Made by a program: the position numbers and the translations under genes. Below the pieces are notes generated by a model. The model saw only the letters and a list, made by a program, of their open reading frames with translations. It was not told where the DNA came from and did no database searches. A stretch of 46,890 nucleotides of DNA from a virus: positions 1-46,890 of the IMG/VR virus record IMGVR_UViG_3300032093_000230; one strand, 5' to 3'. Shown here piece by piece: positions 1 to 46,890 of this stretch (positions within the stretch are counted from its first letter, which is position 1; every line of letters starts with the position of its first letter).

Positions 1-2
1 AC

Positions 3-245
3 AGTGGAATTATTTTGCTAGCACAGGCAGCAAATATTGGATCTGATACGCATACCGTTTCTTTTTCTCATAAAAGATCTTCGGTAACTACTGAAATTGT
101 AAAAGATTTGCCTATACCAGCAAATGATTCAAGTAATTTATTATTCGGTAAATTGATTCTTGAAAGTGGTGATTCTATTCAGATTAGTTCTAATAGTGCC
201 ACCAATATTAAATTCATCGGAAGCATCCTAGAAACTCTTAACTAA
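3..245 (+). CDS. Small virion protein, 5'-truncated (paralogue family)
   Basis: The reading frame is open from the window edge, so the N-terminus lies outside; 80 residues remain. The visible part has a beta-rich pattern with 'VKDLPIPAND' and 'LILESGDSIQI' and ends in 'SILETLN'. The same layout (a K-x-VPIP step, then an E-S/A-x-D-x-I/L step and a short final strand) is seen in the protein at 8082-8408 and more loosely at 17930 and 20530. These look like paralogues of a small structural beta-sandwich protein common in T4-like cyanophages. It lies 8 nt upstream of the giant fibre gene with no late promoter between, so the two are probably co-transcribed. The exact virion position is unknown. 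Confidence 0.6.
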   Translation, partial: SGIILLAQAANIGSDTHTVSFSHKRSSVTTEIVKDLPIPANDSSNLLFGKLILESGDSIQISSNSATNIKFIGSILETLN

Positions 246-253
246 TATTAGAA

Positions 254-3200
254 ATGTCCCAACCATATAAGAGCGGCAGACAACAGAATCTTAATCTTGG
301 TATTACATCAGTTACCGAGAGTCGCACAGTCTTACAAACGATTGGTAAAGTTGGTATTGGGACAACTAATGCACAACAACATTCACTATTTGTTGTTGGA
401 TCTACAAATATTACTGGTGATGTAAATGTAGGTGGTGCATCTACATTTGTTGGTGTCGGAACATTTGGTGATGACTTATATGTTGCAAATCAGTTATATG
501 TTGGTGGGGTTAGCATCAGTGGTGGTGCAACTGTTGGTGCCGATGTTGTTACTAGAAATCTTTTAGCATCCGGTATTTCAACACTTACTGGTCAAGTCAA
601 TGCTAATGGTGGATTAGATGTAACTGGACAAACTGAACTTGATAATTTAAATGTAAGTGGTATTGCCACAATTAATAACCTGAATGTTCAGACAGGTTTT
701 GATGTTTACGATACTCAGGCAGTCTTCCACAATAATGTTCGTATTGAAGGAAACCTCAGTATTGGTGGAACTGCAACAGTTATTACAGCAGCAGACTTAA
801 AAGTATTTGATAAAGAGATAACTCTTGGTGTTACGACTGATGCTTTTGGGCAAGATATTTCAAATGATGTAACTGCAAATCACGGTGGTATTGCGATTGC
901 ATCGACCGAAGGTTCTCCATTAGTTGATCTAACTCTTGCTGGATTTAGCACACTACCCAAAACTTATAAGCAATTGATGTGGGTTGCTGCAAACTCTTAT
1001 GGGTTTGGAACAACCGATGCATGGATGTTCAACTATGCGGTTGGTATTGGTTCAACGTTAGTTCCTAATGGTGTTCGCTTTGCTGTTAGGGATATTCAGT
1101 TTACTGATGATACGATCAATACTCCTAATATTAATGTATCGCAGAATTTAAATGTAACTGGTGTTTCAACTCTTTCTGGTATCACAACCACTGGTACTGA
1201 TTTTTACGTTGGTGCGGATCTTTATGTTGCTGATGATATCTTCGCTGATGAGATTAACGCTAGAAATGCAGTTCTTTCAGGTGATCTGAGTGTTGTTGGA
1301 GTATCCACATTCACTGGACTTATTGATTCTAATGGTGGCATTGATGTAACTGGACAAACTGAACTTGATAATGTCAACATTAGTGGTGTTACTACCTTTG
1401 CTGGACTTCTTGATGCAAATGGTGGAGCAAATATTAGTGGTCAAGTTACACTTGTAGATCAAGTTACTCTTTCAAATAATTTAGAAGTTTCAGGAGTCTC
1501 TACATTCACTGGACTTCTTGATGCAAATGGTGGAGCGGATATTGCTGGCCAAGTTACTCTTTCAAATAATTTAGAAGTTGTAGGAGTATCCACATTCACT
1601 GGACTTCTTGATGCAAATGGTGGAGCAACAATTGATAATATTCGTATTGGTATTGCTGATGATAACACGATTGATACCAGCACTGGAAATCTAATACTTA
1701 ATTCCAATGCTGGCACGATTGATATTACTGATCAGTTGAATGTTTCTGGCATTTCTACTTTCCAAAGTAATGTCATATTCCAAAGTAATGGATATTTTGG
1801 TGATGGAGATACTTTACACTTTGGTGATAGTAATGATTTACAGATTTATCATGCTAATGTTGGTGGTGGATTAAATTATATAAGAGATTATAGTACTGGA
1901 CTTAGAATTACTTCCAATAATTTTGAAGTATATTCATCAAATCTTTTTGAAAAATTAATAGGTGCAACTTATAATGGATCAGTTGATTTATATCATGACG
2001 GTGTAAAACGTGTTGAAACTACTGGTTATGGTGCAACTATCTTTGGAACTTTACAATCTCAGCAACTGAATGTAACTGGTGTTTCAACTCTTGCATCTCT
2101 TGGTGGTATCACAACAACTGGTGGAGACCTTTATGTTGGTGGGGACTTATATGTAAAAGATGACTTAGTATTTGATGAGTTTACTGCTCGCAATGCAACA
2201 ATTACTGGAAATCTGAATGTCGCTGGACTGACAACTGTTGGTGTTGTATCAGCAATCAGCGTAAATGCAACTGGTATTATCACTGCAAATACTTTTAGAC
2301 CTAGCAGTGGTTTTATTCAGGCAGCAGATGGAACTAACTCATTCTACATTTACAATGGATCTGGAAATGTAGCATTCCAAGGAACCATTGGTGCTTCAAG
2401 TATTAATAATGGGCAAGGATATCAAGCGATTAACTTCACTACAACATCCACCCCAACAGTTCTCATTCCAAATGATCTGAATGTAACTGGTCTCACAACT
2501 CTCTCTTCCGCTGGTGGTATTACGACTACTGGTGGAGATCTTTATGTTGGTGGTGATCTCTATATTAAAGATGATCTATTCTTTGATGAGTTTACTGCCC
2601 GTAATGCAACGGTAACTGACACTACAACTCTTGGATTCACAACTACTGGACAACTCTATACCAAAAATATAGAAATTGCTGGTGTAGCAACATTTAGAGG
2701 AAATGCATACTTTGGTGATACTGATGTTCTTAATTTTGGTGATGGTAATGACTTACAAATTTTCCACGATGGATCCAATAGTTATCTAAGAGAAACTGGT
2801 GTTGGAAGTCTTGTTCTTGCATCTGATGGTGTAGGTGTTGACGTATATAATGTTGCCCAGGGTGAATATCAAGCACGCTTTATAAACAATGGTGCTGTTG
2901 AATTATATCACAATAATGTTAAGCGTCTTGAAACAACTGGATATGGCATAACAGTTTATGATACCATTCAAGCACCACAAATTAATATTAGTGGTATTGG
3001 AACTATTGATGGAGTAACAATTTCATCTGGAATTATTACATCATCAAATCCTGGTGTTACAACCATCAAATATTATGGAGATGGTTCGAACCTTTTTGGT
3101 GTTAATGCATTTAATGTTGTTAATCAGGTCTTATCTGCATCACCAGTTTATCCAACTTTTGCAAATAATATTGGTGTTACTTCAATTGGTATTGCTGATA

Positions 3201-5005
3201 CGGAGGTTGGATACGTTCCTTCCAGTGGCAATCTTGGTATTGGTTCAACAAATCCAACTGCTAAATTGCAGGTCATTGGTGATGTTATTATCAGTGGAAT
3301 TACAACACTCGGATCTGGTGCCACTACAACACAAACACTCTTCACAAATCAACTGAGTGTTTCTGGTGTTTCGACATTCATTGGAATTACTACAAGTAAT
3401 TCAACCATTTTTGGAAACCAGTTAAGTGTTTCTGGTGTTTCGACATTAGCAACTCTTCATGCTCCAAAACTGACTCCTGATGGAACTGACTTTGGTGGAT
3501 CTGAATATCTTGCAAAGGCGGATGGTGCAGGTGGTTGGACTTGGGCAGAAGTTCCAGGTATCTTCTCTGTTAATAATATCCTAAACGGATTTATTGTTAA
3601 AGATGAAGGATCTGTTGTAGGAACTGCTGGAAGTATTACAACTCTTGATTTTGTAGGAAGTAATATTATTGCGACAGCAGACCCACAACCAAATGGTATT
3701 GCAACTGTTCGCTTATCAGATACTCCTACATTTGATTCTCTAGTAGTTAATACTGGAATTACCACATTAGGAGTTACAACTTCTACATCACTATTCTCCA
3801 ATCAACTTAGTGTTTCTGGTCTTTCAACATTTATTGGTGTAGGTACATTTAGTAGTGATCTTTATGTCGGTGGAAACCTATACATTCAAAATGATCTTGT
3901 ATTTGATGAAGCAACAGTTCGCAACATCACTGTTACTGGTACAAGTTCTCTTGGAGTTGCTAGTGCAACTACATTAAATGTAACTGGTGTTTCAACATTT
4001 AATAATATTGTCAATATTGGATCTGCAATTACCGCATATCCAGCAACTGGTATCATAAGTGCAACTGCATTCTATGGTGATGGTTCAAATCTTGCTAACA
4101 CTGGATCTACATTAAATGCCGCATCTGGAACTCAGAGATTAGTATTAACCAGCCAGACAACTGGCACAATGACTCAATCGGCAACGAACTCCGATTTAGT
4201 TTATAACTCATCCACAAATACTTTAAGTGGAACTAATTTTGCTCCTACACAATTAAGTGTTTCTGGTGTTTCTACATTCACTGGTGCGATAAGCACAGGA
4301 ACTACAACAGGATTCTCTGGTCAATATTTACAATCAACTGGTGTTGGTGTTACTTGGGCAACATTCCCAACTTTAAGAACCACCCAAACCAATGTTGCAA
4401 CAGATGGTCAAACATCATTTAGTTTTGCTTATAATGTAAACTTCCTTGATGTATTTGTTAATGGTGTTAAGTTAACTTCAAGTGAGTATACTGCAACAAA
4501 CGGAACTACAATTACTCTGAGTTCTCCTGCTTTTGTTAATGATATTGTTGAGTTTGTTTCTTACAATACGACTAGTGTTGGTGGTGGCGGTGGTGGTGGT
4601 GGCGCATCAGTCCTAGATGAACTTTCTGATGTTGCTTTAAATCTTCCACCAGCGGCAGGTGAAAATCTTACATATAATGGTTCTAATTGGGTTAATGATT
4701 ACACGGTAACTGCAACAACATCAACAACATCTCAGACTGCAATTCATACGCTATCATCTTCAACATATCGTTCAGTTGAATACACTATTCAGGCAACACA
4801 AGGATTAAAATATCATCTAACAAAGTTACTTGTTATTCATGACGGTCTGATTGCATATAACACTGAGTATGGAACAGTCTTTACAATAGATTCACTTGGA
4901 ACATTTGATGTTGACATCTCTGGTGGAAACATTCGTTTACTTGTAACTCCATCAGCAGCAATTGCAACAAACTATAAGATTAAGTTCACGGCAATTAAGG
5001 TCTGA
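254..5005 (+). CDS. Giant tail-fibre-like protein (1583 aa)
   Basis: This is the largest protein in the window and is probably a long trimeric tail-fibre subunit. It begins with a 'VGIGTTNAQQHSLFVVGS' segment around residues 33-50, of the kind found at fibre heads. It continues as dozens of 'GVSTFTG'/'LNVSG' beta repeats. Two copies of a larger module carrying 'FGDxNDLQIxH' and a 'VELYHxxVKRxETTGYG' end lie at about residues 515-600 and 820-910. A run of eight glycines near residue 1443 separates a C-terminal domain ('SVEYTIQATQGLKYH', 'FDVDISGGNIRLL') that could be the tip. Tandem 90-bp DNA repeats lie within it. No late promoter precedes it here, so it is probably read through from upstream. 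The tail-fibre role is inferred from repeat type and location. Confidence 0.85.
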   Translation: MSQPYKSGRQQNLNLGITSVTESRTVLQTIGKVGIGTTNAQQHSLFVVGSTNITGDVNVGGASTFVGVGTFGDDLYVANQLYVGGVSISGGATVGADVVTRNLLASGISTLTGQVNANGGLDVTGQTELDNLNVSGIATINNLNVQTGFDVYDTQAVFHNNVRIEGNLSIGGTATVITAADLKVFDKEITLGVTTDAFGQDISNDVTANHGGIAIASTEGSPLVDLTLAGFSTLPKTYKQLMWVAANSYGFGTTDAWMFNYAVGIGSTLVPNGVRFAVRDIQFTDDTINTPNINVSQNLNVTGVSTLSGITTTGTDFYVGADLYVADDIFADEINARNAVLSGDLSVVGVSTFTGLIDSNGGIDVTGQTELDNVNISGVTTFAGLLDANGGANISGQVTLVDQVTLSNNLEVSGVSTFTGLLDANGGADIAGQVTLSNNLEVVGVSTFTGLLDANGGATIDNIRIGIADDNTIDTSTGNLILNSNAGTIDITDQLNVSGISTFQSNVIFQSNGYFGDGDTLHFGDSNDLQIYHANVGGGLNYIRDYSTGLRITSNNFEVYSSNLFEKLIGATYNGSVDLYHDGVKRVETTGYGATIFGTLQSQQLNVTGVSTLASLGGITTTGGDLYVGGDLYVKDDLVFDEFTARNATITGNLNVAGLTTVGVVSAISVNATGIITANTFRPSSGFIQAADGTNSFYIYNGSGNVAFQGTIGASSINNGQGYQAINFTTTSTPTVLIPNDLNVTGLTTLSSAGGITTTGGDLYVGGDLYIKDDLFFDEFTARNATVTDTTTLGFTTTGQLYTKNIEIAGVATFRGNAYFGDTDVLNFGDGNDLQIFHDGSNSYLRETGVGSLVLASDGVGVDVYNVAQGEYQARFINNGAVELYHNNVKRLETTGYGITVYDTIQAPQINISGIGTIDGVTISSGIITSSNPGVTTIKYYGDGSNLFGVNAFNVVNQVLSASPVYPTFANNIGVTSIGIADTEVGYVPSSGNLGIGSTNPTAKLQVIGDVIISGITTLGSGATTTQTLFTNQLSVSGVSTFIGITTSNSTIFGNQLSVSGVSTLATLHAPKLTPDGTDFGGSEYLAKADGAGGWTWAEVPGIFSVNNILNGFIVKDEGSVVGTAGSITTLDFVGSNIIATADPQPNGIATVRLSDTPTFDSLVVNTGITTLGVTTSTSLFSNQLSVSGLSTFIGVGTFSSDLYVGGNLYIQNDLVFDEATVRNITVTGTSSLGVASATTLNVTGVSTFNNIVNIGSAITAYPATGIISATAFYGDGSNLANTGSTLNAASGTQRLVLTSQTTGTMTQSATNSDLVYNSSTNTLSGTNFAPTQLSVSGVSTFTGAISTGTTTGFSGQYLQSTGVGVTWATFPTLRTTQTNVATDGQTSFSFAYNVNFLDVFVNGVKLTSSEYTATNGTTITLSSPAFVNDIVEFVSYNTTSVGGGGGGGGASVLDELSDVALNLPPAAGENLTYNGSNWVNDYTVTATTSTTSQTAIHTLSSSTYRSVEYTIQATQGLKYHLTKLLVIHDGLIAYNTEYGTVFTIDSLGTFDVDISGGNIRLLVTPSAAIATNYKIKFTAIKV
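1460..1639 (+). repeat. Two 90-bp direct repeats in the fibre gene
   Basis: Copies at 1460-1549 and 1550-1639 share a nearly identical first 75-77 bases and encode a 30-residue unit with 'QVTLSNNLEV' and 'STFTGLLDANGGA'. A third, diverged copy lies 108 bp upstream (core at 1403), offset by a six-residue insertion. The units are in frame, so recombination between them would change fibre length without breaking it. Confidence 0.85.
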
Positions 5006-5011
5006 TAAATA
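5004..5011 (+). promoter_or_regulatory. Late promoter (-10), GATAAATA
   Basis: T4-type late promoters consist of a TATAAATA -10 element read by the gp55 sigma factor with the gp33 co-activator; gp33 is encoded here at 39170. This copy lies 26 nt before the TTG start at 5038 and heads the fibre-adhesin pair 5038-7373. Confidence 0.75.
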
Positions 5012-5037
5012 TCTAAAAACTAAGGGGATAGTGAACC

Positions 5038-6606
5038 TTGGCTAATCAGAATTTTAGAGTCAAAAATGGACTCGAAGTAGGAACTGGCGTCACAATAAGT
5101 GGTGGAATTGTAACTGCAACTTCTTTTGTAGGTAGTGGAAGTCAACTAACAGGGATTGTTGCATCATCTGGAATTGCTACATATGCTAATGTTAGTGGTG
5201 TATCTTCATCAGTTGTTGGTGGAGCAGTATCTGCAACTAGTTTAAGAGTAACTGGTGTTTCTACATTTGATGGTGCAGTTCAAGTTAGAAACGGATATAA
5301 TTTAAATATTGGCGACAATAATGATTTAAGAATTTATAATAATGGATCAAACTCATATATTGAGGATACTGGATCGGGATCTCTTATTGTATCTGGATCT
5401 GATATTGATTTCAAACAACACTCAACAAATGACACTTTTGCAAGATTCCTAGGTGGGGGATCAGTAGAACTTTATTATGATAATTCTAAAAAGATTGAAA
5501 CCACTAGTTCTGGGGTTTCTATCACAGGGGATACTTCTACAAATAATTTAAATGTTTCTGGATTTTTAACTGCTACTAGTGCTTCTTTCAGTGGCAATGT
5601 AAGTATTGCTGGAACATTGACATATGAAGATGTAACAAATATTGATTCTATTGGACTTGTAACTGCTAGAACTGGTGTAAGAATTGATTCGGGTGGATTG
5701 GTTGTAACTTCTGGTGTTTCAACACTAACTCAAATACAATCCACTAGTATTAATGTAAGTGGCATTGCGACAGCAGAACAACTATCAGGATATAAATCTT
5801 TGGTTGGAGCGGCAAGTTCAACCACTTTAACTTATACTGTCACGGTTGCTTCGAAGACAACAAATCATCGTTATTATGGAAGTGGATCTGGTAATGGATA
5901 TTATTTGAATGGTATAGAGTCACCATTTTTAACACTACTTCCAGGTAAAACTTATCGTTTTGATCAATCAGACTCTTCAAACTCTGGACACCCATTTAGA
6001 TTTTACTTGGATGCAAATAGAAATACATTATACTCAACTAATGTAACTACAAACGGAACTGCTGGAAGTATAGGAGCATACACTGAAATATTTGTAACAG
6101 AAGCGACACCAAGTTCTTTGTATTATCAATGCACAGTGCATTCCTTGATGGGTCATGTATTAGAAGTTAGTGGATCTTCATTAATCATTCCAAATGAATT
6201 GAGATTTGTAAATGTTGCCGAAAAACTTACAAGAGCAGATGGAAACACTGTAAGTTTAGTTTATAATTCAAATGGCGCTAATATTGGATTTGCAACCAAT
6301 CCAACTGGCAATATTACATTAGCAGTCACAGGTATTCCTACAACTTCTGATTTTGATAATCACGTTATTACGTTTAGTGTTTTTGTAAATCAAACTGGAG
6401 TTGCAAGAAGTTGTACTGCAATAACACTGAACGGTGTATCAAAAACAATTAAATGGTTTGGTGGATCTCTATTAGAATCTATTTCTGGTGTAACGACAAC
6501 AAGTGGTTACGACATTTATAGTTTTACCGGCATTAACACTATTGGATCTGCCAGCAGCACTGCAAACTATGATATTCTTGGTGTTGTCAATGGAGGTTAT
6601 CGTTAA
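5038..6606 (+). CDS. Tail-fibre protein with cupredoxin-like domain
   Basis: This 522-residue fibre-like protein starts with TTG; the N-terminus 'MANQNFRVKNGLEVGTG' is typical of cyanophage fibres, and no in-frame ATG gives that start. In order: anchor (1-20), beta repeats, an 'NDLRIYNNGSNSYI' module near residue 92, a 'YEDVTNIDSIGLVTARTGV' module near 196, a cupredoxin-like insert at about 277-380, and a C-terminal domain (388-522) shared with the proteins at 14569, 25810 and 31060. In the insert, 'SGHPFRFY' (H318) and 'YYQCTVHSLMGH' (C365, H368, M371) resemble the His/Cys/His/Met ligands of blue-copper sites. The gene ends 2 nt before a glycine-rich adhesin-like gene. Metal binding is inferred and untested. 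Confidence 0.8.
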   Translation: MANQNFRVKNGLEVGTGVTISGGIVTATSFVGSGSQLTGIVASSGIATYANVSGVSSSVVGGAVSATSLRVTGVSTFDGAVQVRNGYNLNIGDNNDLRIYNNGSNSYIEDTGSGSLIVSGSDIDFKQHSTNDTFARFLGGGSVELYYDNSKKIETTSSGVSITGDTSTNNLNVSGFLTATSASFSGNVSIAGTLTYEDVTNIDSIGLVTARTGVRIDSGGLVVTSGVSTLTQIQSTSINVSGIATAEQLSGYKSLVGAASSTTLTYTVTVASKTTNHRYYGSGSGNGYYLNGIESPFLTLLPGKTYRFDQSDSSNSGHPFRFYLDANRNTLYSTNVTTNGTAGSIGAYTEIFVTEATPSSLYYQCTVHSLMGHVLEVSGSSLIIPNELRFVNVAEKLTRADGNTVSLVYNSNGANIGFATNPTGNITLAVTGIPTTSDFDNHVITFSVFVNQTGVARSCTAITLNGVSKTIKWFGGSLLESISGVTTTSGYDIYSFTGINTIGSASSTANYDILGVVNGGYR

Positions 6607-6608
6607 TT

Positions 6609-7373
6609 ATGTCTCCAATATTTTCAAGAGTTGGATTCAATAGAGGAATTGGAAAACCTGTAAAGAGAACACAACGTAGACTGTTAAAGAAATATTTTCA
6701 ATTTACTTCACCAGGAACTCTTGACTTGGCATCTATTCCACAGGTGCAAAGTGTCGATTATTTTAGTATTACTGCTGGTAGTGGAGGTAGTGCAGGACAA
6801 CCTGGAATATCATACTCATCAAATGGTGGACAAGGTGGTGCTGGTGGATCGAGTGGATTTGTTAGCGTTTTATTGAATCAAACAGGATCTAGTCCAGTTC
6901 CTATATCCGTGGGATCAAATTATCCAACACCAATTTCTGGACCTAATCCTGGACCAAGTGGAACTCTATTAACAATTCCACAACCAGTCAGAGATGTTTT
7001 TAGTGATTACACAATTACTGCATATCCAAAAGGTACTGATGGATCTCCACCAGGAGATGGATTTGCTGGAAAGGGTGGTATTGGTGGAGCAGGTGGAGTT
7101 TATTTTTCATCAAATGGATCTTTACCCGCACAAAATTTACCATCAATCCCAACTACATCTGGAACAACTGGTGGAACAGGATATACAGTTACAAGTGCTG
7201 GTGGAAATGCATTTCGTTATGGTGGAACAGGTGGTGCTGGTGGTACTGGATATGGCGCTGGTGGTGGCGGCGGTGGCGGTGGTGCAGAATATGATGGTAA
7301 TACTTCTGGTGGTGCTCCTGGTGGTCCAGGATCACCTGGGTTAATTGTGGTAAAGGTTACTTATTTGGAATAA
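6609..7373 (+). CDS. Glycine-rich adhesin-like protein
   Basis: This 254-residue protein starts 2 nt after the preceding fibre gene and has no promoter of its own. It opens with a basic anchor, 'MSPIFSRVGFNRGIGKP', which recurs in altered form in the other proteins of this class. It then carries glycine runs up to 'GAGGGGGGGGAEY' and ends with a hydrophobic strand, 'PGLIVVKVTY'. Glycine-rich runs between short strands are the hallmark of polyglycine-II domains in the gp38 adhesins of T2/S16-type phages, which cap the long fibre and bind the receptor. By order and composition this is probably the distal adhesin for the 5038 fibre. Direct homology to gp38 is not claimed. Confidence 0.7.
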   Translation: MSPIFSRVGFNRGIGKPVKRTQRRLLKKYFQFTSPGTLDLASIPQVQSVDYFSITAGSGGSAGQPGISYSSNGGQGGAGGSSGFVSVLLNQTGSSPVPISVGSNYPTPISGPNPGPSGTLLTIPQPVRDVFSDYTITAYPKGTDGSPPGDGFAGKGGIGGAGGVYFSSNGSLPAQNLPSIPTTSGTTGGTGYTVTSAGGNAFRYGGTGGAGGTGYGAGGGGGGGGAEYDGNTSGGAPGGPGSPGLIVVKVTYLE

Positions 7374-7397
7374 TACTGTTCGCCTGAAATTTGTGAG

Positions 7398-7405
7398 GAT
7401 AAATA
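7398..7405 (+). promoter_or_regulatory. Late promoter (-10), GATAAATA
   Basis: The element lies 38 nt before the ATG at 7444 and is the only late element before the five-gene run 7444-9418. Confidence 0.7.
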
Positions 7406-7443
7406 TTATAGATAAAGACTAACTACAAGAGAAATCTTATAAG

Positions 7444-8076
7444 ATGGCAAATAATAGGGAGTTATCGCAACTAGGTTCATTTATAAGTGTAGATGATTCC
7501 AGCAGAAATATTGGAATTGCTACAACTGCGACTCCCTATGTTGGTATTGGAACAACCAATCCCCAATATAAACTTGACGTTTATGGTGACATAAACTTCA
7601 CACGTGACCTTTATAAAAATGGTCAGTTATTTGTTGCTGGTGTTGGTGTAGGATCTGATCAAGTAAATCCACAGTCTGGAATTGTTACCAATAGAATTGG
7701 TGTTGGATTTACTGATATTAATTTTGTAGGAACTGGAATCAGTATTACTGGTTATGGATCTACAATTGTTGTTGACTTTACTGCAATTGCCGCTGCTTCT
7801 GCTTCTGGTGGTGGATCTTTAAGTATATCAACAGTATTTACTCCACGAATTCAGGATATTGCTTTTGTTGGTGGAGCAAGCACTTCAATTATTGGAGTTT
7901 CTACTCAAACTGATAGATTTGTATATGATACTCAAACTGGTTCTGTGGGGATCGGAAGTGCTGCACCAGCGTATAAACTGGATGTGAATGGAGATATAAA
8001 TAGTTCAACAGCGATCAGAGTTGGTGGAAACAACATTCTCGATGAAGCAGTTAGACTCTCAATTGCATTCGGATGA
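7444..8076 (+). CDS. Short tail-fibre-like protein
   Basis: The protein has 210 residues. The N-terminus 'MANNRELSQLGSFISVDDS' is an anchor seen in cyanophage fibres. Two copies of a 'GIGTTNPQYKLDVYGDIN'-type motif (about residues 35-53 and 175-190) bracket a beta-rich centre; this motif is common in phage fibre and collagen-like or S74-type stalks. It is much shorter than most fibres, so it may be a connector carrying the small proteins encoded just downstream. It is first in its operon, and the next start (8082) lies 5 nt after its stop. Confidence 0.7.
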   Translation: MANNRELSQLGSFISVDDSSRNIGIATTATPYVGIGTTNPQYKLDVYGDINFTRDLYKNGQLFVAGVGVGSDQVNPQSGIVTNRIGVGFTDINFVGTGISITGYGSTIVVDFTAIAAASASGGGSLSISTVFTPRIQDIAFVGGASTSIIGVSTQTDRFVYDTQTGSVGIGSAAPAYKLDVNGDINSSTAIRVGGNNILDEAVRLSIAFG

Positions 8077-8081
8077 TATAA

Positions 8082-8408
8082 ATGGCTAATACTTTTAAAC
8101 TCAAAACGAAGGCAAACGTAGGAGTCACTACGGTTTCGGTTTATACTGTTCCTGCGGCGACTACCACGACAGTAATCGGAATCACGCTTGCTAATGTATC
8201 TGGGTCTGGCATTAATGTTGGCGTAGGAGTCAGCAGAGTCAGTCAAGAAAGTATTAAACTTCTTAAAAATGTTCCGATTCCACAAGGATCTTCTTTGGAG
8301 TTTATGCAAGGAAATAAAGTAGTATTAGAAGCTACGGATACCTTAACGGTTATTAGCGATACAAATAATAGTCTTGATGTTGCTCTGACTATTTTGGAGA
8401 TGACCTGA
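8082..8408 (+). CDS. Small virion beta-sandwich protein (paralogue)
   Basis: The protein has 108 residues. The pattern 'TVSVYTVPAATTTTVIGIT', then 'NVPIPQGSSLEF', then 'VVLEATDTLTVIS' and a final 'ALTILEMT' matches the truncated protein at the window start. This small structural family is widespread in T4-like cyanophages. It sits second in the 7444-9418 operon with 5 nt before it and 1 nt after it, so translation is probably coupled. The role is unknown beyond a probable virion component. Confidence 0.65.
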   Translation: MANTFKLKTKANVGVTTVSVYTVPAATTTTVIGITLANVSGSGINVGVGVSRVSQESIKLLKNVPIPQGSSLEFMQGNKVVLEATDTLTVISDTNNSLDVALTILEMT

Positions 8409-8409
8409 T

Positions 8410-8769
8410 ATGGCACTCACTAAAATTACACAAGGTGTAATTAAACCAGGTGAAGATTATCAAGTCAATAATATTAATTCCACAGGTATTATAACCGCCA
8501 CATCTTTCAGTGGCGATGGATCTAGTTTAACTGGTGTAAGTGGATTTGCTGATGCTGTTGGACAAGACTGTGGATTAAATCAGGTTTTTGCAACACCAAT
8601 AACTCTCACTCTTGGTGGGGCAAGTTGTGGTATAAAGACTATAACTGCAACTGATGCACAAGGAAATGTTGCTTTTGTGAGAGCAAAAAATATCACAATT
8701 TCCGCAGGTTCTACAATACATATTTCTGCTGGAACCACAGTTAAAACTAATGTTCTTGGTCTATTCTAG
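8410..8769 (+). CDS. Fibre-like small structural protein
   Basis: The protein has 119 residues. It contains a single 'GIITATSFSGDGSSLTGVSG' unit (about residues 27-48), the commonest stalk unit of cyanophage fibres, then a beta-rich tail with 'ITISAGSTIHISAGTTVKTN' near the end. It follows 8082 by 1 nt. The length suggests a single-unit knob or decoration, not a full fibre. No enzymatic motif is visible. Confidence 0.65.
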   Translation: MALTKITQGVIKPGEDYQVNNINSTGIITATSFSGDGSSLTGVSGFADAVGQDCGLNQVFATPITLTLGGASCGIKTITATDAQGNVAFVRAKNITISAGSTIHISAGTTVKTNVLGLF

Positions 8770-8777
8770 GAGGCATT

Positions 8778-9221
8778 ATGGCATTAGAAAGACTTACAAA
8801 GGTTGATGGAAAAGGTCTTGATAGTCCATTAAATTTTGATGGGCAGATAGATGGCACTCAAGCAACTTTTTCTGGTGTTGTAACTGCAACTGGTGGTATT
8901 CAGGCGATTGGTATTTACTCTGGTGGTACTGCAATTCATAGTGGCATTATAACTGCGCTAAACTTTATTGGAACCGGAAATACAATTACTGTTCACAATA
9001 ACAGAGTTGATATTAGTATTTCTGGTGGTGGTGGTGGAGCGTCAGTTGTTTATGATTCCACAGTATTTGCTTATAAGAATGTGATAGACTCTAACATTGA
9101 TCTTGAACTACCAAACAAGACTGCCTTGATTTATGCTGATCCAGATGTAACTGTTGATATTGAATCAGGTTCAACATTAAGTGTTGGAAGTGGAGTATTC
9201 TTCAGTATTGTGGATGTATGA
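8778..9221 (+). CDS. Fibre-like small structural protein
   Basis: The protein has 147 residues, with a strong AGGAGG ribosome site (8768-8773) 4 nt before the start. The front half has 'GVVTATGGI' and 'GTGNTITVHNNRVDISISG' fibre units and a glycine run. The C-terminal 45 residues ('NVIDSNIDLELPNKTALIY', 'VDIESGSTLSVGSGV') are repeated almost in full in the next gene, pointing to a shared C-terminal module. It overlaps the next start by an ATGA. Confidence 0.65.
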   Translation: MALERLTKVDGKGLDSPLNFDGQIDGTQATFSGVVTATGGIQAIGIYSGGTAIHSGIITALNFIGTGNTITVHNNRVDISISGGGGGASVVYDSTVFAYKNVIDSNIDLELPNKTALIYADPDVTVDIESGSTLSVGSGVFFSIVDV

Positions 9222-9418
9222 CAATTCCAGTTCAGTTAGGTTTTGTTGATAATACTTTTCGAAATACACAAAAAAATGTGGTAGAATCTAATATTGATAT
9301 TGAATTTCCATATAAAACTTCCTTTATACTTCACGATGAAGATGCGACAGTTGATATTGAAACGGGATCTATATTAAGTATTGGTGATGGGTGCATCCTT
9401 ATCATAGAAGAAAACTAA
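9218..9418 (+). CDS. Short stand-alone copy of the fibre C-terminal module
   Basis: The protein has 66 residues. 'NVVESNIDIEFPYKTSFIL' and 'TVDIETGSILSIGDGC' match the C-terminal part of the protein at 8778, including spacing. It therefore looks like the C-terminal module of its neighbour encoded alone, by partial duplication or as a free subunit that joins the same trimer. A related module ends the protein at 17160. It starts by ATGA overlap with 8778. Confidence 0.6.
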   Translation: MTIPVQLGFVDNTFRNTQKNVVESNIDIEFPYKTSFILHDEDATVDIETGSILSIGDGCILIIEEN

Positions 9419-9426
9419 TCTAAATA
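9419..9426 (+). promoter_or_regulatory. Late promoter (-10), TCTAAATA
   Basis: The element overlaps the end of the preceding stop region and lies 19 nt before the ATG at 9446. It heads the pair 9446-11393. Confidence 0.7.
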
Positions 9427-9445
9427 ACTAAAAAGAAAGTTCAAG

Positions 9446-10402
9446 ATGTCAACATTAAGAGTAGACAATATTAAATCAAGAACTGGATCGGTTGTAACGG
9501 TTCCAGAAACTAATACTCTTGCGGTGACGGGTATTGTTTCTGTTACAAGTACCGGTGGCATTACGAATGCTGGTAACCTGACTAACTCTGGTAATATTAC
9601 TAATAGTGGAAACTTTACTAACACTGGTAACCTAACAGTAACTGGAAATCTTAATGCGACTGCTGGTGTTATTACTGCTTCTAATCTTAATGTAACTAGC
9701 ACATTAACTCTTAATGATCTAACTGTTGGCGGAAATCTGTCTGTTAATGGAACCACAACAACAATTGATACTGTTAATTTAGTAGTAGAAGATAAGAACA
9801 TTGGTATTGGAACTACGTCAACTCCATCTAATACAACCGCAGATGGTGCTGGACTGACAATCTTTGGTGGTTCTGATGGAGATAAGACTTTTACTTGGAA
9901 TAGCAACTCTGATGCATTTGCGTTCAGTAATGCCGTTGATATTAAGGGTGCAGTAGAAACTGTAAGTACTGCATCAACCGTTGCTATTGCTGGGACTACA
10001 AATATTATATTAGAATGTGATGCCCAGAACGGAACTGTATTTACTCATAACCTTGCAAATGGGCAGGTTGGTATTGTTTCATTAAGAGACTTTCCTGCAA
10101 CAAAAAACTCTTTAACAACCTTCACGATTATCTTCACACAAAACGCAACTGGAACTGGTAATACTACTGGTTCTACTGGTATTGGAACTAATATTAGACT
10201 TACTCCTTATAATGTTGCTGGATTCTCAACTTCGGCAAGAGTTGCTACTGCATCAACAATAACAATTTCATCGACTGCAAATGATATTGATATTGTAAGT
10301 TTTGCAATTCATTATAATGGAAGTGGCACTGGAACAATTGGAAACTATAATGTTCTTGCCACGAACAATGGTAGTTTTAGATATGGTGGTTTAAGACCTT
10401 AA
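9446..10402 (+). CDS. Tail-fibre protein
   Basis: The protein has 318 residues. The N-terminal anchor 'MSTLRVDNIKSRTGS' belongs to a family also found at 14569, 17447, 25810, 29139 and 31060. A run of 'GNLTNSGNITNSGN' repeats forms the stalk (about 45-75). A central module with 'NLVVEDKNIGIGTT' and 'TADGAGLTIFGG' (about 113-145) and a C-terminal domain ('FTIIFTQNATGTGNT' to 'NNGSFRYGGLRP') are both shared with the protein at 29139. The gene ends just before the beta-helix gene, mirroring fibre-adhesin pairs elsewhere. Confidence 0.75.
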   Translation: MSTLRVDNIKSRTGSVVTVPETNTLAVTGIVSVTSTGGITNAGNLTNSGNITNSGNFTNTGNLTVTGNLNATAGVITASNLNVTSTLTLNDLTVGGNLSVNGTTTTIDTVNLVVEDKNIGIGTTSTPSNTTADGAGLTIFGGSDGDKTFTWNSNSDAFAFSNAVDIKGAVETVSTASTVAIAGTTNIILECDAQNGTVFTHNLANGQVGIVSLRDFPATKNSLTTFTIIFTQNATGTGNTTGSTGIGTNIRLTPYNVAGFSTSARVATASTITISSTANDIDIVSFAIHYNGSGTGTIGNYNVLATNNGSFRYGGLRP

Positions 10403-10415
10403 GGAGGGTTGAATA

Positions 10416-11393
10416 ATGTTTGAACATCATAAAAAAGAATCACCTGTCTTTACAGGTATCACAAGGGGTGTAGGTGGTTTTGGGTTTGGTAAGGCTAGTG
10501 CTGCTGCTGCATCACCTGTCGCCGGAGCACTTTCCCTTTCAGATTTTCCAAATGCATATCAAACTTTGATTAGTTCTAGTGCTAGTGCTGGGTATACTAT
10601 GATTTATGTTGATTCTGAATTTGGAAATGATGCTAATTCTGGAAATTCTATTACTGCACCGAAAAGAACTTTTTATAGTCTTTTTAATGTAGATGGCACT
10701 AGTGGACTTGCTGCTAATTCATGTATTGTAATCAAAGGATTTCATTATATTGATTGGAATACTAGTACTAGTCAACTTGGTGTCATTGATAATGGTACTA
10801 GTTATTTTAGAGTTATTGCTGCACCAGGACAAACTCTCTTAAGAGCTAGAAATTCTGGTGCTGGTCGTGATCACCACATCAGTGCTGGTGATTCTACTAC
10901 TAGATCTGATATTTATGGTGCTATATTAGAAAAAGTTAGAGATACTGCAAGAACTACTAATTATATGACTGCATTTCACGCTCCAAATAGTAGGGGTCGA
11001 TTTTATAATTGTGTTTTTAGAAGTGTTAATGCCAGTTCTAAAATCGCTCAAAATCCAATACAAAATGTAGGAGCTAGAGATCAAACTAATGATTTATTTA
11101 CTATGCATTATGATAATAGTGATGCAATAGTTTCTGATTCTTATTATTGTGTTCACTTGGGAACTTGGAATGGTAGTAATTATACTGGTGGTAGTAATTG
11201 TAATAATTATAACTGCACAGGAAATGATGCTTCCACTACTACATCGGGAGCAAATTCTACCAATACTTATGGTCAAACTATTAATAGTAATTTTTCTGTT
11301 GGGGTTGCTGATCGTGGAGTATATAATGGAACATATGCTTGGAATTCATCGAAATTTAATACTAGATTTTCTTATGCAAATCCGTATGAGTAA
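10416..11393 (+). CDS. Beta-helix protein in adhesin position
   Basis: The protein has 325 residues. It has a strong AAGGAGG ribosome site (10401-10407) overlapping the fibre stop codon. Residues 1-30 carry the adhesin-type anchor ('SPVFTGITRGVGGFGFGKA') seen in glycine-rich proteins of the same gene position. The rest is not glycine-rich: 'MIYVDSEFGNDANSGNS' followed by 'APKRTFYSL' is a typical entry into right-handed parallel beta-helices of polysaccharide lyases and tailspikes, and later N/S/T-rich turns fit stacked coils. I infer a carbohydrate-binding or depolymerising tip that replaces the usual glycine-rich adhesin. No catalytic residues can be assigned by eye. Confidence 0.6.
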   Translation: MFEHHKKESPVFTGITRGVGGFGFGKASAAAASPVAGALSLSDFPNAYQTLISSSASAGYTMIYVDSEFGNDANSGNSITAPKRTFYSLFNVDGTSGLAANSCIVIKGFHYIDWNTSTSQLGVIDNGTSYFRVIAAPGQTLLRARNSGAGRDHHISAGDSTTRSDIYGAILEKVRDTARTTNYMTAFHAPNSRGRFYNCVFRSVNASSKIAQNPIQNVGARDQTNDLFTMHYDNSDAIVSDSYYCVHLGTWNGSNYTGGSNCNNYNCTGNDASTTTSGANSTNTYGQTINSNFSVGVADRGVYNGTYAWNSSKFNTRFSYANPYE

Positions 11394-11410
11394 AAAGTAT
11401 AATCTGTAAT

Positions 11411-11439
11411 TTGACATTCTAACCAATCTCATATATAAT
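11411..11439 (+). promoter_or_regulatory. Consensus sigma70 promoter
   Basis: TTGACA (11411-11416), a 17-bp spacer, then TATAAT (11434-11439): both hexamers are perfect consensus. Predicted start is near 11446, 17 nt before the oxygenase ATG at 11463. It lies inside the late fibre region and would be read by host RNA polymerase early in infection. Confidence 0.85.
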
Positions 11440-11462
11440 AAACCTGAATACATTATTCACAT

Positions 11463-12083
11463 ATGGCATTTCAATCAATTTGGTATTTCAGTGATCTACC
11501 AGAAGACGTAGTAGATATTATCGAACGAGATCTCACAGAAAAGTTCGAAGAGCAAATGGCGGACTCCCGACTGCACGGAGACGCACTCAATAAAGATAAA
11601 CGAAACTCACAAAATGCTTGGATCCCTACCACACATTGGGTTGGTGGATTCGTATGGCATTACATTCAAAGAGCAAACCGTGAGAACTTCCTCTATGACT
11701 TGCACTGTATTGATGGAGAATCAATGCAGTTTACAAAGTATGAAGAGGGACAGTTTTATGGTTGGCATAATGACGCAGGACTTGCAACTCAATACAAACC
11801 CGTAAGTGTTGGTAATCGTCAAGAAGGTCTTGCACAAGACTTCCTGAATGAGAATGTTGAACTTGTACGGAAACTTTCTTTCGTGGTTCAGTTGAGCGAC
11901 CCCGATGATTATGAAGGTGGAAACCTGCAACTTCTTGATGAAGCAGGTAATAGTTATATTGCACCTCGTAAGCGTGGCACTGTAATCCTGTTTGATTCTC
12001 GCACACAGCACAGAGTTCTTAAAGTTACGAAAGGAACCCGTAAATCCCTTGTTGGATGGACGGTTGGCAAACGCTGGAAGTGA
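11463..12083 (+). CDS. 2OG-Fe(II) dioxygenase (prolyl-hydroxylase-like)
   Basis: The protein has 206 residues. The double-stranded beta-helix signature is clear: 'YGWHNDAG' supplies the H-x-D pair (H102, D104), 'YEGGNLQL' is the conserved loop, and 'FDSRTQHRVLKVTKGTRKSL' supplies the distal His (H183) and the 2-oxoglutarate-binding Arg (R193). Family members hydroxylate proteins or small molecules using oxygen, 2-oxoglutarate and iron; cyanophages often carry several. It is first in an operon driven by a consensus host promoter and is followed 8 nt later by a second oxygenase. The substrate is unknown. Confidence 0.85.
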   Translation: MAFQSIWYFSDLPEDVVDIIERDLTEKFEEQMADSRLHGDALNKDKRNSQNAWIPTTHWVGGFVWHYIQRANRENFLYDLHCIDGESMQFTKYEEGQFYGWHNDAGLATQYKPVSVGNRQEGLAQDFLNENVELVRKLSFVVQLSDPDDYEGGNLQLLDEAGNSYIAPRKRGTVILFDSRTQHRVLKVTKGTRKSLVGWTVGKRWK

Positions 12084-12091
12084 GGTAGAAA

Positions 12092-12820
12092 ATGGCAGAA
12101 CAAATGACAGAACTGCAACTGATGATGCAGGAAAGGATGAATACAGGTACTGCCTGGACTCACAACGAATCCTTTGAAAAGAATGGATATCTAGTTATTA
12201 AAGACTTGTGGAATCCTGAGGAACTCTATCATCCAGTTCCACAAGAGCGTGGACAACTGAACTGGTGGGGTAAAAAGATGGATCAGTTCACCCATCATGA
12301 AGTTGAGATGCAAGTTGAAGGTTCTCTTGCTCGTTATTGGCATCCACAATATCGCCAAATCCATTGTGGTATTCGTATGAAACTGGAAGAAGTATTGGGA
12401 CGTAAACTTTATAATACCTATTATTATGATCGTTATTATTTCCCAGGACAAGAACTTACCCGTCACGCAGATCGTGATGCTTGTGAGATTTCTGTAACGG
12501 TTCATATCAGCACTAATCTAACTGGTGAAGATGCTGACTGGCCGATCTGGATTAAAACACCAGATACTTATGCAGATAAAAAGAAGACACAGGTATTAGT
12601 TCCTGGTGAGAATCGTTCAGTGATTCTGAAACCTGGTGATGGAATGGTTTATAAAGGTTGTTCCAGACCTCATTGGCGTGATCCAATGCCAGGACTTAAT
12701 AGAAAAGGTAAAAAACTATTTGGTAAAAATCAAGAACAGTTGTACTACCATCAAATATTTTTTCACTACGTGTTACAAGATGGGCAGAGGGCACATTGCG
12801 CCTGGGACCGTGCCCGGTGA
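12092..12820 (+). CDS. 2OG-Fe(II) dioxygenase-like protein
   Basis: The protein has 242 residues. 'YYFPGQELTRHADRDACEIS' carries a probable H-x-D pair (H125, D127), with a likely distal His in 'YKGCSRPHWRDP' (H194). The spacing fits the 2OG-Fe(II) fold, though the 2OG-binding Arg is not obvious by eye. It is longer than and dissimilar to its neighbour at 11463, so it is a separate acquisition and not a tandem duplicate. Its stop is immediately followed by the late promoter of the endonuclease locus. Substrate unknown. Confidence 0.7.
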   Translation: MAEQMTELQLMMQERMNTGTAWTHNESFEKNGYLVIKDLWNPEELYHPVPQERGQLNWWGKKMDQFTHHEVEMQVEGSLARYWHPQYRQIHCGIRMKLEEVLGRKLYNTYYYDRYYFPGQELTRHADRDACEISVTVHISTNLTGEDADWPIWIKTPDTYADKKKTQVLVPGENRSVILKPGDGMVYKGCSRPHWRDPMPGLNRKGKKLFGKNQEQLYYHQIFFHYVLQDGQRAHCAWDRAR

Positions 12821-12828
12821 CCTAAATA
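12821..12828 (+). promoter_or_regulatory. Late promoter 1 of the HNH locus, CCTAAATA
   Basis: The element abuts the stop codon of the gene ending at 12820. A start 5-7 nt downstream (about 12834) would give a transcript that runs into the terminator at 12865 after roughly 50 nt, before any gene. Confidence 0.6.
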
Positions 12829-12833
12829 TAAGT

Positions 12834-12886
12834 GCCTGGGTTGGTGACACATTTCAGGTAGAATGGGGCGCTCTGGTGCCCTTTTC
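12834..12886 (+). ncRNA. Candidate small antisense-type RNA (HNH locus)
   Basis: Inferred RNA from late promoter 1 to the intrinsic terminator. Its bases 12839-12848 (GGTTGGTGAC) are the exact reverse complement of 12902-12911, which lie at the predicted 5' end of the endonuclease mRNA. No open reading frame is visible inside. The ends are predicted from promoter and terminator positions only. Confidence 0.4.
12865..12886 (+). terminator. Intrinsic terminator (HNH locus)
   Basis: Stem GGGCGC (12866-12871), loop TCTG, GTGCCC (12876-12881) with one G-T pair, followed by TTTTCTT. It would end transcription from the oxygenase operon and from late promoter 1. Confidence 0.7.
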
Positions 12887-12889
12887 TTG

Positions 12890-12897
12890 CATAAATA
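12890..12897 (+). promoter_or_regulatory. Late promoter 2 of the HNH locus, CATAAATA
   Basis: It sits 3 nt after the terminator and 4 nt before the right arm of the inverted repeat. A start 5-7 nt downstream puts the arm at the very 5' end of the endonuclease mRNA, which would have a leader of about 20 nt. Confidence 0.7.
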
Positions 12898-12922
12898 GTA
12901 CGTCACCAACCAAAGAGCAGTT

Positions 12923-13714
12923 ATGAACTACCTAAGGACTTACTGTAACCTTATACGAAACGCAGAGAAAAGAGGTTACAACAAAAGAAATGTGAAAATG
13001 TATGTGGAAGGACATCACGTTTTTCCAAGATCTCTTTATGGGCAGACAACAGAAGGGAACAAAAGGATTGTATATTTGACTGCCAGAGAACATTATATTG
13101 CTCACTCTCTATTAGAAAAAGCATTTATCAAAAGGTATGGAGAAAAGCATCCAAAAACAATAAAGATGACTCACGCTTTTTGGAAAATGAATCATCATAA
13201 AAGTGGTGATAAAGAATATTATTGCAACTCACGTCTTTATGAAGGATTAAAAATAAGAGTTGGTAATGCTGTTGGTGATAGGTGTCGTGGTGTGAAATCC
13301 AAAAAAGAACACGTTGATAAGATGCGAAAAACAAAGTTTGTTTATGAATATTTGATTACAGATCCAAATGGTAAAGAATATATTACTCAAAGTTTGAAAA
13401 GTTTTTGTTTAGAACATAACTTACACAACCCTACTATGTGTTATGTTTGTATGGGAAAGAGAAATCATTATAAAGGTTGGACTGCTAAAATAACAAATAC
13501 GATTAGACCAAACTTGATTATGAGCGATGAGCAAAGGGAGTTATGCCGAAAAGCAAGATTGAAAACTTATTATTTCTTATCGCCAGATAATAATATTGTA
13601 AAAGTTGATGATATTGATGAACATTGTAAAGATTTTGGATTGAGTAAAAGACAGATGCAAAGATTATCAAGATTTGAAGTAGATCATCATCGTGGTTGGA
13701 GATTGCCAGTATGA
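12923..13714 (+). CDS. HNH homing endonuclease
   Basis: The protein has 263 residues. The N-terminal HNH core reads 'VEGHHVFPRSLYG' (H31, H32), N46 and 'LTAREHYIAHSLL' (H57, H61), the form common in free-standing phage endonucleases. A basic middle part is followed by two DNA-binding-type repeats: 'SFCLEHNLHNPTMCYVCMGK' with 'HYKGW' near residue 190, and 'CKDFGLSKRQMQRLSRFE' with 'HRGWRL' at the end. Such enzymes nick or cut a target in a relative lacking the gene and drive their own spread. The flanking genes look intact, so it is free-standing and not in an intron. It overlaps the next gene by ATGA. The ribosome site is weak (AGAG) and lies right after the inverted-repeat arm. Confidence 0.85.
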   Translation: MNYLRTYCNLIRNAEKRGYNKRNVKMYVEGHHVFPRSLYGQTTEGNKRIVYLTAREHYIAHSLLEKAFIKRYGEKHPKTIKMTHAFWKMNHHKSGDKEYYCNSRLYEGLKIRVGNAVGDRCRGVKSKKEHVDKMRKTKFVYEYLITDPNGKEYITQSLKSFCLEHNLHNPTMCYVCMGKRNHYKGWTAKITNTIRPNLIMSDEQRELCRKARLKTYYFLSPDNNIVKVDDIDEHCKDFGLSKRQMQRLSRFEVDHHRGWRLPV

Positions 13715-14265
13715 AAGCACCACTCTTTGAATATCCATCATACCAATACCAAATAGACGACTGGGACTTTAAGCGCCGTGGACTTCTCAACAGAATCAAC
13801 TCTCAAAAGTTTGTAAGAACCACTCTTCAAACTTTTGAGACTGATCGCCAAACAAATAAAAAGTCATACCTACATTACTTCCAAGACCTCATCAGACCTC
13901 AACTGTTTGAGTTCTGTCAGGAAGCACAAGTAACTTGTAGTATGACTGATTGTTGGGCAGTGAGATATAAACAAGGAGATCATCAGACAGTTCACAACCA
14001 TAAAAGTTGGGGATTCTCTGGTGTTCTTTATGTGGAGTATGATTCGAAACATCATACTCCTACTTGCTTTGTAGCACCTTGGCAAGATCCGAGAACTGAT
14101 ACAACAACTCTTGCACATCCACAAGATGTAAAAGAAGGAACACTGTTTATTGTTCCTTCTTATACTTTACACTTCGTTCATCCCAATCAATCGAGAAAAC
14201 AAAGAACAATCATTGCGTTTGATTTACTTCCTAAACTTCCAGACCATCAAGCAATAAATAGTTGA
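13711..14265 (+). CDS. Putative 2OG-Fe(II) oxygenase (TIGR02466-like)
   Basis: I chose the ATG at 13711, which overlaps the endonuclease stop as ATGA, giving 184 residues. 'QTVHNHKSWGFSGVLYV' carries an H-x-H pair (H95, H97), 'SYTLHFVHPN' two distal histidines (H154, H157) and 'SRKQRTIIAF' a basic residue (R165). This arrangement, with 'SGVLYV' right after the first His pair, resembles the fourth oxygenase at 33419 and the TIGR02466/PF13759 group. It depends on translation through the endonuclease gene or its promoters, which is odd for a moron enzyme and suggests that the endonuclease landed between members of an oxygenase cluster. Confidence 0.65.
   Translation: MKAPLFEYPSYQYQIDDWDFKRRGLLNRINSQKFVRTTLQTFETDRQTNKKSYLHYFQDLIRPQLFEFCQEAQVTCSMTDCWAVRYKQGDHQTVHNHKSWGFSGVLYVEYDSKHHTPTCFVAPWQDPRTDTTTLAHPQDVKEGTLFIVPSYTLHFVHPNQSRKQRTIIAFDLLPKLPDHQAINS
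14253..14260 (+). promoter_or_regulatory. Late promoter (-10), AATAAATA
   Basis: The element lies inside the 3' end of the oxygenase gene, 20 nt before the ATG at 14281. Confidence 0.6.
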
Positions 14266-14280
14266 AAATCATTTGTAAAG

Positions 14281-14535
14281 ATGGCATACTTTATAAAGAA
14301 AGTTCAAAGTATTCAAGGAAATCAACAGGTCATTTATTATCAAGGTGATAAGCGTTGGTCAACTAACTTTGATGATCGTAAACTTTATTCACTAAAAAGT
14401 GAGGCAACCACTGAACTCTACGAGTTTGGTGGTTCTGTTGTAAAGAACGAAGGATATAATCCAAATCCAATTGATGCCGATGGTGATGGAATGGTTCAGG
14501 AAGGAACAGAATTTGAAAGATCAGTTGGCACTTGA
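14281..14535 (+). CDS. Small protein with calcium-loop motif
   Basis: The protein has 84 residues and is not recognised as a named family. The front half is hydrophilic beta-like ('VIYYQGDKRWSTNF'). The C-terminal part has 'NPIDADGDGMVQEGTEFER', a D-x-D-x-D-G loop like those of dockerin/EF-hand calcium sites, although position 12 is Thr with Glu at 13. Similar tails occur on other phage structural proteins. It has its own late promoter and is followed by the next late cassette, so a virion role is likely. Confidence 0.6.
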   Translation: MAYFIKKVQSIQGNQQVIYYQGDKRWSTNFDDRKLYSLKSEATTELYEFGGSVVKNEGYNPNPIDADGDGMVQEGTEFERSVGT

Positions 14536-14539
14536 ATAG

Positions 14540-14547
14540 CATAAATA
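14540..14547 (+). promoter_or_regulatory. Late promoter (-10), CATAAATA
   Basis: The element lies 21 nt before the ATG at 14569 and drives the pair 14569-17142. Confidence 0.75.
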
Positions 14548-14568
14548 ACTGAAAAGTAGCGTAAAGAG

Positions 14569-15261
14569 ATGTCGCAATTAAGTGTTGATTCCATAACTGG
14601 TAGAGTATCAGGAACAGCACCGTCTTTGCCAAACGGTGCTGTTGTTACTGGTGTTGTAACTGCCACAACTTTTAGTGGTAATGTTACTGGAAACCTCACT
14701 GGCAATGTCACAGGTAACTTAACAGGAACTGCATCAGCAGCAACACTGGCAACCAATGCACAAGGACTAACTGGTTCTCCAAGTATTTCTGTTTCTGGTG
14801 TTAATAACACTGGTATTTCAACACTAACTGATACAAGACTTTCATCTATTGCGGATAAAACCACTCTGGTCAGTGGTAATACTGTAAGTCTTGTCTACAA
14901 TACTGGTGGTGGTAATGTTGCGATCTGCACAAACCCAACAGGACCTATCACACTCAATGTAACTGGTATTCCAACTGATAGTTCTTTTGATAATCGTGCA
15001 ATCTCATTTGCGGTCATTGTTCAGCAAGGTGCAACTGCTTATGGTTGCACAAACGTAACTCTGAATGGTGTTGCTTTTGGTGCAAATGCAACTGCTGGAT
15101 TGCAGACTCATATTGCATATGTTTCGGGAACGGTAGCAACGGCAAGCACCACTGGTTATGATGTCTTTAACTTTACTGGTATTAATACTGTTGGTTCTGC
15201 GGCATCAACACTTAACTACAAGTTACTCTCAAACGTAAGCGGCGGATATAGAAGGTACTGA
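14569..15261 (+). CDS. Tail-fibre protein
   Basis: The protein has 230 residues. The anchor 'MSQLSVDSITGRVSG' is followed by 'PSLPNGAVVTGVVTATTF' and a short 'GNVTGNLTGNVTGNLTG' stalk (about 38-55). The C-terminal domain (about 95-230), from 'VSGNTVSLVYN' to 'NYKLLSNVSGGYRRY', is the one shared with 5038, 25810 and 31060. All four genes with this C-terminus are followed at once by a glycine-rich protein, so the domain is a good candidate for the adhesin-docking tip. The gap to the next gene is 3 nt. Confidence 0.75.
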   Translation: MSQLSVDSITGRVSGTAPSLPNGAVVTGVVTATTFSGNVTGNLTGNVTGNLTGTASAATLATNAQGLTGSPSISVSGVNNTGISTLTDTRLSSIADKTTLVSGNTVSLVYNTGGGNVAICTNPTGPITLNVTGIPTDSSFDNRAISFAVIVQQGATAYGCTNVTLNGVAFGANATAGLQTHIAYVSGTVATASTTGYDVFNFTGINTVGSAASTLNYKLLSNVSGGYRRY

Positions 15262-15264
15262 TTT

Positions 15265-17142
15265 ATGGCTCCTATCGTTACTTCTCTGGCATCGATTGTA
15301 AAACAGTTTGGTATTGGTGCTGTTATTTCTGCTGGTTCTGCTGGCGGACCTATCACTGCAACAGGTGGTGTGATTAGTGATTACGAAGTTTCTGGAACAT
15401 TTTATAGAGCACATATCTTCACTTCATCTGGAGCTCTCACAGTTACTTCTGGATCAGGCACTGTTGAATACCTTGTTGTTGCTGGAGGTGGTGGTGGAGG
15501 TGGAACAGATGCTGATGATACTGGTGGTGGTGGAGCCGGTGGATTTAAAACATCTACAAGTTCACTATCACTTGGATCTTATCCAATAGTTATTGGTGCT
15601 GGTGGGGCTGGAGGAGTTGCAGTCCAAGGATCTAATGGTGGAGATACTTCTCTATTTTCCTTTACAGCAGCTGGCGGCGGCGGTGGTGGTGCTGGCCCTC
15701 CGTCCGCTCCTATCCGACCTGGAATTTCCGGAGGATCTGGTGGTGGAGGAGGAGTATCTGGAAGTGCAGGAAGTGGAAATGTGTATTCACCAACCTCTCC
15801 ACTGTTTCCTTCACCCGCTCCCGGACAAGGAAATAATGGTGGTGGTGGATCTGGTCAAGGATCTATTGGCGGCGGCGGTGGTGGTGCAGGAGAAACAGGA
15901 AATACAGATGGTCAAGGATATGGTGGAGATGGTTCTTCAAATGTTTATGCGTATGGACCCACAAATCCAATAATGTATGCTGGAGGTGGTGGAGGTGGAA
16001 GATTTGGTGGTGCTGGGGCCCCAGGAGGTGATGGAGGCGGAGGTGCTGGTGGACCGACTGCAAATAGTAATGGTATTTCTGGAACTTATTCTACCGGAGG
16101 TGGTGGAGGTGGAGCTAGTAGAAATCCTGGTGGAGGCACTTGGATAGGTGGTTCTGGTGGTTCGGGAATCGTAATCGTCCGTTATGCTCTTCCTACATCT
16201 TCTGGAACCGCAAAAGCAACTGGTGGTGCTATCAGTTATTATAATGGTAAGACCATTCATACCTTTACGAGTTCTGGAACTTTCCAAACCACAACAGCAA
16301 TCCCAACAGCAGAAGTATTCATCGTAGCAGGTGGTGGTTCTGGTGGTCCGGACACTAACCCAACTAACTTTGCATCAGGTGGCGGTGGTGGTGCAGGTGG
16401 TGTTGTTTATCATCCTGGATTAGGATTTCCATCACCAGCAACTTATACGATTACTGTTGGTGCCGGTGGTGTTGCTCCAAGAGGATCTAGTCCAACCAAC
16501 AGAGGAACTGACGGTGCTGATACCACAGTAACGCATCCTTCTGGACCATATGTTGCATATCGTGGTGGTGCTGGTGGAGCAGGTTGGCCTGGTACAGGAT
16601 CTAATACTGGCGGTTCTTCTGGTGGTGCGGGAGATGGCGGAACAGCAGCGACAGCAGCACAACCGGCAACAAATCCAGGAGCAATAGAGTATGGAAACGC
16701 TGGTGGTTCTGGTGGTAGTGGTTCTCCTGGATATCCAGCAGGTGGAGGAGGTGGAGCCGGCGGTGTCGGTGGTGCAGGACCTTCTCCTTCATCTCCAATA
16801 GCGGGAGGTTTTGGTGGTATAGGACTGCAAGCACCACCATCATTTAGAAATCCTGCATCAACAGTAGGAGCTCCTGGTCCAGGTGGAGGTGGTTATTGGT
16901 TTGCTGGTGGTGGTGGTGGTGGTGTCTGGATTGGACCAAACGCGGGAGGTATTGGTGGTGGACCTGGTGGTCCTTTTGCCGGAGCAGGAAATGGTGGTAT
17001 GGGACCTAATGGACAAGATGGTGCAAATGCATTAGAGAACACAGGTTCTGGCGGCGGTGGAGCAACTGGTGCTCCTGGACCAGCTCTACGGTCTGGTGGC
17101 AAAGGTGGTTCCGGTATCGTTCTTATTGCATACCCAACATAA
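15265..17142 (+). CDS. Double-domain glycine-rich adhesin-like protein
   Basis: The protein has 625 residues. After the anchor ('MAPIVTSLASIVKQFGIGAV') come two full glycine-rich domains. The first runs from 'TATGGVISDYEV' to 'GGSGIVIVRYALP' (about 311). The second runs from 'KATGGAISYYNGKTIHTF' to 'GGSGIVLIAYPT' at the end. Each has 'EYLVVAGGGGGGGG'- or 'EVFIVAGGGSGG'-like strands followed by many polyglycine turns, as in polyglycine-II adhesins. It is paired with the fibre at 14569. The protein at 20953 has the same two-domain plan. Receptor binding is inferred. Confidence 0.7.
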   Translation: MAPIVTSLASIVKQFGIGAVISAGSAGGPITATGGVISDYEVSGTFYRAHIFTSSGALTVTSGSGTVEYLVVAGGGGGGGTDADDTGGGGAGGFKTSTSSLSLGSYPIVIGAGGAGGVAVQGSNGGDTSLFSFTAAGGGGGGAGPPSAPIRPGISGGSGGGGGVSGSAGSGNVYSPTSPLFPSPAPGQGNNGGGGSGQGSIGGGGGGAGETGNTDGQGYGGDGSSNVYAYGPTNPIMYAGGGGGGRFGGAGAPGGDGGGGAGGPTANSNGISGTYSTGGGGGGASRNPGGGTWIGGSGGSGIVIVRYALPTSSGTAKATGGAISYYNGKTIHTFTSSGTFQTTTAIPTAEVFIVAGGGSGGPDTNPTNFASGGGGGAGGVVYHPGLGFPSPATYTITVGAGGVAPRGSSPTNRGTDGADTTVTHPSGPYVAYRGGAGGAGWPGTGSNTGGSSGGAGDGGTAATAAQPATNPGAIEYGNAGGSGGSGSPGYPAGGGGGAGGVGGAGPSPSSPIAGGFGGIGLQAPPSFRNPASTVGAPGPGGGGYWFAGGGGGGVWIGPNAGGIGGGPGGPFAGAGNGGMGPNGQDGANALENTGSGGGGATGAPGPALRSGGKGGSGIVLIAYPT

Positions 17143-17145
17143 ATA
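17138..17145 (+). promoter_or_regulatory. Late promoter (-10), CATAAATA
   Basis: The element overlaps the stop codon of the adhesin gene and lies 14 nt before the ATG at 17160. Confidence 0.75.
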
Positions 17146-17159
17146 TCTAAAAACTCCCA

Positions 17160-17423
17160 ATGACAAGAGCAAGAGATACATCAAGAGTTCAAATCGGTAT
17201 CAATACTGCTGTCAGTGGTGCTGATGAGTTTACTTATGTACCTAAAACTGCACTCATTGTAAGTGAAAACATAGACTTCAATACATCAAACTCTGGTGCA
17301 GAAGACTCTATTATTACTCTTGAAAGAACACATATGAATGTTAGTTCTGGTGTTAGTGTTACAATAGGCAGTGGTAAGCATTTGATTATTAATCCTTCTA
17401 ATTTACCACACACAGTTTCATAA
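17160..17423 (+). CDS. Small structural protein
   Basis: The protein has 87 residues and no named family. The end of the protein ('SSGVSVTIGSGKHLIINPSN') follows the pattern of the C-terminal module at 8778 and 9218 (a V-x-I-x-S-G strand, then a G-S-G turn, then an I-I strand). It has its own late promoter and is followed by another, so it is a single-gene late unit. A virion decoration or fibre-foot role is likely but unproven. Confidence 0.55.
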   Translation: MTRARDTSRVQIGINTAVSGADEFTYVPKTALIVSENIDFNTSNSGAEDSIITLERTHMNVSSGVSVTIGSGKHLIINPSNLPHTVS

Positions 17424-17426
17424 ATA
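17419..17426 (+). promoter_or_regulatory. Late promoter (-10), CATAAATA
   Basis: The element overlaps the preceding stop codon, 20 nt before the ATG at 17447. Confidence 0.75.
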
Positions 17427-17446
17427 ACTAGAAAGTATAAGACAAG

Positions 17447-17911
17447 ATGTCAGAACTTAGAGTTGATAATATTGTAAGTGCAGACGGAACTGCGGCACCT
17501 GTCTATAGTCAGGGTCTGAATATTCCATCTGGAAAAACTCTGACAAATAATGGTAACTTTGTTGTTGGTGGAGCAACTTCCATTGCTGGTGTTACAACCT
17601 TTTCTTCTGGCGCGAACATAACTGGTAACATTACGGTTACTGGTGGATTAAGTGTAACTGGTTCTGCTAACTTTAATACTACTGGTATTATTACCACCGG
17701 ACAATTAAATGTTACTAATTCTTTTAGTTTTCAAAGTGTAAATGCTAGTGGTGTTTCTACGATTGCTAATGTAAAAATAACTCCAGTTGGAACAGGTGCA
17801 ACAGTTGGTTCTTCTGGAATTGTTACTTATTATGGTGATGGTTCAAATCTAACAGGAATTGTCGCTTTTGATGCTGGCAAAGTTTATACTTATAATCACC
17901 TTTTCTCATAA
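17447..17911 (+). CDS. Short tail-fibre-like protein
   Basis: The protein has 154 residues. It starts with the 'MSELRVDNIVSADGTAAP' anchor of the fibre family and carries a stalk of 'GNFVVGGATSIAGVTTF' and 'GNITVTGGLSVTGS' units. It ends soon after a 'YYGDGSNLTGIVAFDAG' unit, without the large C-terminal domains of its relatives. It looks like an anchor plus stalk only: either a naturally short connector or a reduced copy. No adhesin follows directly; the next cassette starts with its own promoter. Confidence 0.65.
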   Translation: MSELRVDNIVSADGTAAPVYSQGLNIPSGKTLTNNGNFVVGGATSIAGVTTFSSGANITGNITVTGGLSVTGSANFNTTGIITTGQLNVTNSFSFQSVNASGVSTIANVKITPVGTGATVGSSGIVTYYGDGSNLTGIVAFDAGKVYTYNHLFS

Positions 17912-17914
17912 ATA
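17907..17914 (+). promoter_or_regulatory. Late promoter (-10), CATAAATA
   Basis: The element overlaps the preceding stop codon, 15 nt before the ATG at 17930, and drives the pair 17930-19439. Confidence 0.75.
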
Positions 17915-17929
17915 ATCAAAAAAGATAAG

Positions 17930-18304
17930 ATGGCAAATCCAAATCTTCTTGGTATAGGGACAGTAATTGGTCTTTCTACAAATGTCGGTATTGCAACAAC
18001 AGCTCACACTGTTTTTTTATCTAATGCGGCATCAAGTGGTAAGCTCTTAAAAATAAACAATCTTACTGCAATAAATGTCAATGGATCAACAGCAGTTAAT
18101 GTGACAATTAAATATCATAATCAAGCTGCCGGAGCAGGAACATCTACTTCGTTAGCATATCTTATTCCTGTTCCAGCAGCAGCATCTCTTATTGTTGTTG
18201 GTAAGGAAAATCCAGTTTATCTTGAAGAAAATAGGTCTCTTGGTGTAACCGCTGGTAGTGCAAATGGTATTGATATTTACTGCTCTTATGATGAAATTCT
18301 ATAA
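17930..18304 (+). CDS. Small virion beta-sandwich protein (paralogue)
   Basis: The protein has 124 residues. The pattern 'GIATTAHTVFLSNAASSGKL', then 'YLIPVPAAASLIVVG', then 'PVYLEENRSLGVTAG' follows that of 8082 and the window-start protein: a variable strand pair, a V-P step, then an E-x-x-R/D-x-L/I strand. It stands where a fibre gene normally stands, before the glycine-rich gene at 18333, so it may connect that adhesin to the virion. Confidence 0.6.
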   Translation: MANPNLLGIGTVIGLSTNVGIATTAHTVFLSNAASSGKLLKINNLTAINVNGSTAVNVTIKYHNQAAGAGTSTSLAYLIPVPAAASLIVVGKENPVYLEENRSLGVTAGSANGIDIYCSYDEIL

Positions 18305-18332
18305 TAATTTTTAAAGTTTTTGGGAAAGTTAA

Positions 18333-19439
18333 ATGTCTAAAAGAATTGCGAGTTACATTGGTCCAGCACCTCAATCTGATTCTCCCGGAAACAAAGGTAT
18401 TTGGGATTTAATTCAGCAAGAGTATATTCAACAAGATGGAAACTGGCCAATTATTTTAAGCCCTGTAACTGCAACTGGTGGAACTATTATACCATCTGTT
18501 TCTTCTGGAAATGGATATGTTTATCATGTTTTTATTGGCAATGGTCCTCACGTATTTACAAAAACAAATCCAGGATCTGGATATATAGAATTACTGATGG
18601 TTGCTGGTGGTGGAGGTGCTGGTGCTCCTCTTGGTGCAGGCGGAGGTGCAGGAGGAATTGTTCATCATACACAATATCTTGTTGCTAGTGGTTCTCCATA
18701 TCCAGTATCTGTCGGAGGTGGTGGATCTGGAACAACTACAACAACCCCTGCTACTGGACCTAGTGGTGGTCGTGGATCTGATACCACATTTGGTGTAAAT
18801 TCAACTCCAGGTTACTTACTTGCAAAGGGTGGTGGAGGAGGGGGAAATTTTGATGCTTCTCCAGTACCAGGATTTACTATTGATGGTGGTAGTGGTGGTG
18901 GATTGAATAGTTATTCACCATATGTTAATGGACTTTCTGTAGCACTGCAACCGACACAAAATACCGCATATATCGGAAAGACTGGTTTTAACCAATATGG
19001 AAATATTGGTGGAAATGCTCAACCAGGCGATCCATTTTCTAACAGTGGAGGTGGAGCTGGTGGTGTAGGGTCTGGTGGAGTATCATCTGCTGCTGGTGGA
19101 GCTGGACAACCATTTCCAGGTTTTCCTGCACCTATTATTGCTCCTGCTATACCTTCTCCAGAAAGAACGGCATGGACATCCGCAGTGGGACCAACTGGTC
19201 TTTTTGGTGGAGGAGGAGGTGCTGGCGGTAGATCCACCGGTGGATCTGGGGGACCTGGTGGAGGAGGACCTGGTGGACCCGGAACTGGCGGTGGTGCTGT
19301 ATCAGCACAAGGTGGAAATGGGAACAACGGTGTAGTTTATACCGGAGGTGGCGGAGGTGGAGGTCAATATACTACATTTACTGCTCCAACAGCTAACGGA
19401 GGATCTGGAATAGTTATTGTTCGATACTTGGCATCATAA
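18333..19439 (+). CDS. Glycine-rich adhesin-like protein
   Basis: The protein has 368 residues. The N-terminus ('MSKRIASYIGPAPQ', 'GIWDLIQQEYIQQDGNW') differs from the 'SPIFSR' type, in line with its different upstream partner. One glycine-rich domain runs from 'TATGGTIIPSVSSGNGYVYH' to 'GGSGIVIVRYLAS' at the C-terminus, with 'ELLMVAGGGGAGAP' and long polyglycine turns. No late promoter lies in the 28-nt gap before it. Confidence 0.65.
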   Translation: MSKRIASYIGPAPQSDSPGNKGIWDLIQQEYIQQDGNWPIILSPVTATGGTIIPSVSSGNGYVYHVFIGNGPHVFTKTNPGSGYIELLMVAGGGGAGAPLGAGGGAGGIVHHTQYLVASGSPYPVSVGGGGSGTTTTTPATGPSGGRGSDTTFGVNSTPGYLLAKGGGGGGNFDASPVPGFTIDGGSGGGLNSYSPYVNGLSVALQPTQNTAYIGKTGFNQYGNIGGNAQPGDPFSNSGGGAGGVGSGGVSSAAGGAGQPFPGFPAPIIAPAIPSPERTAWTSAVGPTGLFGGGGGAGGRSTGGSGGPGGGGPGGPGTGGGAVSAQGGNGNNGVVYTGGGGGGGQYTTFTAPTANGGSGIVIVRYLAS

Positions 19440-19442
19440 ATA
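19435..19442 (+). promoter_or_regulatory. Late promoter (-10), CATAAATA
   Basis: The element overlaps the preceding stop codon, 14 nt before the ATG at 19457. Confidence 0.75.
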
Positions 19443-19456
19443 TCTAAAAACCCTCA

Positions 19457-19858
19457 ATGGCATATATCGGAAGACCCCAAGCAACGGGCCCCTATCTCAA
19501 ACTTGATGATATCTCTGATGAGTTTGATGGAAGTAAGGTAACATTTAATCTCACGCTTGGTGGTTCTCCATTTTTTACATCAAACGCTTATACTCTACTT
19601 CTTTCACTTGATGGTGTTATTCAAGAACCTATCAAGTCTTTTGTTGTTCAAGAAAATCAAATCACGTTTGCTTCGCCACCTGATGCAACATCAAATTTTT
19701 ATTGTATAGTTCTTGGAACTACATTAAATACGACTGCACTTACAAGTTTAACGATTGGAACTAGAACTAGTGCAGCAACACTTGCATTAAATGGAGAGCA
19801 ACTTGGAGTCCTTCGAAGAGACGGAACAAAGGGATTCATCTCTTTCAATGTAGCATAA
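19457..19858 (+). CDS. Fibre N-terminal-domain-like structural protein
   Basis: The protein has 133 residues. 'FNLTLGGSPFFTSNAYTLLL', 'LDGVIQEP' and 'ITFASPPDATSNFYCIVLG' form a beta domain that also appears as an internal domain of the fibre at 24244 ('ISINGVIQQPNK', 'IKFATAPTSSEIFWGYV'). In cyanophages this domain is often fused to fibre stalks; here it is a stand-alone gene with its own late promoter. A baseplate or fibre-attachment role is inferred. Confidence 0.65.
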   Translation: MAYIGRPQATGPYLKLDDISDEFDGSKVTFNLTLGGSPFFTSNAYTLLLSLDGVIQEPIKSFVVQENQITFASPPDATSNFYCIVLGTTLNTTALTSLTIGTRTSAATLALNGEQLGVLRRDGTKGFISFNVA

Positions 19859-19861
19859 ATA
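19854..19861 (+). promoter_or_regulatory. Late promoter (-10), CATAAATA
   Basis: The element overlaps the preceding stop codon, 22 nt before the ATG at 19884. Confidence 0.75.
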
Positions 19862-19883
19862 ATCCAAAGACTATTCAGATATA

Positions 19884-20507
19884 ATGGCGAATAGATATCC
19901 GCTGATTTATAATCCAAGTGCTGGACAACTTCAAGAACTCCAAGTAGGAGACAATCTTGATCTTGGGGGTTCTGGGATTAGTAGTGTAGGAAATATAAAC
20001 TCTTCCGGAATTATTACCGCCACTACATTTAGCGGTGGATTCAGTGGTACATTCAGTGGAAATGCAACTGGTTTAACTGGATCACCTAGTATCACAGTTA
20101 CTGGTCTTTCTGTTTCTGGTATCTCAACATTTGCTCAAGATATTAATCTTGGTGATAATGTTAAAGCAAACTTTGGTGATAGTGATGATTTAAGAATCTA
20201 TCATGATGGAACCAATAGTTATGTGGAGGATACTGGAGCAGGAGATCTATATCTTTCTGGTTCCACTAACGTCATTATTCAACACCATTCAACTGGTGAA
20301 ACAATGGCGAAGTTTGTTGGCAATGGTTCCGCCGAACTTTATCATGATAACAGTAAGAAGTTTGAAACTTTGGGAGTTGGTGCGACAGTTACTGGAACTA
20401 TGTACGCAACAAGTTTTGTTGGATCTGGCGCTAATCTGACAAACCTTCCAGTGTCTGGTGGTGGAGGTGGAGATTTTAATGAACTTGACGCCGCACTGTT
20501 TAACTAA
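19884..20507 (+). CDS. Tail-fibre-like protein
   Basis: The protein has 207 residues. The N-terminus 'MANRYPLIYNPSAGQLQEL' is a cyanophage fibre anchor. It is followed by 'SGIITATTFSGGFSGTFSGN' and a large module with 'FGDSDDLRIYHDGTNSYVED' and 'AELYHDNSKKFETLGVG' (about 93-165), matching modules in the two largest fibres. A glycine run leads to a short 'FNELDAALFN' tail. It ends where a tip domain would be expected, so it may need a partner. Confidence 0.7.
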   Translation: MANRYPLIYNPSAGQLQELQVGDNLDLGGSGISSVGNINSSGIITATTFSGGFSGTFSGNATGLTGSPSITVTGLSVSGISTFAQDINLGDNVKANFGDSDDLRIYHDGTNSYVEDTGAGDLYLSGSTNVIIQHHSTGETMAKFVGNGSAELYHDNSKKFETLGVGATVTGTMYATSFVGSGANLTNLPVSGGGGGDFNELDAALFN

Positions 20508-20510
20508 ATA
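20503..20510 (+). promoter_or_regulatory. Late promoter (-10), ACTAAATA
   Basis: The element overlaps the preceding stop codon, 19 nt before the ATG at 20530, and drives the pair 20530-22944. Confidence 0.7.
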
Positions 20511-20529
20511 ACTTAAAAAGTATATACCG

Positions 20530-20937
20530 ATGGCACTCAAAAGAACTAAATTATTAGGTATTCAGGCAGTTACTGGCATTAATACAGTAGGTATTTTAAC
20601 TGTAGGAACCACTGCAACTGCTGGTGGTGTTGGTATTGCATCAACCACCTATCTTCGTGGTGTGGTAATGCACAACACTGGACTTTCAACTGCTACTTCA
20701 TCACTCTACGTTTACCCAAGTAGCGTTACGGTTTCTGGTGTTGGGCAGACGGCATATAGATTGGCAAGAGTAGATCTAAATGCAAACGAAACTTTCTTCT
20801 TTGAAATGAACTATCCACTGGTTCTTACAAACCAAGAAAAGATTGTTGTAGAAGTTACACAACCAGCGAACGTGGTTGGAGGAGCAGGTATTGGTAGTGC
20901 TATCAACTATCAAATTCTCGGTGATACAGACATCTGA
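20530..20937 (+). CDS. Small virion beta-sandwich protein (paralogue)
   Basis: The protein has 135 residues. 'TYLRGVVMHNTGLSTATSSL', 'LARVDLNANETFFFEMNYP' and 'NQEKIVVEVTQPA' give the same strand plan as 8082 and 17930, although diverged. It is the upstream partner of the double-domain glycine-rich gene at 20953, repeating the arrangement at 17930/18333. Confidence 0.6.
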   Translation: MALKRTKLLGIQAVTGINTVGILTVGTTATAGGVGIASTTYLRGVVMHNTGLSTATSSLYVYPSSVTVSGVGQTAYRLARVDLNANETFFFEMNYPLVLTNQEKIVVEVTQPANVVGGAGIGSAINYQILGDTDI

Positions 20938-20952
20938 TAAGAGGTAAGTATA

Positions 20953-22944
20953 ATGGGTGCAAGAAGTTCTAAGAATACAACGCAAAATAATAGAAGCGAC
21001 GGGCACTTATTAGAGTACTTCCGTAAATCTTTTATTCGTGGTGGTGGTGCAAATGCTGGACCAAATATTCCTCCTCCACCACCACTTATCGCTGCAACTG
21101 GTGGAGATATTAATGGATTAGAACCAGGAAATAATTATGCATATCACACATTCACCTCAACTGTTGGACCTAGCACTTTTATCATAGAATCCATATCACC
21201 ACAACATCCAGGTTTTATTGATGTTTTAGTTGTTGCAGGTGGTGGAGGTGGGGGAAAAACTGCAGTTCCTGTAGGAAATGGTAGCGGTGGCGGCGGTGCT
21301 GGTGGTGTTGTTAGGCACGCAACATATAATGTATCATCCGGACCATATCCACTTACAATTCCGGTTTCTGTTGGAGGTGGAGGTGCTGGTGGAATTAGTT
21401 CTCCTAATATTGGTCAGAATGGTTCGGATAGTACTTTTGGTGGATTAACTGCAAAAGGTGGTGGTGGTGGTGGATATTTTGGAATTGCTGGAAGTCCTGG
21501 TGGTTCTGGTGGAGGCGGTGGTGGATATGGAGGTAATTATTCAAATGTTTTAGCTACTGGAACTCAACCATCACAAACACATCCAACAGCACCATCAGGA
21601 TGGATAAATTATGGAAGTCCCGGTGGAGCTCCAATTGGACCAAATCCGGGAGATGGATCTGGCGGCGGTGGTGCCGCAGAGGCTGGTGGATCGCATAATG
21701 ACAGTGCTAATGCAGCGCCAGTATCTCAAGGATTTGGTGGAAATGGAATTCAATTTTCAGAATTTAATGGACCACTGATTGGTGTACCTGCTCTAGCACC
21801 CCATAGTGGATATTATGGTGGTGGCGGAGGTGGAGAAAATTATCCAGGAAATGCACCATTTGGTGGCGGTGCTGGTGGTGGTGGGGAAAGTCCCCAACCA
21901 TACAATGGAGATCAATATACTGGAGCAGGAGGAGCTTCTGGTGCTGATGGTATAGTAGCTGGAAATGGTGGATCTGGTATTGTAGTAGTAAGATATCTAA
22001 AATCAATCTCATCTATAAAAGCAACAGGAGGTATTGTAAGTTTTTATAATAATAAAACAATTCATACTTTCTTGGCAACAGGAACTTTTACAAATGTATC
22101 AGGTTCTCCTTTAAATATTGAATACATGATTGTTGCTGGTGGAGGTGGAGGAGGAGTTGGTAATACTGGCATAGGCGCAGGTGGTGGTGGTGGAGCTGGT
22201 GGAATAGTTTATAATCCAGCATTTACTGTTTCTACAGGATCTCCAAATGCGTTATCTATTACTGTAGGTGCTGGAGGTGGAGCGGAATCTACTGGATCTG
22301 ATACAACTTTATCTTATCCTGGACCAACAACAGTAACAGCAAAAGGTGGTGGTAAAGGTGGTGGTAGTGCTGGAAATGCGTCAACTGGTGGTTCTGGTGG
22401 AGGATCTCACTACACTGCTGTTCCTGGACCAGCATCTCAACCATCACAAAACCCAGGAATTCCTGGAATAATACAATATGGAAATAATGGCGGAAATTCT
22501 GGACCTTATGAAGGTGCTGGTGGAGGTGGTGCGGGAGCAGTTGGTTCTAATGGAACTTCTCCAAATATAAGTAGTGGTGCTGGTGGATATGGAATACAGG
22601 CACCACCTTCTTTTAGAGATCCAGGTTCTGCTTATGGCGATCCAGGAGGATATGGTGGAGCGGCCGCACCAACACCAGGTGGATTCTGGTTTGGTGGCGG
22701 AGGCGGCGGCAGTGGATATCCGACGAGCGTAGTAGGATCTGCTGGTGGTAGCGGAGGTGGTGGGGCTGGTCAAACAACACCAGGAGTTGTTAGATCTTAT
22801 GGAAGAAGTGGTCAAGATGGAAAACTTCACACAGGAGGAGGTGGAGGAGGTGGAAATGGATGGAGAGCTTCTACAGACACACCAGTATCTGGAAATGGTG
22901 GTAAAGGTGGTTCTGGTATCGTTCTCATCGCATATCCTTCATAA
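20953..22944 (+). CDS. Double-domain glycine-rich adhesin-like protein
   Basis: At 663 residues this is the largest glycine-rich protein here. The anchor is distinct ('MGARSSKNTTQNNRSDG', 'LEYFRKSFIRGGG'). The first domain runs from 'AATGGDINGLEPGNNYAYH' to 'GGSGIVVVRYLKS' (about 353). The second runs from 'KATGGIVSFYNNKTIHTF' to 'GGSGIVLIAYPS'. The inter-domain seam and second-domain ending nearly match those of 15265, so the two genes are probably related by duplication of a two-domain ancestor. It follows the small virion gene by 15 nt, without a late promoter. Confidence 0.7.
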   Translation: MGARSSKNTTQNNRSDGHLLEYFRKSFIRGGGANAGPNIPPPPPLIAATGGDINGLEPGNNYAYHTFTSTVGPSTFIIESISPQHPGFIDVLVVAGGGGGGKTAVPVGNGSGGGGAGGVVRHATYNVSSGPYPLTIPVSVGGGGAGGISSPNIGQNGSDSTFGGLTAKGGGGGGYFGIAGSPGGSGGGGGGYGGNYSNVLATGTQPSQTHPTAPSGWINYGSPGGAPIGPNPGDGSGGGGAAEAGGSHNDSANAAPVSQGFGGNGIQFSEFNGPLIGVPALAPHSGYYGGGGGGENYPGNAPFGGGAGGGGESPQPYNGDQYTGAGGASGADGIVAGNGGSGIVVVRYLKSISSIKATGGIVSFYNNKTIHTFLATGTFTNVSGSPLNIEYMIVAGGGGGGVGNTGIGAGGGGGAGGIVYNPAFTVSTGSPNALSITVGAGGGAESTGSDTTLSYPGPTTVTAKGGGKGGGSAGNASTGGSGGGSHYTAVPGPASQPSQNPGIPGIIQYGNNGGNSGPYEGAGGGGAGAVGSNGTSPNISSGAGGYGIQAPPSFRDPGSAYGDPGGYGGAAAPTPGGFWFGGGGGGSGYPTSVVGSAGGSGGGGAGQTTPGVVRSYGRSGQDGKLHTGGGGGGGNGWRASTDTPVSGNGGKGGSGIVLIAYPS

Positions 22945-22960
22945 AATGCTTAACAACTCC

Positions 22961-22968
22961 AATAAATA
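22961..22968 (+). promoter_or_regulatory. Possible late promoter (-10), AATAAATA
   Basis: The element lies 80 nt before the ATG at 23049 and is less well placed than the copy at 23007. Confidence 0.4.
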
Positions 22969-22980
22969 TTCATATCTGAC

Positions 22981-23014
22981 TTTTCAGGATACTAAACTTA
23001 TAGTATAATAAATA
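22981..23014 (+). promoter_or_regulatory. Overlapping late and possible sigma70 promoter
   Basis: AATAAATA (23007-23014) fits a late element 34 nt before the ATG at 23049. It overlaps TATAAT (23004-23009), which has a weak -35 candidate TTTTCA (22981-22986) at 17 bp. The gene could be read both early and late. Confidence 0.5.
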
Positions 23015-23048
23015 CTTTCACAGTCATAATCATTCATATAAGAAAACG

Positions 23049-23459
23049 ATGGCACATTTTGCACAACTAGATGAAAACAACGTTGTTACTCAAGTCATTG
23101 TTGTGAGTAACGAAGATACTTCTGATTCTAATGGAGTAGAAGTAGAAGAAATCGGAGTTGCATTTTGTAAGAAACTCCTAGGTGCTGATACCAACTGGAA
23201 GCAAACCTCATACAATAACAATATGAGAGTTCGCTATGCAGGTATTGGTTACTCTTACAATGAAACTCTTGATGCTTTCATTCCACCACAACCATTTGCT
23301 TCGTGGATTCTGAATGAAGAAACTGCTGATTGGGAATCACCAGTAGGACCTGCTCCTGCACTCACCGAGGCGGAGATTGAAGCACGTTCATTTTATCGTT
23401 GGGATGAAGAAGCAGGTGCTTGGGATCTCTTTACTCCCGAACCACCAGCAGGTGAATGA
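23049..23459 (+). CDS. Conserved phage protein ('MAHFAQLDENN' family)
   Basis: The protein has 136 residues. It starts 'MAHFAQLDENNVVTQVIVVS', contains 'CKKLLGADTNWKQTSYN' and 'YAGIGYSYNETLDAFIPPQP', and ends in an acidic Pro-rich tail ('LFTPEPPAGE'). Proteins with this start and core are frequent in T4-like cyanophages and other marine phages, usually near tail genes; their role is unknown. It is a single-gene unit closed by a strong terminator. Confidence 0.75.
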   Translation: MAHFAQLDENNVVTQVIVVSNEDTSDSNGVEVEEIGVAFCKKLLGADTNWKQTSYNNNMRVRYAGIGYSYNETLDAFIPPQPFASWILNEETADWESPVGPAPALTEAEIEARSFYRWDEEAGAWDLFTPEPPAGE

Positions 23460-23465
23460 TAAACT

Positions 23466-23489
23466 GAGGGGTTCTACCCCTCTTTTTTT
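23466..23489 (+). terminator. Intrinsic terminator
   Basis: GAGGGG (23466-23471), loop TTCTA, CCCCTC (23477-23482), then seven T. It ends the 23049 transcript 7 nt after the stop. Confidence 0.9.
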
Positions 23490-23491
23490 AT

Positions 23492-23499
23492 GATAAATA
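23492..23499 (+). promoter_or_regulatory. Late promoter 1 of the GIY-YIG locus, GATAAATA
   Basis: It lies 2 nt after the terminator. Its predicted transcript (from about 23505) meets a second terminator about 50 nt later, before any gene. Confidence 0.65.
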
Positions 23500-23504
23500 T
23501 TAAT

Positions 23505-23556
23505 ACCTGATGGACCGCAATCTTATCAGGAGGAGGGTGTAAGTCCCTCCTTTTTA
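23505..23556 (+). ncRNA. Candidate small antisense-type RNA (GIY-YIG locus)
   Basis: Inferred RNA from late promoter 1 to the second terminator. Bases 23512-23519 (GGACCGCA) are the exact reverse complement of 23570-23577 at the predicted 5' end of the endonuclease mRNA. Ends are predicted from signals only; no coding sequence is seen within it. Confidence 0.4.
23530..23555 (+). terminator. Intrinsic terminator (GIY-YIG locus)
   Basis: AGGAGGG (23531-23537), loop TGTAAGT, CCCTCC(T) (23545-23551), then T residues to 23555. It would stop late-promoter-1 transcription before the endonuclease gene. Confidence 0.85.
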
Positions 23557-23557
23557 A

Positions 23558-23565
23558 TATAAATA
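23558..23565 (+). promoter_or_regulatory. Late promoter 2 of the GIY-YIG locus, TATAAATA
   Basis: A perfect late consensus, 2 nt after the terminator and 4 nt before the right arm. Its transcript would begin at the arm (about 23571), giving an endonuclease mRNA leader of about 20 nt. Confidence 0.8.
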
Positions 23566-23590
23566 CATATGCGGTCCTAATGGTAAAGAA

Positions 23591-24217
23591 ATGTCTAATA
23601 AGAAGTATCATTATACCTATTATTCTTATGAAGAGTGGGGTAGGGGGTATATTGGGTGTAGAAGTTGCAATTGCTTACCGGAACAAGATATAAACTATTT
23701 TGGATCATTTCACGATAAAACATTTAATCCCACTCAAAAAGTAATTATCGAAACGTTTAAAACAAGAAAGGATGCAATTCGTGCAGAAATAAAGTTGCAT
23801 AATTTTTATGATATTGCTCTTAACTCACATTTTGCTAATAGGGCAAAACAAACTTCGACTAAATTTACGAGAGAGGGTGCAGTTACATCTCAAGAAACAA
23901 AAGAAAAAATGAGTAAAGTTAAAAAAGGTAAATTTTTTCTAAATGAAAGTGCAAGAGAGAAGATTAGAAGAGCAAGAGCACTTCAAGTTTTTACAGAAGA
24001 AAGTTCAATAAAAAGAAAACAAACACTTAAAAAACTGGATTTAGTTTGGATGTATGACCCAAAAACAAAAAAGAATCATAGAATAATGAGAATAAAAGTT
24101 CAAGAAAAACTATCTGAAGGACTTGTATTGGGACGTATTTGCAATATTACAGAGGAAACAAGAAAAAAATTAAGTGATGCTGCCAATAAAAGATGGTCTA
24201 AACAAACCAATAAATAA
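23591..24217 (+). CDS. GIY-YIG-like homing endonuclease with NUMOD3-type repeats
   Basis: The protein has 208 residues. The N-terminal 'YHYTYYSYEEWGRGYIGCRS' holds a diverged GIY-YIG core (YIG at 20-22, R24), and E66 in 'DAIRAEIKLH' fits the catalytic Glu. 'YFGSFHDKTF' and 'HFANRAKQTS' are typical of the phage branch of this family. Two NUMOD3-like DNA-binding segments follow: 'TSQETKEKMSKVKKGKF' (about 98-114) and 'ITEETRKKLSDAANKRW' near the end. The C-terminal half is very lysine-rich. The gene is free-standing between intact late units and has a weak ribosome site next to the inverted-repeat arm. Confidence 0.75.
   Translation: MSNKKYHYTYYSYEEWGRGYIGCRSCNCLPEQDINYFGSFHDKTFNPTQKVIIETFKTRKDAIRAEIKLHNFYDIALNSHFANRAKQTSTKFTREGAVTSQETKEKMSKVKKGKFFLNESAREKIRRARALQVFTEESSIKRKQTLKKLDLVWMYDPKTKKNHRIMRIKVQEKLSEGLVLGRICNITEETRKKLSDAANKRWSKQTNK
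24209..24216 (+). promoter_or_regulatory. Late promoter (-10), AATAAATA
   Basis: The element overlaps the endonuclease stop codon, 27 nt before the ATG at 24244. Confidence 0.65.
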
Positions 24218-24243
24218 TAACAAGGAAAGCACCTCAAAATTAG

Positions 24244-25779
24244 ATGTCCCCATACATCGGAAATTACCACGTCACTGGTGATACTGCAAGTAACTTTAAA
24301 ATACTCGATGATATCTCATCATATACCGCAACGATTGATGGATCATCTTCTAGCATTGTATCGGTTGGAAATAATACGATAAAAATTCTAGAACACCGTT
24401 TTGTAACTGGGCAAAGAGTTACATATACCAATGGTGGTGGCACTAGTATTGGTGGATTAACAAGTGGAAACGCTTATTATATTATTAAGTATGATCGAGA
24501 CAACATTAGTCTGGCAGACTCTGCATCAAATGCCACGAATAATATTGTAAGAAATCTAACATTAGTCGGTACTGGTTCTGCACATACACTGAATGTTGCT
24601 TTTGATGGAGTCAATACATCATTCCGTCCTACAAGAGACAATGGAACTCATTGTAGAATCACTGATGCCGCACAACTTCAAATCTCCATTAATGGTGTTA
24701 TTCAGCAACCAAATAAATTATTATCTTTAAGTTCTGGATTTGCAATTGATGCTGGTGGTAATATTAAGTTTGCGACTGCACCGACATCATCAGAAATCTT
24801 TTGGGGATATGTGATTGCCGAATCACTGGCAACCTTTGATATTAGTGATAATAAACTTGATAATTTCTCTGGTGATGGAGTCACAACTGACTTTACACTT
24901 TCACAGTCAGTTCCCAATAGTGCAAGTGTTGTAGTCACAATTGATGGTGTTGTTCAGCACGCATCAGATAATAATGGAACTCGTGCTTATTCTGTTTATG
25001 ATACCGTACTTGCATTTACTGGTGCTCCACCAGCAGGAACTCAAATTCAAGTTCGTCACATTGGATTTTCAAGTCCAGTCAATAGTGATGTAACTTCTTT
25101 CTATGGAAGAGTTGGACCAGTTACAATTATTGAGAGTGATCCAGTTGTTGCAATTCAATCTGGTGGCCTTGGGATTGGTACGGTAAGAACCATTAACTTT
25201 GTTGGATCTGGAAATAGTATTCGTCAGGTTGGAAATACTGTTGAAGTTACTATCTCTGGTTCTGGTGGAGGTGCATCTGGTGTCATTTACAAAGAAACCT
25301 TTAATGTTAGTTCATCAAGAACAGTATTCAGTTTAACTAATTCTTATAATACTGGATATGTTGATGTATATCTGAACGGTGTTCGTTTATCTGCAACGGA
25401 CTTTACTGAAACTAATAGCACAACAATTACTCTTGCAGAACCTGCGATTGCTGGTGATATTGTAGATGTTGTCATCAATAGTTCTGTCGTTCAGAATACA
25501 ATTCTGGATTCAACAATTGATAACTTGATAATCAATACTTCATTAACTGGACAGATTGGAGGTGGTGAAGAGACTCTTGCTACTGGTAGTGGATCATTCT
25601 TGGGTGAAGTCATCAGTATGCCAACAGTGATAAGTGTAGGTGCTACTTCAACTGTTGCCCCAAAGGTAGGACATAACGTTACTTTTGTGAAATATCAAGA
25701 AGTTAAAATTGAATCTCCATATGACTTAATTCTTGATAGTGATGATTTTATAATTGATGTATATGAATTGAACATATAA
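24244..25779 (+). CDS. Multi-domain tail-fibre protein
   Basis: The protein has 511 residues. In order: an N-terminal 'MSPYIGNYHVTGDTASNF' domain, a 'RITDAAQLQISINGVIQQPN' domain related to the stand-alone protein at 19457, a second copy of that fold ('VVTIDGVVQHASDNN'), a 'FYGRVGPVTIIESDPVV' segment, a stalk with 'GSGNSIRQVGNTVEVTISG', another 'VYLNGVRLSATDF' domain, and a C-terminal module ('PYDLILDSDDFIIDVYELN'). The repeated 'xxINGVxQ/xLNGVxL' units point to internal duplication. No adhesin follows before the next late promoter. Confidence 0.75.
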   Translation: MSPYIGNYHVTGDTASNFKILDDISSYTATIDGSSSSIVSVGNNTIKILEHRFVTGQRVTYTNGGGTSIGGLTSGNAYYIIKYDRDNISLADSASNATNNIVRNLTLVGTGSAHTLNVAFDGVNTSFRPTRDNGTHCRITDAAQLQISINGVIQQPNKLLSLSSGFAIDAGGNIKFATAPTSSEIFWGYVIAESLATFDISDNKLDNFSGDGVTTDFTLSQSVPNSASVVVTIDGVVQHASDNNGTRAYSVYDTVLAFTGAPPAGTQIQVRHIGFSSPVNSDVTSFYGRVGPVTIIESDPVVAIQSGGLGIGTVRTINFVGSGNSIRQVGNTVEVTISGSGGGASGVIYKETFNVSSSRTVFSLTNSYNTGYVDVYLNGVRLSATDFTETNSTTITLAEPAIAGDIVDVVINSSVVQNTILDSTIDNLIINTSLTGQIGGGEETLATGSGSFLGEVISMPTVISVGATSTVAPKVGHNVTFVKYQEVKIESPYDLILDSDDFIIDVYELNI

Positions 25780-25782
25780 ATA
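25775..25782 (+). promoter_or_regulatory. Late promoter (-10), TATAAATA
   Basis: Perfect consensus overlapping the preceding stop codon, 27 nt before the ATG at 25810. The leader resembles those of 29139 and 31060. Confidence 0.8.
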
Positions 25783-25809
25783 CAGTTAAATTGGTACTAG
25801 GATAATTTA

Positions 25810-26595
25810 ATGTCTAGGCTTAGATCGGATCAACTAGTAAATAAAAATGCAACTGGCGCACCTGAACTAACCTATGGTGCAACAGTTCCTTCCACTGGTA
25901 CGATCTCTGGTGCTGGTAGTATTAACCTCACTGGCATTGTAACCGCCACGACTTTTAGTGGAAATCTAACTGGTAGTGCTACTGGACTATCAGGAACTCC
26001 CAATATTACTGTTGGAAATGTAACTGGAACCACTGCAACTTTCAGTGGTAATGTTTCGGTAGGTGGAACTTTAACTTATGAAGACGTAACTAATATTGAC
26101 TCGGTTGGGTTAGTCACAGCAAGGACTGGTGTTAGAGTTACTGCTGGTGGTATTGTGGTTAATTCCGGAGTCACTACCCTAACAACTCTAATTCCTGATG
26201 AGACAAGATTTAAATCAGTTGCAGAGGAGATTAAAGTAGGAACTGCAACATCAGTAACAATTGATTTTAGTGCGGGAGAAGGAAACATTGGAATTGTAAG
26301 ATCACCATCTGGTCCAATTTCCTTGCATGTAAATAATATTCCCACAACTAATTTTAGTAATAAAGTAATTAGTTTAACGGTAATTATAAATCAGGGTTCA
26401 ACTGGATATGCTTGCTCCAGTATTTTCTTCAACGGAACTCAAAGAACAATTCGTTGGGCATCTGGAACTGTATCCGCAGGTAATACTTCTTGTATTGATT
26501 ATTATAACTTTGTTGGTATAGATACTGTCGGTGATGGTGCTATAACAAGTTATACTGTCACGGGAAGCGCAAACGGAAATTATAGATTCTATTGA
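25810..26595 (+). CDS. Tail-fibre protein
   Basis: The protein has 261 residues. The anchor 'MSRLRSDQLVNKNATGAPEL' is followed by 'GIVTATTFSGNLTGSATGLS', then the 'LTYEDVTNIDSVGLVTARTG' module also in 5038, then the C-terminal domain (about 135-261) shared with 5038, 14569 and 31060. It starts the 25810-27613 pair; the glycine-rich gene begins 1 nt after its stop. Confidence 0.75.
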   Translation: MSRLRSDQLVNKNATGAPELTYGATVPSTGTISGAGSINLTGIVTATTFSGNLTGSATGLSGTPNITVGNVTGTTATFSGNVSVGGTLTYEDVTNIDSVGLVTARTGVRVTAGGIVVNSGVTTLTTLIPDETRFKSVAEEIKVGTATSVTIDFSAGEGNIGIVRSPSGPISLHVNNIPTTNFSNKVISLTVIINQGSTGYACSSIFFNGTQRTIRWASGTVSAGNTSCIDYYNFVGIDTVGDGAITSYTVTGSANGNYRFY

Positions 26596-26596
26596 T

Positions 26597-27613
26597 ATGG
26601 CACCTTTACTTTCTAGAATTGCTGACAAACTCGGAATGAGTTTTAGTTCTTCTGCTGTTTCTAGTGGTGGTTCGGCAACTGGAGGTACAATATTAACTCC
26701 AGGAAATGGGTATACTTATCATGTTTTTACTTATCCAAATTCTACTAGTTTTTCATTACCATCTCCTAAGGTTGTCAATATTTTAGTTGTTGCTGGTGGT
26801 GGAGGAGGTGGTAACTATTATGGTGCTGGCGGTGGAGCTGGCGGTGTTGTTTATGGTGCATCCAAAACTTTAGCTGCTGGAATATATCCAGTTCAAGTTG
26901 GCGCACCAGGCACAAAGGGTTATGGTCCTGTCGCAGTTGCTCCACAAGTTCCTCAGGGAAGTCCTGGTGGAAATAGTTACTTTGGAACTCCCGGAGTTCC
27001 AATATTTGGTCAACCAAACTATGTACTGGCAAAAGGTGGTGGTGGAGCTGGATCCAATTATTACGATGCTGGACCCGGTCATAATTTTGGACAACCAGGA
27101 GGATCTGGTGGTGGATCATCTGGAGGAGATCCAGCGCCTGCATCTGGTCAGGCAACACAACCAGGAACTAATCCAGCATTAACTGACTATGGAAATCCTG
27201 GTGGATTTTCTGTTCCAACTGGTGGGTATGGCACTTCTGGCGGTGGAGGCGCAGGTGCAGCTGGTGTTTCTACTCCTGGAAATGATCCTGGTGGTGGTGA
27301 TGGTGGTATTGGAGTTGCATTTGGAGATTTTCCTGGACCTATCATTGGACCGGCAATACCTGCTCCTGAACAACCTGCTTTTATTCCTGCCGTAGGCGCA
27401 TCAGGTTACTATGGTGGTGGTGGAGGAGGAGGTGTATATAGTAGCACAGGTACAAATAGAACAGGGGCTGGTGGATTAGGTGGTGGTGGTTCAGCTAGTG
27501 GAAATCCAGGAGTTTATGGAACTGGTGGTGGTGGCGCTGGAAGACATCCAAATGGTCCCGCAGGTGGTGGAAATGGTGGAGCAGGAATAGTCATCGTCAG
27601 ATATCCTTCATAA
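26597..27613 (+). CDS. Glycine-rich adhesin-like protein
   Basis: The protein has 338 residues. The anchor 'MAPLLSRIADKLGMSFSS' matches the 'SPIFSR'-type start. A single glycine-rich domain runs from 'SATGGTILTPGNGYTYHVF' to 'AGIVIVRYPS' at the end, with 'VNILVVAGGGGGGNYYGAGG' near residue 65. A segment around 250-270 ('IIGPAIPAPEQPAF') recurs in 18333 ('IIAPAIPSPERTAW'), so the distal loops are related between adhesins of different cassettes. Confidence 0.7.
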   Translation: MAPLLSRIADKLGMSFSSSAVSSGGSATGGTILTPGNGYTYHVFTYPNSTSFSLPSPKVVNILVVAGGGGGGNYYGAGGGAGGVVYGASKTLAAGIYPVQVGAPGTKGYGPVAVAPQVPQGSPGGNSYFGTPGVPIFGQPNYVLAKGGGGAGSNYYDAGPGHNFGQPGGSGGGSSGGDPAPASGQATQPGTNPALTDYGNPGGFSVPTGGYGTSGGGGAGAAGVSTPGNDPGGGDGGIGVAFGDFPGPIIGPAIPAPEQPAFIPAVGASGYYGGGGGGGVYSSTGTNRTGAGGLGGGGSASGNPGVYGTGGGGAGRHPNGPAGGGNGGAGIVIVRYPS

Positions 27614-27616
27614 GTG

Positions 27617-27625
27617 TGATATAAT
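27617..27625 (+). promoter_or_regulatory. Extended -10 host-type promoter
   Basis: TGATATAAT gives a TGn extension directly on a perfect TATAAT (27620-27625). No good -35 is seen, as is common for extended -10 promoters. Predicted start near 27632, 14 nt before the sulfotransferase ATG. Confidence 0.6.
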
Positions 27626-27645
27626 ATTATAAAATTCTATTTTCA

Positions 27646-28443
27646 ATGAGTTGTAAAAAGTATTATTTTCTTTCGGGTATGCCGAGAGCAGGAAACACTA
27701 TTTTGTCATGTATTTTAAATCAAAATAAAAAAATAGGTGTATCTGGAAATAGTTTAGTATCAGAAATTCTTTTTAAACTTGATAGTTGGAAAGATACTGA
27801 TGTAGCGTATAAAAATTTTCCAGATGAAAAATCTTATGATTCTGTGATGGAAAGTATAATATCTTCATATTATTCTAAATGGAATGTTGATTATGTTATT
27901 GATAGATCTGCTTGGGGAACTCCTGCTAATTTTTCTTTACTTCAAAAATATTGCCCAAATGAAATAAAAATAGTTTGTCTTGTTAGAAATACTCTTGATA
28001 TTTTTAAATCTTGGGTAGACTGGTCTGATAAAAATCCAAATAACTTTATTAATAGAAATACTAATAATGGAACTGTGGAACAAAAATTTGAATTTATTTT
28101 TAATCCTCATGGGCAGTTGGTTCAGCAGATATTATCCATCAATACACTTAACAAAATAGATCCACAAAATAATATTCATATACTGATTGGCTATGATGAT
28201 TTTGTGAACAATCCTCAAAAAGAAGTGGAAAGAATATATGATTTTTTAAATATCCCGCATTACAGTCATAACTATAAAAAAATAAAACAGTTAAATATTA
28301 ATGGAGTTGAATACTCTGATAATTTTCTTGGTAATAATCTTCACAAAATTGACACAAAGGGTATTCGAAAAAGGAAATATAAAGTAAATGTTTCAGATCA
28401 AATATATCATAGATGTTTAGAATTTGATTTGTTGATTAGGTAG
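27646..28443 (+). CDS. Sulfotransferase family protein
   Basis: The protein has 265 residues. The 5'-phosphosulfate-binding loop is 'SGMPRAGNTILSCILNQN' (about 10-27). The 3'-phosphate-binding segment is probably 'CLVRNTLDIFKSW' (R114, S122). A C-terminal part with 'NPQKEVERIYDFLNIP' is also typical. Such enzymes move sulfate from PAPS to a hydroxyl or amine of a sugar, lipid or protein. Cyanophage copies usually lie among fibre genes, where a surface or fibre sugar is a plausible but unproven target. It is a single-gene unit with its own host-type promoter. Confidence 0.85.
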   Translation: MSCKKYYFLSGMPRAGNTILSCILNQNKKIGVSGNSLVSEILFKLDSWKDTDVAYKNFPDEKSYDSVMESIISSYYSKWNVDYVIDRSAWGTPANFSLLQKYCPNEIKIVCLVRNTLDIFKSWVDWSDKNPNNFINRNTNNGTVEQKFEFIFNPHGQLVQQILSINTLNKIDPQNNIHILIGYDDFVNNPQKEVERIYDFLNIPHYSHNYKKIKQLNINGVEYSDNFLGNNLHKIDTKGIRKRKYKVNVSDQIYHRCLEFDLLIR

Positions 28444-28452
28444 TAATAACAA

Positions 28453-28460
28453 TATAAATA
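28453..28460 (+). promoter_or_regulatory. Late promoter (-10), TATAAATA
   Basis: Perfect consensus 14 nt before the ATG at 28475. Confidence 0.8.
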
Positions 28461-28474
28461 CCTAAAAACTTCCA

Positions 28475-29107
28475 ATGTCATTCACAAAAGTACTTGGACC
28501 TGGTATTGGTGATGGTAATCAACTGATTGTTGGTATCATTACTGCTACCGCATTTTATGGTGATGGATCAAATCTTGATGGTATAACATCTGCTGGTTTA
28601 GGAACTGCTATAAGTCAAGATCAGGCAAGTCCTCTGAGTAAAATTTATTATACAAACGAAGTTTTAAGCATCGGGCAAACATCAACTGTCACTGTTCCAG
28701 ATTCTTCAAATGTTGCATATACTCAATATGTTGATCTTGCAGTTGAAGAAGGTGCGGACTTCATAGTTTCTGATGGTGATGAATTTATTCCAGATGTTCT
28801 TGGTATTAGTACTAGCGGTATTAGTCTTCTTTCAGGAACTGGTGGAAGAGTTCGTGCAGATAACTTTACAAACAAGGTAGGAACTGGTGCTCCAAACTTT
28901 CCGAATGGATTGACAATTGGTGATGGAACTTTTGACACTGGATTTATTGAAATACAAAATGTTCTTGACGTAACCGAAGATAAGACACTTGCAGGTTCAA
29001 CATCTTCAACAGTTACGGTTGCAAGAAAATCTGTTGTTGTTGCGGATACAAAGAGTCTGATACTTGGACCTAATTGTGAATTGGTTATCAACGCCTTTCA
29101 GATATAA
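28475..29107 (+). CDS. Fibre-like protein with internal anchor motif
   Basis: The protein has 210 residues. The N-terminus 'MSFTKVLGPGIGDGNQL' leads into 'GIITATAFYGDGSNLDGITS', then a segment ending 'VSDGDEFIPDVLGIST'. Around residues 127-148 there is 'GRVRADNFTNKVGTGAPNF', which is the N-terminal anchor of the neighbouring fibre at 29139 but here sits mid-protein. The C-terminus ('KSVVVADTKSLILGPNCELV') follows the short C-terminal module plan of 8778. It could be a fusion of two once-separate proteins. Confidence 0.7.
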   Translation: MSFTKVLGPGIGDGNQLIVGIITATAFYGDGSNLDGITSAGLGTAISQDQASPLSKIYYTNEVLSIGQTSTVTVPDSSNVAYTQYVDLAVEEGADFIVSDGDEFIPDVLGISTSGISLLSGTGGRVRADNFTNKVGTGAPNFPNGLTIGDGTFDTGFIEIQNVLDVTEDKTLAGSTSSTVTVARKSVVVADTKSLILGPNCELVINAFQI

Positions 29108-29110
29108 ATA
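29103..29110 (+). promoter_or_regulatory. Late promoter (-10), TATAAATA
   Basis: Perfect consensus overlapping the preceding stop codon, 28 nt before the ATG at 29139. Confidence 0.8.
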
Positions 29111-29138
29111 CAAGTAAAATTGGTCTCGGAATAAGTTA

Positions 29139-30044
29139 ATGTCTATACTTAGAGCTGATAGTATTCGTAATAGGGAGGGTAGCGGCGCACCTAATTTCCC
29201 TAATGGTGCTACCGTTACTGGTGTTATTACTGCTACTAGTTTTGATGGAAATTTAACTGGCAATGTAACAGGAACTGTATCAGTTGCAACCAATGCACAG
29301 GGTTTAACTGGAACTCCGAATATCACTGTTGGAAACGCAACGATAACTGGTGACTTAACAGTTCAAGGAACCACTACTACTATTGATACCGTAAATCTGG
29401 TAGTAGAAGATAAGAACATTGGTATCGGAACTACAACCTCTGCATCAAATACAACGGCAGATGGTGGTGGACTAACAATTTTTGGTGGAGCAGGAGGAGA
29501 TAAGACTTTAACTTGGGAAAGAGGTAGTAGTTCTTTTGTTTATTCTGATCCTAATAAGTTCAAGGGTGTTCTAGAAACTGTTGCTGCTGCGACGACTTAT
29601 AATAGTGGAAACAATCTTGTTCTTGAATTAGATGTAAGAAACGCAACGACATATACTTACACTATTCCAACTGGTGCAAATATTGGTATTGTTTCTTTCA
29701 AGAATATGCCTGCCTTCACTGGCAATGCAAATGGAACAACCATTACTTGCATCTTTACGCAGATGTCATCAACACCAGTAGGAACTGGAAATACAACAGC
29801 AACAACTGGTATTGGAATTAACTGCACTGTGATTGGTTATGAAAATGGAGCAACAGTTGCTGGTATCTCAACCAGAGCATTAGTTGGTTCTGGAACAACT
29901 GTAACTCTATCTTCAACTCCAAATGATAGAGATTTTGTTTCGTTCTTTGTGCATTATACTGGAGGTACGAATACAACTGCAACAAGTTACCAGGTTTATG
30001 CAACAAAGAACGGGGGATTTAGACAAGGTAACGTAGGAGTCTGA
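29139..30044 (+). CDS. Tail-fibre protein
   Basis: The protein has 301 residues. The anchor 'MSILRADSIRNREGSGAPNF' is followed by a short 'GNLTGNVTGTVSVATNAQG' stalk, a 'NLVVEDKNIGIGTT' module with 'TADGGGLTIFGG' (about 88-120), and a C-terminal domain ending 'VYATKNGGFRQGN'. The last two parts match the fibre at 9446. The downstream partner is glycine-rich here but beta-helical there, so the same fibre type can precede two different adhesin folds. Confidence 0.75.
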   Translation: MSILRADSIRNREGSGAPNFPNGATVTGVITATSFDGNLTGNVTGTVSVATNAQGLTGTPNITVGNATITGDLTVQGTTTTIDTVNLVVEDKNIGIGTTTSASNTTADGGGLTIFGGAGGDKTLTWERGSSSFVYSDPNKFKGVLETVAAATTYNSGNNLVLELDVRNATTYTYTIPTGANIGIVSFKNMPAFTGNANGTTITCIFTQMSSTPVGTGNTTATTGIGINCTVIGYENGATVAGISTRALVGSGTTVTLSSTPNDRDFVSFFVHYTGGTNTTATSYQVYATKNGGFRQGNVGV

Positions 30045-30048
30045 TAGT

Positions 30049-30957
30049 ATGGCACCGATTTTTACTGGAAGAGCATTTGGGTTTGGTAGAGTTGATGCAC
30101 CCTCTGGTGGTGGTATTTTTTCCGCCTCTGGTGGTGATATTACTACATTCGGTAGTTGGAAAATACATAGCTTTGTTGTAGGTCAACCAGCACCATATTA
30201 TAATTTCCAAGTATCTAATACCGTTAGTGCAGAGTGGATTATTGTTGGTGGCGGTGGTGCTGGTGGTGGTGGTATGGGAGGCGGCGGCGGTGCCGGTGGT
30301 TATAGATCTTCAGTTCAGGGTGAAAATTCTGGTGGTGGAGCGTCTGCTGAACCAACAACAACATTTACCGCTGGTGTTACATACACCATTACTGTTGGAA
30401 CTGGGGGAATAAAAGCGACAGATAAATCCACACGAGGCGGCAATGGGAATTCCTCTTCTATTTCGGGACCTAATATTACAACTATCACTTCACCAGGTGG
30501 AGGTGGTGGAGGTGCTTATCCAGGTGTTTCAGGATTTAATGGTGGATCTGGTGGGGGTGCTGGTGGAGACGCCGGATCTAATTATGGTTCCGGAACTTCA
30601 AATCAAGGATATCGTGGTGGATCTGCTAGTGGTAGAGCTGCTGGTGGAGGAGGTGGTGCCGGTACGGCCGGTTTTGATGCATCAGGTCCAACTACTTGTG
30701 GACGTGGTGGAAATGGCGTTACATCAAGTATTACTGGAACATCAATAACAAGAGCTGGTGGTGGTGGAGGCGCAGGAGATAATTCGGATGCTGCTCTGGG
30801 TGGATCTGGGGGTGGTGGTAATGGATTTGGTGATCCTGGAGATGCAAGTCCAGGAACTCCAAACACTGGAGGTGGTGGAGGAGGACATTCTTGGAACCCT
30901 CCTGGTGTCGGTGGCGCAGGAGGTCCGGGTATTGTAATTATTAGATATACTATATAA
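30049..30957 (+). CDS. Glycine-rich adhesin-like protein
   Basis: The protein has 302 residues. The anchor 'MAPIFTGRAFGFGRVDAPS' contains the G-F-G-F/R core shared with 10416 and 31962. The domain opens with 'SASGGDITTFGSWKIHSF' and 'AEWIIVGGGGAGGGGMGGGG' and closes with 'AGGPGIVIIRYTI'. It starts 4 nt after the fibre stop and has no promoter of its own. Loop segments between glycine runs differ from those of other adhesins, as expected for receptor specificity. Confidence 0.7.
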   Translation: MAPIFTGRAFGFGRVDAPSGGGIFSASGGDITTFGSWKIHSFVVGQPAPYYNFQVSNTVSAEWIIVGGGGAGGGGMGGGGGAGGYRSSVQGENSGGGASAEPTTTFTAGVTYTITVGTGGIKATDKSTRGGNGNSSSISGPNITTITSPGGGGGGAYPGVSGFNGGSGGGAGGDAGSNYGSGTSNQGYRGGSASGRAAGGGGGAGTAGFDASGPTTCGRGGNGVTSSITGTSITRAGGGGGAGDNSDAALGGSGGGGNGFGDPGDASPGTPNTGGGGGGHSWNPPGVGGAGGPGIVIIRYTI

Positions 30958-31023
30958 AATCTAATATAACATTCTAAACAAGAGTGTTTATGATATAAAC
31001 TCATACAACTAACTTCATTGTAT

Positions 31024-31031
31024 AATAAATA
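31024..31031 (+). promoter_or_regulatory. Late promoter (-10), AATAAATA
   Basis: The element lies 28 nt before the ATG at 31060 and overlaps a TATAAT. The 66 nt before it (30958-31023) hold only a weak imperfect hairpin (ACATTCT/AGAGTGT at 30969-30987). Confidence 0.7.
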
Positions 31032-31059
31032 CAGATAATACTGGTAGAAGGATAGTTTA

Positions 31060-31965
31060 ATGTCCAGGATTAGAGCTGATAAACTTGTTGATAGATTAGG
31101 AACTGGTGGACCTAGATTTCCAAATGGTATTGCCGATGGGTTTAGTGTCACTGGTGTTGTAACTGCTACTAGTTTCACTGGCGATGTAACTGGTAATGTA
31201 ACTGGAACTCTCGCAGGCAATGTATCTGGTAATGTCACAGGTAATGTAACTGGAAACCTCACAGGTAATGTAACTGGCAACGCTACCGGACTTTCTGGAT
31301 CTCCAAATATTACAGTAGGAAATATCACAGGATCGGCAGCAACATTTACAAATTTGACTGTAAATGGTACTCAAACTATAATCAATACAACCAATTTAGA
31401 AATCACAGATCCATTAGTTGGCATTGGTTCTGGAAATACAACTGATGCACAAGCAGATGGTGATGGTATTCAGATTTATGGTACAACAAATAAAACACTA
31501 ACTTATAATAATACTAAAAAAGGATTTGAAACTAATGTTGCTTGGGCAACTACTGAAACTAGATTTATCAGTGTTGCAGAAAAGCATATAATTACAAATG
31601 GAAATACAGTTACTTTAACTTACAACGGAGCATCATCAAACATTGGATTAACAACTAATCCAACAGGAGATATTACACTCGCAGTTGTTGGCATTCCAAC
31701 TTCAAGTGATTTTGATAGTCATACAATCACTTTCAATGTATTTGTAAATCAGACAGGCACGGCAAGATCTTGTACTGCTGTTACTCTTAATGGATTTAAT
31801 GCTACCATTCGTTGGGCTGGTGGTTCATTAGCAAATGCAATCTCTGGTGTAACAACTACAAGTGGAATGGATATTTATAGTTTCACTGGTATTAATACTG
31901 TTGGTTCTGCAAGTACAACAGCAAATTATTACTTGATGGGTGTAGTTAATGGAGGTTACAGATGA
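31060..31965 (+). CDS. Tail-fibre protein
   Basis: The protein has 301 residues. The anchor 'MSRIRADKLVDRLGTGGPRF' is followed by the longest 'GNVTGN' stalk in the window (about 45-75), a module with 'LEITDPLVGIGSGNTTDAQA', and the C-terminal domain (about 165-301) shared with 5038, 14569 and 25810, ending 'YYLMGVVNGGYR'. Its stop overlaps the start of the glycine-rich gene by 4 nt (ATGA). Confidence 0.75.
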   Translation: MSRIRADKLVDRLGTGGPRFPNGIADGFSVTGVVTATSFTGDVTGNVTGTLAGNVSGNVTGNVTGNLTGNVTGNATGLSGSPNITVGNITGSAATFTNLTVNGTQTIINTTNLEITDPLVGIGSGNTTDAQADGDGIQIYGTTNKTLTYNNTKKGFETNVAWATTETRFISVAEKHIITNGNTVTLTYNGASSNIGLTTNPTGDITLAVVGIPTSSDFDSHTITFNVFVNQTGTARSCTAVTLNGFNATIRWAGGSLANAISGVTTTSGMDIYSFTGINTVGSASTTANYYLMGVVNGGYR

Positions 31966-33377
31966 GTCCTATTTTATCAAGAACTGGTGGTGGGGGTGGA
32001 TTTTCTTTCGGATTTGGAAGAAAGAGGTATGTAGCACCTGTTGGTGGTGCTGTCGGTGGTGGACCTTTTTCTGCAACTGGTGGAACAAAAACAACGGTAG
32101 GAAGTTATACATATCATGATTTTGCCAGTTCTGGTCCAAATCCTTTTGTAACCACTGGAGGTCCAAAAGCAGCATATATATTACTGATTGGAGGTGGTGG
32201 TGGCGGTTCTTATAATCCTCCTGGTGATGGTGGACAAGCTGGTGGCGGTGCGGGTGGTGTAATAATTGCACCTTTAACTTTAACCTCAGGATCATATGAT
32301 GTTGTTGTGGGAGGAGGAGGTGCTGGAGGTTCAGGATCATTATCTAATTCACCTGGTTCAAATGGTAGCAATTCAACTTTTGGACCTGATTGGGTTGCTC
32401 AGGGGGGAGGTAGAGGATTAAATTACACACCAAGTCCACTTACAACTCAAGGTGGTTCTCCTGGTGGAACATATGGCAATTCAATATCTCCATTAAATCA
32501 AGTTAACAATCCAGCATTACCCACTAATTCTAATATCTTCGGATTGGGAAATCAAGGTGGACCCTCCTCTTCAGGGGGTCCCGGGTTCGGAGGTGGTGGA
32601 GGAGGAGGTGCTGGTGGGGCAGGAATCCAAGGACAACCAGATCAACCTGGTGTTGGTGGCGCAGGTCTTCCTACAACACCTATTTCTTGGTTAAACGCAA
32701 CTCCATTTTTCTCTCCAACTTCTCAATTTTTTGCTGGCGGCGGCGGAGGTGCATCTAGGGTAGGAAGTTCTAGTGGTGGATCTGGTGGCGGTGGCGTAGG
32801 AAATCATGGCGGCACCGGTGGTAACGGAGTTGCAAACACCGGATCTGGTGGCGGTGGTGGTGGCGGTTCCGGAGGTAGTGGGGGATCTGGGAGAGTTATT
32901 GTTGCTTATCTAACTGGAACAGATTCACCACTATCATGCACCACTGCAACTGGACCTATTCCTGGTAGTAGTATAACGTATTCAATAAATGGTGGTCCAT
33001 TTACTGCTTGGGGTGGGAGTGCAACTAATCTAGCTGGTGGATATTATGAAATATCATCTGGTTGGACAACTATTGCTTGGAGATTTGCTTTGGCAACACC
33101 CATGTGTGCCCAGGCATTGAAAGTTTCTTGGATTACTGGTAATGGTCCAGCAACAGCACCAAAACCTGGTTATTTCTATATCAACGATGTATCTGGGACT
33201 CAATTCCCCTACATTTACACTCCAGATTATCAAGGAAAGACAAATCTTGGAGAGATAAAAACCATATCTTCGTTTACAATGGTTATCAGCGGATCAAATG
33301 GAGGAAACACTGGTTTAATAGGAGATAGTAGTGGTGCTCAATATGGATTTACAATCAATGGTTACCAACTAAGATAA
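31962..33377 (+). CDS. Glycine-rich adhesin-like protein with extra C-terminal domain
   Basis: The protein has 471 residues. The anchor 'MSPILSRTGGGGGFSFGFGR' is followed by a glycine-rich domain ('SATGGTKTTVGSYTYHDF' to 'SGRVIVAYLTG', about residue 317). Unlike the other six, about 150 residues follow: 'SITYSINGGPFTAWGG', 'GWTTIAWRFALATPMCAQAL', 'GEIKTISSFTMVISG' and 'QYGFTINGYQLR'. These are aromatic, low in glycine and not obviously repeated elsewhere in the window. It may be a separate receptor-binding head. It is translationally coupled to its fibre. Confidence 0.7.
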   Translation: MSPILSRTGGGGGFSFGFGRKRYVAPVGGAVGGGPFSATGGTKTTVGSYTYHDFASSGPNPFVTTGGPKAAYILLIGGGGGGSYNPPGDGGQAGGGAGGVIIAPLTLTSGSYDVVVGGGGAGGSGSLSNSPGSNGSNSTFGPDWVAQGGGRGLNYTPSPLTTQGGSPGGTYGNSISPLNQVNNPALPTNSNIFGLGNQGGPSSSGGPGFGGGGGGGAGGAGIQGQPDQPGVGGAGLPTTPISWLNATPFFSPTSQFFAGGGGGASRVGSSSGGSGGGGVGNHGGTGGNGVANTGSGGGGGGGSGGSGGSGRVIVAYLTGTDSPLSCTTATGPIPGSSITYSINGGPFTAWGGSATNLAGGYYEISSGWTTIAWRFALATPMCAQALKVSWITGNGPATAPKPGYFYINDVSGTQFPYIYTPDYQGKTNLGEIKTISSFTMVISGSNGGNTGLIGDSSGAQYGFTINGYQLR

Positions 33378-33380
33378 ATC

Positions 33381-33409
33381 TTGCATATCTAATAAATTGA
33401 TGCTATGAT
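33381..33409 (+). promoter_or_regulatory. Sigma70 promoter with extended -10
   Basis: TTGCAT (33381-33386), 17-bp spacer, TATGAT (33404-33409), with a TGC extension just before the -10. Predicted start near 33416 leaves only about 3 nt before the ATG at 33419. Confidence 0.7.
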
Positions 33410-33418
33410 TTTTATTTT

Positions 33419-33982
33419 ATGAGTAACTTTGATACATTGTTTCCTACAATCATTTATAAAAAAGATAATCCAAAACTTATCAGCGAAAGCATAAAAATCA
33501 TAGCAAAAAGAATATGTTTTGAACAGGGAGACTATGCATTTCAATCGAAGTGCATTTCTACTATAAAAAATAATAGTAACATTTTAGAATTACCTGATTT
33601 TTATAGAGTAAAAAAATCAGTAGAAGAATCAATAAAGGAATATTGTAAATATATGAAATTTGATATGAATCAATCATATCAAATTAAAAGTAGTTGGTTA
33701 AATTATTATCAACCAGGTATGTATCAAGAAACTCACATTCATCACAATTCTTTATTATCTGGGGTTGTTTATATAATTGGTAGTGGACTGGCAGATTTTT
33801 ACGTAAAGTCACCAATTGTAGATCATCAACCAATACTACCAAATTTCCAAGATAATAATTCTTTCGAAAATTATAATTATGAAACTTTAGATGGAAGAAT
33901 ATTGATTTTTATGAGTTCAACTTTTCATGCAACTCGACCTACTGATAGAGAAAAAATTAGTTTATCTTTTAATATCATATGA
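33419..33982 (+). CDS. 2OG-Fe(II) oxygenase (TIGR02466/PF13759-like)
   Basis: The protein has 187 residues. 'MYQETHIHHNSLLSGVVYI' carries an H-x-H pair (H106, H108) followed by the 'SGVVY' core of this family, and 'ILIFMSSTFHATRP' holds the distal His (H170). The following 'TDREKISLSFNI' offers R177 for 2-oxoglutarate. It resembles the gene at 13711 more than those at 11463 or 12092. It sits at the right edge of the fibre region with its own host-type promoter. The substrate is unknown; amino acids in fibre or host proteins are possible. Confidence 0.75.
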   Translation: MSNFDTLFPTIIYKKDNPKLISESIKIIAKRICFEQGDYAFQSKCISTIKNNSNILELPDFYRVKKSVEESIKEYCKYMKFDMNQSYQIKSSWLNYYQPGMYQETHIHHNSLLSGVVYIIGSGLADFYVKSPIVDHQPILPNFQDNNSFENYNYETLDGRILIFMSSTFHATRPTDREKISLSFNII

Positions 33983-33991
33983 ATATGATAG

Positions 33992-34065
33992 TATAATATT
34001 TTAAATTCGGATAAAATTAAATATATTTCGCAAAATTTTTGCATTCCCATAAACTTCTATATAAT
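33992..34065 (+). promoter_or_regulatory. Early promoter signals before glutaredoxin
   Basis: Two candidates: TATAAT (33992-33997) with a poor -35, and TTGCAT (34039-34044) with TATAAT (34060-34065) at a short 15-bp spacing. The second would start near 34072, 12 nt before the ATG. The -35 of the second lies in the palindrome GCAAAATTTTTGC (34030-34042). Confidence 0.5.
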
Positions 34066-34083
34066 AAAAACAAAACGACACAT

Positions 34084-34320
34084 ATGAATTTCACAGTTTA
34101 TTCGAAACCAGGTTGTCCATACTGCGATAAGGTCAAACAAGTATTGGACTTGACAGAACAGAAGTATGTGATGTATACTTTAAACCAAGACTTTACCAGA
34201 GAAGAATTTTACGCAGAGTTTGGTGAAGGATCTACATTTCCACAAGTAATTTGTAATGATAAAAAGTTAGGAGGATGCGTTGACACAATCAAATTCCTCA
34301 AAGAGAACCAAATCGTCTGA
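34084..34320 (+). CDS. grx: Glutaredoxin
   Basis: The protein has 78 residues from the ATG at 34084; the upstream in-frame TTG at 34039 overlaps promoter elements and is not used. 'VYSKPGCPYCDKVKQVL' holds the dithiol CPYC active site (11-14), 'TFPQVICNDKKLGGC' the cis-Pro loop and the glutathione-binding GG. Phage glutaredoxins typically supply electrons to ribonucleotide reductase during DNA synthesis. It is alone in its early unit. Confidence 0.9.
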   Translation: MNFTVYSKPGCPYCDKVKQVLDLTEQKYVMYTLNQDFTREEFYAEFGEGSTFPQVICNDKKLGGCVDTIKFLKENQIV

Positions 34321-34326
34321 TGAGAC

Positions 34327-34334
34327 CCTAAATA
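34327..34334 (+). promoter_or_regulatory. Late promoter (-10), CCTAAATA
   Basis: The element lies 6 nt after the glutaredoxin stop. The next well-supported start (34518) is 183 nt away, so the transcript would have an unusually long leader. Confidence 0.55.
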
Positions 34335-34387
34335 AAAAGGAAGACCACTTTAATCGTGGTGTTGAACTCATACTTAATGGAGGCAAA

Positions 34388-34488
34388 AAGAAGCAAACAC
34401 ACCCATTCCATATCATTTTTGAAAAGATGGTTTGCTTCTTCAATCGGGAAGTAACTATCTATTTTGAATTTTCCTTTCATTCAAGGAA
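34388..34488 (+). other. Structured leader between glutaredoxin and the 34518 gene
   Basis: The stretch 34321-34517 has no convincing gene. It contains a perfect 11-bp stem, AAGAAGCAAAC (34388-34398) with GTTTGCTTCTT (34430-34440), enclosing 31 nt, and a second hairpin TTCCTT/AAGGAA (34471-34476/34483-34488) with a six-base loop. Neither ends in a T run, so these are not simple terminators. Confidence 0.55.
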
Positions 34489-34517
34489 GAAAAAAGTAGT
34501 TTCCCGGAGAAAAAGAA

Positions 34518-34748
34518 ATGTTAGCAGTTAGTCTAGTATTCGGTTCATTCCTAACCGTTTTATTTCTTATAGTGGGACTTATAGGTGGTTGGGTAGCAAG
34601 AGAATATATGATGAACTATCGGGAAATTCCAAGACCTCATCCGGAAATGTTTGACTCCCAAGGAAATCTTATACCTGACGAAGTAATTGCATTTAATTTT
34701 GAGAACTATTATGACGACAACGAAGAAGACGACGGCAGCGACGACTAA
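34518..34748 (+). CDS. Small membrane protein, acidic tail
   Basis: The protein has 76 residues. Residues 2-28 ('AVSLVFGSFLTVLFLIVGLI' onward) form one transmembrane segment, followed by 'REIPRPHPEMFDSQGNLIPD' and a very acidic end ('YYDDNEEDDGSDD'). It starts after a GGAGAAA ribosome site (34507). Proteins of this plan are common in T4-like cyanophages next to the protein that follows; function unknown. Its 3' end overlaps the next gene by 38 nt. Confidence 0.75.
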   Translation: MLAVSLVFGSFLTVLFLIVGLIGGWVAREYMMNYREIPRPHPEMFDSQGNLIPDEVIAFNFENYYDDNEEDDGSDD

Positions 34749-35343
34749 GACTAAAACGACTGCCACCAAAAAACCAGCGGCACCAAAAGCAACGGTAATT
34801 GCAGAATCCATTCCAGAACTTCCTGCAAATCCTTTTATCTTTGAGATTTTCAATGCCGCTTCAAAACAAAGAAGCAACGCAAAGAAGGTGGAGGTACTTC
34901 AAAAGTATGCTCATCCTGCACTAAAAGCATTGTTCATTTGGAACTTTGACGAAACTATTACATCAGCACTTCCTCCTGGTGATGTCCCTTATGCTGCTGT
35001 CGATGAGATGGACTCTTTCAAAGGAACTTTGAGTGAGAAGATTGCAGATGCAGTCGGTAAGATGGAAGAACTTGGTTCTAATTCACTTGGGTCACAAGAT
35101 CAGGGACGTTCTTCTATTCGTAAAGAATATTCAAAGTTTTATAATTTCATCAAAGGTGGAAATGATGGACTGAGTTCTCTTCGTAGAGAAACAATGTTCA
35201 TTAATCTACTTCAAGGTCTTCATCCACTTGAAGCAGAAATCATCTGCCTTGTAAAGGATAAGAATCTGGAAACAAAATATAAAATCACCAAAGAAGTTGT
35301 TTCGGAAGCATATCCCGATATTATTTGGGGAGGTCGTTCCTGA
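34711..35343 (+). CDS. Conserved cyanophage protein (DUF6433-like)
   Basis: The ATG at 34711 gives 210 residues. It starts with a Lys/Thr/Ala-rich basic tail ('MTTTKKTTAATTKTKTTATK') followed by 'NPFIFEIFNAASKQRSNAKK', 'YAHPALKALFIWNFDETI', 'KEYSKFYNFIKGGNDGLSSL' and 'LLQGLHPLEAEIICLVKD'. The core with 'QGLHPLEAEII' is conserved across T4-like cyanophages (DUF6433 in my recollection) and also recalls T4 proteins of unknown function acting in the DNA-replication region. The basic tail may contact DNA. No enzymatic motif seen. Confidence 0.7.
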   Translation: MTTTKKTTAATTKTKTTATKKPAAPKATVIAESIPELPANPFIFEIFNAASKQRSNAKKVEVLQKYAHPALKALFIWNFDETITSALPPGDVPYAAVDEMDSFKGTLSEKIADAVGKMEELGSNSLGSQDQGRSSIRKEYSKFYNFIKGGNDGLSSLRRETMFINLLQGLHPLEAEIICLVKDKNLETKYKITKEVVSEAYPDIIWGGRS

Positions 35344-35345
35344 AT

Positions 35346-35699
35346 ATGAGTCAACATAATGATGTAATTGAGAGAGAAAAAACCACAAAAAAGCATATGG
35401 ATCATTGGACACCAGCAGAGAAGGAAACTTGTAAGTCACGATACGGTTGTGATATTCTGATCGAGAATGGTTCATATGCTGATGTGTGTACAAAAGATGC
35501 ACCGAATGATGCATACATTATCAAGTATCTTGTAGATGATAAGATCTGTTTTGATTTAACCAGAGGTGGGCGTATCAAACTATTTGATATGTACTGGGAT
35601 AAGTTTCGTAGTAACTTGAAGAGTATTGACTTCGGACATGGTAGAGTCAATCCAAAACTCTGGGGATATCAAGCACCCCAAAAGAAAAAGCGGAAGTGA
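35346..35699 (+). CDS. Hypothetical conserved protein
   Basis: The ATG at 35346 gives 117 residues; an upstream in-frame start overlaps the previous gene and is less likely. Visible parts are 'DHWTPAEKETCKSRYGCDIL', 'DAYIIKYLVDDKICFDLTRG', 'IKLFDMYWDKFRSNLKSIDF' and a basic end ('QAPQKKKRK'). Similar small proteins occur next to the preceding gene in related phages, I believe. No known function. Confidence 0.65.
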   Translation: MSQHNDVIEREKTTKKHMDHWTPAEKETCKSRYGCDILIENGSYADVCTKDAPNDAYIIKYLVDDKICFDLTRGGRIKLFDMYWDKFRSNLKSIDFGHGRVNPKLWGYQAPQKKKRK

Positions 35700-35783
35700 T
35701 TTCCCAGATCGGGGGAAAATTTTCCGGCAAAATTTTTGATTCTTAAAGTTTTCTAAAACTGTATAAAAAATTACAAAATATTG

Positions 35784-35812
35784 TTGATAAATACGATCAA
35801 CAAGGGTATAAT
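35784..35812 (+). promoter_or_regulatory. Sigma70 promoter with palindromic -10
   Basis: TTGATA (35784-35789), 17-bp spacer, TATAAT (35807-35812). The -10 sits in a perfect palindrome AAGGGTATAATACCCTT (35802-35818). Predicted start near 35819, exactly where the riboswitch-like element begins. The 35700-35783 stretch upstream holds only AT-rich sequence, with a GGAAAATTTTCC palindrome at 35714-35725. Confidence 0.8.
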
Positions 35813-35819
35813 ACCCTTA

Positions 35820-35870
35820 CGTTCATTCGCTATTTTCGAATAGCGAACGGAAGTAAGCCGACTCGGAACG
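35820..35870 (+). promoter_or_regulatory. Glutamine-riboswitch-like element (glnA / downstream-peptide class)
   Basis: Order of parts: CGTTCA (35820-35825); a 9-bp hairpin TTCGCTATT/AATAGCGAA with a TTCG loop (35826-35847); CGGAAGTA (35848-35855); then a short segment ending GGAACG (35865-35870). CGTTC pairs with GAACG to close the junction. This matches the recalled consensus of the cyanobacterial glutamine aptamers (CGUUCA, hairpin, GGAAGUA, GGAACG). The downstream-peptide subclass precedes short peptides in marine Synechococcus, Prochlorococcus and a phage, as here. A related half, AAGCCGACTGAAGGAACGC, ends the mini-gene region at 36029-36047. Confidence 0.75.
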
Positions 35871-35883
35871 AAGCCGTTCATCT

Positions 35884-36039
35884 ATGGAAGCACTTTTCTT
35901 AACTTGCTTACAGGCACAGTTTTTGATTGGTAAAGTTAATATCAACCAAACACTGACTTCTCAACAAAAGAATGATATTGTTTGGGAGATTAAACAAGTT
36001 ACAAGAAAAGGTTGCTTCGTAGACGCAAAAGCCGACTGA
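35884..36039 (+). CDS. Riboswitch-linked small peptide (51 aa)
   Basis: The ATG at 35884 begins 13 nt after the aptamer-like element. The product starts 'MEALFLTCLQAQFLIGKVN' and ends 'TRKGCFVDAKAD'. Short proteins with a similar start follow glutamine riboswitches in marine cyanobacteria and their phages, to my recollection. The coding 3' end and stop overlap the motif AAGCCGACTGAAGGAACGC, a second copy of the aptamer's 3' half. Function unknown. Glutamine-dependent control is inferred. Confidence 0.65.
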   Translation: MEALFLTCLQAQFLIGKVNINQTLTSQQKNDIVWEIKQVTRKGCFVDAKAD

Positions 36040-36077
36040 AGGAACGCTCTTTAACCTAAAAACTAAGGAGAAAACCA

Positions 36078-36215
36078 ATGTCGAAAGTAGTTTATCGCGG
36101 TGTTGAATACGATACCGAAAAGCGTATTGCATATCAACAGCAGATGATGCAGCAACCCCAACAATACAACGAAACCTATCGTGGTATTAAGTTTGTAAAG
36201 GAGGGGCACAAATGA
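36078..36215 (+). CDS. YRG-repeat small protein (DUF4278-like, 45 aa)
   Basis: It has an AAGGAG ribosome site at 36065-36070. The protein has two 'YRG' units: 'VVYRGVEYDTEKR' at the start and 'ETYRGIKFVKEG' near the end, with a Gln/Met-rich middle. Repeated (K/V)YRGxxY units are typical of the cyanobacterial DUF4278 proteins, so it may have come from the host. It overlaps the next start by ATGA. Confidence 0.65.
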   Translation: MSKVVYRGVEYDTEKRIAYQQQMMQQPQQYNETYRGIKFVKEGHK

Positions 36216-36310
36216 AAAAACTCAATTTCCTTCAACTCATTAAAGAGCAAAAGCAAAAAGAGCAACGTCGTAAACAAGCATCTCTTGCTACGCTGGTAGC
36301 GGCAAAATAA
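36212..36310 (+). CDS. Small basic protein (32 aa)
   Basis: It starts by ATGA overlap with the YRG protein and has a strong AGGAGGGG-like site at 36199-36206. The product starts 'MKKLNFLQLIKEQKQKEQRR' and is mostly a charged helix. It is the last gene before a terminator. Function unknown; real by ribosome site and spacing. Confidence 0.55.
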   Translation: MKKLNFLQLIKEQKQKEQRRKQASLATLVAAK

Positions 36311-36313
36311 TTC

Positions 36314-36342
36314 AAAGGAGGGATTGATTCCCTCCTTTTTTT
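36314..36342 (+). terminator. Intrinsic terminator of the riboswitch operon
   Basis: AAAGGAGGGA (36314-36323) with TCCCTCCTTT (36329-36338), five-base loop, then Ts to 36342. Its loop holds the -35 of the next promoter. Confidence 0.9.
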
Positions 36343-36352
36343 ATGGTAAAAT
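36324..36352 (+). promoter_or_regulatory. Probable sigma70 promoter inside the terminator
   Basis: TTGATT (36324-36329), 17-bp spacer, TAAAAT (36347-36352) with a TGG extension. Predicted start near 36359, 15 nt before the ATG at 36374. Confidence 0.6.
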
Positions 36353-36373
36353 GAATCGAGAGAATATTTTCTT

Positions 36374-36547
36374 ATGGACAAAGACAAACTCAAACTCATC
36401 GTCCGTAATCTGGAACTCTTAGTTGACTCTTTGAAAGCAGAAGTGTATTCTGATACTCAAAGTTACTTGAACTATGAGGAAGTAAAGAAAGGATTACGGC
36501 ACGACTACGACGAAATTTTTGAGGATGATGATGGATACCCCGATTAG
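36374..36547 (+). CDS. Small acidic protein (57 aa)
   Basis: The product starts 'MDKDKLKLIVRNLELLVDSL' (helical, Leu-rich) and ends in 'YDEIFEDDDGYPD', very acidic. Small proteins of this plan are common in T4-like cyanophages upstream of thyX; function unknown. It overlaps the start of the next small gene (36531). Confidence 0.65.
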   Translation: MDKDKLKLIVRNLELLVDSLKAEVYSDTQSYLNYEEVKKGLRHDYDEIFEDDDGYPD

Positions 36548-36707
36548 TAGGGCAAAAAAACTTGTTAAACTTCTGGAACGATTAGTTAAACAAGAGCATC
36601 TTTATACTGCTGAAAAAATTATAGAGATGAAAGGACAACTGCGAGATGTGAAGAAAGAACTCGCACAATTAGAAGGAAAACTTTCAAAAGGATTTGGTAA
36701 GAAATGA
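36531..36707 (+). CDS. Small coiled-coil protein (58 aa)
   Basis: I chose the ATG at 36531 because GAGG (36521-36524) lies 6 nt before it; two further in-frame ATGs just upstream lack that spacing. 'AKKLVKLLERLVKQEHLYTA' and 'LRDVKKELAQLEGKLSKGF' give a strong heptad pattern. It overlaps the thyX start by ATGA. Function unknown. Confidence 0.65.
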   Translation: MDTPISRAKKLVKLLERLVKQEHLYTAEKIIEMKGQLRDVKKELAQLEGKLSKGFGKK

Positions 36708-37456
36708 AACCTATTAAAGCAAACGATCTTCTTGAACTTGATAAGAGACTTCAAGTTGTAAAACTCCAATGCTATCCAATTCCAGAGCAAGTTATTTGGC
36801 AAGCAGGAAAGGGTGATTATTCGGAGATTCCTATTCATGAAGTTAAAGTTCCATCACCGATAGAATGTGGTGAATGGATTGTTGAACAACTTTTAGCAAA
36901 TGAACGAGGTCATTGGGGTCCAATTGAACATCCTGGTATTACCTTTTCAGTTTCTGGATTTGTTCATAATGTAATTGTTCAGGCAAGAACTCATCGTATT
37001 GGAACTTCTTGGGATGTTCAATCTCAACGATATACTGGAAAAAGAGTTGTGAAAGTTGCTAATCGTGAACTTGATGTTGAAGAAGTCTTTTATGTGCGCC
37101 CTGAGGGGTTCTATACCAACCGTAAAGGTAAAAAGTATGAATGGACCCAAGAGCATCGTCGACGCAAGTTAGAGCGCATTCTGAGTGAGTGTGGGGAGTA
37201 TGCCAAGTATTATATGGAAGGTATGTGTGAAGAGCATATTCGTGATTATCTCCCTCAGGCAATTCGTCAGAACTTTGTAGTTTCTTTCAATCTGCGTTCT
37301 GTTCTTCACTTTATGGATCTTCGTTCTAAACTTGATGCTCAGATTGAAATTCAAGCACTTTGTGATGCTATGGTTCCGGAACTTCAAAAATGGGCACCTA
37401 ATGTTTGGAAATATTATGAAGAAAAGAGACTACACCGTGCTCGTTTGAGTCCTTAA
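36704..37456 (+). CDS. thyX: Flavin-dependent thymidylate synthase
   Basis: The protein has 250 residues, a usual length. ThyX makes dTMP from dUMP with FAD/NADPH and methylene-tetrahydrofolate. 'EHPGITFSVSGF' and the signature region 'ARTHRIGTSWDVQSQRYTG' (about 90-108) identify it, with 'LPQAIRQNFVVSFNLRSVLH' (about 182-201) as the C-terminal signature. The signature departs from RHRxxSxNxxSxRY: it reads T-H-R, has one extra residue and lacks the Asn. It starts by ATGA overlap in the 36374-37456 operon and would supply thymidylate for phage replication. Confidence 0.9.
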   Translation: MKPIKANDLLELDKRLQVVKLQCYPIPEQVIWQAGKGDYSEIPIHEVKVPSPIECGEWIVEQLLANERGHWGPIEHPGITFSVSGFVHNVIVQARTHRIGTSWDVQSQRYTGKRVVKVANRELDVEEVFYVRPEGFYTNRKGKKYEWTQEHRRRKLERILSECGEYAKYYMEGMCEEHIRDYLPQAIRQNFVVSFNLRSVLHFMDLRSKLDAQIEIQALCDAMVPELQKWAPNVWKYYEEKRLHRARLSP

Positions 37457-37465
37457 TTTAATGAC

Positions 37466-37473
37466 TCTAAATA
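37466..37473 (+). promoter_or_regulatory. Late promoter (-10), TCTAAATA
   Basis: The element lies 21 nt before the ATG at 37495. It would add late transcription to the operon containing phoH and gp33. Confidence 0.65.
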
Positions 37474-37494
37474 AATTATCTTGAATTTATAACA

Positions 37495-37743
37495 ATGGCC
37501 ACATACCCCGTAGTGAATACAAAAACTGGTGAACAGAAAGAAGTGGAAATGAGTGTCCACGACTGGGATCAGTGGAAGAATGATAATCCAGACTGGACTC
37601 GTGACTGGTCTGATCCATCTACTTGCCCTTCTCCTGGTGAGGTGGGTGAGTGGAAGGATAAACTTGTCGCAAAAAATCCTGGATGGAATGACATTCTTCA
37701 TAAAGCATCAAAAGCACCTGGTTCACGAGTAAAGAAAATCTAG
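37495..37743 (+). CDS. Conserved small phage protein
   Basis: The protein has 82 residues. 'MATYPVVNTKTGEQKEVEMS', 'DWDQWKNDNPDW' and 'SPGEVGEWKDKLVAKNPGWN' resemble a small family in T4-like cyanophages with the same 'T-G-E...E-M-S...NP-W' plan, which recalls FmdB-like zinc-ribbon proteins but lacks their cysteine pairs. It lies directly before phoH (1-nt gap). Function unknown. Confidence 0.65.
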   Translation: MATYPVVNTKTGEQKEVEMSVHDWDQWKNDNPDWTRDWSDPSTCPSPGEVGEWKDKLVAKNPGWNDILHKASKAPGSRVKKI

Positions 37744-37744
37744 T

Positions 37745-38503
37745 ATGGCAAGAAGAAAAAGAGGCAACAGTGACCAACCTATTGGAGTTGGTCTGACTGC
37801 GAAACAAATGAAGCGCAGAAAACCGTTAAGTTCTGAGTATCTAATTGATATTGAACCTCTTACAGACAATCAAAAACGTTTGTTTGATTCATATGTCAAT
37901 GGCAAACACATTGTTGCCTATGGTTGTGCTGGTACTGGTAAAACCTTTATTACACTCTATAATGCTCTCCAAGACGTTCTGGATGAGCAATCTCCTTACG
38001 AAAGAATCTATCTTGTCCGTTCATTAGTTGCAACAAGAGAGATTGGTTTTCTTCCTGGATCTCATGAAGATAAGGCAGATATTTACCAGATTCCTTATAA
38101 GAATATGGTGAAGTATATGTTCCAGATGCCTTCTGATGCAGACTTTGAAATGCTTTATGGTAACTTGAAGTCACAAGAAACTATTAAGTTCTGGTCCACT
38201 TCTTTCCTTCGTGGAACGACTCTTGATAACTCTATTATCATTGTAGATGAATTCCAAAACCTAAACTTCCACGAACTTGATTCGATCATCACTCGTGTTG
38301 GTGAAAACACTAAAATTTGTTTCTGTGGTGATGCATCACAATCCGACTTGCAGAAAACAAATGAGCGCAATGGTATTGTAGACTTTATGACCGTGTTGCG
38401 TAAAATGCCATCCTTTGATATAATTGAGTTTGGTGTAGATGATATTGTTCGTTCTGGACTTGTCAAAGAATACATTCTTGCAAAAATGGAAGCAGGTTTT
38501 TAA
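37745..38503 (+). CDS. phoH: PhoH-like ATPase
   Basis: The protein has 252 residues. Walker A is 'YGCAGTGKT' (about 59-67) and Walker B 'IIIVDEFQN' (about 164-172), followed by 'ICFCGDASQ', the sensor region. PhoH belongs to the phosphate-starvation set and is a hallmark of marine phages; its biochemical role is unclear and may involve RNA. It shares its stop with the next start (TAATG). Confidence 0.9.
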   Translation: MARRKRGNSDQPIGVGLTAKQMKRRKPLSSEYLIDIEPLTDNQKRLFDSYVNGKHIVAYGCAGTGKTFITLYNALQDVLDEQSPYERIYLVRSLVATREIGFLPGSHEDKADIYQIPYKNMVKYMFQMPSDADFEMLYGNLKSQETIKFWSTSFLRGTTLDNSIIIVDEFQNLNFHELDSIITRVGENTKICFCGDASQSDLQKTNERNGIVDFMTVLRKMPSFDIIEFGVDDIVRSGLVKEYILAKMEAGF

Positions 38504-39183
38504 TGTTTGATCACGTTGAATTGAATCTCCCGAAACTTGAACGGGAAACTATAGATGGTGTTCGTTATTATTCTGTACCTGATGAAGAAGAACTTCTAAG
38601 ACTGGTCTCCATTACTTCGGTGACCAGTCATTTTAATAAGGAGATCTTTGTTAACTGGCGTAAGAAAGTTGGTAACGAAGAAGCAGATCGTATTACAAAA
38701 GCGGCAACAAGTCGTGGAACTGATATGCACACGCTTGTTGAGCATCACCTCAAAAATGAAACCCTACCAAAAGTTCAACCTCTATCAGATTTTCTCTTTA
38801 AAATCTCCAAAACAGAACTCAATCGCATAAATAATATTTACGCCCTAGAAGGGTCCCTATATAGTAAGCAATTAGGTATTGCTGGGACAGTTGATTGTAT
38901 CGCTGAATATGACGGCGAGTTAGCAATAATTGACTTTAAAACTTCTAAAAAACCAAAACCACGAGAGTGGATTGAGCATTATTTTGTTCAATGTATGGCA
39001 TATGGTTGTATGCTATACGAACTGACTGGTATTTCAGTCAAAAAACTTGTAATCATTATGGCCTGCGAAAATGGAGAATGCGTCGTTTATGAAGAAAGAG
39101 ACAAATCAAAGTACATCAAACTTCTCACCGAATACATTAGAAAGTTTGTTAGAGATAAACTGGAACTCTATGGAACCGAATAA
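38503..39183 (+). CDS. RecB/Cas4-like PD-(D/E)XK nuclease
   Basis: The protein has 226 residues. 'LGIAGTVDCIAEY' (D131) and 'ELAIIDFKTSKK' (D144, K146) give the G-x-x-D...D-x-K core, and 'YFVQCMAYGCML' is the Q-x3-Y helix of RecB/Cas4-type nucleases. T4-like cyanophages carry this gene between phoH and gp33/gp59. A role in host DNA degradation or recombination is likely. The RecB relation is family knowledge; the substrate is inferred. Confidence 0.8.
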   Translation: MFDHVELNLPKLERETIDGVRYYSVPDEEELLRLVSITSVTSHFNKEIFVNWRKKVGNEEADRITKAATSRGTDMHTLVEHHLKNETLPKVQPLSDFLFKISKTELNRINNIYALEGSLYSKQLGIAGTVDCIAEYDGELAIIDFKTSKKPKPREWIEHYFVQCMAYGCMLYELTGISVKKLVIIMACENGECVVYEERDKSKYIKLLTEYIRKFVRDKLELYGTE

Positions 39184-39430
39184 AGAACTAGAACAGGCAA
39201 TAGAAAGTAAATTTTTAACACCTTCAAAATTTGCTCTTGAAATCGAAAAGATTGTTGCAGAAGAAAACTTCAACTATATTGATGCTATTTGTCATTATTG
39301 CGAACTCAATAATCTTGAAGTAGAATCTGTTACCAAACTCATTTCAAAACCACTCAAAGAAAGATTAAAGTGGGACGCAACACGTCTTAACTTTATGAAG
39401 AAAACTTCGAGAGCAAAACTGCCTATATGA
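39170..39430 (+). CDS. gp33: Late-transcription co-activator gp33
   Basis: The ATG at 39170, inside the end of the nuclease gene, gives 86 residues; a longer upstream frame runs deep into the nuclease gene and is unlikely. 'KFLTPSKFALEIEKIVAEEN' with 'IDAICHYCELNNLEVESV' and 'KPLKERLKWDATRLNFM' match cyanophage gp33. In T4, gp33 links the gp45 clamp to RNA polymerase at TATAAATA promoters, which are abundant in this window. T4 gp33 is somewhat longer. It overlaps gp59 by ATGA. Confidence 0.8.
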   Translation: MEPNKELEQAIESKFLTPSKFALEIEKIVAEENFNYIDAICHYCELNNLEVESVTKLISKPLKERLKWDATRLNFMKKTSRAKLPI

Positions 39431-40023
39431 TCGTGACTCCATTTGAAACTTATCAACATTATTTGTCACTTAAAAATCATTTCACAAATCCAAAATACGA
39501 CTTCTTTAAGTATGGTGCGAAGACTCGTGCCAGTATGACATCCTTCAATAAACGTAAGGACAAATACTGGTTCGAAAAGACAAGTCGCAAATATAATGAT
39601 AAAGAAGTCGTGGATTTTTTGGTATCAAACTTTGTAGCATCAGACACACCAGGTAATTTATGGATTGGGGAGATTATCAATTCTGGCGAAAGAACTTACG
39701 CCGATTGGATGCGGAGACAACAGAGTTTGACTTACTTGTTCAAAGAGCAAAGCAACGAATTGTTCTCGGAGATCAAATTAGAGGATGCCTTGAACTGTTC
39801 CAAAGGACACCCACCAGTTCTCAAAAAGTTTCTAAGCGGGCAGTTATCGCTAGAAACATTAACAATCTACGAAAAAATATTCCATTTTTCAAACGCTTTT
39901 GATAAAAAACTCCTAGACCCAGTGTGGGAGACCGTATCTTTAAAAATCAAAAAATATACACCGTTTCTAAATATTGATGTGTTCTCTTATAAAAAACTTT
40001 TACGGGAAATAATCAATGAGTAA
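39427..40023 (+). CDS. gp59: Helicase loader gp59
   Basis: The protein has 198 residues (T4: about 217). 'MIVTPFETYQHYLSLKNHF', 'KYDFFKYGAKTRASMTSFNK' and 'DKYWFEKTSRKYNDKEVVDF' are characteristic. gp59 loads the gp41 helicase on gp32-coated DNA at forks and recombination intermediates. It is translationally coupled to gp33 before and to the DUF1825 gene after it (8-nt overlap). gp32, its partner, is encoded nearby. Confidence 0.9.
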   Translation: MIVTPFETYQHYLSLKNHFTNPKYDFFKYGAKTRASMTSFNKRKDKYWFEKTSRKYNDKEVVDFLVSNFVASDTPGNLWIGEIINSGERTYADWMRRQQSLTYLFKEQSNELFSEIKLEDALNCSKGHPPVLKKFLSGQLSLETLTIYEKIFHFSNAFDKKLLDPVWETVSLKIKKYTPFLNIDVFSYKKLLREIINE

Positions 40024-40348
40024 CTTTTTTGACTCTGATATTATTCAAGAAGAACTGAAAGAAATCAACAAGTTGCAAGAAGATATCTACGGAAGTATTT
40101 TAACTTTCGGTATGATGGACCGTGAAACCAAGTTGGAACACATTGAAAAACTTGAACTCTTGCTAGAAAAGCAAAGAGTGATGTATACTAGGTTATCCCT
40201 TTCAGATGACCCACAAGCGGTTGAGATGAAAGAGAACCTACGCAAGTCAGTTGCCCTGATGGGATTCCCACCAGAAACTGATATGAGTTTACTTTTCAGT
40301 AGTATGAATAAGACCATCGAATCCCTCAAACAATATCTTGACAGGTGA
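40016..40348 (+). CDS. DUF1825 family protein
   Basis: The protein has 110 residues, mostly helical. 'NFFDSDIIQEELKEINKLQE', 'DRETKLEHIEKLELLLEKQR' and 'MGFPPETDMSLLFSSMNKTI' follow the cyanobacterial DUF1825 proteins throughout. The family is practically limited to cyanobacteria and their phages, so it is a strong host marker. Function unknown; its place between gp59 and gp32 suggests a link to replication, but that is only context. Confidence 0.85.
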   Translation: MSNFFDSDIIQEELKEINKLQEDIYGSILTFGMMDRETKLEHIEKLELLLEKQRVMYTRLSLSDDPQAVEMKENLRKSVALMGFPPETDMSLLFSSMNKTIESLKQYLDR

Positions 40349-40366
40349 TTCAATTTTCGCTATACT
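40338..40366 (+). promoter_or_regulatory. Sigma70 promoter of gp32
   Basis: TTGACA (40338-40343, perfect), 17-bp spacer, TATACT (40361-40366). The -35 lies in the last codons of the DUF1825 gene. Predicted start near 40373, leader about 39 nt with GAGG before the ATG. Confidence 0.85.
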
Positions 40367-40411
40367 ATCCAAGTAAATCCCCCGAATCCAAACTAATCCG
40401 AGGTAATCCAA

Positions 40412-41338
40412 ATGTCATTTTCCGACCTTAAAAAGCAATCCAAACTTGGCAATCTTACTGCCAAACTGGTCAAAGAAGTTGAAAAAATGAATAATAACAG
40501 CGGTTCGTCTGACGACCGTGTGTGGAAACTAGATGTAGATAAGAGCGGCAATGGTTATGCCGTGATCCGTTTCCTCCCTGCTCCTAACGGTGAAGACCTG
40601 CCGTTCGTGAAACTCTATTCCCACGCCTTCCAAGGTCCTGGTGGTTGGTATATTGAGAACTCCCTGACTACTCTGGGTCAGAAGGATCCCGTATCGGAAC
40701 TGAACTCCGAACTGTGGAACAACGGTACTGATGCTGGTAAGGAACTTGCCCGTAAGCAGAAGCGTAAACTGACCTATGTTTCCAACATCTATGTGGTAAA
40801 GGATCCTGCTAACCCTGCTAATGAAGGTAAGGTCTTCCTGTTCAAGTATGGTAAGAAGATCTTTGATAAACTCACCGCTGCAATGCAACCTGAGTTTGAA
40901 GATGAGGAAGCAATCGATCCGTTTGACTTCTGGCAAGGTGCTAACTTCAAACTGAAAGCAAAGAACGTTGCTGGTTATCGTAACTACGATTCTTCCGAGT
41001 TTGCACGTCCAGAAGCACTTTTGGATGATGACGAAGCAATGGAAGCAATCTGGAAGAAGCAGTATTCTCTTGCTGAACTCGTCGCTGCTGATCAGTTTAA
41101 ATCTTACGATGAACTGAAAAAGCGTCTTGATTATGTGCTGGGTAACAAAGGCACTCCCCGTTATCAAGATCCTGACGTTGCCGATGAAGAAGAGTATTCC
41201 CGTGGTCCTGTGAAGGATCTTGATGAAGATCTTCGCAGTGAACTCAACAATCTGAAACCTACCACTCGCCGTGCTGCTGTGGAGGAAGATGAGGATGACG
41301 ATGCACTTTCCTACTTCGCCCGCTTGGCAGAAGACTGA
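40412..41338 (+). CDS. gp32: Single-stranded DNA-binding protein gp32
   Basis: The protein has 308 residues (T4: 301). The basic N-terminus 'DLKKQSKLGNLTAKLVKEVE' matches the cooperativity (LAST-type) segment. The OB core includes 'GYAVIRFLPAP' and 'VKLYSHAFQGPGGWYIENSL'. The acidic C-terminal tail ends 'VEEDEDDDALSYFARLAED'. It binds and protects ssDNA in replication, repair and recombination. No cysteine is visible anywhere, so the zinc site of T4 gp32 (one His, three Cys) is absent. The gene is more GC-rich in codon choice than its neighbours, as expected for high expression. Confidence 0.95.
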   Translation: MSFSDLKKQSKLGNLTAKLVKEVEKMNNNSGSSDDRVWKLDVDKSGNGYAVIRFLPAPNGEDLPFVKLYSHAFQGPGGWYIENSLTTLGQKDPVSELNSELWNNGTDAGKELARKQKRKLTYVSNIYVVKDPANPANEGKVFLFKYGKKIFDKLTAAMQPEFEDEEAIDPFDFWQGANFKLKAKNVAGYRNYDSSEFARPEALLDDDEAMEAIWKKQYSLAELVAADQFKSYDELKKRLDYVLGNKGTPRYQDPDVADEEEYSRGPVKDLDEDLRSELNNLKPTTRRAAVEEDEDDDALSYFARLAED

Positions 41339-41352
41339 TTAAGTGCTATAAT
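41324..41352 (+). promoter_or_regulatory. Sigma70 promoter (extended -10) for the Mom-like gene
   Basis: TTGGCA (41324-41329) inside the gp32 coding end, 17-bp spacer, TATAAT (41347-41352) with a TGC extension. Predicted start near 41359 falls within the left stem of the gp32 terminator. Confidence 0.8.
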
Positions 41353-41355
41353 ACT

Positions 41356-41382
41356 GGGGAGGCAAGGGTCTCCCCTTTTTTT
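41356..41382 (+). terminator. Intrinsic terminator after gp32
   Basis: GGGGAG (41356-41361), 8-base loop, CTCCCC (41370-41375), seven T (41376-41382). The T run ends directly at the ATG of the next gene. Confidence 0.9.
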
Positions 41383-42000
41383 ATGAAGTCTGATTTTTAC
41401 ATTGATAGAATTACTAAGCAGCAAGCGGGAGAACTGCTGCTGAAATATCATTATCTGAAAGATATATCTAAGGGATTTAAGTCTGGTTATAACTATGGTC
41501 TTTTCAAGAAAAATGAATTCTCTCCACTAAATATTGGAGGTTTACAGGGAGTCTGCATCTTCACAGGACTTCCAGTTCCAGAAATAGCAAAAGGAGCATT
41601 TGGTCTTGAACGAAACCAACAACAAGGACTCTTTGAACTCTCTCGACTCTGTATCCACCCAGATACACAGTCACAAGAGTACAACATTACTTCTTGGTTC
41701 GTTGCAAAAGCGATTAGACAATTTCGCAAGGATACAAGCGTCTCAGCAATCATTTCTTACGCGGATTCTGATTTTCACGATGGTACAATTTATCGTGCTT
41801 GCAACTTTAAATATTGCGGTCTTACAGACGCAAAAAAAGATTTTTACTTTGCAGACGGCACCAAACATTCAAGAGGTAAAATAAAAGGTGCTGAGGGAGA
41901 ATGGAAAGAACGCTCCCGCAAGCACCGTTATGTTATGATGTTTGATAAAAAGTTAAATCTCTTATGGTCAGACGATACGGTTGTTCTCCGTTCTGATTAG
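41383..42000 (+). CDS. Mom-like DNA modification protein
   Basis: The protein has 205 residues. 'LLLKYHYLKDISKGFKSGYN' (about 18-37), 'FELSRLCIHPD' (84-94), 'ISYADSDFHDGTIYRACNFK' (124-143) with 'YCGLTD', and the late 'RSRKHRYVMMF' correspond in order to phage Mu Mom. Mom belongs to the GNAT fold and converts adenine in phage DNA to a carbamoylmethyl derivative, shielding it from restriction. Here it has its own host-type promoter. The ATG directly follows the gp32 terminator's T run, without a good ribosome site. Its 3' end overlaps the convergent gp53 gene by 33 nt. Family call is strong; the chemistry here is inferred. Confidence 0.75.
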   Translation: MKSDFYIDRITKQQAGELLLKYHYLKDISKGFKSGYNYGLFKKNEFSPLNIGGLQGVCIFTGLPVPEIAKGAFGLERNQQQGLFELSRLCIHPDTQSQEYNITSWFVAKAIRQFRKDTSVSAIISYADSDFHDGTIYRACNFKYCGLTDAKKDFYFADGTKHSRGKIKGAEGEWKERSRKHRYVMMFDKKLNLLWSDDTVVLRSD

Positions 42001-42663
42001 TTTTTTATCAACATATTGAGAACTTTTTCCATAATTCATAATAACTCTCATATCATTCAGGAATTGTTGTAAGTATCCTACTTTCAAAATATAAATTTGT
42101 CTTTTTTCTTCATTTCTAATTGATTCGTATTCATAATTAGATACACCTATAACTGGATTTATTTCACCTGTTGAGTCTGGTGTAAATACTTGATTTTCAT
42201 TTGCACCAATACTTGTATAGGTAGAACCAGCGGAAACTACTATTTTAAAGTTGGAATCAACTTTTTGCCCCCTTTGTAATATTAATCTTCCTTTCTGATC
42301 TCTTACTTCAACAGTCTCATAGTGATGAATATCATTTAAATTTTGGGTAGTATATTTATTTTCTGCATATACATATAGATCACGATTTGAAAGAGGCCAT
42401 TGATCCCGTACATTTATAATTCCTGCTGTAAGAAGAACTACCCAATCATAATCAGCACTACCATAAACTAGTTGAGCAACAGTATCTGGTCTTGCACCTT
42501 CAGGTATTTGAAATTTATCAAACAGAGTTGCCTTATCTTGCAACCAATCTAAAAGTTTGACTCTACGAAATAAATTTTTAATTCTTACATAATCTCGTGA
42601 AGAATTTTTATGTGAAAGAGGTGATGGTATTTCTACGTCTGGTAGTTCTCTAAAATAACTCAT
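41968..42663 (-). CDS. gp53: Baseplate wedge protein gp53
   Basis: The protein has 231 residues (T4: 196). 'IPSPLSHKNSSRDYVRIKNL', 'FRRVKLLDWLQDKATLFDKF' and 'PDTVAQLVYGSADYDWVVLL' with 'NVRDQWPLS' are typical of gp53. It holds wedges together around the hub; the fold is LysM-like in part. It follows gp48 with a 1-nt gap. The last 11 codons are complementary to the end of the Mom-like gene. Confidence 0.85.
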   Translation of the reverse strand: MSYFRELPDVEIPSPLSHKNSSRDYVRIKNLFRRVKLLDWLQDKATLFDKFQIPEGARPDTVAQLVYGSADYDWVVLLTAGIINVRDQWPLSNRDLYVYAENKYTTQNLNDIHHYETVEVRDQKGRLILQRGQKVDSNFKIVVSAGSTYTSIGANENQVFTPDSTGEINPVIGVSNYEYESIRNEEKRQIYILKVGYLQQFLNDMRVIMNYGKSSQYVDKKLIRTENNRIV

Positions 42664-42664
42664 T

Positions 42665-43675
42665 TTAGTAACCTACTCCTTCTTGTGCTTCTGGTTCGAG
42701 ATAATCTTCTGCGTAAATCGGGTTGATTTCTTTAAATGCCAAAGCCATTTGCATATGAACTGGTGCTCCATCTTCATATGTTGAATAAGTTCCAGATGCA
42801 GTATAGTTTACAGAAACATCAGTTAATGCACAGGGTTTAAATGTATTTAAAAACTGATGTTTTCTAGGACCAGTTTTATATGTTAATTGATATACACTGG
42901 GAGCACTTATAAACAATCCAGCATTAGTGTTACTTCCAGATCCAGCTCCACCATTTTTGGCAGACATTGTTTGTTTAAGGGTTCTGATAATTTGTTTAAC
43001 TTCTTCTGCTTCTACTCTTGATCTTGGTGCAAGGTCAAATGTAAATTGGAACGAACGTAGGTTTACACCTTGAAAGAGAAGTTCAAGATTTGAATTAAGA
43101 ACTTGTCCAGTTGCTCTCGATATAAGACTTGTTACACTTACATTACCACCAAGAGCACTTAATGCTTTACCTGAAATTGCAGTTTGTATTGCTTTTTGTA
43201 GTTGTGGATCGTTAAATGCATCTGAACTTTTTTTAAAAAATTCAATAATTTTATCTCCAGTATCAAGTGGATTTTCTTGAACTGCATTCCCAAGACCAAG
43301 ACCAGCAGCTTCAAATGGATTTAATGTATCTTCACCCCAAGATACTGAAGACGTATCACTAATATTTTGTGGTATTGGTAGAATTATGTAATGTGTTGGA
43401 CTAACTTTATTTGCTTTTTGCCTTTGTTGTGCTGTTGGTATTTGAACTGGTGGTCCAAAATTAAGTCCACCAGCAATATAATCAAATATTTTTATCTCCA
43501 AATAATCTGCTGTATTGTCTAAACTTTTCAGTGGATATCTAAAACTCTTTTTTCCACCACCAGAATTTAAAGAACTAGACGCTGTTGCTCCCGCATAGGC
43601 ATTTGCATATGCATTTTGTGTTGCAGCAGTGGTGTATGCATTGCTCCCAATAGGAGCACCAACATTAAGGGGCAT
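42665..43675 (-). CDS. gp48: Baseplate tail-tube cap gp48
   Basis: The protein has 336 residues (T4: 364). The low-complexity Ala/Tyr start ('TTAATQNAYANAYAGATASS') is followed by 'SFRYPLKSLDNTADYLEIKI', 'THYIILPIPQNISDTSSVSW' and, in the second half, 'VNLRSFQFTFDLAPRSRVEA' plus 'YEDGAPVHMQMALAFKEINP'. These match cyanophage gp48, which with gp54 primes the tail tube on the hub. It has a minus-strand late promoter 18 nt upstream. Confidence 0.8.
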   Translation of the reverse strand: MPLNVGAPIGSNAYTTAATQNAYANAYAGATASSSLNSGGGKKSFRYPLKSLDNTADYLEIKIFDYIAGGLNFGPPVQIPTAQQRQKANKVSPTHYIILPIPQNISDTSSVSWGEDTLNPFEAAGLGLGNAVQENPLDTGDKIIEFFKKSSDAFNDPQLQKAIQTAISGKALSALGGNVSVTSLISRATGQVLNSNLELLFQGVNLRSFQFTFDLAPRSRVEAEEVKQIIRTLKQTMSAKNGGAGSGSNTNAGLFISAPSVYQLTYKTGPRKHQFLNTFKPCALTDVSVNYTASGTYSTYEDGAPVHMQMALAFKEINPIYAEDYLEPEAQEGVGY

Positions 43676-43688
43676 TTATACTACTTTT

Positions 43689-44129
43689 TTAAGTATTTAG
43701 ACGAAAATTTGCAAAAGGTATTGCCTGCAAATCTTTGATTTCAGAAGAATAAACCTCATAAACAGAACCAACAACTTCATTCCAAGTATATTGACGAGTT
43801 TCACCCCAATGCATATTTAAACCTCTAAATCCCCACTCAAAAACATCAGTCACTGCAACTAGTGGATTTTGGTCATATCTAATATTTGGTGTTTTGGCAT
43901 TGTAAACGAAAATATAAAACTTACCCACCTGAGGAACTTTTCCACTCTCTTGTACAACTTCTAAAAGTTCAAGCATCAAGTCATCACCACTTTCTTTTCC
44001 GGTAATATTGTCTAAAACGGAACGAACTCTATTGCGATTGGTATCAGTATCCGTTGGATTTTTTGCCGATCTCTGTTCAGCAAGTTTTCTTCTTTGTGAC
44101 TGGAGTAGAGTTTCTCTCTTTTCTGCCAT
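43689..44129 (-). CDS. Conserved hypothetical virion-region protein
   Basis: The protein has 146 residues. 'AEKRETLLQSQRRKLAEQRS' is a basic helix. The core has 'VPQVGKFYIFVYNAKTPNIR', 'DVFEWGFRGLNMHWGETRQY' and 'VYEVYSSEIKDLQAIPFANF'. Proteins with this core lie between gp48 and gp4 in related marine phages; I know of no assigned function. It overlaps the gp4 stop by 1 nt (TAATG), so it is made with gp4. A tail or head-completion role is inferred from context. Confidence 0.7.
   Translation of the reverse strand: MAEKRETLLQSQRRKLAEQRSAKNPTDTDTNRNRVRSVLDNITGKESGDDLMLELLEVVQESGKVPQVGKFYIFVYNAKTPNIRYDQNPLVAVTDVFEWGFRGLNMHWGETRQYTWNEVVGSVYEVYSSEIKDLQAIPFANFRLNT
43694..43701 (-). promoter_or_regulatory. 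Late promoter, minus strand, TCTAAATA
   Basis: Read on the minus strand (TATTTAGA on plus). It covers the last codons of the 43689 gene and lies 18 nt before the gp48 start at 43675. Confidence 0.7.
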
Positions 44130-44566
44130 TACTTGATACCTAACTCGTTCTCTGTTAGAACTTTAAATTCATAACCACGATCCGCACACCATTCTCTTGC
44201 CGCTGCCCACTTTGCCTGATTCTTGGCATACTCATATGCTTCATATAAGTATCCTTTTGTTTGTCTTTTCGGTTTAGGTGGTGGAACAGTTTGTCTTTTT
44301 GGTTTAATCTCGATCACATATTTTTTGATTGTTCCATTCTCCTCTTTAACTTTTATAATAAAGTCTGGAAAGTACCTGTGAGGTTTTCCATCAATAGGAG
44401 AACGATAAACAACACACTTTTCTTCCGATGCCCACTCCAAAACATTTTCATTCAAATCACAGTATACACAAAACTTTCTCTCCCACAATGATCTGTATAT
44501 GATGTTTGTGGGATCTCCTTTATATTTTTCTGGATATGATGGTTTGTATTTTCCCTTATACGACAT
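44129..44566 (-). CDS. gp4: Head completion protein gp4
   Basis: The protein has 145 residues (T4: about 150). 'GKYKPSYPEKYKGDPTNIIY', 'RSLWERKFCVYCD', 'SPIDGKPHRYFPDFIIKV' and 'KYVIEIKPKRQT' follow gp4 closely, with the TnsA/VSR-like nuclease core (D in 'YFPDF', E-x-K in 'VIEIKPK'). In T4 it is needed for finishing heads before tail joining. It is first in the minus-strand late operon. Confidence 0.9.
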   Translation of the reverse strand: MSYKGKYKPSYPEKYKGDPTNIIYRSLWERKFCVYCDLNENVLEWASEEKCVVYRSPIDGKPHRYFPDFIIKVKEENGTIKKYVIEIKPKRQTVPPPKPKRQTKGYLYEAYEYAKNQAKWAAAREWCADRGYEFKVLTENELGIK

Positions 44567-44573
44567 CTAAATA
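44566..44573 (+). promoter_or_regulatory. Late promoter, plus strand, TCTAAATA
   Basis: The element lies 28 nt before the GTG start at 44602 and directly covers the first base of the divergent gp4 gene. Confidence 0.75.
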
Positions 44574-44593
44574 ACTAAAATACTCATAATAGG

Positions 44594-44601
44594 TATTTAG
44601 A
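44594..44601 (-). promoter_or_regulatory. Late promoter, minus strand, TCTAAATA
   Basis: Read on the minus strand; 27 nt before the gp4 start at 44566. It abuts the GTG start of gp54 on the other strand. Confidence 0.75.
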
Positions 44602-45474
44602 GTGCCCGCACCAAGACCAAGAAAAATATCAGAGTTTAAACCACTTTTTACAAATCTTGCACAGACTTCACATTATCAGGTAGTTTTTGGTGGTTTATCA
44701 GGACCTTTAAGATCATATTTAAGATTAAGAGGAATTGATTCACGATTTATTGGTGAATCAGTTGGACTTCTTTGCAATTCTGCATCTTTACCAGGAAGTT
44801 CTTTTGCGACTGCTGATATTGTTGGAAATTATACTGGTGTTGCAGAGAAAATGGCACACACTAGAACTTTTACTCAGATTGATTTAGAGTTTTATGTTGA
44901 CCGATCATATAAAACTTTAAAGTTTTTAGAACACTGGATGGAGTTTATTTCCAGTGGTTCTAGGGAGCAACCCTACCAGGATGGGTATTATTTTAGAATG
45001 AGATATCCTGATGAATATAAGTGTAGTGCTTCAAGAATCATAAAATTTGATCGAGATTATAGAAATTATATTGAGTATACTTTCTATGGTTTATTCCCAC
45101 TTACTTTAAACTCGACTGCAATATCTTACGAATCATCTGGAATTTTAAAGGCAAGTGCATCATTTAATTATGAGAGATATGTTTGTGGAAGAACATATAG
45201 TTTTGATATTGCCAGAAGAGAAGATAATAATCAAGTTTCTGAAATATCAACTAATTTCTTAAACGAAACGAGTTCAAATCGTCCAGTGTATGTTCCAGTA
45301 TCTGCTGGTGCAGCTGGCGCTGGTGGAGTTAGATTTAGACCATCTAATGTTTCGACGGGTGAAGCAATCGTTACTGGACAAATTTATGATACTATTTCTG
45401 GTGGATTCTTTGGTGGATCTTCCAACAACTCAAATTCAGCAAACTCTGTAATAGGATCTAGAAGAGTTCTCTAA
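44602..45474 (+). CDS. gp54: Baseplate tail-tube initiator gp54-like protein
   Basis: The protein has 290 residues (T4: 320), with a GTG start ('MPAPRPRKISEFKPLFTNLA'). 'SHYQVVFGGLSGPLRSYLRL', 'CNSASLPGSSFATADIVGNY' and 'TQIDLEFYVDRSYKTLKFLE' are tail-tube-fold features, also found in gp19 relatives; its place among gp4, gp48, gp53 and gp26 favours gp54. It sits on the gp48 cap and starts tube growth. The Gly/Ser-rich C-terminus ('SGGFFGGSSNNSNSAN') is unusual for gp54. Confidence 0.75.
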   Translation: MPAPRPRKISEFKPLFTNLAQTSHYQVVFGGLSGPLRSYLRLRGIDSRFIGESVGLLCNSASLPGSSFATADIVGNYTGVAEKMAHTRTFTQIDLEFYVDRSYKTLKFLEHWMEFISSGSREQPYQDGYYFRMRYPDEYKCSASRIIKFDRDYRNYIEYTFYGLFPLTLNSTAISYESSGILKASASFNYERYVCGRTYSFDIARREDNNQVSEISTNFLNETSSNRPVYVPVSAGAAGAGGVRFRPSNVSTGEAIVTGQIYDTISGGFFGGSSNNSNSANSVIGSRRVL

Positions 45475-45477
45475 ATA
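45470..45477 (+). promoter_or_regulatory. Late promoter (-10), TCTAAATA
   Basis: The element overlaps the gp54 stop codon, 26 nt before the ATG at 45504; GTAAGGA precedes the start. Confidence 0.75.
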
Positions 45478-45503
45478 TCTTTATCTGATTTGTAAGGATT
45501 ATT

Positions 45504-46223
45504 ATGCCTTTACCTAAAATTTCCACACCAACCTATGAGTTGGAAATTCCTTCTTCTAAAAAAACGATTAAGTTTAGACCTTTTCTAGTTAAGGAAGAAA
45601 AAGTTTTAATCATTGCAATGGAAAGTGAGGATAGTAAGCAAATTGCAAATGCGGTTAAAACTGTTATCTCTGATTGTATTCTCACAAAAGGGATAAAAGT
45701 AGAAGAACTTTCAACGTTTGACATTGAATACCTATTCCTCAATATTCGTGGAAAATCTGTTGGGGAGGATGTAGAAGTTCTTATTACTTGTCCAGATGAT
45801 AATGTTACTCAGGTTCCTACGTTGATTAATCTTGATGAAATTCAAGTTCAAGTAAGTGAAGATCATTCAAGAGATATTAAACTCGACGATACTTTAATGT
45901 TGAGAATGAAATATCCATCGATGGACGAGTTTATTAAGAGTAATTTTACCGCTGGAACTGAGATTGGAGTAAAAGAAACTTTTGATCTTATTGCATCTTG
46001 CATAGAGCAAGTTTATTCGGAAGAAGAATCTTGGGCAGCAAAAGATTGTACTAAGAAAGAACTTTTGGAGTTTGTTGAGCAGTTAAGTTCAAAACAGTTC
46101 AAAGAAATTGAAAAATTCTTTGATACAATGCCTAAACTTTCTCATACTATTACTGTTAAAAATCCAAAAACTGGTGTCGAAAGTGAAGTTGTCTTGGAGG
46201 GTCTGACATCTTTTTTCGCGTGA
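45504..46223 (+). CDS. gp26: Baseplate hub protein gp26
   Basis: The protein has 239 residues (T4: 208). 'ISTPTYELEIPSSKKTIKFR', 'PFLVKEEKVLIIAMESEDSK' and 'LSTFDIEYLFLNIRGKSVGE' are the conserved start of gp26. The C-terminal part has 'QFKEIEKFFDTMPKLSHTI'. It takes part in hub assembly. The next small gene begins 2 nt after its stop. Confidence 0.85.
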   Translation: MPLPKISTPTYELEIPSSKKTIKFRPFLVKEEKVLIIAMESEDSKQIANAVKTVISDCILTKGIKVEELSTFDIEYLFLNIRGKSVGEDVEVLITCPDDNVTQVPTLINLDEIQVQVSEDHSRDIKLDDTLMLRMKYPSMDEFIKSNFTAGTEIGVKETFDLIASCIEQVYSEEESWAAKDCTKKELLEFVEQLSSKQFKEIEKFFDTMPKLSHTITVKNPKTGVESEVVLEGLTSFFA

Positions 46224-46225
46224 GT

Positions 46226-46399
46226 ATGGCTCACGAGGATCTTGAGTCATACTATAAAGTTAACTTTGCTTTGATTCAGCACCATAAATATAGCTTGACA
46301 GAACTAGAAAATATGATACCTTGGGAAAGAGAAATTTATCTTTCTCTACTTAAACAATATATTGAAGAGGAAAATCTAAAACAAGGAATAAATGGCTGA
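46226..46399 (+). CDS. gp51: gp51-like hub assembly protein (57 aa)
   Basis: The product is 'MAHEDLESYYKVNFALIQHH' followed by 'KYSLTELENMIPWEREIYLS' and a short charged end. In cyanophages this small helical protein after gp26 is labelled baseplate hub assembly catalyst (gp51), although T4 gp51 is much longer, so identity rests mainly on position. The 'ELENMIPWERE' core also resembles tail assembly chaperones. It overlaps the next gene by 8 nt. Confidence 0.6.
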   Translation: MAHEDLESYYKVNFALIQHHKYSLTELENMIPWEREIYLSLLKQYIEEENLKQGING

Positions 46400-46890
46400 G
46401 ATTAAATCGCCACTATCAGGAGGATTAAGAGTCGCTAGAAGAACAGTGTCTGCAGATGCTTTTGTAAGTGCGGCACCACCACCACCTCCTGCGATTTCTC
46501 AACCAGATCCAGTTACAACTTCATTAATTCAAAGAAACTCATTAGCATTAAATACAGTTTCTGAGCAATTATCATCATTAACACAACAGGTTAATTCCCT
46601 GAACGTTGCAATGCAAAACGTTTATGGAAACGTAGTGCAAAGTTCTGCATTAGAAAGACGGAAAGACTCTCAAGAACAAGAACAGGAAAGAAGACTTGCT
46701 GAGCAACAGTTAAGAGAAGGTAAAGAAAGTATAATTGAAAGAAGAATACAAAATGCACTTGTAAGTCCAGTTCAAAAAGTTGCAGCAAAGGCATCATTTA
46801 CACTTTCACGTGTAATGCAATTTTTTACCACTCTTTTGGGTGGTTGGTTAATTAACCAAGGCATAGAAACTATCAAAGCTCTTGGTGATG
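46392..46890 (+). CDS. Tail tape-measure/hub protein (gp29-like), 3'-truncated
   Basis: The ATG at 46392 opens a frame that runs to the window end (166 codons). 'PLSGGLRVARRTVSADAFVS' and a Pro stretch are followed by a long coiled coil ('NSLALNTVSEQLSSLTQQVN' onward, with 'ERRKDSQEQEQERRLAEQQL'). A hydrophobic stretch starts at 'MQFFTTLLGGWLINQGIETI'. Position after gp26/gp51, coiled coil and membrane-like segment suggest the tape-measure/hub protein gp29 or its cyanophage counterpart. The identity is uncertain because most of the protein is missing. Confidence 0.5.
   Translation, partial: MAEIKSPLSGGLRVARRTVSADAFVSAAPPPPPAISQPDPVTTSLIQRNSLALNTVSEQLSSLTQQVNSLNVAMQNVYGNVVQSSALERRKDSQEQEQERRLAEQQLREGKESIIERRIQNALVSPVQKVAAKASFTLSRVMQFFTTLLGGWLINQGIETIKALGD

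Follow-up and report, generated by a model that had tools for sequence, protein, structure and literature searches.

A Predicted Mom-Type DNA Modification Gene Between gp32 and gp53 of T4-Like Cyanophages and Its Junction with the gp32 Terminator

Introduction

Does a cyanophage carry, directly behind its single-stranded DNA binding protein gene, an enzyme that hypermodifies adenine as Mom of phage Mu does, and how would such a gene be expressed there without disturbing its neighbor? The question is raised by a stretch of 46,890 bases from the IMG/VR record IMGVR_UViG_3300032093_000230 (hereafter the window), which is part of a larger genome. An open reading frame on the + strand (41383–42000, ATG start) encodes a 205-residue protein that is predicted to be a DNA adenine modification enzyme of the GNAT fold. 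It directly follows gp32 (40412–41338, + strand), and its 3' end overlaps by 33 bp (41968–42000) the 3' end of the convergent baseplate wedge gene gp53 (41968–42663, − strand). The original prediction, made from the letters and their translations, described a Mom-like gene with its own early promoter in a cyanophage.

Family Membership and Predicted Fold

The prediction started from the order of three motifs in the protein (E85-LSRL, ISYADSDFHDGTIYRACNF and RSRKHRYV), which was said to parallel that of Mu Mom. The parallel is not a matter of chance, as the protein matches the Pfam family PF25680 (Mom) with 90.1 bits (E=1.9e-25; curated cut-off of 27.1 bits) and PHROG 1384, annotated as 'Mom-like', with 1.7e-34. 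Weaker matches to HNH and homing endonuclease families of PHROG are confined to residues ~73–166 and are consistent with the fusion of Mom domains to nucleases in other systems (PMC7824862). In an alignment of 11 members, consisting of the window Mom and ten phage Moms including that of Mu, 14 columns are invariant (H23, Y24, G56, E85, L86, R88, S125, D128, G134, Y137, A139, N141, G146, and H162).

An AlphaFold2 model obtained with 38 relatives as input (mean pLDDT 88.2, pTM 0.84) found its best PDB matches in both chains of the Mu Mom structure 8bv8 (E=7.6e-11 and 7.1e-10), with a TM-score of about 0.64 to Mu Mom. The next match, five orders of magnitude behind, is an ordinary acetyltransferase (E=7.6e-6), and 8bv8 was the sole PDB match in an hmmsearch with the 11-member Mom profile. 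According to the model, the fold is nearest to Mu Mom among GNATs. A closer match to some other GNAT family, which had been named as grounds for abandoning the assignment, is rejected because Mom comes first in both profile and fold searches. The PDB title of 8bv8 reads 'inactive mutant S124A', and the mutated serine was located by aligning 8bv8 with the Mu gene. Mu S124 aligns with S104 of the window protein, which is invariant in 38 relatives. Considering the invariant Mom residues, the fold match to 8bv8, and the conserved S104, the catalytic apparatus is probably intact.

The gene is also maintained by selection. The median dN/dS is about 0.07 over 121 pairs, with dS near saturation in many of them, and this value together with the conservation of the protein rejects a decaying or chance reading frame. 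By sequence, the 205-residue frame is a real and clear member of the Mom family under purifying selection.

If the enzyme acts as its family membership suggests, it would modify, at N6, only part of the adenines of the phage DNA, selected by sequence. The group added would most likely be carbamoylmethyl as in Mu, the same or closely related, and the modification would shield the phage DNA from host restriction endonucleases. Nevertheless, with an identity of ~20% and the TM-score given above, the cofactor, the product or the target sequence may differ from those of Mu Mom. A further-reaching alternative is an enzyme of the Mom fold with another substrate or product, such as nucleotides, RNA, protein, or another acyl group on DNA. 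Such a departure would fit the low identity, the functional diversity of GNATs (many of which are among the fold-search matches), and the Mom of Roseobacter phage CRP-212, a relative whose fusion to a MazG nucleotide pyrophosphohydrolase hints at nucleotide chemistry. We consider it unlikely, since every residue that is invariant across Mom, including Mu, is retained, and Mom stands ahead of every other GNAT in the fold and profile searches.

Modification of the phage DNA remains the preferred reading, and a footprint of relaxed restriction pressure was sought in the avoidance of 6-mer palindromes. None was found between mom+ and mom-less phages, which avoid them equally (observed/expected 0.84–0.89 in the window and two mom+ contigs vs 0.87–0.89 in two mom-less phages). 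Certain 6-mer palindromes are strongly depleted in mom+ and mom-less cyanophages alike (window, L369–L388), and GTGCAC is the most depleted among them.

Insertion Site and Distribution

Both the type of phage and the position beside gp32 were recognized correctly at the outset. The window is a fragment of a T4-like, Synechococcus-type cyanophage with S-SRM01 as its best relative, and at the DNA level Synechococcus phages S-SRM01 and S-SKS1 come nearest to its gp32 region. In these two phages gp32 and gp53 adjoin, and Mom is absent from their whole genomes. On this comparison, mom is accessory and was inserted between gp32 and gp53. Elsewhere in the window, a GIY-YIG-like homing endonuclease gene (23591–24217) and a sulfotransferase-like gene (27646–28443), both assigned by eye, are located among tail fibre genes.

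The insertion is widespread. A first scan of IMG/VR returned 80 loci with a mom copy at 80–100% identity, and wherever the flanks are present the gene lies between gp32 and convergent gp53. A second scan recovered this site again, along with a second and more diverse set (about 59–83%) at another location, often downstream of a gene for an 89-residue protein; cyanophage-type gp32 was also present in three of the five second-site records checked. In the protein tree, the gp32-site genes branch from among the second-site genes, and two genes of the second site fall in turn among those of the gp32 site. This reciprocal nesting suggests that mom has probably changed its genomic place at least twice. 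The Mom of CRP-212 is an outer relative in the same tree. In that phage (MZ892988, L084:2998-3927), the Mom-MazG pyrophosphohydrolase fusion is in frame, and the CDS as deposited begins within the Mom domain.

Mom was already known in cyanophages, as it is annotated in S-SSM7 and DSL-LC03; by sequence, the window gene represents a separate, new subfamily. The Moms of S-SSM7 and DSL-LC03 form a clade of their own (support 99/98) near an Enterococcus phage Mom, from which it appears that cyanophages probably acquired Mom more than once. One contig (G012, L140) contains two Mom matches (65600–66193 and 137108–137704), possibly from two subfamilies. As to a bacterial origin, a single-protein scan of genome contigs gave no relatives. 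A profile scan found Mom relatives at 57–65% in two contigs (L367 and L368) from MAGs of gammaproteobacterial and Desulfobacterales assignment, possibly viral sequences binned with bacteria.

In DSL-LC03 (L094:3412-4582), an annotated type II restriction endonuclease gene overlaps the Mom-like gene of the different subfamily. Such an arrangement would suit a phage restriction–modification pair, with Mom labeling the DNA of the phage itself and a partner nuclease directed against unlabeled DNA of the host or of rivals. For the window gene this role is very improbable: its neighbors are gp32 and gp53, no nuclease is fused to or adjoins Mom in the window (a partial genome), the gp32-site loci of relatives have these two neighbors as well, and the DSL-LC03 protein belongs to another subfamily.

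A Predicted Promoter Overlapping the gp32 Terminator

The space between gp32 and mom is short and densely occupied. A mom promoter is predicted on the + strand at 41324–41352, with a −35 element TTGGCA (41324–41329) within the last gp32 codons and a −10 element TATAAT (41347–41352). Its spacer of 17 nt and its extended −10 (TGcTATAAT) give a consensus match of 11 out of 12 positions plus the TG. Three bases separate the promoter end from the stem of the gp32 intrinsic terminator (41356–41382, + strand), which consists of GGGGAGGC-AAGG-GTCTCCCC followed by T7 and directly abuts the mom ATG. The predicted transcription start, at ~41359, falls inside the 5' arm of the stem.

The same geometry recurs among relatives. 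In 41 window-type junctions, defined as close-spaced and with both promoter and terminator, the stem always starts 0–3 nt after the −10 element, and the −10 is extended in all but one (40/41). The promoter is present in 36 of 45 close-spaced mom+ junctions vs 5 of 62 mom-less ones, counts that concern related rather than independent sequences and were taken after a hairpin-pattern scan that enriched overlap-type loci. Mom-less relatives possess gp32 terminators without such a −10 (e.g., L178, L183, and L185). The median folding energy is −14.2 kcal/mol for the full hairpin vs −4.7 kcal/mol for a leader starting at +7. Downstream of mom, no + strand terminator was found after 42000, and an Rfam search of two junction-spanning loci returned no family.

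These features suggest how two genes could share one short sequence. Host-type sigma70 RNA polymerase would transcribe mom in the window from the promoter overlapping the gp32 terminator. Transcripts of gp32 would end at the hairpin; mom transcripts, starting inside the 5' arm, would be unable to re-form the full stem and so would escape the terminator, with a leader of ~24 nt that ends in U7-AUG.

The claim of an own early promoter, unlike Mu, stands in part. A sigma70-type promoter for mom is supported in the window by prediction and comparison, but in many relatives the gene lacks one and overlaps the gp32 stop codon. As for timing, the early genes of T4-like cyanophages are believed to be transcribed from sigma70-type promoters by the host RNA polymerase in unmodified form (PMC2984593), which makes early expression of mom plausible. 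Mu mom is transcribed from a late promoter activated by C (PMC4461284) and is also under the control of Dam; the zinc-finger protein Com, whose gene overlaps the mom start, activates its translation. A contrast in timing with Mu is a plausible inference from the host-type promoter and from the search for Com (PF10122), in which no Com-like regulator was found in eight partial mom+ cyanophage records other than the window, with the Mu control positive. In addition, the start of mom in relatives is overlapped only by gp32 or a mini-ORF, without a Com-like overlap as in com-mom of Mu.

A similar module occurs at 12859–12923 of the window, where TAGAAT is followed by a G+C-rich hairpin and a T run just upstream of an HNH-like gene (12923–13714, assigned by eye). 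On account of this module, promoter–terminator overlap may be a general way to add genes in these phages.

A Hairpin Within the mom Coding Sequence of Relatives

Other relatives solve the junction differently. In some, mom starts with a GTG that overlaps the gp32 stop codon; in others it is preceded by a hydrophobic mini-ORF of ~22 codons (like MKYNQICLTLLVVAAYVNLLLK) that overlaps the mom start. This mini-ORF overlaps the gp32 stop in L028, L079, L203, L205, L241, L243, and L249, some of which are without mom. Neither promoter nor terminator is located between gp32 and mom at these overlap and mini-ORF junctions. A hairpin of 12 bp, GAAGCCGCAGAG-TTAC-TTCTGCGGTTTC, is found inside mom codons 14–23 (e.g., L026, L055, and L060). 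It was detected in 24 of 25 overlapping junctions, in 11 of 14 spaced junctions that lack a terminator upstream, and in only 1 of 44 junctions that have one; the contigs are related, and the counts date from before any hairpin-directed search. The remaining overlapping case (L165) also has the hairpin, with a compensating change from C-G to T-A.

Compared with synonymous recodings, the hairpin is of much higher stability (mean z −4.2, vs −0.3 in window-type genes), and codons 19–22 are without synonymous variation in 37 sequences, against a gene average of 0.37. Among 17 distinct sequences picked from the listed hairpin variants, 96% of cells pair and three stem pairs are changed on both sides; none of 500 shuffles and no slid register reaches the covariation score. 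Two of the covariation events each alter two amino acids (E14D with F22Y, and A16S with R21K).

The hairpin even outlasts the gene. In contigs from which mom is deleted it persists in the gp32–gp53 interval, and at least two distinct forms are seen, one in L231, L294, and L315 and another, with a clean T7 directly behind, in L199, L257, L286, and L355; an apparent third form, on the other strand, is present in L359. A few second-site genes (L126, L135) have the hairpin as well, presumably carried along when the gene moved. The near mutual exclusion with a normal terminator and the survival in mom-deleted phages suggest that the hairpin is probably the gp32 terminator, embedded in the mom coding sequence. 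A role as an operator in the DNA or as a target of recombination would also account for a near-perfect inverted repeat of nearly constant sequence at a 5' end that has apparently been exchanged repeatedly, and for a T tract that is interrupted where mom is intact (TTTCATTA). That function is doubtful in view of the stem pairs changed on both sides, including pairs that change amino acids, the almost exclusive replacement of the normal gp32 terminator, and the T7 behind one of the forms that persist after mom loss. With the hairpin taken as a terminator, the weak T tract leads to the conjecture that termination is partial and that read-through sets the dose of mom.

On the mom tree, from which the first 30 codons were left out, the junction state changes about 11 times, and well supported branches force only two of these changes. 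The junction has likely been exchanged repeatedly, although the number of exchanges is not firm. Whether the gp32/mom boundary is a swappable regulatory module is, in our judgment, evenly balanced. Such a module would have two solutions, namely a promoter inside the terminator, or a terminator inside mom codons 14–23 with mom made only by translation-coupled read-through, and either would replace the Com-based control of Mu. In the second solution, codons for the N-terminus of a DNA-modifying enzyme would at the same time terminate transcription of the essential replication gene upstream.

Significance

As a whole, the window gene is likely to encode a Mom-type GNAT enzyme that modifies adenines of the phage DNA, protects it against restriction, and is expressed from its own promoter overlapping the gp32 terminator. 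Mom-type adenine hypermodification, to the extent that the activity follows from the family, would be extended to a widely sampled cyanophage lineage in which the gene has a conserved genomic position, and the many natural variants can serve for testing Mom chemistry and specificity. The locus is also a clear case of an accessory DNA-modification gene fitted behind a replication gene with gp32 termination undisturbed, by either of two routes: placing a promoter within the terminator, or writing the terminator into the coding sequence. The latter arrangement, with its synonymous freeze, its covariation, and its retention after gene loss, is unusual and open to direct testing. The apparent novelty lies in the conserved gp32 junction, where a promoter is placed inside the terminator or, in the other form, a terminator inside mom.

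Comparison with Known Systems

Mu Mom (8bv8, PF25680) and the window protein have in common the fold, the HY and ELxR motifs, the pattern S.AD.....GxxYxAxNF, and the serine corresponding to S124. They differ in the N-terminal extension of ~30 residues, which is present in Mu and missing here, and share about 20% identity. Control differs as well: in Mu, mom depends on the C-activated late promoter (PMC4461284), while a host-type promoter overlapping a terminator is predicted here.

The Mom-like proteins of S-SSM7 and DSL-LC03 are likewise members of PF25680 from phages of cyanobacteria, but they constitute a separate subfamily (99/98) nearer to the Enterococcus phage Mom and occupy another genomic location, in DSL-LC03 beside a restriction endonuclease. 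The Mom-MazG protein of CRP-212 is the closest among named phage records (~49% identity) and differs in its C-terminal MazG domain.

Phage morons are accessory genes that lie between conserved genes, carry their own promoter, and are missing from near relatives. The window mom departs from this pattern in its terminator, since none of its own was found downstream on the + strand and the one upstream belongs to gp32. It resembles a moron in its own predicted promoter and in its place between two genes that adjoin in S-SRM01 and S-SKS1.
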